From the NCBI GenBank assembly GCA_013388415.1, contig JACADU010000207.1, forward strand, positions 1 through 46,512: 46,512 nt of DNA, read 5' to 3'. Position 1 is the first letter of the stretch, and each line of letters opens with the position of its first letter. This document shows positions 1-46,512 of the stretch, in pieces. The position numbers and the translations under genes were made by a program. The notes under the pieces are model-generated. The model was not told the DNA's origin and searched no databases. It was given only the letters and a program-made list of their open reading frames with translations. Origin of the DNA: Bryobacteraceae bacterium. Lineage in GTDB: Bacteria; Acidobacteriota; Terriglobia; Bryobacterales; Bryobacteraceae.

Positions 1-31
1 CATCGCGCCGCGGCGCCGCCAGGTGAGGCGC

Positions 32-50
32 GGCCGGTCATGCACCGGCC
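32..50. repeat. GC-rich inverted repeat at window edge
   Basis: GGCCGGT and ACCGGCC form a perfect 7-bp inverted repeat around the 5-base spacer CATGC. More GCCGG/CCGGC words follow up to about base 77. It lies between the window edge and the first small ORF, so it could be a terminator-type hairpin for a gene outside the window, but no T-run follows. Nothing else is recognisable in bases 1-96. Confidence 0.35.
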
Positions 51-96
51 GTAGACCGGCTTGCCGGCGGCCGGCATCGGAGCTAACTTGATCAGC

Positions 97-306
97 ATGA
101 CACGAGCGACATGCGCCGAGGTGTTTTGGGAAGACGGCAAGAAGGCGTGGGTTGTGCGCGTTCAGGTCGGCGAAGAGGCGGTGCGCCGGACGTGCAAGGG
201 CGTGAAGCGTGACGCGGATGACGACGCGCTGCGCTCGCTCGCTTTGCAGACTGCGCGTGACGAGGGATACGATCTCGCCACGGGCGACGTCAGGGTCAAG
301 CGCTAG
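97..306 (+). CDS. Small hypothetical protein (69 aa)
   Basis: I do not recognise this family. The ORF track begins at a TTG at 61, but the ATG at 97 gives a more natural 69-residue start (MTRATCAEVFWEDG). The protein is hydrophilic and charged. Its first half looks like short beta strands (KKAWVVRVQVGEEAVRRTCKG) and the second half is probably helical. There is no signal peptide or membrane segment. It stands alone: the left side is cut by the window and the next gene starts 84 bases downstream. The strand/helix pattern could suit a small nucleic-acid-binding or phage-type accessory protein, but nothing visible proves that. It could also be a chance ORF in GC-rich DNA. Confidence 0.4.
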   Translation: MTRATCAEVFWEDGKKAWVVRVQVGEEAVRRTCKGVKRDADDDALRSLALQTARDEGYDLATGDVRVKR

Positions 307-389
307 ATTGACGCTTGAACGGCACGCTCTGCGGGGGCATCGCTGTCCTCAGACTGCGGCGCCCGTAATCCTGATATTGTGAGTGGCCG

Positions 390-2198
390 ATGAAACCCGA
401 ACTGGAGTTCTCCCGCCGCAGCTTTGTGCGGGCTGCCGGCGCAGTTCCCATGGCGGCTGCTCAACCCGCTTCTTCGCCGGCGCCATCCGGCCTGCCGCAG
501 CAGGCAGGGGGCGCATCGCGGCTCAGCGTGAGCAGTGATGGCGTCATCGAGGTCGAAACGCCCACGCTCGTGGCGAAACTCGAGAAGGGCCTGCTTAGAT
601 CGCTCAGAAGCAAGGCCTCCTCCGAGGAGTACATCACGAGTTTCGACGCCAAACAACTCGACGCGCTCCAACTCGTGTACAGCCGGGGCGAGACCGTGGA
701 TGTCGGGGAGCAGAAGTTCGGCAAGGTCGAAACGCGAAAGATCTCGGACCTGCGGGCGGAAGTGATCTTCCAGAACTGGGACGGCGACGGCATTATGACG
801 GTGTCGGTGGATCCCGGGCCGGGCGATCTGCTGTTGGAGCCTTCGGCGTTCTCATCCCGGCCGGGCGTGCGGGCGTGCCGCTGGCGGCTGAAAGGCCTGC
901 GCCGGGACCTGAAGCTGGTCGCGCCGTTCTACCAGGGGGTCTCGCTGAACCTGGACGACCCCCTCATCCGCTCCTCGCACTGGGACTGGCCGCACCGCTG
1001 GGAGGCCGGTCTGGCCATCCTGCAAGGCCCGGCGGGCGGCTTCTCAATCCACACGCAGGACAACCGTTACCGCTACAAGGCGCTGCACGTCGGCAGCGAC
1101 GCCGACCCCTACATGCTCGGTCTGGACACGGAGGCTTACGGGCCAATCGACGCAAACCTGTCCGCTGGAGGGCTCGTCTGGCGGATCAATGTCCACCAGG
1201 GCGGCTGGCGGGTCCCGGCGGAGCGCTACCGGAAGTGGCTCTGGTCAGCGTTTTCGCTTGACGCCGAGGAGCGGCGCAGGGAGCCGTGGCTTCAGGCGCT
1301 GGGGATGGCGATCTCCTGGTGCCCTGGAGACGCCGCCATCCTGAACGCCCTGGCTGAGAAAGCCGATCCCAGGAAAGTGCTCATTCATTTTTCCAACTGG
1401 CGGACAGACGAATACGACGAGAACTATCCAACCTACAACGCCAGCGAAAGCGCGGCGGCGTTTCTAGCCCGCGCGCACGAGCTGGGATTTCACGTGATGC
1501 CCCACTTCAACATCATGGAGGTCGACCCCAACCATCCGGTCTACTCGCAGCTCAGGGATTTCCAGTTCCGCGACATCGAGACGAAGAAGCTGTACGGATG
1601 GAGCTGGGTGAATCGCCGCGCAATCGGCGTGCCCGAGTCCAATGCGAGCCGGCTCGACCACAGGCGCGAGAAAGTCATGGTCAAAATCCACCCGGGATTG
1701 AGCAAGTGGCGTTCCATCCTGTGTTCGAGAATTCAGGAGGCGGCGCGGCGGCACACCCTCAAGGACGTGTTTGTGGATGTGGCTCTCAACACCTTCAATC
1801 TTCACAACTGCCTGGTGGAGAACACGACTTCAACGGAAGGCGTCAACCGGCTGATCCACGAGATTGCCGGGCTCGGGCTCTCGGTCGGCGCCGAGGGATT
1901 GAACGAGACTTTCTTCCAGGGGCTGTCCTTCGCGCAGGTGCACCTGTTCAGGAGCCCGCACTCGACGCTCGAGGGGCTCGAGCGGACGGGCGGCTGCCCG
2001 CTGAATCACCTGCTGTTCGGCAGGCTGTGCAGGTCGTTCGGCTACTCAGGGCTCGGCGGGCGCAACGCCGAGGAAGAACTGCGGGCAAGGATTCACGAAG
2101 AGCACGGAGCGCTGCCGACAATCACCATCCGGTCCGCCGCGGAGATCGCCAACCCGACGGCGGCCGTCAAGCGGGCGCTCGACGCCGCCTCTCGCTGA
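390..2198 (+). CDS. Tat-exported TIM-barrel protein, probable glycoside hydrolase (DUF6259-like)
   Basis: The 602-residue protein opens with a twin-arginine signal (SRRSFV at residues 9-14, then an Ala-rich stretch ending near AAAQPA), so it should be exported folded. Residues of about 45-300 look like a beta-sandwich. Residues of about 300-560 look like a TIM barrel, with strand-like segments such as KVLIHFSNW, FHVMPHFNIMEV and DVFVDVALNTFN. The Asp in FVDVALN and the Glu in SVGAEGLNE sit where glycosidase catalytic acids are often found at barrel strand ends, but this is inference. The layout resembles the DUF6259 proteins common in Acidobacteria and Planctomycetes. It has no operon partners. 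Substrate unknown; I am fairly sure of export and fold type, less of activity. Confidence 0.6.
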   Translation: MKPELEFSRRSFVRAAGAVPMAAAQPASSPAPSGLPQQAGGASRLSVSSDGVIEVETPTLVAKLEKGLLRSLRSKASSEEYITSFDAKQLDALQLVYSRGETVDVGEQKFGKVETRKISDLRAEVIFQNWDGDGIMTVSVDPGPGDLLLEPSAFSSRPGVRACRWRLKGLRRDLKLVAPFYQGVSLNLDDPLIRSSHWDWPHRWEAGLAILQGPAGGFSIHTQDNRYRYKALHVGSDADPYMLGLDTEAYGPIDANLSAGGLVWRINVHQGGWRVPAERYRKWLWSAFSLDAEERRREPWLQALGMAISWCPGDAAILNALAEKADPRKVLIHFSNWRTDEYDENYPTYNASESAAAFLARAHELGFHVMPHFNIMEVDPNHPVYSQLRDFQFRDIETKKLYGWSWVNRRAIGVPESNASRLDHRREKVMVKIHPGLSKWRSILCSRIQEAARRHTLKDVFVDVALNTFNLHNCLVENTTSTEGVNRLIHEIAGLGLSVGAEGLNETFFQGLSFAQVHLFRSPHSTLEGLERTGGCPLNHLLFGRLCRSFGYSGLGGRNAEEELRARIHEEHGALPTITIRSAAEIANPTAAVKRALDAASR

Positions 2199-2262
2199 CT
2201 GAGCCGTGCGCCGCGCGAGGCTGCGCTCAATGCGCGATCCGAGTGGTCAGGGGTGCAAAAGC

Positions 2263-2409
2263 ATGGGACAGGAAGTGCCGGCTCCGGATTGCCCGACGGC
2301 GAATGAACATCCCGGCCTGGTGTTCATCGAGGAAGTGGGGAGGGGGTGGGTTCCTTCAGCAGATCGCTTTCGCGAAATGCTCGAGTTCCTGCTGGAGGTG
2401 GAAGAGTGA
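2263..2409 (+). CDS. Possible small hypothetical protein (48 aa)
   Basis: The track starts this ORF at a GTG at 2206, but the ATG at 2263 (MGQEVPAPDCPTANEHPG) leaves a more protein-like sequence. AGGGG lies about ten bases upstream. The C-terminal half (VFIEEVGRGWVPSADRFREMLEFLLEVEE) looks like a strand followed by an amphipathic helix. The gene ends 57 bases before the antitoxin start, ahead of the toxin-antitoxin promoter. It could be a leftover piece of a larger gene or a chance ORF. No family recognised. Confidence 0.3.
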   Translation: MGQEVPAPDCPTANEHPGLVFIEEVGRGWVPSADRFREMLEFLLEVEE

Positions 2410-2430
2410 AAAGGGCAAAGCTGACTTTGC

Positions 2431-2459
2431 TTGACTTAGTCATAGGACTAGACTAAGAA
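2431..2459 (+). promoter_or_regulatory. Promoter with embedded palindromic operator of the toxin-antitoxin pair
   Basis: TTGACT (2431-2436) and TAAGAA (2454-2459) are spaced by 17 bases and read as a -35/-10 pair. Inside lies the perfect inverted repeat CTTAGTC (2435-2441), nine bases, GACTAAG (2451-2457), with an extra GACTA in the spacer. The antitoxin ATG follows at 2467. Operators overlapping the promoter are the standard way Phd/VapB antitoxins repress their own operons, so this is the probable binding site. Confidence 0.6.
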
Positions 2460-2466
2460 TGAAATC

Positions 2467-2694
2467 ATGGAAGTCAATATCCACGAAGCCAAGACCCACC
2501 TGTCGCGGCTGATTGAGCGGGCGTTGGCGGGAGAGGAAGTCATCATCGCCAAGTCAGGCAACCCGGTGGTCCGGTTGGTTCGCATCGAATACGCGAAGCC
2601 GGAACTCGGAAGCGCGGCAGGCCAGTTCACGCTGAAAAAGGGCTGGGACGCGCCGCTGACGGACGGTGAAATTGCAGGGCTTTTTGAACGATGA
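2467..2694 (+). CDS. Phd/YefM-family antitoxin
   Basis: This 75-residue protein begins MEVNIHEAKTHLSRLIERAL, the signature N-terminus of the Phd/YefM (VapB-like) DNA-binding antitoxins, followed by the beta-hairpin GEEVIIAKSGNPVVRLVRI. The C-terminal part (about residues 40-75) should wrap around the toxin and is typically disordered when free. Its stop overlaps the toxin start by four bases (ATGA), so the pair is translationally coupled. A palindrome in the promoter just upstream fits autoregulation by the antitoxin-toxin complex. Length and layout are normal for the family; nothing suggests decay. The same antitoxin N-terminus recurs in the fused remnant near 36.3 kb. Confidence 0.9.
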   Translation: MEVNIHEAKTHLSRLIERALAGEEVIIAKSGNPVVRLVRIEYAKPELGSAAGQFTLKKGWDAPLTDGEIAGLFER

Positions 2695-3074
2695 AGCTCC
2701 TTTTGGACACGCCCGCCTTCCTGTTTGCCATTGGGGATCCAACGCAACTCTCGGACGCGGCTCGGAGATCATTGTTGAAGACATCCAATCAGCGATTTGT
2801 GAGCGTGGTCTCGTTCTGGGAGATCGCCATCAAGACGCAGATCGGGAGGTTGGATCTCCCCACCGACGTGGGGTTCTACGAGGAACACCTCCGCCGCTTG
2901 TCCGCGGTCGTGCTGCCCGTGGAGGCACGCCACACCTTCGAGTTGCTCCGCCTGCCGATGATTCATAAAGATCCGTTCGACCGGTTGCTGGTGGCGCAGG
3001 CGCGGGTCGATGGGCTGACGGTCCTGTCTCGGGACGAGTTCATCGCGCAATATGAAGTGCGGGTGCTATGGTGA
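2691..3074 (+). CDS. vapC: PIN-domain VapC-type toxin
   Basis: This 127-residue PIN-domain protein should be a magnesium-dependent endoribonuclease held inactive by the antitoxin encoded immediately before it. The acidic residues of the PIN site are present: Asp6 in KLLLDT, Glu44 in SFWEIAIK, Asp94/Asp97 in HKDPFDRLL and Asp115 in VLSRDEF. The usual His after the first motif (DTHA) is Pro here (DTPA), a small departure. The family is the short bacterial PIN subgroup that pairs with Phd-type antitoxins. The start overlaps the antitoxin stop. The site looks complete, so the toxin should be functional. Target RNA unknown. Confidence 0.9.
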   Translation: MKLLLDTPAFLFAIGDPTQLSDAARRSLLKTSNQRFVSVVSFWEIAIKTQIGRLDLPTDVGFYEEHLRRLSAVVLPVEARHTFELLRLPMIHKDPFDRLLVAQARVDGLTVLSRDEFIAQYEVRVLW

Positions 3075-3090
3075 GGTGAAAGAGGGGTAG

Positions 3091-3122
3091 TCGATCCGGA
3101 ACTCTTCTGATGATAGGATCGA
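3091..3122. promoter_or_regulatory. Inverted repeat upstream of TonB-dependent receptor 1
   Basis: TCGATCC (3091-3097) and GGATCGA (3116-3122) form a perfect 7-bp inverted repeat with an 18-base spacer. It lies in the 100-base gap between the toxin gene and the receptor start, about 50 bases before the start codon. It could be an operator for the receptor gene or a weak stem for the end of the toxin transcript. No T-run follows, which favours the first reading. Confidence 0.35.
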
Positions 3123-3174
3123 AGTTTCGGGCGGGGGTGGCGGGGCGCCCGGAGAGAACGGAAGTGGAAGAGTC

Positions 3175-6100
3175 TTGAGAATCGGTGTAGTCGTTCTGAG
3201 CGCGCTGGCAGTGGCGTTGACAAGCGCCGGATTGTGGGCGCAGTCGGCGTCGACGGGCGCGCTTGAGGGCGTGGTGCGCGATGGGGCAGGCGCGGCTGTG
3301 CCAGGAGCTTCGGTCCAGTTGATTAATCCGGCGACCCAAGAGAGACTGACGGCAGTCTCCGGCGAAGAGGGGATCTACCGGTTCTCGCTGGTTCCGCCCG
3401 CGACGTACGAACTGACGTTCGCCGCGGCGGGCTTCAAGACGGCGAAGATGGCCCAAGTGACCGTGAACGTCTCCGAGGTCCAGACGGTGGAAGCGGAACT
3501 TGAGGCGGGCGACGCCGCCGAGCAGGTGGAGTGCGTTTGCCTTCAAAAGGCCTCCGGGCCGGCGACCGGGACCCTGGTCGATCAGAAGACAATCACCGCG
3601 GTGCCGCTGAACACGCGCAACTTCACGCAGGTGCTCTCGATGTCGTCGGGCTCCGCGGCTGATGTGAACAACGCCGGGACCCTCGGCAGGGGCACGTCGA
3701 GCACGCACGTGAACGGCAACACGGCGTCGGGCTCCTACACCATCGACGGAGCGTATTCGACCAGCACCGTGCCGAACCCGGACACCATCTCCGAATTCAA
3801 GATTCAGACCTCGCAATACGACGCCGGCTACGGCGCGACGGCGCCGAGCACGAACCTGGTCACGCGGCGCGGGGAGAACGAAATCCACGGGACGCTTTGG
3901 GAGTTTCTGCGCAATGACATCTTCAACGCCAATGCATTCTTCCGCAACGCGACGGGGCAGGCGAAACCGAACCTGAAGCAGAATCAGTTCGGGGCGACAG
4001 CCGGCGGCCCGGCGATCGCCAACAAATGGTTCTACTTCGGCTCTTTCCAGGGGACGCGGCAGGTCAACGGGCTCGATCCGACATCGATTGCGAACCTGAT
4101 CCTTCCGGCAATGGGCGACGACCGCCGCGCCGCGACGCTTGCGGCGCAGTTCTGCCCGGCGAACAACCCTGGCGGGCGGTATCTCAGCTTCGCCGGGGGG
4201 AAGCAGTTGGACTGCTTCAACCGCGAAACGCCCACGACCGCGCCGATCAATCCGGTGGCGCTGAAGATGCTCCAGGCCAAGGGACCGGACGGCAGCTACA
4301 TGATTCCGTCCCCGCAAACGATCATCACCTCAGGCCCCAATGCCGGCCTCGGCTTCTCGACCTATAGCATGCCGTCGAAATACGACGAGAATCACTACCT
4401 GGCGAACACGGATTACGTGTTCTCGCAAAAGCACACGCTGTCGGGGCGGCTGTTCACATCCACGGTGGATCAGTTGAGGACGTTTGGCTCACCGGGCGGC
4501 TATCCAGGAGCGCCGGTCGTTCCCGGCTGGGGGGCTCCGCAGGCGCTCAAGGCCTACGATACGGCGGTGAGCGCGCGGCTGACGTCGTCGTTGACGGCAA
4601 ACGCCGTGAACGAAGCGGCGATGGCGTACACGCGGAGCAAGACGGATGCCGTCGCCGTCGGCTTGCCGGCGGCGTCCGGCTTCGGGATGACGGCGGTCGA
4701 TCCGCTGTTCCCCCATCCTCCCGAAGTGACGGTCCTGGGGCCGTTGGGGACTTTCCGGCTCTTTGGGACGAATCCGAACGACAACCACTTTTCGACGGTG
4801 ACCTACGTGGCGTCGGAGCAGGTCTCGTGGACCCGGGGCAGGCAGCGGATCCGCTTCGGCGGATCGTACGTGAACCAATACAACGGCCGGGCGGACACCG
4901 GCGGCGCGCGGGGGCGGATCACGTTTCAGACGTTCGCCGATTTCCTGCTCGGACTCAGCGCGGCTGAGAATCAGAGCCCTGCCGGACGGAGCAACATTCA
5001 GACGGTGCAGGCCAACGAAGGCGTGGGCCCGTTCGGCGAGGTGATCTACCGGTACCGCCGGCACTTCGCTTCCGGCTGGATTCAGGACGACATCAAGATC
5101 AGTTCGAACTTCACCGTGAATCTGGGTTTGCGGTGGGAGTTGATCGGAGCCGCTACCGACGAGGCGGGGACCATTGGCAACGCCTCGTTCGAGCTGTTGA
5201 AAACCGTGCCCATTCCTCCGCCGGAGGGGACCTACGTGGGCAATACCGTCGCCGCGAACTACGATCCGGCGCTGCTCAACCCATACACAGGCAAGGCGTT
5301 TGGCCCGCCGCCGGCGGGGGTGGTGGTGCGTCCGACGAGCAGTCTTTACGAAAACGGAACGCCCAAGGACCGCTTCGCCCCAAGGGCGGGGTTCTCGTGG
5401 CAGCCGTTTGGCGGCGCGGGCCGGCTGGTTCTCGGCGGCGGCTACGGCTGGTTTTATCAGACGCCCATCTTCAGCGGCAACGCAGGATCGGCGCCGCTGT
5501 TCACGGCGCCGCCGTTCTCGCAGAGCTTCACGAATACCGACGCCAGCAACAATCTCTCGACGTTCGAGAAGCCCTTCCCGACGACAACCCTCGGCTACGT
5601 CTTGCGGACGGCCACCTCGCAGTTGTCGGACCGTATCGGCGGGCCCACGTACAGGATTCCGCGCCTCCAGCAGTGGAACCTGAGCACAAAGTGGAAGCTC
5701 TCGCAAGCGCTTTCGATGGATGTGGGCTACGTGGGTTCGCGCGGAGACCAACTGCTTTACGCTCACGGCTTGAATCAGCCGCTGCTGGCCAGCGCCTCAC
5801 GGCCGGTGAATTGCGGTTACGACGGTGTGGCGGAACACTGCATCACGGAGAACACCTCGAAGAACGCCAAACTGCGGGTCCCGGTCATGGGGGAGACGCC
5901 CACGGCGCTGCTGGCCAGCGAGTTTGGCGCCAACTCCTGGTACCACAGCATGCAGGCGACGCTGCGCGGGAGGATGCCGAACGGTCTGACGTTCCAGGCG
6001 GCGTATACGCTGTCCAAGGCTTTGACCAACGGCTCGAACTTCAACGATCAGACGGCGGCTCTGGCGGCGCGGGGCAGGGCGTCATTCGACCGGCTGCACC

Positions 6101-6663
6101 GGCTGATCGCGAATTTCGATTATCAGTTACCTGCCCCGGCGGGATGGGGGGCTGCAGGCTCGAAGCTCTTCAGAGGCTGGTCGGTTTCAGGCATTGTGAT
6201 CGCCCAAAGCGGCCTGCCCATGACCCTGACCGACCCGGCCGGCGGCGCTGTGTACGGCCGGGCGGGAACTTCGACCGTGACCCTTTGCCCGGGTTCCACG
6301 TACGCTGACCTCCAGACCCCGGGGAGCATCACGGAACGGCTCGGCCATTGGGTCGACACCAGCGCCATCTGCGCCGCCCCGGCTGTCGGCTCGGACGGGG
6401 CAACCGGCTACGGCAGCGCCGGCCAGACAGTCATGAGCGGACCCGGACAGATCAACACCGACTTCTCGCTCGGCAAGCGGACCCGGGTCGGCGGAATCCG
6501 CGAAGACGCGGAACTTGCCTTTCGAGTAGAGTTTTACAACGCGTTGAACCACCCGCAGTTCGCCAACCCTGGGACCATTCTGGGAACCGCCAGTTTCGGC
6601 GTCATCACGCAGACGGCGGTCGCCCCGCGATTGATCCAATTCGGCTTGAAATACGTGTTTTAG
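3175..6663 (+). CDS. Oar-like TonB-dependent outer-membrane receptor 1
   Basis: The 1162-residue protein starts at TTG with GGAAG four bases upstream, and has a signal peptide (VVVLSALAVALTSAGLWAQ) probably cut after AQ. Residues of about 25-110 form a carboxypeptidase-regulatory-like beta-sandwich (GALEGVVRDGAGAAVPGAS, YRFSLVPPATYELTF). A plug domain follows (VPLNTRNFTQVL, then HVNGNTASGSYTIDG), then a long beta-barrel ending in the aromatic GLKYVF expected for outer-membrane assembly. Such acidobacterial receptors are thought to import large organic substrates with TonB energy. No enzyme genes lie next to it, so the substrate cannot be read from context. ECVCLQKAS between the regulatory domain and plug holds two cysteines, unusual for the family. 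Confidence 0.88.
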   Translation: MRIGVVVLSALAVALTSAGLWAQSASTGALEGVVRDGAGAAVPGASVQLINPATQERLTAVSGEEGIYRFSLVPPATYELTFAAAGFKTAKMAQVTVNVSEVQTVEAELEAGDAAEQVECVCLQKASGPATGTLVDQKTITAVPLNTRNFTQVLSMSSGSAADVNNAGTLGRGTSSTHVNGNTASGSYTIDGAYSTSTVPNPDTISEFKIQTSQYDAGYGATAPSTNLVTRRGENEIHGTLWEFLRNDIFNANAFFRNATGQAKPNLKQNQFGATAGGPAIANKWFYFGSFQGTRQVNGLDPTSIANLILPAMGDDRRAATLAAQFCPANNPGGRYLSFAGGKQLDCFNRETPTTAPINPVALKMLQAKGPDGSYMIPSPQTIITSGPNAGLGFSTYSMPSKYDENHYLANTDYVFSQKHTLSGRLFTSTVDQLRTFGSPGGYPGAPVVPGWGAPQALKAYDTAVSARLTSSLTANAVNEAAMAYTRSKTDAVAVGLPAASGFGMTAVDPLFPHPPEVTVLGPLGTFRLFGTNPNDNHFSTVTYVASEQVSWTRGRQRIRFGGSYVNQYNGRADTGGARGRITFQTFADFLLGLSAAENQSPAGRSNIQTVQANEGVGPFGEVIYRYRRHFASGWIQDDIKISSNFTVNLGLRWELIGAATDEAGTIGNASFELLKTVPIPPPEGTYVGNTVAANYDPALLNPYTGKAFGPPPAGVVVRPTSSLYENGTPKDRFAPRAGFSWQPFGGAGRLVLGGGYGWFYQTPIFSGNAGSAPLFTAPPFSQSFTNTDASNNLSTFEKPFPTTTLGYVLRTATSQLSDRIGGPTYRIPRLQQWNLSTKWKLSQALSMDVGYVGSRGDQLLYAHGLNQPLLASASRPVNCGYDGVAEHCITENTSKNAKLRVPVMGETPTALLASEFGANSWYHSMQATLRGRMPNGLTFQAAYTLSKALTNGSNFNDQTAALAARGRASFDRLHRLIANFDYQLPAPAGWGAAGSKLFRGWSVSGIVIAQSGLPMTLTDPAGGAVYGRAGTSTVTLCPGSTYADLQTPGSITERLGHWVDTSAICAAPAVGSDGATGYGSAGQTVMSGPGQINTDFSLGKRTRVGGIREDAELAFRVEFYNALNHPQFANPGTILGTASFGVITQTAVAPRLIQFGLKYVF

Positions 6664-6684
6664 GCGCCGGCAGGCCGATTCTGC

Positions 6685-6712
6685 TTGATTCCGGACATGG
6701 AAGTCCTATAAT
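6685..6712 (+). promoter_or_regulatory. Sigma70-type promoter for the signalling/hydrogenase operon
   Basis: TTGATT (6685-6690) and a perfect TATAAT (6707-6712) are separated by 16 bases, in the 103-base gap after the receptor gene. Transcription would start near 6719, giving a leader of about 48 bases. The whole run from the first receiver gene to hydA and the sensor kinase can be read from this site, because no terminator or large gap interrupts it. Confidence 0.6.
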
Positions 6713-6730
6713 CGGGCTGGGGAGGTCTGC

Positions 6731-6757
6731 ATGAGCCAGAACCATCCCCATCGATAG
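6731..6757 (+). other. Possible 8-codon leader ORF
   Basis: ATG at 6731 is preceded by an excellent ribosome site (GGGGAGG, five bases upstream) and encodes MSQNHPHR before TAG at 6755. The stop lies nine bases before the ATG of the first receiver gene and overlaps the edge of that gene's own GGGAGGGAG ribosome site. It could act as a translated leader that couples ribosomes into the operon, or simply be chance. Confidence 0.3.
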
Positions 6758-6766
6758 GGAGGGAGC

Positions 6767-7168
6767 ATGGCTGCGCATCAGAAGGTACTCGTTATCGACG
6801 ACGATGTGGATTTTCGGACTGCCGTGAAATCCCTGCTGGAAAGTCAAGGTTTTGAGGTCTTCGAGGCGGAATCAGGACATGAGGGCCTCAAAGTCGTGCT
6901 CGATCATCATCCGGACGTCATATTGGTCGACATCATGATGGAAAACGACACCGAGGGGTACAGCGTCACTCACGCCCTGAAGCACGGCGAAGAGTATGCC
7001 GCCCACCGCAACACGCCGGTATTCATGATCAGTTCGATCCAGGAGAATCCGGACGAGCGGTTTCCGATGTCGCCGGAAGCCGATCTGATCCGCCCGGACC
7101 GCTATTTGACCAAGCCTCTCGATGCCGCCAAGCTGCTCGAAATGCTGAAGGCGACCGCCGCCGGATAG
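6767..7168 (+). CDS. Stand-alone response regulator receiver (CheY-like)
   Basis: The 133 residues are one receiver domain with no output domain. The acidic pocket is DDD at 11-13, the phospho-acceptor is Asp55 (ILVDIMME), the switch Ser is in FMISSI near 89-90, and Lys116 lies in YLTKPLD. After the acceptor strand there is an unusual MMENDTEGYSV segment, and the beta4-beta5 region is long (ENPDERFPMSPEADLIRPDRY). The same features recur in the third gene of this run, so the two are probably paralogues. With no DNA-binding domain it should work by protein-protein contact or as a phosphorelay carrier. The ribosome site GGGAGGGAG is very strong. First structural gene of the hydrogenase-linked operon. 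Confidence 0.9.
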   Translation: MAAHQKVLVIDDDVDFRTAVKSLLESQGFEVFEAESGHEGLKVVLDHHPDVILVDIMMENDTEGYSVTHALKHGEEYAAHRNTPVFMISSIQENPDERFPMSPEADLIRPDRYLTKPLDAAKLLEMLKATAAG

Positions 7169-7189
7169 CGTTGACTGGAGAAGAGCAGG

Positions 7190-8365
7190 GTGACCGCGGA
7201 AACGCCATCGGAGCTGATTATTGTCATCGACGACGACTACGCGATGCGTCTGTCGTGCCGGAAGATCCTGTCGAAGTCGGGGTTCCGGGTGGAGGATTTC
7301 GAAGACGGAGCGGAGGCGCTGAACGCGATTTCAAGGCTGAAGCCGGCGCTGGTTCTGGTGGACCTGAAGATGCCAGGCATCGGGGGGCTGGAGGTGATCA
7401 CCCGCCTGCATGAGATCGATCCGCAGATCATCAGTATCGTCATCACCGGCTACGCCACGATCGACACCGCGGTCGAGGCGATGAAGTCGGGCGCTTACGA
7501 CTTTCTGCCCAAGCCCTTCTCGCCCGAGGAACTGCGCATCATCGTGAACCGCGGATTGGAACGCCGGCGGCTGGCGCTGGAGTCGCATCGCCACGAGATC
7601 GAGCGGGCGCTGCTGACGCGGCGGTTCGTCACCTTCGTGTCGCATCAGCTCCAGACGCCGCTGGTGGCGATTCATCAGTACCTCGACGTGCTGAAGCATC
7701 TGGGCGACTCGGCGGACGTGGCGGCGAAGCGCAATGAGTGGCTCGACCGCTGCCTGCGGCGGACCGAGGACATGCAGAAGCTGATCAAGGACTGGCTCAC
7801 CCTGTCCAGCGTGGAAAGCGGCGCTTATGCCCGCCGCCATGACAGGGTCGAGCTGAGTGGAATCATCTCCACCATTCTGCAATCGTACGAGACGATGGCG
7901 GCGCTGGATGGCATCCAACTCGAATCGAAAGCGCCCGCCGGGCCCTGCGCGGTGTTCGGCGATGCCAACTGCGTGAGCGTGGTCCTGGACAATCTGATCA
8001 CCAACGCCATCAAGTACAACAAGCCCGGCGGCCGGGTGACCGTGACCGCCGAACCGGCAAACGGCGAGATCGCGATTTCCGTCGCCGACACGGGGATCGG
8101 AATTCCCGAAGAGTCCCGGCCGTTTCTCTTCGAGGAATTCTTCCGCGTCAAACAGGAAGCTGCCCAGCAGAAAGCCGGGACGGGGCTGGGGCTTGCCATC
8201 TGCAAGAAGATTGTCTCGGAGATGGGCGGCACGATCGACGTGCAAAGCCAGCCCGGGACCGGCTCAACGTTCAGAGTCCGGCTGCCCGCATGGAGGGAGC
8301 AGCCGGCCAGCGAGGTGGTTTTAGTCAATGGACTTGCGCAAGAAGATTCTGATCGTGGACGATGA
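7190..8365 (+). CDS. Receiver-histidine kinase hybrid
   Basis: The GTG start follows GGAGAAGAG. Residues 8-120 are a receiver (DDD at 14-16, Asp58 in LVDLKMPG, Thr in VITGYAT, Lys in LPKPFSP), then a HisKA/HATPase kinase core. The phospho-acceptor His152 sits in FVSHQLQTPLVAI. The usual His-Glu-Leu-Arg-Thr-Pro is altered to Gln at both the Glu and Arg positions. The ATP site is complete: DNLITNAIKYN (N box), VADTGIGIPEE (G1), FEEFFRV (F box) and GTGLGLAICKKI (G2). No membrane segment, so the kinase is cytoplasmic. Receiver first, kinase second suggests another kinase's phosphate gates it. Its end overlaps the start of the next receiver gene by 38 bases. Confidence 0.9.
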   Translation: MTAETPSELIIVIDDDYAMRLSCRKILSKSGFRVEDFEDGAEALNAISRLKPALVLVDLKMPGIGGLEVITRLHEIDPQIISIVITGYATIDTAVEAMKSGAYDFLPKPFSPEELRIIVNRGLERRRLALESHRHEIERALLTRRFVTFVSHQLQTPLVAIHQYLDVLKHLGDSADVAAKRNEWLDRCLRRTEDMQKLIKDWLTLSSVESGAYARRHDRVELSGIISTILQSYETMAALDGIQLESKAPAGPCAVFGDANCVSVVLDNLITNAIKYNKPGGRVTVTAEPANGEIAISVADTGIGIPEESRPFLFEEFFRVKQEAAQQKAGTGLGLAICKKIVSEMGGTIDVQSQPGTGSTFRVRLPAWREQPASEVVLVNGLAQEDSDRGR

Positions 8366-8732
8366 CGCCGATTTCACCGAATCGCTGTCAGCGTTCCTGG
8401 AGGCGAAGGGCTTTCACACCCTGAAAGCGCGCGACGGCGGCGAGGGGCTGAAAATAGCCCGTTTGCAGCGCCCCGACCTCATCATTATGGACGTCGTGAT
8501 GAACGAGCGCACCGAGGGGTTCTTCACCGTGCAGCAGCTCAGGCGAGTTCCGGAGTTGCAGGCCACGCCCATTTTCGTCCTCTCCTCGATTTACTCGACC
8601 CACCCGGAGTTTCAAATCTCGCCTGACTCGGGATGGCTTGCGCATGACGAGTTTCTCTCGAAGCCGCCGGACATGAACGACCTGCTTGGAAGGATCCGGC
8701 GGCATCTGGCGCCGAAGGAGGCAACCGCGTGA
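8328..8732 (+). CDS. Stand-alone response regulator receiver (paralogue of the first)
   Basis: This 134-residue single receiver domain has DDD at 11-13, Asp55 in LIIMDVVMNE, Ser in FVLSSIYS and Lys112 in FLSKPPD. It shares with the first gene of the operon the motif M-x-x-x-TEG-(Y/F) after the acceptor, the SSI strand, and a long SP-rich loop before the Lys. This points to duplication or a dedicated sub-family. There is no output domain. The start lies inside the hybrid kinase gene, and its stop overlaps the hydB GTG start (GTGA), so translation is coupled directly into the hydrogenase subunits. It is the likely phosphate acceptor of the neighbouring kinase, and perhaps an adaptor to the enzyme; the latter is inference. 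Confidence 0.88.
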   Translation: MDLRKKILIVDDDADFTESLSAFLEAKGFHTLKARDGGEGLKIARLQRPDLIIMDVVMNERTEGFFTVQQLRRVPELQATPIFVLSSIYSTHPEFQISPDSGWLAHDEFLSKPPDMNDLLGRIRRHLAPKEATA

Positions 8733-9763
8733 AGATCCTGAAGCTACCGAAAGACAAGCTGGACTACTTCGCATCGGTGGTTCAATCGTTCGGCGAGGTG
8801 CATGCTCCCGTCGAGCAGGACGGCAAGTTTGCCTTCAAACGCCTGGCGAGGTGGTCCGAGGCGAGGCTGGACTACGACAGGACAATCCTCCCGCCGAAGA
8901 AGTACTTTCTGCCGCCCCGCGAAACGCTCTTCCAATTCAAGCCGGGCGCGGGATACATCCCGTTCGCCGGCGACATGGAAAAAAAGATCGTGCTGTTCGG
9001 CGTGCACGCCTGCGACGTCTACGCGCTGAACATCCTCGACATGGTCTTCGGCGGCAAATACCCGGACCCTTACTACCTGGAGCGCCGCAAGAACATCGCC
9101 ATCATCGGCGTTGAGTGCGTTCCGGACGCGCAATGCTTCTGCCGGTCGATGCGCGCCGACTTCGTCGACCACGGATTCGACCTGTTCTTCCACGACATCG
9201 GCGGCTACTACCTGACGATGGTAGGCACCGCTCTGGGCGACGACATGGTGTTGGCGACCCGGCCGCTTTTTGAGGATGTCGGCGCCGGCGACATCGACGA
9301 GTACAAGCGCCGGTCTGGCGAAAAGCGAAAGAAGTTCCAGATTGAGGTGGAGATCCGGGACCTTCCCGAGATCTTTGAGATGGAGTACGCCAGCGCCATC
9401 TGGAACGAGCTTGGAGAGAAGTGCCTGTCGTGCGGAAGCTGTAGCGCGGTGTGTCCCACCTGCTACTGCTTCGACGTCGCCGACGACGTGCAGTTGGGGA
9501 CGCGCGCCGGAGGAAGGACCCGAACCTGGGATTCCTGCCTGTTCGCCACTCATGCGCTGGTGGCGGGCGGCGAGAACTTCCGCAAGAGCCGCTCCAGCCG
9601 GGTCAAGTTCCGCTTTTACCACAAGCAGCGCGGCTTTGTCGCCGAGTACGGACGCCCGAGCTGCGTCGGCTGCGGGCGCTGCATTTCGGCTTGTCCGGTG
9701 AAGATCGACGTGATCAAAGTGCTTGACACTCTACGGGAGATGCAACATGTTGTCAGCCACTGA
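8729..9763 (+). CDS. hydB: Group 3b-type [NiFe] hydrogenase, beta iron-sulfur subunit
   Basis: The 344-residue protein belongs to the 4Fe-4S dicluster family of sulfhydrogenase beta subunits, also related to anaerobic sulfite reductase subunit A. It would carry electrons between the NAD(P)H/FAD subunit and the hydrogenase dimer in the cytoplasm. Two ferredoxin-type motifs are visible near the C-terminus: CLSCGSCSAVCPTC (from residue 232) and CVGCGRCISACP (from residue 312). The N-terminal two-thirds, with GVHACDVYALNILD and IIGVECVPDAQCFC, contain further cysteines typical of the family. GTG start with GGAGG seven bases upstream, overlapping the preceding receiver stop. The end overlaps hydG by 17 bases. 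Gene order beta-gamma-delta-alpha is the one known from Pyrococcus sulfhydrogenase operons. Confidence 0.9.
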   Translation: MKILKLPKDKLDYFASVVQSFGEVHAPVEQDGKFAFKRLARWSEARLDYDRTILPPKKYFLPPRETLFQFKPGAGYIPFAGDMEKKIVLFGVHACDVYALNILDMVFGGKYPDPYYLERRKNIAIIGVECVPDAQCFCRSMRADFVDHGFDLFFHDIGGYYLTMVGTALGDDMVLATRPLFEDVGAGDIDEYKRRSGEKRKKFQIEVEIRDLPEIFEMEYASAIWNELGEKCLSCGSCSAVCPTCYCFDVADDVQLGTRAGGRTRTWDSCLFATHALVAGGENFRKSRSSRVKFRFYHKQRGFVAEYGRPSCVGCGRCISACPVKIDVIKVLDTLREMQHVVSH

Positions 9764-10616
9764 AGCCGCCCCCGAAGTCCTGGCGCGCGCCAATCCCTAC
9801 CAGCCTCACATGGCGAAGATCGTCCGCATTCAGAGGCTGGTCGAGAACCATGAGCTGTTCACGATCCGCTTCCTGGAGGACGAAATGGTCCGGACGTTCC
9901 GGCACTTGCCGGGACAGTTCGTGATGCTCAGCATTCCCGGCGTCGGCGAGGCGCCCATTTCGATTTCGTCGTCCAGCACGCGTCCGGAGGTCCTCGAACT
10001 GTGCGTCAGGAAGACCGGAAGGGTGACCAACGCGCTGTTCAGGCTCAGGCCAAACGAACTGGTGGGCGTCCGCGGCCCTTATGGAAACGGCTTTCCGGTG
10101 CGGGAGATTGCCGGTCACGACCTGCTCATCGCCGCAGGCGGTCTGGGCATGGCTCCGCTGCGCTCCCTTCTCTGGTACGCGCTCGACAACCGCGAGAAGT
10201 TCGGAGAACTGATCCTCATGTACGGCAGCCGGACGCCGGCCGACATGCTGTTTGGCGAGGAACTCGTCTCGCTCGTGGACCGCGCCGACCTGAAGTGCCT
10301 GCTCACGGTGGACTCCGACCCGACCGGCGTCTGGAACAACCGCATCGGCGTGCTGCCGAAACTCTTCGACTACGTCAAGCTCGAACCCGCCCGCACCTAC
10401 GCTGCCGTTTGCGGACCGCCGGTGGTGTACCGGTACGTCCTTGAGCGGCTGCTGGACCTCGGATTCTCAAAGGACCGGATTCTGATGTCGCTCGAGCGGC
10501 GCATGAAGTGCGGCGTCGGCAAATGCGGGCATTGCAGCGTCGGCTACAAGTACACCTGCATGCAGGGACCGATCTTCAATTATTGGGACGCAATCAACCT
10601 TCCGGAGATGATATGA
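9747..10616 (+). CDS. hydG: Group 3b-type [NiFe] hydrogenase, gamma FAD/NAD(P)-binding subunit
   Basis: The track starts at a TTG at 9723. The ATG at 9747, with GGGAG seven bases upstream, gives the natural 289-residue protein. It is a ferredoxin-NADP reductase-type diaphorase: FAD domain in the first half (LPGQFVMLSIPG, GEAPISISSSS), then GPYGNGFPV and an NAD(P) domain (LIAAGGLGMAPLRSLL, AAVCGPPVVYRYV). The C-terminal cysteine cluster CGVGKCGHCSVGYKYTC should bind a [2Fe-2S] cluster. It would pass electrons between NAD(P)H and the HydB clusters. The stop overlaps the hydD start (ATGA). Standard length for the family; nothing missing. Confidence 0.92.
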   Translation: MLSATEAAPEVLARANPYQPHMAKIVRIQRLVENHELFTIRFLEDEMVRTFRHLPGQFVMLSIPGVGEAPISISSSSTRPEVLELCVRKTGRVTNALFRLRPNELVGVRGPYGNGFPVREIAGHDLLIAAGGLGMAPLRSLLWYALDNREKFGELILMYGSRTPADMLFGEELVSLVDRADLKCLLTVDSDPTGVWNNRIGVLPKLFDYVKLEPARTYAAVCGPPVVYRYVLERLLDLGFSKDRILMSLERRMKCGVGKCGHCSVGYKYTCMQGPIFNYWDAINLPEMI

Positions 10617-11359
10617 GCAAGCCAACCGCCGGCATCTTCGGTCTCACCGGCTGCGCCGGGGACCAACTCGTCATCCTGAACTGCGAGGACGAGCTTCTCG
10701 ACCTGGTCAATCTGCTCGACCTGCGGGATTTCCTCATGGCCACGTCGGCCAACGACACGCGCTGCAGCCTGGACGTCGCTTTCGTCGAAGGCGCCGTGAT
10801 GAGCCGGCGCGACGAGGAGACGCTTGAGCGGATCCGGCAGCGGTCGCGCTTTCTCGTGGCGATCGGCGCCTGCGCCGTCTGGGGCGGGGTCGCTGCGCAG
10901 GAATCCAATGGAAACCACGCGGCGCTCCTGGAAGACGTCTATGGCCCGCTGGGGCGGCAATATGATGCCATCCCGGCGCGGGCGCTCCACGAACTGGTCA
11001 AGGTGGATCTGAATATCACCGGCTGTCCCATCGAAAAATCGCAGATCCTCGCCGCGATCGCCAATCTGTTGCAGGGCGATCCTCCGCTGCTGCCGCAATA
11101 CGCGGTGTGCGCGGAGTGCCGGATGCGGGAGAACAACTGCCTGCTGATCGAGAAGGGAAGCGTCTGCTGTGGACCCCTGACGGCGGCGGGATGCGAAGCC
11201 CGCTGCCCGGCGCTCCGCATCCCGTGCATCGGCTGCCGCGGCCCCGCCGACGACGTCAACACCGCCTCCGCCTGGGCGATGTTCGAAGAGAAAGGCTATA
11301 CGCGGGCGGACGTCGACAGAAAACTGCGAACCTTCGCCCCGAAGGGAGGCCGCGCATGA
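10613..11359 (+). CDS. hydD: Group 3b-type [NiFe] hydrogenase, delta (small) subunit
   Basis: The correct start is the ATG at 10613, inside the hydG stop and after GGAG. The upstream extension in the ORF track is not needed. The 248-residue protein is the hydrogenase small subunit (NADH-ubiquinone oxidoreductase 20-kDa fold) that wires electrons away from the Ni-Fe site. The proximal-cluster region reads LTGCAGDQLVILNC: Cys14 is present, but the position three residues on, normally Cys, is Asp17. Other expected cysteines are visible in IGACAVWGG and ITGCPIEK. The Cys-rich C-terminal part (CAECRMRENNC, CCGPLTAAGCEARCP, CIGCRG) should hold two more clusters. Overlaps hydA by four bases. Confidence 0.9.
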   Translation: MSKPTAGIFGLTGCAGDQLVILNCEDELLDLVNLLDLRDFLMATSANDTRCSLDVAFVEGAVMSRRDEETLERIRQRSRFLVAIGACAVWGGVAAQESNGNHAALLEDVYGPLGRQYDAIPARALHELVKVDLNITGCPIEKSQILAAIANLLQGDPPLLPQYAVCAECRMRENNCLLIEKGSVCCGPLTAAGCEARCPALRIPCIGCRGPADDVNTASAWAMFEEKGYTRADVDRKLRTFAPKGGRA

Positions 11360-12660
11360 GCACAACGATCCGCATCGATCACCTGGCGCGCGTGGAAGGG
11401 CACGGCGGGGTCACCGTCGAGATGGAGGGCGGCGCCGTCCGCGGCGTGCAGTTCGATGTCTTCGAGGGCGCACGGCTGCTCGAGGGACTCGTCAAGGGCC
11501 GCAGCTACGAAGACATCTCGCCGGTCCTTTCGAGTATTTGCGCCATCTGCTCGGTCGCGCACAGCCTCACGAGCCTCAAGGCGACGGAGAACGCCTTCGG
11601 CGTCGAAGTCAGCCCGCAAACCGAGGCGCTGCGTGACCTGCTGTCTCTGGGCGAGAGCATTGAGAGCCATGCGCTGCATCTCTTCTTCCTCGCGATTCCC
11701 GACTACCTGAACTACCCGAGCGCGGTGGCGCTGGCGGCCGACAACCTGCCGGCGGTCCAACTCGGCCTCCGCCTCAAGAAACTCGGCAACACCATCCAGG
11801 AGACTGTCGGCGGGCGCGCCGTTCATCCGGTCAACGCGGTTCTCGGCGGCTTCGGGCGCGTTCCAGGCTTCGATCAACTGGCGGAGCTTCGCGCCGCCCT
11901 CGCCGGCGCAGCGGCGGACTGCGAGACGATGCTCGAAATCGTGGCCGGGCTCCCGGCGGCCAGCTTCTTTCGCGCGGGCATTGCGTTTGGCGCGCTCGTC
12001 TCCCCGAGGGAGTACGGGTACTACGCCGGAGAGGAAGTGACGATGGCCTTGGACGGCGAGAGCGAGACCATCCCGGCGCCCGAATACAAGCGCTTCACGA
12101 ACGAGCGCGCTGTTCCGCACTCTCACGCCAAGCACAGCACGTATAACGGCCGGCCCTATATGGTGGGCTCGCTTGCCCGGCTGGTCGTCAACCGCGCGCG
12201 CCTCGGCGAACGCGGGCTCGCGGCCATGAAGCGGCTTGGTCTCAGGTTTCCGCCGGATAACCCGACGGACAATAACAAGGCGCAGGCGGTTGAGCTGGTC
12301 AACGATGTCGACCGCGCGCTCCGCATCGTCGAATCGTTGCTCGAACACGGGCTCAAGGACGAACCGCCGGTTCCCGTCGCGCCCAGGGCGGGCGCCGGGA
12401 CCGGCATCACTGAAGCGCCTCGCGGCATTCTCATCCACAGCTACGTCTACGACGAGGCAGGAAGGCTGACTGCCGCCGACGTCATCACGCCGACCGCCAT
12501 CAACGCGGCCAGCATCGAGGACCATCTCCGCCGAGCGGCGGAAAACGCCGCGCCGGGCGAGGAGGCGGCTCTCACCAGGGCGTTCGAGATGATCGTGCGG
12601 GCCTATGACCCGTGCATCTCCTGCTCCGTCCATGTGGTCCGCCGCGGTCATGACGGCTAA
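11356..12660 (+). CDS. hydA: Group 3b-type [NiFe] hydrogenase, alpha (large, catalytic) subunit
   Basis: The ATG at 11356 overlaps the hydD stop (ATGA). The longer ORF in the track is a shadow extension. The 434-residue protein carries the Ni-Fe active site. The first CxxC is Cys62/Cys65 (SICAICSVAHS); the second is Cys420/Cys423 in the C-terminal DPCISCSVH. RVEGHG near residue 13 and the two CxxC motifs mark a catalytically complete large subunit. After His426, where maturation proteases usually cut, there is an eight-residue tail (VVRRGHDG). The enzyme should be a cytoplasmic, reversible NAD(P)-linked hydrogenase, possibly also reducing sulfur. No hyp maturation genes or endopeptidase are in the window, so they must be elsewhere. 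The 3' end overlaps the sensor kinase start. Confidence 0.93.
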   Translation: MSTTIRIDHLARVEGHGGVTVEMEGGAVRGVQFDVFEGARLLEGLVKGRSYEDISPVLSSICAICSVAHSLTSLKATENAFGVEVSPQTEALRDLLSLGESIESHALHLFFLAIPDYLNYPSAVALAADNLPAVQLGLRLKKLGNTIQETVGGRAVHPVNAVLGGFGRVPGFDQLAELRAALAGAAADCETMLEIVAGLPAASFFRAGIAFGALVSPREYGYYAGEEVTMALDGESETIPAPEYKRFTNERAVPHSHAKHSTYNGRPYMVGSLARLVVNRARLGERGLAAMKRLGLRFPPDNPTDNNKAQAVELVNDVDRALRIVESLLEHGLKDEPPVPVAPRAGAGTGITEAPRGILIHSYVYDEAGRLTAADVITPTAINAASIEDHLRRAAENAAPGEEAALTRAFEMIVRAYDPCISCSVHVVRRGHDG

Positions 12661-14656
12661 ACTCCCTCTTGGCAGCGTTTCGATCAAGGGAAGGCTGATT
12701 CTCAGCTACCTGGTCATCCTGCTGATCGGCGGGCTGGCCACGTCGCTGGTGGGCTCCTACATTGTCAGTTCGACCATCTTGATGCAGGTGTTCAGGATGG
12801 CGGACAATACGCTCGCCACCGCGCGCAACGTTTACGACCAGAAGCTCGCCGCCATGCAGCAAGCCGTGCACATCGGCGCTTCCGGCACGACGATTCCGCA
12901 GCGCCTCCAGCCGTCCGGCGCCGGCCCGTTGCGCGACTACCTGCTTCTGATCCGCCGCGATGCGGGGTTCGATTTTCTCAATCTGACCGGACCCGACGGG
13001 CGCGTCACGGTGAGGTCCTTGCGAGCCGGACCCGCGGGCGATGACGTTTCCGGCATCAGTGTGGTCAAGGCGGCGCTCTCGGGGAAAGTGGCCGCCTCGA
13101 CCGAGATCCTGAGCGGCGAAATGCTCTCGAGCGAAGATCCCGCTCTAGGCGGGCGGGCGCGGATGCGGCTGGAGAGCGCGCCGGATGCGCCTGGAACTCC
13201 CGCCCGGGAAGAAACATGCGGCATGGTTCTTGTCGCGGCGGCGCCGGTCCGTGACAGCCGCGGCGCGGTGGCCGGCGTGCTGTACGGAGGGATTCTCCTG
13301 AACCGCAACTTCGACATCGTGGATCGCGTGTACGACCTGATCTTCAAGGAACGGGATTCACAAAGCCGCCATTCCGGCAACGTGAGCATTTTTCAGGGGA
13401 GGCATCGCATCGCGACCACCGTGGCGACCTCCAACGGCGGCCGCGCTCTGGGGACCGCGGTCTATTCCGAAGTCGTCCCGGCCGTCCTTCACCGCGGGGA
13501 GGAATGGCGCGGACGGGCGCTTGTCGTCGACGGATGGCATATCAGCCGCTACGCTCCCATCCGCAACCTGGAGGGCAAGCCGGTCGGCGTCCTCTCGGCC
13601 GGGCTGCTGGAGAGCACTTACACGGAGACTCGCAACCGCGTCATCCTCTCCTTCTTCGGCCTCGCGATGATCGGTTTCTTCTTCATCATCGGCATCACCT
13701 ATTACATGATCAGCAACATCACTCGCCCCATCGGCGAGATGGTGGCGGCCACGCGCAGCATCGCAGCCGGCCGCTTCGATCAGGAGGTTGCCACCAGCGC
13801 CCATGGCGAGATCGAGCTGCTCGCCAATTCGTTCAACACGATGCTCAAGAGCCTCCGGCAGATGAAGGCCGATCTCGAGGAGTGGGGACGCACCCTGGAG
13901 CAGAAGGTGCGCGACCGCACCGAGGAATTGGTCGCCATGCAGGCCCGCGTGGCTCACTCCGAGCGCCTGGCCTCCGTTGGCATGCTGGCGGCGGGCGTGG
14001 CGCACGAAATCAACAACCCGCTTGGCGCGATTCTCTCTCTCACCGCTCTCACCCTGGAAGACATCCCTCCGGGCGATCCGAACCGCGAAAACCTCGAAGA
14101 GGTTGTCAAGCAAAGCGAACGCTGCCGGGGCATCGTCAAAGGACTGCTGGACTTCTCCCGGCAGTCCAAGGTGAGCACCGAACTGATTCAGTTGAACGGA
14201 ATCATCGAGGAAACCCTCCTGCTCATCTCGAAGCAATCGCTGTTTTTCAACATCAACGTCGTAAAGCATCTCGACCCCGGTCTGCCGCCGGTGACGTCAG
14301 ACGCAGCCCAGTTCCAGCAGGTGTTCATGAACATCTTCGTGAACGCGGCTCAGGCGATGAAGGAGCGCGGCACGCTCACGATCGTCACTCAGCACAAAGC
14401 GGGAGAGGGCGTCGCCGAGGTCAGGGTGACCGACACCGGCCATGGCATCCCGCCCGAGCAGGTGGATCTGATCTTCTACCCGTTCTTCACGACGAAAGAG
14501 AGCAGCCACGGCACCGGCTTGGGGTTGTCAATCGCCTACGGCATCGTGAGCAGCCACGGGGGGACAATCGACGTGCACAGCGAAGTCGGCAAGGGGACGA
14601 CTTTCATCATTCGCATGCCCGCGGGATCCGGCGCGCCGGAGAAGCCCGTACTCTGA
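12650..14656 (+). CDS. Membrane sensor histidine kinase with periplasmic Cache-like domain
   Basis: I chose the ATG at 12650 (MTAKLPLGSVSIKGRL), overlapping the hydA stop by 11 bases. An upstream ATG at 12605 is possible but encodes hydA-overlapping sequence. The 668-residue kinase has a membrane segment at about 16-36, then a periplasmic Cache-type sensor domain with VAAAPVRDSRGAVAGVLYGG typical of its end. A second membrane segment lies at about 331-352, followed by HAMP, a coiled coil, and a HisKA domain with His452 in GVAHEINNPLGAI. The HATPase has NIFVNAAQAM, VTDTGHGIPPE and GTGLGLSIAYGIV. No receiver or output domain is attached. Position directly behind hydA suggests it feeds the receivers at the front of the same operon. 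The ligand is unknown. Confidence 0.9.
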   Translation: MTAKLPLGSVSIKGRLILSYLVILLIGGLATSLVGSYIVSSTILMQVFRMADNTLATARNVYDQKLAAMQQAVHIGASGTTIPQRLQPSGAGPLRDYLLLIRRDAGFDFLNLTGPDGRVTVRSLRAGPAGDDVSGISVVKAALSGKVAASTEILSGEMLSSEDPALGGRARMRLESAPDAPGTPAREETCGMVLVAAAPVRDSRGAVAGVLYGGILLNRNFDIVDRVYDLIFKERDSQSRHSGNVSIFQGRHRIATTVATSNGGRALGTAVYSEVVPAVLHRGEEWRGRALVVDGWHISRYAPIRNLEGKPVGVLSAGLLESTYTETRNRVILSFFGLAMIGFFFIIGITYYMISNITRPIGEMVAATRSIAAGRFDQEVATSAHGEIELLANSFNTMLKSLRQMKADLEEWGRTLEQKVRDRTEELVAMQARVAHSERLASVGMLAAGVAHEINNPLGAILSLTALTLEDIPPGDPNRENLEEVVKQSERCRGIVKGLLDFSRQSKVSTELIQLNGIIEETLLLISKQSLFFNINVVKHLDPGLPPVTSDAAQFQQVFMNIFVNAAQAMKERGTLTIVTQHKAGEGVAEVRVTDTGHGIPPEQVDLIFYPFFTTKESSHGTGLGLSIAYGIVSSHGGTIDVHSEVGKGTTFIIRMPAGSGAPEKPVL

Positions 14657-14690
14657 GAACCAGTTGCCCGGATGGCGGCAGCGGCGGCGG

Positions 14691-14717
14691 TTAACTCCGC
14701 CGGCGATTCCTTATACT
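14691..14717 (+). promoter_or_regulatory. Possible internal promoter before the DUF4956 gene
   Basis: TTAACT (14691-14696) and TATACT (14712-14717), spaced by 15 bases, lie in the 84-base gap after the sensor kinase. AGGAG and the DUF4956 ATG follow. Spacing is short, so this is a tentative secondary promoter. It would allow the envelope gene set to be expressed apart from the hydrogenase. Confidence 0.35.
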
Positions 14718-14740
14718 CTGTTAGACCAGGAGTTGATCCC

Positions 14741-15559
14741 ATGCCTGAGAGTAAGGGCAAACAAGAGGGATACTGGCATTTCGCACTGGCGCTGTTGTTG
14801 TGCGGCGGTCTTGTGGCGGTGTCGATGGCCTGGCCTCAGCATTTCTCGCAGGTGAAGAGCGCCGCTGATTCCAGCCTGGCCGCCCTTTTCGGCGGAAGCT
14901 CAGACGCGAAAGAGCCCCCGATGTTCGAAGCTGCCTGGGCGGAGCTGGTCAAGCTCATCGCCGCCGGTCTTGTCGGGATCATGGTGACCGTCGTTCATCG
15001 CCGCTATCGTGGCCCAAGCGCGCCAAACCGGTCCCTGATGCAGGCCGCGGTCCTGCTCTGCATCTCCGGCGCGCTGATGATGATCATCATCGGCAACTCC
15101 ACCGCGCGCGCCCTCGGCATCGCGGGCGGCGCCAGCATCATCCGCTTCCGAACCCCAGTCGAAGATCCCAAAGACGCGATTCTGCTGTTCATCGTGCTGG
15201 CGCTTGGCATGGCGACCGGGCTCGGCGCCTTCGCCGTGACAGGACTGGCGACGCTCTTCCTCTGCCTCTTCCTCGCCTTCCTGGATTACTTCGGACACGA
15301 GAAGCCAAGGAGCCTCAACTTGGAACTTGTCGCGGCCGGCCGGGACTTCCCGCTCGAGCATGTTCAGGCCGTGCTCCGTGGCGAGGTGGACTTCTTCGAG
15401 CCGCTGAAGGTCGTTCACGGGAATGAATCCGCCATGAGATTTCTGGTCAAGGTGAATCCCGGCGCCTCGCTGGCCTGGATCAGCGATCAGTTGATGGCAG
15501 GCGGCACGGGAGGCCTGAAGTCTGTAAGCTGGGAACCTGTAAAGAAATCGGCGGAGTAG
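14741..15559 (+). CDS. DUF4956 family membrane protein
   Basis: The ATG at 14741 has AGGAG eight bases upstream, which decides it over the longer ORF. The 272-residue protein has about five membrane segments: near 13-31, 70-90, 105-125 and two within 145-185. The diagnostic loop ARALGIAGGASIIRFRTPVED resembles the MgtC-like/DUF4956 signature. A soluble C-terminal domain of about 85 residues follows, probably cytoplasmic. Family members often sit beside VTC-type polyphosphate polymerase and CotH genes. Here CotH is present three genes down, but no VTC domain is seen. The role is unknown; a part in phosphate or polymer handling at the inner membrane is inference from neighbours. Confidence 0.82.
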   Translation: MPESKGKQEGYWHFALALLLCGGLVAVSMAWPQHFSQVKSAADSSLAALFGGSSDAKEPPMFEAAWAELVKLIAAGLVGIMVTVVHRRYRGPSAPNRSLMQAAVLLCISGALMMIIIGNSTARALGIAGGASIIRFRTPVEDPKDAILLFIVLALGMATGLGAFAVTGLATLFLCLFLAFLDYFGHEKPRSLNLELVAAGRDFPLEHVQAVLRGEVDFFEPLKVVHGNESAMRFLVKVNPGASLAWISDQLMAGGTGGLKSVSWEPVKKSAE

Positions 15560-15565
15560 AGGCGA

Positions 15566-16480
15566 ATGGCGGCAGAACGGCTCATATTGGCTCGGGAACA
15601 GCGGCGCGACACCTTCCTCGAGCTGATCGGCGCGGCACGGCAGCGGATCATCCTGTCCATGTTCCGCTGCACGGACTTCAAGATCATGGACGCCCTCGCA
15701 GATGCGCAGGAGCGCGGCGTGTCCGTCGAACTGCTGTTGACTCAGCGGGCCAAGGGTTGGGAGAAGAGGATCCGCGAACTGGGCCAGTACCTGGAGAGCA
15801 TGGGCGCCAAGGTCCACCGCTATGGCGAGCCGCGCATCAAATACCACGCCAAGTACCTGGTTATCGACGGCAGCCGCGCGCTGATCGCCTCGATGAACCT
15901 GATGAAGCGCTATTTCGAAAAAACGAGCGACTTCCTTCTGGCCACGGACGACCCCGACGTGGCGGCGAGCCTCGAACGCCTCTTCCGCCACGACATCGAA
16001 CACCCTGGCCAGCCTGTCCCGGAGGGTCTGTCCCCGAGGCTTGTCGTGGGCCCCGAAATGTCCCGGGCGCGCCTCGGAGGGATGATCGAGAGCGCTCGAA
16101 AATCCCTTGTGATTGCCGATCACCGGATCACGGATCGCGACATGATCGTCCTGCTCGAGAAGGCGGAACAGCGAGGCGTCAGAGTCGTTATCTTCGGCAA
16201 GAACTCGCTCGCCCGCTTCAAGTCCCACGGCAGGGCAATGATCGTGGACGGCGCGCGCGCCATGATTGGCAGCATCTCCATGGCTCCTCCGTGCATGGAC
16301 CTCCGGCGCGAGCTTGCCGTCACCTTCGACGCGCCCGGTCTGGTGGCCGAACTTGCGCGCTTTCTCGATGAATCCAGAGCCCGGCATCCCGCGGAGACTC
16401 TGATGCCGGTCGCCGTGGCGGTCGAATCCGGACACGATGACGAACACGACGATGAGGACGAGAAGGAGAGCGACGAGTGA
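15566..16480 (+). CDS. Phospholipase D-like protein with one altered HKD motif
   Basis: The 304-residue protein has the two-repeat PLD fold. Repeat one carries a canonical motif, His94-x-Lys96-x4-Asp101 (YHAKYLVIDGS, then IASMN). Repeat two reads His221-x-Arg223-x4-Asp228 (SHGRAMIVDGA), so its lysine is replaced by arginine. There is no signal peptide or membrane segment, so it should stay in the cytoplasm. The C-terminus ends in an acidic tail (GHDDEHDDEDEKESDE). The family cuts or transfers phosphodiester bonds in lipids or nucleic acids; which applies here is not visible. It starts six bases after the DUF4956 stop and overlaps the porin start, so the three are co-translated. Confidence 0.8.
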   Translation: MAAERLILAREQRRDTFLELIGAARQRIILSMFRCTDFKIMDALADAQERGVSVELLLTQRAKGWEKRIRELGQYLESMGAKVHRYGEPRIKYHAKYLVIDGSRALIASMNLMKRYFEKTSDFLLATDDPDVAASLERLFRHDIEHPGQPVPEGLSPRLVVGPEMSRARLGGMIESARKSLVIADHRITDRDMIVLLEKAEQRGVRVVIFGKNSLARFKSHGRAMIVDGARAMIGSISMAPPCMDLRRELAVTFDAPGLVAELARFLDESRARHPAETLMPVAVAVESGHDDEHDDEDEKESDE

Positions 16481-17760
16481 CGCCGCTGCCGCGGATTCTG
16501 CTGGGCGTCTTCATGGCTGTTGCGCCGCTGCTGGCGCAGGATACCGAACAGGAAAAGGAACAGGCGGAGAAGGAACCCGCCAACAAGGGTGTCCGCTCCG
16601 TCTGGAAAAAACACCCCTCCTTCCGTGCTGGCGATTGGCTCCGCGTCGACTTCCGCGCCCGCTTCCAGCTCGATTGGATCACCCGGGATCCCGAGACCAA
16701 GCCGGGCGGCGGCCTGTTCGATTTCACCAGAAAGCGGTTGGCGATCGAAGGAACCTTCCTGCGCTGGTTCGAGTACGAGGTCTCCCGCGAACTGTCCGAG
16801 ACGGACTTCCCCTGGAAGGACGTCTACGGCAATTTCAAGCTGAACCGCTCGGTTCAGGTCCGCGGCGGACGCTTCAGGATTCCATTCAGCCAGGACCAAT
16901 TGACGGGTCCGACCAACCTCGATTTCATCGACCGCTCGCGCATTGCCGACCGCCTCGCGCCCAATCGCGACACCGGCGCCATGGCGCACGGCTCCTTCTT
17001 CGAAGGCGGAGCCCTGAAGTACCAGGCAGGCTACTTCTTCAACGATGGCGACAACGCCGCGGACAGAAACAACAACAGAACCGGGGAAAACACGGCAGCC
17101 CTGCGGCTCACCGGGCGTCCGTTGTCGAAGAGCGGCTTGTTCGGCAGCCTCACTCTGGGCGGCGCATTCAATCGCGCCGGCGTGCCCGAAGGCTTGGTGA
17201 GTCTGCGCGGCAGGACCACCGGCAAGGAGACCTTCTTTTCGGAAGTATTTGTGAATGGAACGAGAATGCGGACCGGCGCCGAGTTTTCATGGACGCCGGG
17301 ACCTTTCGCCCTGAAGGCGGAGTTCATCTCCGTCCGGGAACAAAGGCTCGGCCAGGGACTGCGCCAGGAGGACCTCCCGGATCTTCTCGAAAGAGGCTGG
17401 TATGTCTATGGGACATGGGCCATCACAGGTCAGAACAAGGCGAGGGGGCTGGCGCGCGGCAGGGGTTGGCTCCTGGGCGGCAAGAACCGGTTTGGCGCCC
17501 TTGAACTCGCCGTCCGCGCCGAGAGCATCAGGTTCGCCAGCGATACCAATGCCGGACGCCCCTCCCGCACCCAACGCGCTGCCAATATCCTCCAAACCAG
17601 CGACCGGGCGTGGACTTTTGGCGTCAATTGGTATGCGAACCAATGGGTGAAGGCCCAGGCGAACTTCACCCGCGAGTATCTGGAAGACGCGTTCCGCGCC
17701 CCCATCCAGGGAGTGAATTTGTACTGGGTCTACAAATACAGGCTTCAGCTTTCGCTTTGA
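16477..17760 (+). CDS. OprO/OprP-type outer-membrane porin
   Basis: The 427-residue protein starts at a GTG that overlaps the PLD stop (GTGA). A signal peptide (ILLGVFMAVAPLLAQ) is followed by a charged helical stretch (DTEQEKEQAEKEP), as in the N-terminal coiled coil of phosphate-selective porins. The rest alternates polar and aromatic residues as beta-barrel strands. Family-type segments are FDFTRKRLAIEGTF, VRGGRFRIPFSQDQLTG and YEVSRELSE. OprO/OprP relatives take up phosphate or pyrophosphate, but the family name is applied widely and selectivity cannot be read here. Its place between a DUF4956/PLD pair and CotH makes a phosphate-linked envelope role plausible. Confidence 0.82.
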   Translation: MTPLPRILLGVFMAVAPLLAQDTEQEKEQAEKEPANKGVRSVWKKHPSFRAGDWLRVDFRARFQLDWITRDPETKPGGGLFDFTRKRLAIEGTFLRWFEYEVSRELSETDFPWKDVYGNFKLNRSVQVRGGRFRIPFSQDQLTGPTNLDFIDRSRIADRLAPNRDTGAMAHGSFFEGGALKYQAGYFFNDGDNAADRNNNRTGENTAALRLTGRPLSKSGLFGSLTLGGAFNRAGVPEGLVSLRGRTTGKETFFSEVFVNGTRMRTGAEFSWTPGPFALKAEFISVREQRLGQGLRQEDLPDLLERGWYVYGTWAITGQNKARGLARGRGWLLGGKNRFGALELAVRAESIRFASDTNAGRPSRTQRAANILQTSDRAWTFGVNWYANQWVKAQANFTREYLEDAFRAPIQGVNLYWVYKYRLQLSL

Positions 17761-17791
17761 ATAACCCATACTGGAGAGGCAGAGGTGCAAT

Positions 17792-18988
17792 ATGGGTAGG
17801 CGGATCTGCGGTTTGGCCGTCGTGTTTGCGGCGTGCGCTTTCGGACAAACCGCGGAAGATTTCTTCAGCGACAAGGTGCTTCACGACATTCGCATCACCA
17901 TCCATCCCAAGGATTGGAATGCGCTCGTGGAAAACTACCTGGACAACACATATTACCCCGCCACCCTCGAGTGGCGGGACCTAGTGATCGAAAACGTGGG
18001 AATCCGCTCCAAGGGGCGGACAAGCCGGCGCGCGACAAAGCCGGGGTTGCGCGTGGATTTCAACCGGTATGAGGAACAGGAGTTCCTGGGCCTCAAGGCT
18101 GTTCTGCTGGACAACAACGTCTCCGACTTCGGCATGATGCGCGAGCGTCTGGCCTCCATCCTGTGGCGCGAAATGGGACTGCCCGCGCCGCGTGAGACGC
18201 ACGCGCGATTGTTTGTCAACGGCAAATACATGGGCGTGTACACCTTGCTCGAGGACACCGACAAGCGCTACCTCAGGCAGTGGTTCAAGGAGGACTCAGG
18301 CTGGCTCTACGAGTTCGTTCATCGCGACAGCTACCGGTTCGAGTACCTCGGCTCCGACCCTGAAGCCTACGTGCCCGTCCTGTTCAAACCCGAAACCAAC
18401 GAGTCTCATCCCGAGGGTGAAGTGATCGCCGAGATGCTGCGCGTGATCAATCAATCCTCCGACCAGGACTTCCCAAAGGCGATCGAGGAGTATCTCGACG
18501 TCAAGGCGTTCCTGACGCACATGGCTGCCGAGTCCTACGTGGCCGAATGGGATGGCATCCTCAGCGATGCCGGGGTGAACAACTTGTACTTTTACCGCTT
18601 CTCCGGCGGCAAGCGCGGCATGGTGTTGTTCAAGGACAAGGACCTCAGCTTCAATGGGATCGAGTACGAGGTCCTGAAGAACGCCGGCAACAACGTCCTG
18701 ATGAGGCGCCTGATGGCGGTCCCCGATTGGAAAGCTTTCCTGTATGACGAGATTCGCCGGGCGGCAGCGCTCGCGGGAGCCACGGACGGTCTGCTCGACC
18801 AGCAGGTTCAGGTCATCTACGGCCAGATCCGCGAGGCGGCGCTGGCGGACGAACTGAAGGAGTGCAGCAACGGCGTTTGCCCGGTGTATGAATCGAACGC
18901 CGAATTCGAAAGGCACGTCGAGTTCCTGCGCGACTTCGCCAGAAAAAGGGCCGACGAAGTCGTGCGGCAACTGGGATTGATGCAATAA
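17792..18988 (+). CDS. CotH-type secreted protein kinase
   Basis: The 398-residue protein has a signal peptide (CGLAVVFAACAFGQ) and a full CotH domain. Recognisable segments are IRITIHPKDWNALVENY at the start, VGIRSKGRTSR, LRVDFNRYEEQEFLGLK, MMRERLASILWREMGLPAPR, ARLFVNGKYMGVYTLLEDTDKRYL, and FKDKDLSFNG, which corresponds to the catalytic DxD region. CotH proteins are atypical kinases; the Bacillus one phosphorylates spore-coat proteins. Many Gram-negative homologues are exported, and some lie by DUF4956 and VTC-type polyphosphate genes. GGAGAGGCAGAGG lies upstream. It is the last gene of the rightward run and ends 14 bases before the end of an opposing gene. Confidence 0.88.
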   Translation: MGRRICGLAVVFAACAFGQTAEDFFSDKVLHDIRITIHPKDWNALVENYLDNTYYPATLEWRDLVIENVGIRSKGRTSRRATKPGLRVDFNRYEEQEFLGLKAVLLDNNVSDFGMMRERLASILWREMGLPAPRETHARLFVNGKYMGVYTLLEDTDKRYLRQWFKEDSGWLYEFVHRDSYRFEYLGSDPEAYVPVLFKPETNESHPEGEVIAEMLRVINQSSDQDFPKAIEEYLDVKAFLTHMAAESYVAEWDGILSDAGVNNLYFYRFSGGKRGMVLFKDKDLSFNGIEYEVLKNAGNNVLMRRLMAVPDWKAFLYDEIRRAAALAGATDGLLDQQVQVIYGQIREAALADELKECSNGVCPVYESNAEFERHVEFLRDFARKRADEVVRQLGLMQ

Positions 18989-19002
18989 GGACCCTGTCCG
19001 GC

Positions 19003-19587
19003 TCAGCGGACGCGCAACCGCCGCAGGCGGCCGGTGTGGGCATCCTTCTTGAACAGTTCGTGCAGTGTCTCCAGCATCTCCCGCCGGTCAAAACGCGCGG
19101 AGATCCTCTCAGTCTGCGAGAAGCAGAACTCCGGGAAACCGGACATCGCGCGCGGCTTCGCGGCGAGCGCGGCGCGGCCCGGTTCCAGCCAGAACGACGC
19201 CTTCGGGGCGGGAGCGAATTCGAACAGGTCTGAGAGCCACTTCGACGAAAGCCCGGCCGCCTTGCCGGCGAGGACTGCTGTTCGTGTATACGGCGCCGCG
19301 ACTACCGTGTATCCTTCCGCGAGCGCGGGCTCGATTTCCCAGCGCAGGCGGAATGCGAGATCCGCCGCATAGAGGATGAGCAGCGTCTTGGCCGAGGGCG
19401 GATCGCACTGCTTGGCGTGGGCCGACAGTTCGTGAAAGATCGAAGACGCATCCCAATAGCTGCAACCGCCCCTTCCCTTGGGCGCGCGGCAGATGTGTAG
19501 CAGATGGCGCGCCGCCGAACGCAGGTCCGCTGAATGGGAGGCTTCAAGCGCTACCAGCCGGCCCGGCGCCGGCGCCGAATCAGTCAT
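19003..19587 (-). CDS. Thymidylate-kinase-like protein lacking the P-loop (predicted pseudokinase)
   Basis: The 194-residue protein aligns by eye along its length with the kinase encoded just upstream. LVALEASHSADLRSAARHL matches LIAFEGPDGAGKTTQRKLF. ILYAADLAFRLRWEIEPALAEGYTVVAAPYT matches the region around CLFHAADYRHRLETEILPALCKGKTVIADRY. The P-loop is replaced by ASHSADLRS (residues 16-24), and the catalytic Asp-Arg of DRY by Ala98-Pro99. It therefore should not bind ATP in the usual way. Thymidylate kinases are dimers, so it may form a heterodimer with its neighbour as a regulatory or substrate-binding half. It overlaps the active gene by eight bases and has GGAGG seven bases before ATG. 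The ORF is intact, so it is not simply decaying. Confidence 0.7.
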   Translation of the reverse strand: MTDSAPAPGRLVALEASHSADLRSAARHLLHICRAPKGRGGCSYWDASSIFHELSAHAKQCDPPSAKTLLILYAADLAFRLRWEIEPALAEGYTVVAAPYTRTAVLAGKAAGLSSKWLSDLFEFAPAPKASFWLEPGRAALAAKPRAMSGFPEFCFSQTERISARFDRREMLETLHELFKKDAHTGRLRRLRVR

Positions 19588-20356
19588 TGTGCGCCTCCGG
19601 CCGGCACATTAAATACTCCGCCACCGCTCTGGCGTTGTACTCCTGCCAGGAACGCCGTTCCCCCTCCTGGAACAGCCGCCGGATCGCCCTGTGCTGCTCG
19701 TAGATCGATTTCTCGGCGTCGACTGTGGAGAACCTGAAGATCAGAGCCAAAGCCGCGTACTCCTGAATGACGCGCCCCATGAACTGCTCATAGCTGGCGG
19801 CGGGATCGCTGATCCCGGTGACGTCCTGTCCAGCTTCGTAGTAGGACGGAACTCCCCCGGCAAGAACCCTCTTGGCCGATGTGCCTGGAGTGACGGCGAA
19901 ATGGAAGACAACGTCGGGCCAGAGGATCGGACCATACAACCGGAGAACCCAATGAAAGTCGAGACCTCGGGCGGCGTCGCGCGCCAGACCCGTGAACAGA
20001 TAGCGATCGGCGATGACCGTCTTGCCCTTGCAGAGCGCCGGCAGGATCTCGGTCTCCAGCCGGTGACGGTAATCCGCCGCATGGAACAGGCAATACTCCA
20101 GCGGGCTCAAAACGCGGATGCTCTTGCGCGTTCGTGTCAGGGGCTTGACCAGCTCCGACGAATTCCATTTGGTCGTCACGGCATCGTGGCCCTCGCCCTT
20201 GAGCCATGTTCGGAACAGCTTTCTTTGCGTCGTCTTCCCGGCGCCGTCGGGCCCTTCGAATGCGATCAGCAGCCCTCGCCTCTGCTCTAATTCGGCGATG
20301 ATCTTCTTCAACTCACCAGGGGTGAGATGCGCCGGACGTGCGGGTTTCGAAGACAA
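19580..20356 (-). CDS. Thymidylate-kinase-family P-loop kinase
   Basis: The TTG start is set by a strong GGAGG seven bases upstream. The 258-residue protein has a helical N-terminal extension of about 28 residues (LTPGELKKIIAELEQRRG), then Walker A GPDGAGKTT (35-43) and the DRY motif at 117-119, both hallmarks of thymidylate kinases. It is longer than normal dTMP kinases (about 205-215 residues) and paired with a dead copy, so the substrate may not be dTMP. Possible alternatives are another nucleotide or, given neighbouring genes, a phosphate-polymer-related substrate; this is inference. Transcribed with the pseudokinase and probably the nitrilase-type gene 74 bases upstream, and convergent with the DUF4956-to-CotH run. 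Confidence 0.82.
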   Translation of the reverse strand: MSSKPARPAHLTPGELKKIIAELEQRRGLLIAFEGPDGAGKTTQRKLFRTWLKGEGHDAVTTKWNSSELVKPLTRTRKSIRVLSPLEYCLFHAADYRHRLETEILPALCKGKTVIADRYLFTGLARDAARGLDFHWVLRLYGPILWPDVVFHFAVTPGTSAKRVLAGGVPSYYEAGQDVTGISDPAASYEQFMGRVIQEYAALALIFRFSTVDAEKSIYEQHRAIRRLFQEGERRSWQEYNARAVAEYLMCRPEAHND

Positions 20357-20430
20357 TCGGAATCCTCCTCTTGTTGATCAATGAGCCGCGGCCACAGCGT
20401 CTGACGGACCGGTCCCCCGTGTCAAGGGCG

Positions 20431-21288
20431 CTACTCCGGCTTCAGGTCCTTCCGCGCCTTGACGGCTTCGACCATCTCGCGCCAGTACGGGCGCAGAAAC
20501 GGCGGATGCTCCATGCTGTCGAGAATGTACGAGCGGTCGGCGCGCGCCAGGTCGAGAACGGCCGTGATCATCTCCTCCTGGTAGTATCCCGCTTCGGCGA
20601 GCGGGATTCCGTTTGGCTCGCGAATGAAGGACGCCCCGCTCGACGTCTGAAGCCCATCCGGCGACTGGCCCACCGTGTTCGCCACGCAGTGGAAGATCTT
20701 CGAGTTCGGGCCAACCGGCTGCTGCGCCCTGCCCGAGGTGCGCTTCCACGCCACCGCTTCAATCTCATCCGAGCTGCACGAGGGGTGGAACAGGACTTGA
20801 GCGCCCGCCATCGCCGGAATCCTGTACAGTTCCGGGTGCCGGCCATCGCGGCAGATGACCAGCGTGCAGAGGATGCCGTCGATCTCGAACAGCGCCAGCT
20901 TGTCTCCCCCGCGGCAGTACTTCTTCTCGTCGCGCCCAGCCATCTGCACTTTGGCGTATTCGTAGGTGACTTCCCCGGCAGGCGAGATGACGTGAGCGAC
21001 ATTGATGAAGCGGTCGCGCGTCTTGCGGATCGTTCCGGCAATGACCCAGATGTCGTGATCGCGCGCGGCTTCGCGGACACTGTCCAGCGCCGCGTCGACC
21101 TGTTCCGGCGGCAGAGTAATCAGGTACGGGAAGTAATAACTCGTCAAGCCGGCTTCGGGGAACAGCACGACCCGGCTGCCCTCCCTGGCTGCTCTGGCGA
21201 TGTAGCGGAGCGTGGAGGCGACGTTGCGTTCGATGTCCGTGGCCCAGTGCAGTTGGACGCAGGAAACCTGCAATGTGGATGGCGGCAT
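20431..21288 (-). CDS. Nitrilase-superfamily carbon-nitrogen hydrolase
   Basis: I prefer the ATG at 21288 (MPPSTLQVSCVQLHW), which puts the first beta strand in the usual place. The longer ORF begins eight codons earlier. The 285-residue protein has the Glu-Lys-Cys triad of the superfamily: Glu45 in LFPEAGLTS, Lys113 in YAKVQMAG and Cys146 in LVICRDGRHPE. The superfamily hydrolyses non-peptide C-N bonds (amides, N-carbamoyl groups, nitriles). The sequence looks like a carbamoylase or amidase branch, but the substrate is not recognisable. Cytoplasmic, no signal peptide. It is followed 74 bases later by the kinase gene on the same strand. Confidence 0.88.
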   Translation of the reverse strand: MPPSTLQVSCVQLHWATDIERNVASTLRYIARAAREGSRVVLFPEAGLTSYYFPYLITLPPEQVDAALDSVREAARDHDIWVIAGTIRKTRDRFINVAHVISPAGEVTYEYAKVQMAGRDEKKYCRGGDKLALFEIDGILCTLVICRDGRHPELYRIPAMAGAQVLFHPSCSSDEIEAVAWKRTSGRAQQPVGPNSKIFHCVANTVGQSPDGLQTSSGASFIREPNGIPLAEAGYYQEEMITAVLDLARADRSYILDSMEHPPFLRPYWREMVEAVKARKDLKPE

Positions 21289-21436
21289 AGGATCCGAACC
21301 GCAGCATAGCACCTGCGGTCCGTTGCCGCAGAGTTACCATGGCTGCATGGTTTCAGCCGTCCTGTTGCTGACTGGAACCGGTCAGATGCCCCCCGCCGGA
21401 ACGCCCATGCAGAAGCACTTGCGAGGCCAGTGACAA

Positions 21437-21604
21437 ATGTCCGCTCTTTCACGCCGAGGACTCCTCCGAGCCTTCTGTTCAGGCTCATCGCTCCCCGCGC
21501 AGGCCCAGGAGGGCGCGCCAGACGAAACCGCGCCGGCGCCCCTCTTCCGCGGCCCCATCTTTCCCATGCGTCTGAAGCCCGGCATTGACAATTGGTCAGC
21601 TTGA
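21437..21604 (+). pseudogene. Short Tat-signal-like ORF, probable gene remnant (55 aa)
   Basis: This ORF is below the track's size limit. It begins MSALSRRGLLRAFCSGSS, a twin-arginine start (SRRGLL), and runs through a LPAQAQ-type cleavage region. It then stops after a short Pro-rich stretch (APLFRGPIFPMRLKPG). There is no mature domain. It looks like the surviving 5' end of an exported-protein gene of the kind this genome uses. The 340-base interval 21289-21628 holds nothing else I can support. Confidence 0.3.
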
Positions 21605-21628
21605 GCCCTGCTTCCAGACCACGCACAT

Positions 21629-24280
21629 TCACCGTCCCGGGTCCGCGCGGATGGGAATCATCGAAACCGGTCCAAGAAGACCCGAGTCGCGGACGGGCCA
21701 GCCGGAAGCATCGAATGGCTTGTAGTTGATGTTGACCAGATTGATGTCGTAGAAGTTGCGCCACACCACTTTGCGCCTGTCCAGGTCTCGAATCCGGTTC
21801 GCCGCGAGGTTCGTGACTTCAACCTCCAGCCGGTTGCCCGACCGCCTCAGCCCCTCCGCCTTGACCCGGTAGGGAGCCATGAAGACCGTCCCCAGGTCTT
21901 CGCCGTTCAAACGGACGCGGGCGCTCTCGCGAACCTGCCCGAGGTCGATCCAAACCGCCCCAGCCGCCGCGCCGCCGCCGTCGAACGTGATCGAGTAACG
22001 CGCTGTGCCGCCGAAGTTCTCCCACGCGCCGCCTCTCCCTGCCCACGAGCCCAGCTCCGCGGTCTCGAACCCGCCGGGCAGTTCGGGCCCGCCCTCAACC
22101 GCCGTCACCTGCCATGTGCCGGCGACCCCGACCGGACGGCCGGAAGCCTGCCAGTACTGCCACTGCGGTCCGTTGAACTTGCCGCCTGCGCTCGTTTGAA
22201 GGACCACACTCTCCCCCGGCTCGAGGGCGAGCCTCACCTCCGTGCCTCCGTCCTTGCCCCGCCGCAACTGCCCAACGCCGGCGCGGCCCGTCATCGGATC
22301 CATGATGGCGGCCGAACTTGCCCTCACTGCCAGCGGGACCCACGCGTCAAACGCTTTCGCTTCAGCGCCCCGGTTGCTGATGAAGTACCAGTGGCCGTTT
22401 CCACTGTCGCGCCGGATAAACTCCAAGCCCGGCACGTCCGCCAGAGGCTCGCGCTGCGCGCCGGCCGCCGGCAGTGTCGTCTCGAAGCTGCCGGTTCGAA
22501 CGCGCGGCTGCAACAGCCCAAGCAGCGTTTTCAGCCGCGCCCGGCGCTCCTCGAGCCTGTTCAGCCCGGGCACGTCCTTCGGAAGACCGCTCTCGAACAC
22601 CACCGCCGCACCCGCGCCCGCGAGCTCGTTCAGCTTCTCGAGCGTCGCCAGCGGCATCCTCTCGCACGCCGGCGCCGCGATCACCCTGTAGTTGCCCCCC
22701 GGCATCACCACCTGCCCGCCGCGCGCCTGCGCCGCGGCCAACTGCCTGTCCGACACAAAGTCAAAGCGATAGCCGCGCTTCAGGAGCCGCTGTGCGGCAG
22801 ATCCAACCGGCTGCTGCTCCAGCCACTCGCGCCGGTGGACCGTCAAATTGATGTTGCGCCCTTTCGCGTCGTGCCACAGGTCGTAGATCGGCCAATACAG
22901 AAGGACATCGTTCGCCGGCCGGCCTGACTGAAGAACCGATTGTACCCGCGAAACGTAAGCGTTGAGCGCCGGAACATCCCGCCAGAACGGATTGCGCGGG
23001 TTCATCTGCGTCGAAGCGTAGAACAGCCAGCCCGGCCAAGGCGCGTCATCCGGCGAGTAGCAGGTCCCATGATAGACAATGTGATTCACGCCGGCGGTGA
23101 AAAGCTGATCGGCGAGATCCTTCAGGTCCGCGAGCGTCTCGTTGAAATGTTCCTTGAGCCAGGTGCCGGTCTCGCTTGCCACCAGCCTCCGCCCGGCGAC
23201 GTGCGCCGCCGAGGACGCCATCTTCGAAACGATCGTGCTGCGGTCCGCATGGAACATCTCCGTCTCAGGAATGTCCGCCGCGGCGTACAGGTCCAGCAGG
23301 TTGCCGGGCGACCCATGCGCCTGGTTGCGCGTGCGAATCCCCCGCAGCCGGCACCACCCGGTCCATGCCGGGATGAACTCCTCGATCATCAGGTCCGACA
23401 GCGTTTCGCGGTAATCGGACTTCACACGAGCCGCGCGGTCGGCCGTCTCCTCTCCGAACAACGCCGGCAGCTCCAATTGCAACTTGTAACCGCGCCGGCG
23501 CTCGAATTCATCAAACAGCGCCGGCGACCAGTTCGCCTGATACTCGAATGAATCGTGGTACATCGCCCGCGGCTTCGCCGCCGCCGGGCCGCTGAAAGCC
23601 CGCGTGAACCGCTCGAGGTAATGGCGCATGGCCTCGCCGGAGAATGGGTTGAGCATCGGCCCAGCCCCGCCCGGCGCCGCGCGCTTCACCGGCGTGCGGC
23701 ACAAGCTCTGCGAAACCGCGTACACCTGCCATGATCCCTCGCCTGCCGTCCAATCCACGCGCCCATCGGCGCCGATCCTCCCCGTTAGATCCACCTTTTC
23801 CCCGTTGCTCGAAAACGCCGCCAGCGCCTGTGTCGAGCTGCGGTCGAACCGCGCCTCCACGCGGCCACCCGCAGCCACATCGAACCTGTTGACCGCAACC
23901 GCCGCGCAGGCGTCTCGCTCCGTCACGTTCGGACCCCCGAAGCACCAGCCCGACCCCGTCGTCATGTCGACCCCAAGCCCGAGCCGCTCCCCCTCTTTCA
24001 CCGCGTGGCCCAGCATCTCCATCCACTTCGGGCTCAAATACTCGATAAACCGCGGCTCGTAGCCCTTCGCGCCATAGATGGGGATGATGTGGACGCCGCC
24101 CATCCCGGCATCGCGGTACCGCTGCATCTCCCGCGTGAGGTTCTCCTTGTCGACCGCACTGCCCATCCACCACCAGTAGGCCCATGGGCGAGTCTCCATA
24201 TTTTGGGCCGGCCACTCGATCGGCCGCGGCTGCGCAGCCGCAATCGCGAAGCCGCACAGAAAGAGAAGCAACCCTCTCAT
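21629..24280 (-). CDS. GH106-type alpha-L-rhamnosidase, exported
   Basis: The ATG at 24280 has GGAGGG just upstream and overlaps the GH127 stop (ATGA). The 159-residue extension in the ORF track is GH127 sequence read in another frame. The 883-residue protein has a signal peptide (LLLFLCGFAIAAAQ) and the GH106 opening RPWAYWWWMGSAVDKENLTREMQRYRDAG. Other family segments are GGVHIIPIYGAKG, LGLGVDMTTGSGWCFGG, SETGTWLKEHFNETLADLKDLADQLF and GVNHIVYHGTCYSP. The C-terminal part has beta-sandwich domains, including VWIDLGQVRESARVRLNGEDLG. GH106 enzymes release alpha-L-rhamnose from pectic and other polysaccharides. Last gene of the leftward glycan operon, presumably periplasmic. Confidence 0.88.
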   Translation of the reverse strand: MRGLLLFLCGFAIAAAQPRPIEWPAQNMETRPWAYWWWMGSAVDKENLTREMQRYRDAGMGGVHIIPIYGAKGYEPRFIEYLSPKWMEMLGHAVKEGERLGLGVDMTTGSGWCFGGPNVTERDACAAVAVNRFDVAAGGRVEARFDRSSTQALAAFSSNGEKVDLTGRIGADGRVDWTAGEGSWQVYAVSQSLCRTPVKRAAPGGAGPMLNPFSGEAMRHYLERFTRAFSGPAAAKPRAMYHDSFEYQANWSPALFDEFERRRGYKLQLELPALFGEETADRAARVKSDYRETLSDLMIEEFIPAWTGWCRLRGIRTRNQAHGSPGNLLDLYAAADIPETEMFHADRSTIVSKMASSAAHVAGRRLVASETGTWLKEHFNETLADLKDLADQLFTAGVNHIVYHGTCYSPDDAPWPGWLFYASTQMNPRNPFWRDVPALNAYVSRVQSVLQSGRPANDVLLYWPIYDLWHDAKGRNINLTVHRREWLEQQPVGSAAQRLLKRGYRFDFVSDRQLAAAQARGGQVVMPGGNYRVIAAPACERMPLATLEKLNELAGAGAAVVFESGLPKDVPGLNRLEERRARLKTLLGLLQPRVRTGSFETTLPAAGAQREPLADVPGLEFIRRDSGNGHWYFISNRGAEAKAFDAWVPLAVRASSAAIMDPMTGRAGVGQLRRGKDGGTEVRLALEPGESVVLQTSAGGKFNGPQWQYWQASGRPVGVAGTWQVTAVEGGPELPGGFETAELGSWAGRGGAWENFGGTARYSITFDGGGAAAGAVWIDLGQVRESARVRLNGEDLGTVFMAPYRVKAEGLRRSGNRLEVEVTNLAANRIRDLDRRKVVWRNFYDINLVNINYKPFDASGWPVRDSGLLGPVSMIPIRADPGR

Positions 24281-26067
24281 CGCGCCCTCCGGTGAAGCTC
24301 GTCGTCCACGGCGGCGCTCAGGTCGCGCAGCTTGAAGTAAGTCGCTGTCGCCCCGGGGTCGGGGAACTCCGTCAACGTCACGGTGAGATCGTGCTTCGCG
24401 GCGGTGCCATATCCGGGCCTCCACGCGCCCGCCCGGATCCCCGTGCCGCCCGGACGGACCGCCCCGTCCGAAACCAGTTCCAGCGATCCAGGATCGATCG
24501 TATACCGGCCCAGATCGGCGGCGTCGAGCTTGGCGAGCTCTGGATTCTGAGTTGGGTTGAGAGCATACACAATCGGACCGCGCAGCACCGCCGCGCGCCC
24601 TGCCTGCCGCTGCCGCCCGAGAACCAGCCGCGGGCTCATCGGCAGTTTCAGCTCGACGCGATCCCCCGCTTTCCACTTCCGGTCGATCGTCGCGAACCGG
24701 CCCGGCCGAACCGCGGCGGCTTCTCCGTTCACGCTCAGAGCCGCTCCCGCCGCCCATGCGGGAATTCGGATGTCGAGCGGAAAGGCGGCGGCTTGAGCGG
24801 GATCGACTCTGATCACCACGCTGCCGCTATTCGGAAAGCCGGTCTCCTGCTTCAAGCGAACCTTCTGGCCGGACAACTCGAATTGCGCCTCTGAATCGGA
24901 GAACAGAACCACCGCTGCCCCGTTGCCGCGCCGGTAATACACCATCTCCGGCAGTTCGGAGACGATGCGCCGGTAGTTCGTCGGGCAGCAGTAAGTGTCC
25001 ACCGGGTGATACTCGCGCGGGCCTTCGGTCGGCGAGTAGTACCGGATGCGCCGCCCGTCGGGCGACTGCGCTGCGAACAGCGTATTGAAGACGGTCCTCT
25101 CGATGAGGTCGCCGTATCTCGCATCCCCGCGAAGCCGCAGCAGGCTGTCATAGACGCGAAGCTGATATGCCGTCGCGCAGGTCTCGGCAAGCTGCCCTCG
25201 GCCGTCCTGATCGTCGGTCCAGATCTCCCACTGGCCTGCCCCGCCTGTGACTGCCATGCCCTCGCCGCCCAGAAAGTCCAGCGCCCGGTCCGCTTGAGCC
25301 AGCAGCGCCGGCGCAGGCTTCATGCGGTACATTTCGAGCTGCGCCAGCGAGCGCGCCATGTAGGCGTAGATGTGGCCCTCAATCCCCGCCCGCCGCCCGA
25401 TCACGATCGGCAGGTTCCACGAGCCAAGCGCGCGCGGTCCCTCGACGAACTCCGCGTAGCGTTTGTCCCCCGTCGCGCGCGCGAGCTGCAACATTGTGCG
25501 CTCCAGCCCGGTGACCGCCACGTGAGCCGCTACGCCCGTCCTCTCGCCCCAATCGCCGGGGATCTGATTCCAATGCGACAGCACGTAGTCCGCCGACCTC
25601 ACAGCCGCCGCCAGCGAACCCTTTTCACCAAACAACAAATAATCGTCCGTCAGCCCCGCGATGAGATACCCGGCCTCGTGCACGTCCCATAGCCTGGTCA
25701 TCCGGTTGGCCGGTGAGAAGAAGCCAAGATACCCGTCCGGCTCCTGCGCCGCCACGAGCCGCCTGACCAGCCTCTCCTTGAGTGCGAGCACCTGCGGATC
25801 GCCGGTGTAGGCGCCGAACCGCACTGCCGACATCAGCAACTTGCCAAGCCCGATGTAGCCGCTCTTGGGGTCGCGCGCCGAAAGAGGCGCCAGAAAGTCC
25901 CTTTCGACATCAATGACGAGCAGATTGTTGCGGATGGTGGCGTCGATCCTGCGTCCGATCTCGCCGCCCACCTTGACGCTGCGGATCGCCAACGGCGTCA
26001 GAACATCGGCCGGAAACAGCGGCGCGGCCGCCAGAAAAGAACAGGCCAGGCGGAGGAGCATGGCCAC
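24277..26067 (-). CDS. GH127-type beta-L-arabinofuranosidase, exported
   Basis: The 596-residue protein starts at GTG (an ATG two codons on is the alternative) and has a signal peptide (LLRLACSFLAAAPLFPA). The alpha/alpha-barrel signatures of GH127 are clear: RLWDVHEAGYLIAGL, GGAGQWEIW, AETCATAYQL and DTYCCPTNYRRIVSELP. By comparison with the Bifidobacterium enzyme HypBA1, Glu295, Cys297, Cys360 and Cys361 correspond to the zinc ligands, Cys360 being the nucleophile. Glu281 is the likely acid/base. The site is complete, so it should remove beta-L-arabinofuranose. The family also holds members with other specificities. It starts 15 bases after the TPR gene and overlaps GH106. Confidence 0.88.
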   Translation of the reverse strand: MAMLLRLACSFLAAAPLFPADVLTPLAIRSVKVGGEIGRRIDATIRNNLLVIDVERDFLAPLSARDPKSGYIGLGKLLMSAVRFGAYTGDPQVLALKERLVRRLVAAQEPDGYLGFFSPANRMTRLWDVHEAGYLIAGLTDDYLLFGEKGSLAAAVRSADYVLSHWNQIPGDWGERTGVAAHVAVTGLERTMLQLARATGDKRYAEFVEGPRALGSWNLPIVIGRRAGIEGHIYAYMARSLAQLEMYRMKPAPALLAQADRALDFLGGEGMAVTGGAGQWEIWTDDQDGRGQLAETCATAYQLRVYDSLLRLRGDARYGDLIERTVFNTLFAAQSPDGRRIRYYSPTEGPREYHPVDTYCCPTNYRRIVSELPEMVYYRRGNGAAVVLFSDSEAQFELSGQKVRLKQETGFPNSGSVVIRVDPAQAAAFPLDIRIPAWAAGAALSVNGEAAAVRPGRFATIDRKWKAGDRVELKLPMSPRLVLGRQRQAGRAAVLRGPIVYALNPTQNPELAKLDAADLGRYTIDPGSLELVSDGAVRPGGTGIRAGAWRPGYGTAAKHDLTVTLTEFPDPGATATYFKLRDLSAAVDDELHRRAR

Positions 26068-26082
26068 AGTATATGCGCCTCA

Positions 26083-27108
26083 TCAGCGCCGCGCGGTTGT
26101 CACCGCGGGAAACGGCCTCGCCTGCGGCGCTTCCATCAACGCCGGGTTCTCCCTTCGCAGCCGGAAAGAGATCTCCTTCTCGGCGCGCGAGCGCGCTTCG
26201 TCGCCCAAACGGAAGAACACCTGCGAAAGCAGCAGGTGAGGCTGCGGGTGGCTCGGGCTCGCCTTCGCACACGCTTCCAGTTCCGAAACCGCCTCCTGGT
26301 AACGCTCCAGCGCCATCAGCGCCTTGGCGAGCGAAACGCACGCCGGCACGTAATCGGGACGGATGCGCAGCGCGGCGCGCAGCCGTTCGGCGGCATCCTC
26401 ATGGCGATCCTCCAGCAGCAGCAGGTCGCCGGAGAAGAACAGCGGCTCTTCATAGGAGGGATCCAGCTTGATCGCCTTCTCAAGCAGCGGCAAAGCCTCC
26501 TCGCGCCGCCCCGCCCGCTGCAAGTGGAATGCGTACTCGAACACCGCCCGCGCCGACTGCGGGAACTTGGCGGCTGCCTGCTCAGCCAGCGTGAACGCCG
26601 CCGGATTCTGCGCATCCTGGCACGCCTTGATCGCGATCAGCCAAGGCTCCGGGGCGTCGCCTTTGATCTTCACCGCCCGTTGCCCCAGCGCGCACGCCTC
26701 GTTAAAGTACCGCCCTGCCGTATATTCCACCGACATCACCTGCATCAGCCGTATGTTGGACGGCTGCAATGCCAGCGCCGCCCGCCACTGAACCAGCGCG
26801 TCCTCTCTCCGCAGCAGCTTCAGCAGCGTCGAGCCCAAAATAAACCGCGTGTTGAAATCCTTGGGATTGGCCTTCGCGGCCCGCGCCAGCAGAGCTTCGG
26901 CCTCCTGAAACCGCTGGCCGTTGAACAGCAGGAACCCGTAATTGAATAGGGAAGGGAAGTGCCCCGGCGCGGCTGCCAGCGCCTGTTTCCACAAAGCTTC
27001 GGCCTCATCGGGACGCCCCGCTTGCGCCGCCGCCAGCGCCCGTGAGGAAAGCCGCTCCGCGTCTTCCGGCGGCGCCAGCAACAGCAGTCCCACCAGCACG
27101 CCCGTCAT
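26083..27108 (-). CDS. TPR-repeat protein
   Basis: The ATG at 27108 overlaps the stop of the upstream CRTAC1 fragment (ATGA), giving 341 residues. The longer ORF of the track is a shadow of the CRTAC1 C-terminus. A short hydrophobic N-terminus (MTGVLVGLLLLAPPEDAE) may be a weak signal peptide. It is followed by eight or so tetratricopeptide repeats, for example AGRPDEAEALWKQALAAAPGHFPSLFNYGFLLF, AGRREEALPLLEKAIKLDPSYEEPLFFSGDLLL and LERYQEAVSELEACAKASPSHPQPHLLLSQ. TPRs act as protein-binding scaffolds. CRTAC1-like plus TPR pairs are common in acidobacterial genomes, and here they precede the glycosidases. No clear ribosome site, so translation probably depends on read-in from upstream. Confidence 0.82.
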   Translation of the reverse strand: MTGVLVGLLLLAPPEDAERLSSRALAAAQAGRPDEAEALWKQALAAAPGHFPSLFNYGFLLFNGQRFQEAEALLARAAKANPKDFNTRFILGSTLLKLLRREDALVQWRAALALQPSNIRLMQVMSVEYTAGRYFNEACALGQRAVKIKGDAPEPWLIAIKACQDAQNPAAFTLAEQAAAKFPQSARAVFEYAFHLQRAGRREEALPLLEKAIKLDPSYEEPLFFSGDLLLLEDRHEDAAERLRAALRIRPDYVPACVSLAKALMALERYQEAVSELEACAKASPSHPQPHLLLSQVFFRLGDEARSRAEKEISFRLRRENPALMEAPQARPFPAVTTARR

Positions 27109-27521
27109 CGCGGCATCGTCAGCGGCGCAGCTTGCCCGCTGCCCTCCCTCAGCAGATAAAGCGACCCCGCCGCAACGCCCGGAAATTCCTCCGTCTCGCC
27201 GCTTGGCCACCGCACGACGATCTTGTCCACCCTTTCCGCGCCCCCGAGCCCGAAGTGCAATCGCAGGTCGTTCAGCGACAGAAACGACGATTGCGACAGA
27301 ACCGGAGCCGACTGCGTCCCCCCGCCGGCATGAATCGTCACCGCCGCCCCGATCGCCGCCTTGTTCGACCGCACCCCCTCCAGCCTCACCTTGACCCATC
27401 TGTTTCCCGCCGCCTGATCGTTGCGGATCAGTGAGGGACCTTCATGCATGTTCATCACGAGGACATCGATGTCCCCGTCGTTGTCGAAATCCCCGAACGC
27501 CGCCCCGCGCGACGACCGCCG
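27105..27521 (-). pseudogene. C-terminal piece of CRTAC1-like protein, cut off by an amber codon
   Basis: This piece continues in the same frame as the upstream CRTAC1 gene after a single TAG at 27522-27524. It reads RRSSRGAAFGDFDNDGDIDVLVMNMHEG, a seventh FG-GAP calcium-binding repeat, and then a full ASPIC/UnbV domain (AAGNRWVKVRLEGVRSNKAAIGAAVTI, LRLHFGLGGAERVDKIVVRWPSG). The track shows only the part from an internal ATG (27458). That start has no obvious ribosome site. Without the stop the gene would encode about 585 residues, a normal length for the family. The piece is still well conserved, so the stop is recent, a sequencing error, or read through. Confidence 0.75.
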
Positions 27522-28865
27522 CTACGCCGCCGCCGCGCCCGACAGCGCCGAGACATCCTCAAACTTCCCGTTTCCCAAATTCCGGTAGACCAGCCGCGGC
27601 GACTTGTACGCTTCCCTTTGGTCGATCGTCCCCACCTCCGGATAGACGTGCCCCGTGACCTGAAACAGGTCCCTGAACCCGTCGTTGTCCAGATCTTCCA
27701 GCCCCACGCCCCACAGCACGTGGTCCGGGTTCACCGCCAGCCCCGCCTTGATTGAGATATCCGTGAAAATCCCCTTGCCGATATTCCGGTAAAGATTCGG
27801 GTAATCGCCGATAAAATTCGTCTTCGTTATGTCGATCCGCCCGTCGTTGTCGTAGTCCGCCGCCGCCAGGCCCATGCCCGCCTGCTCTGCGCCGTTGTCG
27901 TTGTAGGCGAGCCCCGTCTCCGTGGCCAGGTCCGTAAAGGTCCCATCCTTGTTGTTCCGGAGAAAAATGCTCGGCGTCGAGTCGCAGGCCACATACAGGT
28001 CCGGCCAGCCGTCGGCGTCAAGATCGGCGGTCAGCGCCGTGAACGCATAGAAGTCCCGCGGCGCGCGGATGCCGGAAGGCTCCGACACCTCCTCAAACGT
28101 CAAATCGCCGCGATTACGGTACAGCGTCAGCTTCCCATAGGGCATCCCCCGCGGCCCACAGTACACCGGCTTCCCCTTCCAAAAACAAAAAGGGTGCGAC
28201 CCCGGCAGCGGCGCCCGCGCAATGTCGAAATTCAGATAGGCGGTGACCAGCAGGTCCAAATCCCCGTCCCGGTCGTAGTCAATGAACGTGCAGCCGGTCG
28301 ACCAGTCTCGCCCGTTGCCCGCTGTCCCGCTCGTCTCCCCAATGTCGGTGAACGATCCCTTCCCCGTATTCCTGTAAAGCGAGTTCCGCCCGTAGTAAGT
28401 CAGATACAGGTCCAGGTTGCCGTCGTTGTCGATATCTCCGCCGCACACCCCATTGCCCCAGCCCGAGCGCGCCATGCCTGCCTTCTCCGTGACATCGCCG
28501 AACCTTCCCTTCCCCAGATTCCGGTACAGCCGGTTCGTCGCCGCCCCTGCCGCTGCTCCTCCCAGCCTGCTTCCGTTGATCAGCAGAACGTCGAGCAACC
28601 CGTCATTGTCGTAGTCCAGAAACGCCGTTCCCGACCCGTTTGCCTCAATCACATACTTCTTGCTGACCGGGTTGCCGTATGTGTAGGAAAACTGTAACCC
28701 CGCCGCAATCGCCGTCTCCGTGAACGACACCGGCCACGCCCGGCCCGAAAACTTCCCCTTCGGCATCGCCGCCGCGCTGTTGCTGATCATGCCCTGCGCG
28801 CCTGCCGGCGCCCCGAAGGATAGGCAACTCAGCACAACCGCCAGGAGGCTCTTGGGTGATTCCAC
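27522..28865 (-). CDS. CRTAC1-like FG-GAP/VCBS repeat protein, truncated at the C-terminus
   Basis: The 447-residue protein starts at GTG and has a signal peptide (SLLAVVLSCLSFGAPAGAQ). It has six beta-propeller-type repeats with the calcium-binding pattern DxDxDGxxD, such as DYDNDGLLD, DIDNDGNLD, DYDRDGDLD, DLDADGWPD, DYDNDGRID and DLDNDGFRD. Such proteins are exported and thought to bind carbohydrate or matrix, or to act as surface scaffolds. The family normally ends with an ASPIC/UnbV domain; here an in-frame TAG after SGAAAA removes it and the last repeat. The rest of the domain follows in the same frame. First gene of the leftward glycan operon, divergent from TonB-dependent receptor 2. 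Confidence 0.85.
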   Translation of the reverse strand: MESPKSLLAVVLSCLSFGAPAGAQGMISNSAAAMPKGKFSGRAWPVSFTETAIAAGLQFSYTYGNPVSKKYVIEANGSGTAFLDYDNDGLLDVLLINGSRLGGAAAGAATNRLYRNLGKGRFGDVTEKAGMARSGWGNGVCGGDIDNDGNLDLYLTYYGRNSLYRNTGKGSFTDIGETSGTAGNGRDWSTGCTFIDYDRDGDLDLLVTAYLNFDIARAPLPGSHPFCFWKGKPVYCGPRGMPYGKLTLYRNRGDLTFEEVSEPSGIRAPRDFYAFTALTADLDADGWPDLYVACDSTPSIFLRNNKDGTFTDLATETGLAYNDNGAEQAGMGLAAADYDNDGRIDITKTNFIGDYPNLYRNIGKGIFTDISIKAGLAVNPDHVLWGVGLEDLDNDGFRDLFQVTGHVYPEVGTIDQREAYKSPRLVYRNLGNGKFEDVSALSGAAAA

Positions 28866-28920
28866 TTCGAGCCATCATAGCCGAATCGCCTCACTCCACT
28901 GAAAAGCGCCGGTCGCCGCG

Positions 28921-28940
28921 AACCTATCGAAAGATAGGTT
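28921..28940. promoter_or_regulatory. Perfect hairpin with GAAA loop in the divergent control region
   Basis: AACCTATC and GATAGGTT form a perfect 8-bp stem closed by GAAA, a GNRA-type tetraloop. It lies in the AT-rich gap between CRTAC1 and receptor 2, about 55 bases upstream of the CRTAC1 start and 128 upstream of the receptor ATG. In RNA it would be a stable leader hairpin; in DNA it could be an operator. Confidence 0.5.
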
Positions 28941-28947
28941 ATGGGGT

Positions 28948-28991
28948 CGTTAAGATCACTTGATTAGTTAACGGTGAAGTAATAGATTACT
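28948..28991. promoter_or_regulatory. Two inverted repeats, probable operators of the glycan locus
   Basis: CGTTAA (28948-28953), 14 bases, TTAACG (28968-28973) is followed at once by AGTAAT (28978-28983), two bases, ATTACT (28986-28991). The stretch is strikingly AT-rich against its GC-rich surroundings, as expected for a promoter and regulator-binding region serving the divergent CRTAC1 and receptor 2 operons. No regulator gene is adjacent. Confidence 0.5.
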
Positions 28992-29067
28992 CTCAATCCT
29001 TAGTCGGGACCATCTCGGCCTGATGAACACACGTCCGGTTGGGAAACAACTTTTTGGGGGTTGCTCC

Positions 29068-32000
29068 ATGGTTGATCGCCGATTCTGGCAAGTCTGCTTG
29101 CTCTGCCTTCTCACACTTTCCTGGGGATCCTCGCTGATCGCCCAAACGACAAACGCATCGATTACCGGCATCATCACCGATGCTCAAGGCGGCGTCATTC
29201 CGAACGCCTCCGTCACAGCCACCAACACCTCGACGGGCGTTTCCCGCACCGTCACCACCAATGAGGCGGGCGTCTACACCATCTCGCCGCTGATTCCCGG
29301 CAACTATGAGCTCAAGATCACCAACGCCGGCTTCAAGACCAAAGTCCAGACCGGCATCATCCTGGAGACCGGCGCCGTGGTCAAGGTCGATGGACAGCTC
29401 GAAGTCGGCGCCGTCACTGAAAGCGTCGAAGTCACCGCCCAGGCGGCGATGCTGCAAACCCAGGAGACCTCGGTTGCCGGCGTGGTCACGCAAAGCCAGC
29501 TTGAGCGCATCCCGGTCAACGGGCGCAACTACACGCGGCTGCTCGTCCTGATGCCCGGCACCAGCGACATCCGCCGCAGCCAGGGCCGCGGCGACCTCTC
29601 CGGCACGCAAATGGTCTCCGTCAACGGCCAGCGCACGCAGGACAACAACTACACCATGGACGGCGTCGACAACAACATGATGTTCATGAACTCGCCCGGC
29701 GGCTCCCCGCCGATGGACGCCATCCAGGAGTTCCGCGTCGCCACCGGCAACTCCGCCGAGTTCGGGCGGTCGGCCGGAGCCAACGTGAACATCTCCATCA
29801 AGTCCGGGACGCGGGATCTCCACGGCAGCGTCTACGAGTACCTCCGCAACGAGAAGTTCGACGCCAACGAGTGGTTCGCCAACCGCCAGAGCCGCGGCAA
29901 AGTCCCCTTCCGCCAGAATCAGTACGGCGCTTCCGCGGGCGGTCCTCTCATCATTCCGAAGCTCTATAACGGACGCGATAAGACCTTCTGGTTCGGCTCT
30001 TGGGAAGGCTTCCGCTGGCGGCGCGGGCAGACGGCGCAGGCGACTGTTCCATTGGAGCCGATGCGGACCGGCAACTTCTCCTCGCTGCCGAATACAATCT
30101 TCGACCCGCTGACGGGAACGCTCGACTCCGCTGGGCGCATCATCCGGAAGCCGTTCGCTGGCAACATCATCCCCGCTGCCCGGATCAATGCCGGCATGAA
30201 GTCCGTGGTGGACTCCTTGTTGCCCCTCCCCAACCGCCCCGGCACGGTGAATAATCTGCTCGCGACCAAAGGGCAGCAACGGGATCGCGACATGTTCGTC
30301 GCACGAGTCGATCATACATTCGGGCAGAAAGACACCGTGTTTTTCAGAATGCTGGAGCAGCGGGTGAGCGAGAATATCCCCAATGTCTCGGGCCATTTCA
30401 ACAGCCTCAACAAGTATGACGTGTCCAACTACGGCGCGGGCTGGAATCACATCTTCAGCCCCACGGCCATTCTGGAGATCAAGTACGGCTTTAGCCATCC
30501 GAATAACCCCGGCTGCCCGAGCTACTCTGATGGGCTGACGCGCGCCGGCATCCTGGATGCGGCCAAAGTCAGCCTCTTCGACAAGGAGGCTCTCTGCGAC
30601 ACGCGCGTCACCTTTACTCCGCAGGGCTACCTGGGCAGCGGCGGCGGCGGCGGCGAGACCATCCTCGACCGCAACCACCAGTTCAACGGCAAATTCACGA
30701 AAATCATCGGCCGCCACAACATGAAGCTGGGCGGCGGCTACACCTGGCGCAACATGGACGCCGCTTACTCCAATCCGACAAACGGCACCGCGGATTTCTG
30801 GACGGCTGTTACCAGCTCAGCCGATGTGGCCAATAGCGGCAACTCGTTCGCCACCATGCTGCTCGGCTATCCCAGCTATATCCGGCGAGGCTTCACGGTG
30901 CCGCGCCTGTTCGCCCGCCAGCATTACCTGGAAGGCTTTTTCCAGGACGATTGGCGCGTCACCGACAAGTTGACGATTAATCTTGGCATCCGCTGGGAGT
31001 CAGGCATGCGGCCATGGGACACCAACGACGCGCTCGGCAACCTGCTGGTGACCCACGATGGCACCGGCTACAAGGCTGAGTTGATGTGGGCCGGCGTCAA
31101 TCCCATGACCGACCCTGTGACGGGCAAGGCGAATCAGCCGCCGAAGACCCTGGGCTATGGCAGGAGCCTGATGCGCAGCGACATGAACAACTGGGCCCCC
31201 CGCATCGGCATCGCCTATCAGATGAACGCAAAGACCGTTATCCGCGCGGGCGCCGGCGTTTTCTTCAACTCCACCTTTATGCAGGAAATCAACGACCTGC
31301 GCAAGTTCTGGCCCTATCTCCCGCAGCAGGAGATCAGCTACAACCGTGGAGCGACGCCCGATTTCTCCATCAACGACAAAGGGCCGAGTTTCGACTCCAC
31401 CCAGGCCATCGGCGGCTGGCCGCAAAACCCCAACAACCGCTCCCCGTACTCTCAGCAGTGGAACCTGTTCGTGCAGCGGCAACTCCTCTCCGACATGACG
31501 GTGGACGTCGGCTACGTCGGTTCCTCCAATAAGAAACAGATCGGCTACGTCGGCTGGAACAACGCGCCCACGCCGTCGCCCCTGCCGATCAACCCCCGGC
31601 GCATCCTTGCCTCCTCCGGCTTCACCGGCAACATGGACGGCGGCTCCAATAAGTTCAACTCCGAGTACAACGCGTTCCAGGCCAAGCTGACCAAGCGTTT
31701 CTCCAAGGGCTTGCAGATCCTCGCCAACTACACATGGGGCAAGGTGATGGACGACCAGTCCTCTTTGGCCGAGGGCAAGTACATGAACATGTTCGACATC
31801 AGAAAAGACTGGTCGCGGGCAAGCTATGACATCAAGCACGCCTTCAAGGTGGGCTACGTCTACGATCTGCCGTTCGGGAAAGGGCGCGCCTTCGGCGCCG
31901 GCTGGAACGGCATCACGGAAGCCGTGCTCGGCGGCTGGGCGCTGGAAGGCATCATCCAATTGCAGTCCGGCGTCGCCTCGAACCTGAGAACCGGCATCGA

Positions 32001-32370
32001 CCGCGCCAACGTCGGCAAGACCGCCGAGCGCCCGAACCTGCTTCGCAACCCCAACCTGCCCAAGGAACAGCGAACCGTCGACCGGTGGTTCGATACTTCC
32101 GCCGCCGTCATGCCCGACTTCTTCACGTGGGGCAACGCCGGAGCCTTTGTCCTCGAAGACGACGGACGCGCCGTCTGGGACATCTCCATCGCCAAACGCT
32201 TCCGCCTCGCCGAGCGGCACTCGCTCGAGTTCCGCACCGAGATGTTCAACTTCCCGAATCATCCCGACTTCGGATCTCCGGGGACCACGTTGAACACCGC
32301 CGCCTACGGGGTGATCAGCGGCGCGACCGCGGCGCGGCAGATTCAGTTCGCCCTCCGTTACATGTTCTAA
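29068..32370 (+). CDS. Oar-like TonB-dependent outer-membrane receptor 2 (glycan locus)
   Basis: I prefer the ATG at 29068, preceded by GGGGG seven bases upstream, over the ATG at 29023. It starts the signal peptide directly (MVDRRFWQVCLLCLLTLSWGSSLIAQ) and gives 1100 residues. A carboxypeptidase-regulatory-like domain follows (ASITGIITDAQGGVIPNASV, YTISPLIPGNYELKI), then a plug with VPVNGRNYTRLLVLMPG-type sequence (here IPVNGRNY) and VNGQRTQDNNYTMDGVDNN. The barrel ends in the aromatic ALRYMF. Receptors of this type import large ligands with TonB energy, and the place opposite GH127/GH106 and upstream of GH29 suggests an oligosaccharide. A strong terminator follows the stop. Confidence 0.9.
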   Translation: MVDRRFWQVCLLCLLTLSWGSSLIAQTTNASITGIITDAQGGVIPNASVTATNTSTGVSRTVTTNEAGVYTISPLIPGNYELKITNAGFKTKVQTGIILETGAVVKVDGQLEVGAVTESVEVTAQAAMLQTQETSVAGVVTQSQLERIPVNGRNYTRLLVLMPGTSDIRRSQGRGDLSGTQMVSVNGQRTQDNNYTMDGVDNNMMFMNSPGGSPPMDAIQEFRVATGNSAEFGRSAGANVNISIKSGTRDLHGSVYEYLRNEKFDANEWFANRQSRGKVPFRQNQYGASAGGPLIIPKLYNGRDKTFWFGSWEGFRWRRGQTAQATVPLEPMRTGNFSSLPNTIFDPLTGTLDSAGRIIRKPFAGNIIPAARINAGMKSVVDSLLPLPNRPGTVNNLLATKGQQRDRDMFVARVDHTFGQKDTVFFRMLEQRVSENIPNVSGHFNSLNKYDVSNYGAGWNHIFSPTAILEIKYGFSHPNNPGCPSYSDGLTRAGILDAAKVSLFDKEALCDTRVTFTPQGYLGSGGGGGETILDRNHQFNGKFTKIIGRHNMKLGGGYTWRNMDAAYSNPTNGTADFWTAVTSSADVANSGNSFATMLLGYPSYIRRGFTVPRLFARQHYLEGFFQDDWRVTDKLTINLGIRWESGMRPWDTNDALGNLLVTHDGTGYKAELMWAGVNPMTDPVTGKANQPPKTLGYGRSLMRSDMNNWAPRIGIAYQMNAKTVIRAGAGVFFNSTFMQEINDLRKFWPYLPQQEISYNRGATPDFSINDKGPSFDSTQAIGGWPQNPNNRSPYSQQWNLFVQRQLLSDMTVDVGYVGSSNKKQIGYVGWNNAPTPSPLPINPRRILASSGFTGNMDGGSNKFNSEYNAFQAKLTKRFSKGLQILANYTWGKVMDDQSSLAEGKYMNMFDIRKDWSRASYDIKHAFKVGYVYDLPFGKGRAFGAGWNGITEAVLGGWALEGIIQLQSGVASNLRTGIDRANVGKTAERPNLLRNPNLPKEQRTVDRWFDTSAAVMPDFFTWGNAGAFVLEDDGRAVWDISIAKRFRLAERHSLEFRTEMFNFPNHPDFGSPGTTLNTAAYGVISGATAARQIQFALRYMF

Positions 32371-32394
32371 TTGGAAACAGACTGAAGTGACTGT

Positions 32395-32434
32395 AAAATC
32401 CCGCGGGTCCTGGCAAGACTCGCGGGATTTTTTC
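32395..32434 (+). terminator. Rho-independent terminator after TonB-dependent receptor 2
   Basis: AAAATCCCGCG (32395-32405) and CGCGGGATTTT (32421-32431) form a perfect 11-bp stem with a 15-base loop, followed by more T residues (TTTC). This is a textbook intrinsic terminator 25 bases after the receptor stop. GH29 downstream therefore needs read-through or its own promoter. Confidence 0.85.
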
Positions 32435-32449
32435 GAATGGAGTACAAAT

Positions 32450-34198
32450 ATGACCAGGCGATTATTCCATCTATTCGTTCCAGCGCTCGTGCTCGCCGCA
32501 GCCGCGGCTCCGGCGCAGGATCGCTTCGCAACTGAAACCGCGAAGGCGCTGAAGCGCTTTGACGGCATCAAATTCGGCATGTTCATCCATTGGGGTCTCT
32601 ACGCGATCCCGGCGGGCGAATGGAAAGGCAGGTACGTCCGCGGCATCGGCGAGTGGATCATGTTCCGCGAGCGCATCCCCGTCAAGGAATACGAACAGCT
32701 CGCCGGACAGTTCAACCCTGTGAAGTTCAACGGCGATGAATGGGCGCAATTGGCTCAGGATGCCGGGATGCGCTACATGGTCATCACCTCCAAGCACCAC
32801 GACGGCTTCGCCATGTTCAAGTCCGCCGCCTCCAAGTACAACATCGTGGACGCCACCCCCTACGCCAGGGACCCGATGAAGGAACTCTCGGCGGCTTGCG
32901 CCCGGCGGGGGATCGATTTCGGGTTCTATTACTCGCAGGATCAGGACTGGCACGAGCCAGGCGGCCGCGGAAATAACTGGGATTTCCCTGAAAAACGCGA
33001 CGCCCAGCCATATCTTGAGCAGAAAGTTTTTCCGCAGGTGAAGGAAATCCTCAGCGGCTACGGGAAACTCGGCCTGATCTGGTTCGACACCCCGGGGATG
33101 CTTTCCGAGAAGCAGGTGGACGGTTTGCGCGCCCAGGTGAAGACGCTTCAGCCCTCCTGCCTCATCAACAGCCGCATTGGACACAACCGCGGCGACTACG
33201 CCCAGACCGGCGACAACGCCATCCCCATCCAGGTCTACCTCCAGGACGGCAAGTGGGAAGTGCCAGCCACCCTCAACGACACCTGGGGCTATAAGAAGAA
33301 CGACAATAACTGGAAAGACCCGCGCGACCTCGTCGCCAAACTCGCCGACATCGTGAGCAAGGGTGGCAACTACCTGCTCAACGTCGGCCCCACCGCTGAG
33401 GGAGTGATTCCGGAGGCGAGCCAGAAGATACTCCGCTCCATCGGCAAGTGGCTCGAAGTGAACGGCGAGTCGATCTATGGAACGTCGCCGAGCCCTCTCT
33501 ACTTCCCTGACATCACTTGGCGCGTCACCGTCAAACCCGGCAAGGTCTACCTCCACATCCTCAACTGGCCCGGAACGAAGCTGGAAATCCAGGGACTCGA
33601 AAGCCAGGTCAAAAAAGCCTGGTTCCTCGCCAACAAGGCTTCCGTGCAGTTCTCCCAGAAAGGTCCTGCCCTCGCCCTGACTCTGCCCCCGAAGCCAGTC
33701 GATCCATGGGACTCAGTCATCGTCCTCGAGATCGCTGATCAGCAGCCGAAGATCGCCGAAGGCTACCGCGCCGGTCAACTGCCCCAACGCCTCGACCTCC
33801 ACGCCTGGATCGCCCGCCTGCGCGGCGAGGAGATCCGCTACGATTGGACAACCGCCAGCGCCAGCAACTTCCGCCGCTTCGAGCGCGAGTCCAATTCTCT
33901 CGCCTGGTACCCCTACAAGAGCCTCAACGGCGTCTACGACGTCGAAATCACCTACGCCTGCGATGACGCAATCGCCGGCAGCAAGTTCCGCCTCGCCTCC
34001 GAGCGCCGCGGCGCTCCCCCTGATGGCGTGATCGAAGGCGTTGTCGAAGGCACAGGCGGAGCGTTCGTGACCCGGAAACTCGCCGGCTCGCTCCCGGTCC
34101 GTCCGGCCACCGAGACAATCACCTTCGGCCTCACCGGTGACGACAAGTCCGCCGCCGTGAAGGTACGGAAGATCACGCTCGTCCGTCGCGCGGGGTAA
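32450..34198 (+). CDS. GH29-type alpha-L-fucosidase, exported
   Basis: The ATG at 32450 has GGAG seven bases upstream. The track's earlier GTG lies inside the terminator. The 582-residue protein has a signal peptide (LFVPALVLAAAAAPAQ) and the GH29 barrel: KFGMFIHWGLYAIPAGEW (41-58), VITSKHHDGFAMF (111-123), GIDFGFYYSQDQDWH, and LIWFDTPG with the nucleophile Asp213. NYLLNVGPTAEGVIPEAS closes the barrel, and C-terminal beta domains follow. GH29 enzymes release alpha-L-fucose. It follows the receptor terminator, so it is linked by place but possibly controlled separately. The acid/base residue varies in GH29 and I cannot assign it by eye. Confidence 0.9.
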   Translation: MTRRLFHLFVPALVLAAAAAPAQDRFATETAKALKRFDGIKFGMFIHWGLYAIPAGEWKGRYVRGIGEWIMFRERIPVKEYEQLAGQFNPVKFNGDEWAQLAQDAGMRYMVITSKHHDGFAMFKSAASKYNIVDATPYARDPMKELSAACARRGIDFGFYYSQDQDWHEPGGRGNNWDFPEKRDAQPYLEQKVFPQVKEILSGYGKLGLIWFDTPGMLSEKQVDGLRAQVKTLQPSCLINSRIGHNRGDYAQTGDNAIPIQVYLQDGKWEVPATLNDTWGYKKNDNNWKDPRDLVAKLADIVSKGGNYLLNVGPTAEGVIPEASQKILRSIGKWLEVNGESIYGTSPSPLYFPDITWRVTVKPGKVYLHILNWPGTKLEIQGLESQVKKAWFLANKASVQFSQKGPALALTLPPKPVDPWDSVIVLEIADQQPKIAEGYRAGQLPQRLDLHAWIARLRGEEIRYDWTTASASNFRRFERESNSLAWYPYKSLNGVYDVEITYACDDAIAGSKFRLASERRGAPPDGVIEGVVEGTGGAFVTRKLAGSLPVRPATETITFGLTGDDKSAAVKVRKITLVRRAG

Positions 34199-34213
34199 CG
34201 CCCCCCCGCTTGC

Positions 34214-34693
34214 CTAGCCGGCGGCGTGCGCAAACGCCAGCACACTCGGCTTGACGAGCTGTTCCCAATCCTCCGTCGACATCCAGACGACGTCCCGGTG
34301 CGTGCCGGCATTGAAGCAGATCTGCTCCTCCGCCAGCAGCAGCCCGTCCACCCAAACGGGCATTTCGAACAGCGTCCCGTTTCCGAACGGCGGCATCGCG
34401 CCAAGTTCGCAGTTCGGGAACAGCTTCTCCAGCTCGTGCTCGGTGGCCAGCCGGAGATGGTGCGTCCCGAAGGCGGCACGGAGTTCGTCGAGATCAACGA
34501 TCCGGTCCCCCGGCAGCACCGCCATGGCGAACCCATCCTCGCTGTGAACCACAACGACCTTGGCGAAACAGCGTGGGGGGACGTGCTCCGCCCGGGCGGT
34601 CTCCCGCGCTGTGTAGGTCAGCGGATGCTGGTCGTGCCGGTAGGCCAGATCTCTCATTTCGAGCAGTGCGACGAGTTGATCGAGAGTCTTCAT
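34214..34693 (-). CDS. YbaK/ProX-type aminoacyl-tRNA deacylase
   Basis: The ATG at 34693, with AGGAG six bases upstream, starts MKTLDQLVALLE and gives 159 residues. The track's longer start is not needed. The family edits mischarged tRNAs. The fold is seen in HPLTYTARETARAEHVPPRCFAKVVVVHS, with conserved Lys44 before the VVVV strand, and in GAMPPFGN. Tyr-Thr-Ala in place of more usual forms before ETA is normal for this branch. Single gene, convergent with GH29 and divergent from the beta-lactamase-fold gene. The exact amino acid edited cannot be read from sequence. Confidence 0.85.
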   Translation of the reverse strand: MKTLDQLVALLEMRDLAYRHDQHPLTYTARETARAEHVPPRCFAKVVVVHSEDGFAMAVLPGDRIVDLDELRAAFGTHHLRLATEHELEKLFPNCELGAMPPFGNGTLFEMPVWVDGLLLAEEQICFNAGTHRDVVWMSTEDWEQLVKPSVLAFAHAAG

Positions 34694-34800
34694 ATGAGGC
34701 TCCTCTCCCCTTTCAAATACACCGTCTGGAGATGAAAGAAAAGGGGCTTGTTGGGCGGAGCCCGCCATTCCACCCCGCTGCTGTGGTGGACTGTTTGGGT

Positions 34801-35847
34801 ATGTTGCTGGTCTTCTTGATCTTGTTCACCCTCCCGCTCGGAGCTCAGTGGCGCGAGGTCGAGCGGCTCGTCGAGCAGTTCAGGGCGAAAGAAAGCGCCC
34901 CCGCCGTTTCTGTCGCCGCCTCCCTCAAAGACGGAACTCTCCTCACCGCAGCCCGCGGCTGGGCAGACCTTGAAAACGAAGTCGCCGCCACCCCCTTCTC
35001 CATGTTCCGCCTCGCCTCCGTCTCCAAGCCCTTCACCGCCGTCGCCGCCCTCAAGCTCGCCGAACAGGGCGCCCTCGACCTCGACGCCCCTGTCGAAAAA
35101 TACGTGCCCTCCTGGCCCGCGAAACAATGGCCGGTCACCGTCCGGCAGCTCCTCGCTAACCTTGGCGGCGTCAGGCACTATCGCGCCGACGGCTCGGACT
35201 TCAACTCGACCGTCCACTACTGGTCCACGCGGGAAGCCCTCGCCGCCTTCTCCTCCGATCCCCTCCTCCACGAACCCGGCACAAAGTATCTCTACTCGAG
35301 CTATGGATTCACTCTGGCCGGCGCCGCCATCGAAGCCGCCGCCGGCTTGCCATACCCCGAAGCCGTCGCCGCGCTCGTCCTCCGTCCGGCTGAAATCGAA
35401 CGCATGCGCGCTGACGACCATTTCGCCATCATCCCCGGACGGGTCCGCGGCTACCGCAAGACCCCCGGCGGTGAAATTCAGAATTGCCCCCTCGCCGACA
35501 CCAGCTCCAAAACCCCGGCAGGCGGTTGGGTCGCCACCGCCGCCGACGTTGTCAGGTTCGCCCGCGCTCTCCTCGATGGCCGCCTCATCAAACCCGAAAG
35601 CCTCCAGGCGATGCTCGAACGCCAGCGCCTCAAGGACGGCTCCCGCACCAGCTACGGCCTCGGCATGGGCATCCTCCGCGACGCCGCCCCAAGGGTCTAT
35701 GGCCACTCCGGAGGACAGCAGGGAGCCAGCGCGTACCTCGCCTTCTCTCCCGAATTGAAGACCGCCGTCGCGGTCCTTGTGAACCTCGAGGGCGTCAACA
35801 CGCGGCCGCTCGCCGAAGCCATCCTGGCAGAGTTGCAGAAACCCTAG
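34801..35847 (+). CDS. Beta-lactamase-fold serine hydrolase (class C/LACTB-like), exported
   Basis: I chose the ATG at 34801, which begins a signal peptide (MLLVFLILFTLPLGAQ) and gives 348 residues. An ATG at 34732 would add 23 residues that do not look like a leader. The nucleophile motif S73-V-S-K76 (FRLASVSKPFTAVAALKLAEQGALDLD) is intact. The second motif reads YSS in KYLYSSYGFTLAG, where class C enzymes have YxN. The third is HSGGQQG. RQLLANLGGVRHY resembles LACTB-type enzymes. It is therefore more likely an esterase or peptidase than an antibiotic-resistance enzyme. Monocistronic. Confidence 0.85.
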   Translation: MLLVFLILFTLPLGAQWREVERLVEQFRAKESAPAVSVAASLKDGTLLTAARGWADLENEVAATPFSMFRLASVSKPFTAVAALKLAEQGALDLDAPVEKYVPSWPAKQWPVTVRQLLANLGGVRHYRADGSDFNSTVHYWSTREALAAFSSDPLLHEPGTKYLYSSYGFTLAGAAIEAAAGLPYPEAVAALVLRPAEIERMRADDHFAIIPGRVRGYRKTPGGEIQNCPLADTSSKTPAGGWVATAADVVRFARALLDGRLIKPESLQAMLERQRLKDGSRTSYGLGMGILRDAAPRVYGHSGGQQGASAYLAFSPELKTAVAVLVNLEGVNTRPLAEAILAELQKP

Positions 35848-35859
35848 CCGCGTTGCTCT

Positions 35860-35882
35860 GGCAGGCAACAAGGATGCCTGCC
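35860..35882. terminator. Hairpin between convergent genes
   Basis: GGCAGGCA (35860-35867), seven bases, TGCCTGCC (35875-35882) is a perfect 8-bp stem 13 bases after the hydrolase stop and 15 before the end of the opposing PIN-domain remnant. There is no T-run, but the position suggests a two-way transcription stop or a short dispersed palindrome. Confidence 0.5.
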
Positions 35883-35896
35883 TGGCCACTCCCGAA

Positions 35897-36319
35897 TCAG
35901 ACGGCGTGAACCATGCGGCCGTAGGCGCCAAGAGCGCTATTGGCCGAGAGGAGGGTGAGACCGGAGACGGCAGCCTGGGCAATCAGCATGCGGTCGAACG
36001 GGTCGCGGTGGAGCCACGGAAGGCGTTCGATATGACGCGCGTGCGCGGCGCTGACGGGGAGGCTTTCAAACCCCGCGGCCGCGAGTTGGGGTTCAAAGCC
36101 GGCGGGGAGGCGCAGTTTGCCCAGGCTCGCCTTGAGCCAGATCTCCCACATGGTGGCCGCGCTGACGAAGATGGTGTTTTCCGGCTGAGCGATCAATTCG
36201 CGGGCCGCTCGTGAGAGCGCCGGATTGTCGTCGAGCCACCAAAGCAGGAGTTCAATCAGGGCAGAGAGCTGAGCTTTGGCCTCGCAGATGTTCTTGATGA
36301 CCACGATTGATTTCAGCAC
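35897..36319 (-). pseudogene. Toxin-antitoxin remnant: antitoxin N-terminus fused in frame to a PIN toxin
   Basis: The 140-residue ORF starts at GTG (a second GTG at 36304 is possible). Residues 7-22 (VIKNICEAKAQLSALIE) are the N-terminus of a Phd-type antitoxin. They are joined directly to LLLWWLDDNPALSRAARELI, which is a PIN toxin from about its ninth residue on. The join removes most of the antitoxin and the first toxin motif (LLLDTH) with its catalytic Asp. Glu59 (MWEIWLK) and Asp106/Asp109 (HRDPFDRML) remain, but the last acidic position is Asn127 (LLSANSAL). The nuclease should therefore be dead. An internal deletion of about one antitoxin gene length explains it. The intact pair at 2.5-3.1 kb shows the normal layout. 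Confidence 0.8.
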
Positions 36320-36323
36320 GGTC

Positions 36324-36339
36324 AGACCAAGTCTGGTCT
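36324..36339. promoter_or_regulatory. Palindrome upstream of the fused toxin-antitoxin remnant
   Basis: AGACCA, four bases, TGGTCT lies just upstream of the remnant's start codon, as the operator of a Phd/VapB antitoxin would. It is probably the surviving operator of the lost operon. The remaining gap to the regulator gene (to 36490) shows nothing else clear. Confidence 0.4.
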
Positions 36340-36490
36340 TGAACGGAGACGACTGGCCGGAGTTGTTCGGGGCGAATCGGAACCGGGAGATGCGGGACCA
36401 GGATGTGAAGGCGTGGGTGAACCGGGTGGGGGGACGCAGGTAGAGTAACGGGCGGCAATCAGAAGAGAGCAGGCGGCTGCTGGCGCAGCG

Positions 36491-37408
36491 TCAGTCTGCC
36501 GCGCCGGAACGGGCGAAAAGCCCGTCGCGCGCCGTCTCCGAGATTCGGATCACCGCGGGATGCTTGATTCTCCGCTCCACCGAGATGACGTAAAAGGTCT
36601 CAACCACCGACGGCAGCACCCCGATACGCGCCACCGAGTACCGCCGCTTCACTTCCGCCTCGATCGCGGCGGGCGCCACGAAAACCCCCGCTCCCGCCTC
36701 GCCGAACGTCTTCATCAGGGCGCTGTCTTTGAACTCGCCCACCACGCGAGGCCTCACGTTTTGCGAGTCGAACCACTGGTCCAGCGAGCGCCTCAATCTC
36801 GAACCCTCCATCGGCAGCAGAAACGGCGCCCCCTCCAGGCACGCCGGAAATCCCTTGCGGTACATCTTCGCAAGCGGCGGCGCCGCAAACAAAACCGCCG
36901 GACACGAACCCAACAGGTGGTTGTAGGCCTTCACGCGCGCCCCCGTCCCCACCGGCGTGTCCGAGATGACCATGTCGAGCTTGTGATCGGCCAGCGCCAG
37001 CAAGAGACTCTCCGGCGTGTCCTCCTGGCAGATCAGTTGAACCGGCTCTTCCAGCTTCATCGCCGGCTCGAGAATCCGATAGGCGATGAGTTTGGGCAAC
37101 ATGTCGGAAACGCCTACCAGCAGCCGCGCCGGGCGCTTCCCCGGCTTGCCCCGCAAAACGTTTTGCAGCTCCCGCCCAAGTCCGAAAATCTCCTCCGCAT
37201 ACGCATACACAACCCGTCCGGTTTCGGTCAGCGCCAGTCCTCGCCCCGCTTTCTCGAAAAGCTTCTCGCCCAGCGAATCCTCCAGCCGCTTGATCTGCCC
37301 GCTCACCGTCGGCTGCGCTAGCAGCAGCTTTTCGCACGCCCGCGCGATGCTGCCTTCCCTGGCTGCGGTCCAGAAGTACAGCAGATGATGGTAATTCAAC
37401 CACTCCAT
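36491..37408 (-). CDS. nhaR: NhaR-like LysR-family transcriptional regulator
   Basis: The ATG at 37408 (MEWLNYHHLLYFW) is the usual NhaR start, giving 305 residues. The N-terminal winged helix-turn-helix is clear (EGSIARACEKLLLAQPTVSGQIKRLEDSLGEKLFEKAGRGLALTETG). The effector-binding domain runs from about 90 (RLLVGVSDMLPKLIAYRIL). In enterobacteria NhaR senses sodium and activates the nhaA antiporter. There is no antiporter gene nearby, so the target is unknown and the symbol denotes sequence type only. Monocistronic, preceded by a REP-like palindrome and the small helical protein gene. Confidence 0.88.
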   Translation of the reverse strand: MEWLNYHHLLYFWTAAREGSIARACEKLLLAQPTVSGQIKRLEDSLGEKLFEKAGRGLALTETGRVVYAYAEEIFGLGRELQNVLRGKPGKRPARLLVGVSDMLPKLIAYRILEPAMKLEEPVQLICQEDTPESLLLALADHKLDMVISDTPVGTGARVKAYNHLLGSCPAVLFAAPPLAKMYRKGFPACLEGAPFLLPMEGSRLRRSLDQWFDSQNVRPRVVGEFKDSALMKTFGEAGAGVFVAPAAIEAEVKRRYSVARIGVLPSVVETFYVISVERRIKHPAVIRISETARDGLFARSGAAD

Positions 37409-37461
37409 TGCCACACTCTACCCCTTGTTCCGGCTCCGAAGTGGCCATCCCGTCAGGGTGG

Positions 37462-37501
37462 GGCAGGCTTAAGCCCGCGGCGCGCCGGGCTGAAGCCTGC
37501 C
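37462..37501. repeat. REP-like long palindrome
   Basis: GGCAGGCTT-A-AGCCCG pairs with CGGGCT-G-AAGCCTGCC around an 8-base loop: 15 base pairs with a single mismatch. It lies seven bases after the stop of the small helical protein gene and 54 bases before the nhaR-like ATG, so it can act as a terminator. Its form is that of dispersed intergenic palindromes. No second copy is in the window. Confidence 0.55.
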
Positions 37502-37507
37502 GCCCGA

Positions 37508-37954
37508 TTAGCGGCTCAGCCGCTTCGCCGTCTGCTGCAGCAGCTCCGCCCGCTTGGCGATGCCGTCCGAGTAAGCGCGCAGCATCGAACGGTTCTTCTT
37601 TACGTCGCCATCGCTCAGAAGGCTGTTCTTCTGGTCGCTGAAGATCAGAAGCAGCTCGGCCTTCGTCTTCACCAGCTCCCAGTCCTTCTTCTGCTGCCCG
37701 GTCAGGTTCGGATTCGTCGATTCGAAGGCCGCCAGATCGCTCCGCAGTTCCTTGATGTCGTTGCTCAGCGCTTCCGACTTCGCCTTGACAGCCTCGAAGT
37801 CGGGCTGCTTGTTCTTGAGCTGCATGCTGATCTCTTGGGCGTCTCGCTGGATCTTGGCGGCGTCGCCGATGATGCTCTGAAAAGTGTTGGTGTCGGCGGT
37901 CGCCCCCGTGGCGGCGAACGCGAATGCGGCTGTCAAGCTGAGGATGGTCTTCAT
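37508..37954 (-). CDS. Small secreted helical protein of unknown function
   Basis: The ATG at 37954 has AGGAG seven bases upstream and opens a signal peptide (MKTILSLTAAFAFAATGATA), giving 148 residues. The track's longer start is a shadow. The mature part is almost wholly charged helix, probably coiled coil or a helical bundle: FQSIIGDAAKIQRDAQEISMQLKNKQPDFEAVKAKSEAL and NDIKELRSDLAAFE in order. It ends with KRAELLQQTAKRLSR. It is free of cysteine in the mature part. I do not recognise a family. It should be periplasmic, in the manner of small chaperone-like or stress proteins, but nothing shows a function. Confidence 0.7.
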   Translation of the reverse strand: MKTILSLTAAFAFAATGATADTNTFQSIIGDAAKIQRDAQEISMQLKNKQPDFEAVKAKSEALSNDIKELRSDLAAFESTNPNLTGQQKKDWELVKTKAELLLIFSDQKNSLLSDGDVKKNRSMLRAYSDGIAKRAELLQQTAKRLSR

Positions 37955-38073
37955 GGTTGTCTCCTTGTGTTGGTGTCTCGATCTTCGGAGCCCGCGTCTC
38001 GGAGCCCCTTGCTCGCACACCTGAGGAGATTCGTCCCGCTCATGAATCGTTTCTTAGGAAGTTTCGACGCCAA

Positions 38074-38092
38074 TCATCGGCTTTTCCGATGA
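38074..38092. terminator. Hairpin downstream of glcF
   Basis: TCATCGG (38074-38080), CTTTT, CCGATGA (38086-38092) is a perfect 7-bp stem in the 185-base gap between the glcF stop and the small secreted protein start. It could end the glcE-glcF transcript. The lack of a T-run on the minus strand makes this moderate. Confidence 0.4.
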
Positions 38093-38139
38093 ATGGGCGA
38101 TACGTTCAGGCCGCCCGGTCCGCCAGCCTGCGGGACTGC

Positions 38140-39495
38140 CTATCTCCCCAGCTTCTGGTACGCCTCGTCCAGCAGCTCCACCACGTGCGCCACCCTCTGC
38201 CCTTGCCCGTACCGCGCCACCCCCGCCTTGAGTTGCAGTTCGCACCCCACGTTGGCCGTCGCGATCACCGTCGCCCCCGTGCCAGCCGCCAGCGGGATCT
38301 TCTTCGCGATGATCGAATCCGCAATGTCGTCGTGCACGACGTTGTACGTCCCCGCCGATCCGCAACAAAGATCCGAAAGCGGCATCTCGCGAAACTGCAA
38401 TCCCGGGATCGCTTTCAGGATCTGCCGCGGCGCCTGCCGGATCTTCTGCCCGTGCGCCAGGTGGCAGGAGTCCTGATAGGTCACCACCGCCTCCAGCCGC
38501 CCCATTGCCGTGTTCAGCTCAATCGAGGCCAGGAACTCCGTGATGTCCTTCATGATCGCGGCGAATCGCGCAGCCTTTTCCCTGTACTCCGGATCCTCCG
38601 CCAGCAGCTCGTGATACTCCTTCAACGTCGAGCCGCACCCCGCCCCGTTCGTCACCACGGCGTCCAGACCGCCATTGTCGGCCAGCGGCAGAAATGCGTC
38701 AATGTTGCGGCGCGCCAGCTCGCGAGCGTCCTGTTTCAGCCCCGCGTGAACATGCAGCGCGCCGCAGCAGGTCTGCGATTCCGGAACCAGCACTTCGCAG
38801 CCGTTCTGCTGGAGCACCCGCACCGTGGCTTCATTCAGCCTCGCGCTGGTCACGTTCGCAATGCAGCCCGCCAAAAGCCCCACCCGGTACCTTCTCGGCC
38901 CGGCCGGCGCGAACGTCTTTCCGATCTTGTCGAAGAAGAACGGGATCTCAGCGTTCGGAGCCAGGCGCTCGATCCGTCCGAGCTTGCCGAACAACTTGAG
39001 CACGCCGCTGCCCCGCGCGATCGACTGCAGTCCGGATGCCTGATACAGGTACAGCAACGCCCCCGCAAGCTTCAGCCAGCCCCGTGACACCAGCAGGCGC
39101 CTGAAGACGAAATTCCTGAGCGCCCGCTCCCTCCAACTCCTCTTGGGCGCGGCGTAAGCCTCGATCTCCGCCCGCGCCGCCTCGATCAACCGCCCGTAAT
39201 GTACCCCTGACGGGCAGGCCGACTCGCAGCCGCGGCAGGCCAGGCACAGATCGAGGTGCTCCAGATAGGAAGGCGAGATCTCCGCTTGCCCCGTCGCCAC
39301 CTGCATCATCTGGTAGATCCGCCCCCGCGGGCTGTCCATCTCGACCCCGAGTTCCCTGTACGTCGGGCACGCGTTCAAACAGAGCCCGCAATGGATGCAG
39401 GAGAGCAGATCGGCCGCCGCCGGCGCCTCCGCGTGGCGGTTGTCCAGTATCGGAGGGAAAGCGGGGACGCTCGTCACCGGCTCAGATGCGGCCAT
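38140..39495 (-). CDS. glcF: Glycolate oxidase iron-sulfur subunit
   Basis: The 451-residue protein carries two [4Fe-4S] ferredoxin motifs near the N-terminus, CIHCGLCLNACPTYREL and CLACRGCESACPSGVHYG. Two CCG domains follow, with CCGALHVHAG and CCGSAGTYNV. This layout is that of GlcF, which carries electrons from the GlcD/GlcE flavin sites to quinone as glycolate is oxidised to glyoxylate. The ATG lies inside the glcE stop region (14-base overlap) after GGGGGAGG, so the two are coupled. All cluster cysteines expected are visible. GlcD is not in the window. Cytoplasmic face of the membrane is expected. Confidence 0.92.
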   Translation of the reverse strand: MAASEPVTSVPAFPPILDNRHAEAPAAADLLSCIHCGLCLNACPTYRELGVEMDSPRGRIYQMMQVATGQAEISPSYLEHLDLCLACRGCESACPSGVHYGRLIEAARAEIEAYAAPKRSWRERALRNFVFRRLLVSRGWLKLAGALLYLYQASGLQSIARGSGVLKLFGKLGRIERLAPNAEIPFFFDKIGKTFAPAGPRRYRVGLLAGCIANVTSARLNEATVRVLQQNGCEVLVPESQTCCGALHVHAGLKQDARELARRNIDAFLPLADNGGLDAVVTNGAGCGSTLKEYHELLAEDPEYREKAARFAAIMKDITEFLASIELNTAMGRLEAVVTYQDSCHLAHGQKIRQAPRQILKAIPGLQFREMPLSDLCCGSAGTYNVVHDDIADSIIAKKIPLAAGTGATVIATANVGCELQLKAGVARYGQGQRVAHVVELLDEAYQKLGR

Positions 39496-40609
39496 ACAGC
39501 CTCCCCCGGTTCAGCAGGCTGCCCGGGTCGAACGTCTCTTTCAGACGGCGCATGAGTTCAAAATCAGGGCCCGGGTCCGGCCACAGGTCCAGTTCCAAAG
39601 CGTCCTCGGTCGGCGCTTTCAGGATCACCCGCGACCACGGCTTCCCCTTGGTCGCCGCAATCCACCCGTTGGCCTGCCCCCGCTCATGGAAGGCCAGGTA
39701 AGCCACTCCATTCGCCCCCCGCGCAACCGCCTCGGCGGGCGCCGAGTCGAGCACCGCCGCCAGTTCCCCCAGCGGATGGCTCGCCTGAGCCACGATTCGC
39801 GGCGCTTCCACGAACGACTCGATGCGCTTCCAAAGCGACGCCTCCGCCTCGCCCTCCAGTGCGCCGGCCCCTTGCAGTTCCTGCGCGTAACGCGCCAGCA
39901 CCCGCTCTGTCCCGTGCGCTCTCACGACAACGCTTGGCGCCGCATCGAGACCGAACGACCTCGCCGCCGCCCCGTTCAACACGTCCACCGCCGACGGCTG
40001 CAAGACGCCCGACAGAACCCTCGTCCGGATCGCCGCCGCCTCCTCGTTCGAGCCGGCGGGCACGACGAACGTGCGCGTCGCCTCAGGCAGCGGGGCCAGC
40101 TTGAAGTTGACCTGCGCGATCACGCCCAGCGTTCCAAACGACCCGATCAGCGATTTCTGCATGTCCAGGCCCGCCACGTTCTTCACCACCTTGCCGCCGG
40201 AGGTCACCAGCTTCCCCTCCATCGTGGCGAACGTCATGCCGATCACCTGATCGCGAATCCCTCCGTACAGCCGCCGCCGCGGCCCTGAAACCCCGCAGGA
40301 GACCACGCCGCCGATCGTCGCCGACCCGGCATAGGGAGGATCCAGCGGCAGCATTTGCCTGTTCCCGGCAAGCATCCTGGCGACATCGCGGTAGAGCGCT
40401 CCCGCCTCAAGACAGATGGTCAGATCTCGCGGCTCGTACTCGAGCACCCGGTTCAGCCCGGTTGTCTTCAGCAGCCATCCCGGTGACGGCGGTCCCCCCC
40501 ATTGCCGCTTGGTGCCCGCGCCTTCCACGCGCACAGGTTCTTTGCGCTCTGCCGCCTCGTGCAACAGGGCGGCGAGATCGCCTGGTGAAATGGGCTGCCG
40601 CTCGGCCAT
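39482..40609 (-). CDS. glcE: Glycolate oxidase FAD-binding subunit
   Basis: The 375-residue protein is a PCMH-type FAD-binding oxidase subunit. The FAD region has PVRVEGAGTKRQWGG, LTICLEAGALYRDVARMLA, PYAGSATIGGVVSCGVSGPRRRLYGGIRDQVIG and VVKNVAGLDMQKSLIGSFGTLGVI. The C-terminus (LKETFDPGSLLNRGRLYGRI) is typical of GlcE and GlcD. Length about 375 residues fits GlcE, as GlcD is longer (about 450-500). It is the first gene of a two-gene leftward operon with glcF and is divergent from the MeaB-like gene. The missing glcD may lie elsewhere, or another FAD protein may stand in. Start supported by the operator-like gap upstream. Confidence 0.9.
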   Translation of the reverse strand: MAERQPISPGDLAALLHEAAERKEPVRVEGAGTKRQWGGPPSPGWLLKTTGLNRVLEYEPRDLTICLEAGALYRDVARMLAGNRQMLPLDPPYAGSATIGGVVSCGVSGPRRRLYGGIRDQVIGMTFATMEGKLVTSGGKVVKNVAGLDMQKSLIGSFGTLGVIAQVNFKLAPLPEATRTFVVPAGSNEEAAAIRTRVLSGVLQPSAVDVLNGAAARSFGLDAAPSVVVRAHGTERVLARYAQELQGAGALEGEAEASLWKRIESFVEAPRIVAQASHPLGELAAVLDSAPAEAVARGANGVAYLAFHERGQANGWIAATKGKPWSRVILKAPTEDALELDLWPDPGPDFELMRRLKETFDPGSLLNRGRLYGRI

Positions 40610-40617
40610 TAACAGTA

Positions 40618-40655
40618 GATTCTACCCGCCCAAGGGGGTGCATGAGGGTAGACTC
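40618..40655. promoter_or_regulatory. Inverted repeat in the glcE/MeaB-like divergent promoter
   Basis: GATTCTACCC (40618-40627), 18 bases, GGGTAGACTC (40646-40655) is a 10-bp inverted repeat with one mismatch. It fills most of the 73-base gap between the divergent glcE and MeaB-like starts, so a single regulator could act on both. Confidence 0.5.
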
Positions 40656-40682
40656 AGTAACGATGGCGATGTGGAGCCTGGC

Positions 40683-41339
40683 GTGACACGCAGAGAACTC
40701 GCCAAAGCCCTGACGGGCATTGAGCGAAACGAATTCGTTCCCCCGCCGGCCGATGCCCGGGCCAGAATCATTGGGATCACCGGCGCTCCCGGAGCGGGCA
40801 AAAGCACCCTCGCCGCCGCGATGCTCGGCGAGCTGAGGCGGCGCAGCCTGCGTGTGGCCGTGCTCGCCGTCGATCCATCCAGCCCGTTCACCGGCGGCGC
40901 CCTCCTCGGCGACCGCATCCGCATGAGCGGCTTCGAGGACGACGACGGCGTCTTCATCCGCTCCATGGCTTCCCGCGGCGCGCTCGGCGGTCTCGCCCCA
41001 ACCACCGCCGCCGCCGCCCGCCTGCTCGCCTCCTCCGGCTTCGACATCATCCTCATCGAAACCGTCGGCGTCGGCCAGGCGGAAGTCGAAATCGCCCGCG
41101 TCGCCTCGGTCACCGCGGTCGTCCTCGCCCCGAACATGGGCGACGACGTCCAGGCAGGCAAAGCCGGCATCCTCGAAATCGCCGGCGTCCTCATCATCAA
41201 CAAAGCCGACCTGCCCGGCGCCGATCGCCTCGAAGCCCTGTTGCGCGAAGAACTCCCTTCAATTCCCCTCTTCAAGACCGTCGCCCCCGAGGGCAGGGGA
41301 GTCGGCGAAGTGGTCGCCCACCTGCTTTCAGTGGCATGA
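40683..41339 (+). CDS. Short MeaB/ArgK-type GTPase
   Basis: The GTG at 40683 has GGAG six bases upstream. The longer ORF in the track crosses the glcE promoter. The 218-residue protein is a G domain of the MeaB family, which protects and reloads methylmalonyl-CoA mutase and related B12 enzymes. Seen are [20 protein letters not shown] (P-loop), [58 protein letters not shown] and [10 protein letters not shown]. Usual members have about 310-340 residues with a C-terminal helical dimer arm; this one stops at the end of the G domain. The stop is clean and no continuation in another frame is evident. No mutase gene is nearby. Confidence 0.85.
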
Positions 41340-41349
41340 TCATGTGAGC

Positions 41350-42216
41350 ATGTCCAAACGAATCGGAGTCATCGGCGGCAGCGGGCTCTACTCGATGACG
41401 GGTTTCACGGACCAGGAAGAAGTGCGCCTGGAAACGCCCTTCGGCGATCCCAGCGACGCTTACATCTGCGGCAACCTCGAAGGCAAACCCGTCGCCTTCC
41501 TCGCGCGCCACGGCCGGGGCCACCGCATCAGCCCCTCCGAACTCAACTTCCGCGCCAACATCTGGGGCATGAAAAAGCTCGGCGTCGAGTGGATCATCTC
41601 CCTCAGCGCCGTCGGCAGCCTCAAGGAAGAGCACAAGCCGCTCGACTTCGTCATCCCCGATCAGTTCGTCGACCGCACCCGCGGCCGCGTCTCCACCTTC
41701 TTCGGCGCCGGGCTCGTCGCCCATATCAGCTTCGGCGACCCTGTCTGCCACGACCTCGCCAGGCTCCTCCATCACTCCTGCCTCGAAGCCGGCGTCCCCG
41801 CCAAGATGGGCGGAACCTACCTCTGCATGGAAGGACCTGCCTTCTCCACCAAGGCCGAGTCCAACCTCTACCGCTCCTGGGGCATGGATGTCATCGGCAT
41901 GACCAACCTCCAGGAAGCCAAACTCGCCCGCGAGGCCGAACTCTGCTACGCCACCATCGCCATGGTGACCGACTACGATTGCTGGCATCCCGATCACGAT
42001 GCCGTCACCGTCGCCGACATCATCCGCAACCTCACACACAACGCCGAAAACGCCGCCAAGGTCGTCAGAGCGGCTGTCAAGGCGCTCTCCATGGGCGGCC
42101 GCGCCTGCCCCTGTTCCAGGGCTCTTGAACACGCCCTGATCACCGACAAGAAGTCTGTTCCCGAAGCCACGTACAGAAAGCTGGAGCTGATCGTTGGAAA
42201 GTATTTCACCGAATGA
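41350..42216 (+). CDS. mtnP: S-methyl-5'-thioadenosine phosphorylase
   Basis: The 288-residue enzyme splits methylthioadenosine with phosphate to adenine and methylthioribose 1-phosphate in methionine salvage. Motifs are [119 protein letters not shown]. All active-site regions are present and length is standard. I chose the ATG at 41350; a GTG two codons earlier is possible. It starts 11 bases after the MeaB-like gene and overlaps the next gene by 23 bases. Confidence 0.93.
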
Positions 42217-43456
42217 GCTCGCCCTCGAGCTGCTGAATCACTGCATCCGCGGCTCCGGCTGGCCCGAAGAACTCGCCGCGGCTTTGGTGGACGAGGCGCT
42301 CGACGAAGACGAAGAGTACGCCCGCCGCGCCTCCCGGGCCCTGTTCAGCGTCGTCGTCGAGAAGTTGGCCGACCTGTTCGAGCCCAGGCTCTGCAACGTC
42401 TACGCGCAGCTCTTCGCCGGCGTCATCGAGCGGTGCCTGCCGGAACTGAAAGCCTCCGAGCTCGTTTCCCGCTACGAGCGCGTGCGCTGCGTCCGCCGCG
42501 TGGACTTTGAACCCAAGAACGTCTTCGTCCTGTCCCGGGTCACGCTCGGCGCCGACGTCGCCGTCACCTCCATCGTCCTCGACGCCGCGCGCAAACGCTG
42601 GCCGAAAGCGAAGCTCTGGTTCGTCGGCCCCAAGAAGAGCTGGGAGCTGTTTGAAGCGTCGGTGGATGTCGACTGGGTCCCCATGGCCTACGGCCGCTCC
42701 GGGCTGCTGCGCGACCGCATCGCCATCTACTACGAGCTCAAGAATGCTCTCGAAGCCCCGGGCGCGCTTGTTCTCGACCCGGATTCCCGCCTCACGCAAC
42801 TCGGCCTTCTCCCGGTCTGTGACGAAGACCGCCATTTCGTCTTCGAGAGCCGCTCCTACGGCGGCGATGGCATGGCGACGCTCCCGGAACTGACCCGGGA
42901 CTGGCTGCACGCCGTCGCCGGTGTCGAAGACGCAGAGCCATGGCTCCACCCGAAATACGAATTCAACTTCGGTTCCCAGCCGTTGACCACCTTGAGCCTC
43001 GGCGTCGGCGAGAACCCCGCCAAACGCGTGCCCGATCCATTCGAAGAACAGCTCGTCGCGCTGCTGGCGGACAAAGCGCCGCTCGTCATGGTCGACGCCG
43101 GAGCGCCCGAAAGCGAGGAGGAGAGCCGCGCCATTCAGGCCCTCGAGCGCAGCGGTCACGGCCAGGAACGCTGCGGCCTCCACCAGGGACCCTTCGCCAG
43201 CTTCGCAGCCATGATCGCCGCCAGCCGCCTTTACGTCGGCTACGACTCCGCCGGCCAGCACGTCGCCGCCGCCCTCGGCATCCCCCTCATCAGCATCTTT
43301 GGCGGAGCAGTGAATGACCGGATGCGAGCCCGCTGGCGGCCGCATTCCTCCGGTCCCGCCTGGGTGCTCAACGCCGATGAAGCAGATTTCAGCGAACTGA
43401 TTTCTCAAATTGACCATCTTCTTACTGAGGGTCATTTGCATGAAATCACTCCTTAG
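42194..43456 (+). CDS. GT9-like glycosyltransferase with an N-terminal helical domain
   Basis: The TTG start has GGAG seven bases upstream and lies inside mtnP. The 420-residue protein has about 105 helical residues ([38 protein letters not shown]) that are not part of known GT9 enzymes. A two-domain Rossmann transferase follows: [37 protein letters not shown] and, near the end, [29 protein letters not shown], the GT9 signature for sugar-nucleotide binding. GT9 enzymes add heptose or similar sugars to lipopolysaccharide. [13 protein letters not shown] and [17 protein letters not shown] fit the linker. Acceptor unknown. The 3' end overlaps the next gene by 17 bases. Confidence 0.75.
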
Positions 43457-43871
43457 CTTCCTTCTGCTCTCCGCCTTTGGTTTTGCTCAGGTCGAAGGAC
43501 CGTGGATCGGAACCCTCGAACTCCCCAACGCCAAACTCCGCCTCGTCTGGCATCTGGCCAAGGACGGCGCCGTCGATTTCACAACTGTTACCCAAGACGC
43601 CGTCTCCTTCGACATTCAGAAGCTTCAGGCCAACGACAAAGGAAGACTGTCCGCCGATGGGCAGTCCATGACCGGCACTTTCACTCAGGCAGGCAATTCC
43701 TTTCCCCACGAGTTCAAGAAGACCACCCTTCAGGCTCATGCGGCCCTCCACAAAAAGGGCCGGCCGCTGACCGGCGCCTGCCAGATGATCGTGATGCTGG
43801 CCGCGCACACCGAACGGCGCCTCCTGCAATTGCAGGAAGTCAAGGCTGACGCCAAGTTCCCCGAACAGTAG
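43440..43871 (+). CDS. Small secreted beta-rich hypothetical protein
   Basis: The ATG at 43440 has GAGGG eight bases upstream and gives 143 residues with a signal peptide ([17 protein letters not shown]). The mature part reads as beta strands (VEGPWIGTLELPNAKLRLVWHLAKDGAVDFTTVTQD, then KGRLSADGQSMTGTFTQAGNS). This pattern is often seen in the small secreted partner domains that precede alpha/beta hydrolases in acidobacteria. A Lys-rich C-terminal third follows with CQMIVMLAAHTERR. No enzyme motif visible. It overlaps the GT9-like gene and is followed 11 bases later by the large permease. Confidence 0.65.
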   Translation: MKSLLSFLLLSAFGFAQVEGPWIGTLELPNAKLRLVWHLAKDGAVDFTTVTQDAVSFDIQKLQANDKGRLSADGQSMTGTFTQAGNSFPHEFKKTTLQAHAALHKKGRPLTGACQMIVMLAAHTERRLLQLQEVKADAKFPEQ

Positions 43872-43882
43872 GTGCAGCGGCG

Positions 43883-46213
43883 ATGACCTCCTCTGTGATC
43901 GTGAAGCACGCCTTGCGCCGCATGGGGAAGCGGCCGTTTGTCACTCTCCTTGCGGCCGGCTCCCTTGCCATGGCCGTCGGCGTGACCACCGCCGCGTTCA
44001 GCACGGTGGACGCCTACTTCCTGAGAGCTCTGCCGGTCCGCGACCCAGCCTCGCTCGTCTATGTCTACGTCGAGACCAGAGAAAAGCGCCCCGACGCCAT
44101 GACCTGGCGTGAATACTCTGCTCTGCGCGAGAGGCGCGGATCGCTGGAAGGCCTCGCCGTGCAGGCCCGCTTCGGGCCGAAGGTCAGGCTGGAAGGCCGC
44201 GACGACTATCCCATCACCGCCGCCGTCTCGGACAATTTCTTCGACCTGCTGGGCGTCCGCGCGGCTCGCGGCGATGTCTTCCATGAGGGCAAGGGCGGCG
44301 AGCAGCAGGTCGTGCTCAGCGATGCCTACTGGCGAAAAGCCTTTGGCGCCGACCCCCTGACGATCGGCCGGATGATCGATGTCGGCGCGGCCTCGGTGCG
44401 AGTCATCGGCGTTCTGCCCGAAGGAATGGCCGGGACTGTCAGAGGAATCCGCGTCGACCTGTTTGTGCCTCAACAGACCGCCTTCGGCGCGATGAGGCTC
44501 GTCGACCCCAACGCCTCGCGCGGCGAGTTCGAAGGGCTTGCCCGCCTGAAGCCCGGCGCCACCGGGGAGCAGGCTCAGGCCGAACTTGCCGGGCTGCTTG
44601 AGGACGGACGCCGCCCCCGGACGCAGAGTCTTGTCAGGGACGAGCGCGGAACGGTCCGCCTGACCGCGGTGTTCGCCCTTGCGGCTTTCATGCTGCTGTT
44701 CATCGCCGCGGCCAACCTCGTCGCGCTCCGCCTGGTGGAGAACGAGCATCGCCGCCGCGAGTGGGGCATTATGATGGCCCTCGGCGCCGGGCGCGGCCGC
44801 ATGCTTTCGCAGCAGTTGGCAGAGACGATGCTGCTGACCGCCTTCAGTGGAGCCGCCGGGCTCGGGCTTGCCGCGTATCTCATCCGCCTCGCCCCCGATT
44901 GGCTCCGTGCCGGCAGCGACTACCGCGATTACTTCATCCGCATGGACTGGCGCGTCGCCCTCTTCGCGTTGTCGAGTCTCGTCTTCGTTGGCCTCCTGCT
45001 CGCAGTACTCCCCGCCGTTGACGCCTGGCGGCACAGCCTGGTCGAGTCCATCCACGCCCCTTCTTCGCGCAAAGCCTCCCGCTGGCTCGGGGCTCTGGTG
45101 ACGGTTCAGATTGCCCTGATCACCGCGATGGCCTATAACGCGGGGCTGCTCGGCGTCAGCCTGCGGAAGATCTCCATGGTTCGCCCGGCGATGGATACTG
45201 ACCGGCCCATCTTGCTCGTCCAAGGCTCCTGGAAAGACCGCTCCGGGGCGTTCGAAAAAACCGAACGCCTGGCCTCGGAACTGGCAAGCCTGCCCGGCGT
45301 CCGGCGCGTCGCCTACGCCCGCCGCGTCATGCTTTCCGGCTCGGGCGGCGGAGCGCGGGTCGCCTGGAGTAGAACCGGGGAAGCTCCCCGCACGATGCGT
45401 TTCAATCAGGTGAGCCCTTCGTACTTCGAGGTCACCGGCGCCCGCGTCGTCGCCGGGCGCGCCTTCACGGCTTCCGACGGCCCCGGTTCGGCGCCGGTGG
45501 TCATGGTCAGCCAAGCCTTCGAGCGCGCCTTGGGCAAAAAGGCCGTCGGCGAGTACGTCCGCCTGGACAGGAAGGACTGGCTGGTCGTGGGCGTCGTCGA
45601 GGACGGCCCCTCGGTCCGCTTGCGAGAGACGCTGGAGCCGTTTGTCTACTTCCCCTTCTCTCAGCTTCCGGCAAGCGGGCCGACTTTCTTTGTCGAAACC
45701 GCCGTCTCCGCCGAGCGCGCCGCTTCGGACATCGCGCTGTTCCTGCAACGAAACCAGACCGGCTACGATGCGGCGTCTTTGAACACGCTGTTTGCGCACC
45801 TCCGCTCGGCGAGAAACCAAGAGGAGATGGCCGCCGCCGTCGGCGGCATCCTCGCCTTGCTCAGTGTTGTCATGGGCGCAGCGGGTCTGCTCGGAGTGAC
45901 GATGTACGCCGTCAGCCGGCGGGTTCGCGAGTTTGGCGTCCGGATGGCTCTTGGCGCGACCGGCGGGACCATCGCCCGTCTGGTGTTCGGCCGTGTTCTG
46001 CTCTACCTGGCCGCCGGCATTCCAGCAGGAGCGCTGCTTGCCTGGAGCGCCGGCGAGGGCCTGGCCAGCCTGCTCTATGGTGTTTCTCAATTCGAGCCCT
46101 CCGTCATGCTCGGCGTCCTTGGCGTGGTCTGCGCCGTCGCAGCCGCCAGCGCCGCCTGGCCCGCGCGGCAGGCTTCCGCGGCCGACCCCTGGCGGGCTCT
46201 CCGCGCAGATTGA
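43883..46213 (+). CDS. Large MacB/FtsX-type permease (acidobacterial duplicated orphan permease)
   Basis: The 776-residue protein has two MacB-type halves. The first holds a membrane segment near 20-40 (RMGKRPFVTLLAAGSLAMAVGVTTAAF), a long periplasmic domain and three membrane segments (TAVFALAAFMLLFIAAANLVALRL, LLTAFSGAAGLGLAAYLIRL, RVALFALSSLVFVGLLLAVLP). The second half starts with ALVTVQIALITAMAYNAGLLG and ends with three more, including GILALLSVVMGAAGLLGVTMYAV. The REFGVRMALGATGGTIARLVFGRVLL motif is the FtsX signature, and ASAADPWRALRAD the usual end. No ATPase gene is adjacent, as is typical of this group. Function is thought to be efflux or envelope sensing but is not proved. Confidence 0.88.
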   Translation: MTSSVIVKHALRRMGKRPFVTLLAAGSLAMAVGVTTAAFSTVDAYFLRALPVRDPASLVYVYVETREKRPDAMTWREYSALRERRGSLEGLAVQARFGPKVRLEGRDDYPITAAVSDNFFDLLGVRAARGDVFHEGKGGEQQVVLSDAYWRKAFGADPLTIGRMIDVGAASVRVIGVLPEGMAGTVRGIRVDLFVPQQTAFGAMRLVDPNASRGEFEGLARLKPGATGEQAQAELAGLLEDGRRPRTQSLVRDERGTVRLTAVFALAAFMLLFIAAANLVALRLVENEHRRREWGIMMALGAGRGRMLSQQLAETMLLTAFSGAAGLGLAAYLIRLAPDWLRAGSDYRDYFIRMDWRVALFALSSLVFVGLLLAVLPAVDAWRHSLVESIHAPSSRKASRWLGALVTVQIALITAMAYNAGLLGVSLRKISMVRPAMDTDRPILLVQGSWKDRSGAFEKTERLASELASLPGVRRVAYARRVMLSGSGGGARVAWSRTGEAPRTMRFNQVSPSYFEVTGARVVAGRAFTASDGPGSAPVVMVSQAFERALGKKAVGEYVRLDRKDWLVVGVVEDGPSVRLRETLEPFVYFPFSQLPASGPTFFVETAVSAERAASDIALFLQRNQTGYDAASLNTLFAHLRSARNQEEMAAAVGGILALLSVVMGAAGLLGVTMYAVSRRVREFGVRMALGATGGTIARLVFGRVLLYLAAGIPAGALLAWSAGEGLASLLYGVSQFEPSVMLGVLGVVCAVAAASAAWPARQASAADPWRALRAD

Positions 46214-46257
46214 GAAGCGCTACACTCATGAGCGTGTATCTGAAAGGAGTTCTGCGC

Positions 46258-46512
46258 ATGAGGAAACTTGTGTCCGGAGCTGCTGCCGTTGGACTCGTTC
46301 TGGCGCTGGCATCCTGCGCTCCCGCGGATTCGGCAAAGCAGGCCGCACCCGCGATGGCGACAGACGATGACATCCGCGCGATGAAGGCGGCAACCCAGCT
46401 CCGCCGCGAAGCTTTGCAGGCCGGAGACGTCGAGAAATTCCTGAGCGTGTACACCGAGGACGCGGTCATCATGCCGCCGCATTCGGCGGAAATCATCGGG
46501 AAAGCGGCGGCG
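46258..46512 (+). CDS. Lipoprotein with DUF4440/SnoaL-like domain, cut by the window end
   Basis: Not in the ORF track because no stop is reached. The ATG follows AAAGGAGT and opens a lipoprotein signal (LVLALASC, lipobox LASC at residues 17-20). After a short linker the first part of an NTF2-like fold appears: DDIRAMKAATQLRREALQAGDVEKFLSVYTEDAVIMPP. That pattern is typical of DUF4440/SgcJ-type proteins. 85 codons are visible. Function not known; many such proteins are small enzymes or binding domains. Confidence 0.75.
   Translation, partial: MRKLVSGAAAVGLVLALASCAPADSAKQAAPAMATDDDIRAMKAATQLRREALQAGDVEKFLSVYTEDAVIMPPHSAEIIGKAAA

Follow-up and report, generated by a model that had tools for sequence, protein, structure and literature searches.

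The window analysed here, a stretch of 46,512 nucleotides from a Bryobacteraceae bacterium (phylum Acidobacteriota; assembly GCA_013388415.1, contig JACADU010000207.1), carries two adjacent thymidylate-kinase-like genes, termed here T2act and T2dead (Table 1). T2act starts with TTG, preceded by AGAGGAGG, and T2dead starts with ATG, with GGAGG upstream at a spacing of 6 nt. Both genes have good ribosome-binding sites, and the initial annotation was right that they overlap and that the second is an open frame; the 8-bp overlap suggests that their translation is coupled. T2act has both Walker A (GxxxxGK[ST]) and DR[YWH], reading GPDGAGKTT at residues 35-43 and DRY at 117-119, whereas T2dead has neither: its corresponding residues are ASHSADLRS (16-24) and APY (98-100), just as had been described. 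T2act also contains the motifs WNSS and HAADYRHR and a C-terminal extension, and the WDASS and LLILYAADLAFRLRW helices are retained in T2dead.

Table 1. Features of the gene pair and its neighbourhood in the window, with recurrence of the neighbours among 35 homologous loci.
Feature	Coordinates	Strand	Details
Active thymidylate-kinase-like protein T2act	20356-19580	(-)	258 aa; Pfam PF02223 E 2e-21
Pseudokinase partner T2dead	19587-19003	(-)	194 aa; best PDB matches ST1543
Reading-frame overlap of T2act and T2dead	19580..19587	(-)	8 bp, seen in sequence
CotH kinase-family protein	17792..18988	(+), convergent to pair	PF08757 E 2e-49; 23/35 loci
Phosphate-selective porin O/P-like protein	16477..17760	(+)	PF07396 E 1e-31; 22/35 loci
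PLD-like protein	15566..16480	(+)	PF13091 E 7e-31, weak PP_kinase_C matches; 31/35 loci
DUF4956 membrane protein	14672..15559	(+)	PF16316 E 5e-10; 20/35 loci

The earlier proposal that both genes encode one fold is borne out by a BLASTP alignment (29% identity across 135 aa, E 7e-10) and by a common best match in the PDB, although T2dead scores only 18.4 bits against a 27-bit cut-off for the Pfam Thymidylate_kin family. That match is ST1543, the dTMP kinase of Sulfolobus tokodaii (PDB 2plr, 4nzy, 4rzx, 5h70), and none of the four subunit types considered here, including the two of a second pair type described below, has a closer relative in the PDB. Its entry 2plr is the top profile match for T2act (E 4e-47) and T2dead (E 5e-18), and it ranks first for both in Foldseek. 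AlphaFold2 models, built from alignments of the loci proteins only, gave a pLDDT of 95.6 for T2act, with a TM-score against ST1543 of 0.87-0.90 by target length (its best PDB match), and a pLDDT of 92.1 with a pTM of 0.88 for T2dead, the fold of which is therefore predicted to be intact. By sequence and fold, both proteins belong to the ST1543-like (archaeal-type, WNSS) subfamily, in which WNSS replaces EPGGT. ST1543 carries HATDF in helix alpha-3 and shares DRY and a normal P-loop with the active copies. However, it lacks the C-terminal extension of T2act and its N-terminal helix, an extra element that had been noted from the sequence, that is predicted at residues 13-26 and that lies in an N-terminal extension present in all complete window-type homologues. 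Furthermore, the deposited structures of ST1543 contain one chain type, in contrast to the two subunits encoded here.

A scan with the T2dead profile of one genome per species (GTDB) found 29 loci, nearly all of them titled Acidobacteria; the few others are metagenome-assembled genomes titled as other phyla, and those that could be matched to the genome search belong to the window's phylum. Together with the window and the loci from the genome search, these form a set of 35 loci, some from close relatives. T2dead immediately follows the active copy, in the same orientation, at all 34 loci whose contig covers the upstream flank (at the 35th, L060, a contig end cuts it off). Of these 34 pairs, 25 overlap, by 4-37 bp when starts are picked automatically. 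GxDGxGK[ST] is kept in 34/34 active homologues with this region on the contig. In a sample of 396 genomes from the phylum the active copy occurs in 12, 11 of which also have T2dead, and among 121 relatives T2dead accompanies the active copy in 8 of 8 cases. Neither a natural fusion of the two, which would have favoured a partnership, nor a T2dead in viral contigs was seen.

The expectation that the two genes always occur together holds in one direction, as no intact T2dead lacks an adjoining active copy wherever the contig permits the test, but there are exceptions in the other. In genome G248 (L119) the active gene is intact and T2dead is truncated after about 25 codons, followed by unrelated sequence; G058 retains only a broken remnant as its sole trace of T2dead; and G109 has, besides a normal pair, a divergent solo active-like copy (L041:6520-7360). 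Decay of the dead copy in relatives, named beforehand as counting against a partnership, therefore does occur in part. In addition, a phage-like contig (IMG/VR, L156:146-796) encodes a lone thymidylate kinase of the WNSS type, adjoining genes that resemble terminase and portal genes. G248, G058, the solo copy of G109 and the phage relative count against a strict dependence of the active copy on the dead one.

The losses in T2dead are fixed. The P-loop GxxxxGK[ST] is found in none of the 35 homologues, and the residues in the place of DRY are A, P and Y in 95, 95 and 100% of the family, which forms one clade with full support. Invariant residues (W45, S48, F51, Y73, A74, D76, F79, R80, L81, W83 and I85) sit in the WDAS segment and a long helix spanning 66-90, and conservation is concentrated in helices alpha-2 and alpha-3, with a weakly conserved C-terminal half. 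In thymidylate kinases, the dimer interface is formed by helices alpha-2 and alpha-3, which also line the pocket for the acceptor, and we take the WDAS segment and helix 66-90 of T2dead to be these same regions. Close pairs, which have lineages in common and so are not independent, gave dN/dS values of 0.04-0.55 for T2dead, none reaching 1 where dS was usable; for the active copy the range was 0.07-0.19. The suggestion that T2dead is under selection agrees with all of this, and its monophyly, its place behind the active copy and these ratios support the conclusion that it is an old, monophyletic and selectively maintained protein. The loss of the catalytic motifs, the score under the Pfam cut-off and the broken copies in G248 and G058 might suggest a chance open reading frame or a decaying duplicate; this is scarcely credible given 35 open homologues across the phylum, a sequence conserved even in the changed motif, a fold predicted to be intact and dN/dS below 1. 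Decay in particular is ruled out by the conservation, the predicted fold and these ratios.

T2dead thus has two marks of a pseudoenzyme: none of its members retains the catalytic residues although the predicted fold is intact, and an intact copy occurs only alongside its active paralogue. Since a kinase and a twin without an ATP site have been kept adjoining across the phylum, the twin is very likely a partner subunit. It could instead work on its own as a sensor or binding protein, without binding T2act, and have simply inherited its place in the operon. Its faster evolution than its partner (dN/dS of about 0.3 against 0.12, and longer branches in the tree), its weakly conserved C-terminal half and its truncation in G248 beside an intact active copy would fit such a protein. 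We regard this as quite improbable, as adjacency and order are strict, the genes overlap, T2dead is never intact alone and its conservation is focused on helices alpha-2 and alpha-3.

T2act resembles canonical Tmk in its fold, P-loop and DR motif, but its acceptor-site motifs are replaced: compared with the Tmk encoded elsewhere in the same genome, EPGGT has become KWNSS and FxAxR has become HAADY. That the genome has this separate canonical Tmk with EPGGT and that T2act carries WNSS and HAADY supports the earlier proposal that T2act is not a standard dTMP kinase. Its score against the NCBIfam dTMP kinase equivalog TIGR00041 is 83.1 bits, under the cut-off of 83.25 (T2dead scores 13.5), and neither protein matches the PPK2 profile PF03976 up to an E-value of 1. 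The pair is not a duplicate of the canonical Tmk either, since both copies are ST1543-like. These features point to a remodelled acceptor site in T2act and not to any particular acceptor. In the lid region T2act of the window has Gly168 in place of an arginine present in 86% of its relatives, which leaves some doubt about its own activity.

The neighbouring genes, mostly on the strand opposite to the pair across the 35 loci, offer some indication of its role. The initial annotation had singled out DUF4956 and CotH, and both do recur, but the PLD-like protein accompanies the pair more constantly than either (Table 1) or any other neighbour; a metallophosphatase gene also lies near the pair at 22 of the 35 loci. 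The combination of PLD-like, CotH, porin and DUF4956 genes recurs in many families. The PLD-like protein has two HKD motifs. In the second, most homologues have the lysine, but L056, L066, L067 and the window have arginine instead. An anti-phage defence function was considered and rejected, as good PADLOC matches (DrmC, MkoB) were confined to the PLD-like protein and no partner genes were seen. A cluster for a VTC-type polyphosphate polymerase was likewise rejected, with no VTC match in the genome (assembly 84% complete). Elsewhere in the window, at 2467-3074, the sequence contains what looks like a gene pair for a small Phd-like antitoxin and a PIN-like toxin.

A second type of pair from the same subfamily, here called type 1, was found among weaker matches in relatives, most of which were such adjacent pairs and not single kinases. 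It consists of an intact copy followed by an adjacent copy with an altered Walker A motif (for example GIDGSGKST and GPD-VGRST), as at L049:8822-10265 and 32 further loci. The first member has GxDGSGKST in 33/33 loci and the second has lysine replaced by arginine in Walker A in 33/33. This division of labour, with one intact and one altered copy in the same order, parallels the window-type pair, although type 1 differs in that just this lysine is changed and DRY is kept, while T2dead has lost both motifs. About 40 of the 396 genomes in the phylum sample (~10%) have type 1 matches, almost always two adjacent ones, one of the 40 (G248) being in fact a window-type active copy. The neighbours differ as well: at 12 type 1 loci with long flanks, Ppx/GppA (exopolyphosphatase) is present at nine, CHAD at ten and a SixA-like phosphatase gene at six, and two of the 12, from one family, have none of the three. 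The dead and active window-type subunits and the Lys-to-Arg subunits each form one clade, and the intact type 1 copies group together in a larger tree; for the origin of the pairs by duplication, alternative groupings were not rejected (p-AU 0.51 and 0.47). In plasmids, a search with the intact type 1 copy gave nothing closer than remote Tmk-like matches, all under 60% identity.

These observations bear on a rival explanation, in which the pair serves nucleotide salvage, with T2act as a kinase for dTMP or another NMP and T2dead as a stabilising subunit without catalysis, and has no link to polyphosphate and only incidental neighbours. The best structural relative, ST1543, was deposited as a dTMP kinase, T2act falls just short of the TIGR00041 cut-off, and a lone relative on a phage is what would be expected of a plain nucleotide kinase; given that relative, the ST1543-like subfamily may contain ordinary nucleotide kinases. 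We nevertheless consider salvage unlikely, because the genome has its own Tmk while T2act lacks EPGGT and FxAxR, the neighbourhood recurs across many families, and the paralogous type 1 pair lies beside Ppx, CHAD and SixA-like genes.

For the window pair, a link to polyphosphate is suggested only by its neighbourhood, and several known systems are relevant to it. The window's genome encodes PPK1, two PPK2 and Ppx/GppA and hence does not require the pair as its only polyphosphate enzyme; the Ppx-CHAD locus of this genome is without a type 1 pair. On another contig (C308; L157:1622-3210) two PPK2 genes are adjacent, with Walker A intact in both. A SixA-PPX-dTMP kinase-CHAD locus is conserved in Sulfolobales (PMC10892726), the order from which ST1543 comes. 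A distinct family of polyphosphate kinases has been reported from Crenarchaeota (Hofmann et al., 2026, J Biol Chem 302:111283, as cited in PMC13318637), and it possibly belongs to the same subfamily as the pair, because PMC10892726 names no kinase other than the dTMP kinase for the Sulfolobales locus. Moreover, PA3455 of Pseudomonas aeruginosa, a class II two-domain PPK2, fuses an inactive and an active domain (PMC8776046). There too, inactive and active thymidylate-kinase-like copies make up one polyphosphate-linked enzyme, but as a fused chain and in another family (T2act has no PF03976 match), and with the inactive half first, whereas it is second in the window pair. For the crenarchaeal polyphosphate kinase family, we know of no pseudokinase partner.

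The best explanation, which we hold with moderate confidence, is a co-translated kinase-pseudokinase heteromer of the ST1543-like WNSS branch that probably acts in phosphate or polyphosphate metabolism and not in making DNA precursors, its assembly as a heterodimer, its regulation and its substrate being the more conjectural parts. T2act, the upstream subunit, would bind ATP and transfer its phosphate. T2dead, with neither P-loop nor DR motif but with the fold and helices alpha-2 and alpha-3 retained, would most likely fill the position that a second protomer has in the usual dimer, where it could shape the acceptor site or regulate T2act. Class II PPK2 of P. aeruginosa is a precedent for such an active-inactive partnership in a sister family (PMC8776046). 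The acceptor is probably not dTMP; it would be a phosphate compound handled by the CotH, phosphate-porin-like, DUF4956, PLD-like and metallophosphatase neighbours, for which polyphosphate and a phosphorylated component of the surface are the leading candidates. A broader proposal is possible but doubtful: that the ST1543-like branch comprises polyphosphate-linked kinases, which in Acidobacteriota would be obligate kinase-pseudokinase heteromers of two kinds. The Lys-to-Arg type would be a housekeeping form beside Ppx and CHAD, and the window type would be tied to an envelope module of PLD-like, CotH, DUF4956 and phosphate-porin-like proteins without VTC, making or delivering polyphosphate or phosphorylating an envelope substrate.

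If the partnership is real, proteins now annotated as dTMP kinases, or left unannotated below the Pfam cut-off, would turn out to be two-subunit kinases with a dead partner. The thymidylate-kinase family would then join those in which enzymes are paired with pseudoenzymes, and would do so in two forms. Furthermore, the function of the recurrent DUF4956, CotH, PLD-like and porin gene set would become testable through a soluble, expressible pair of proteins.
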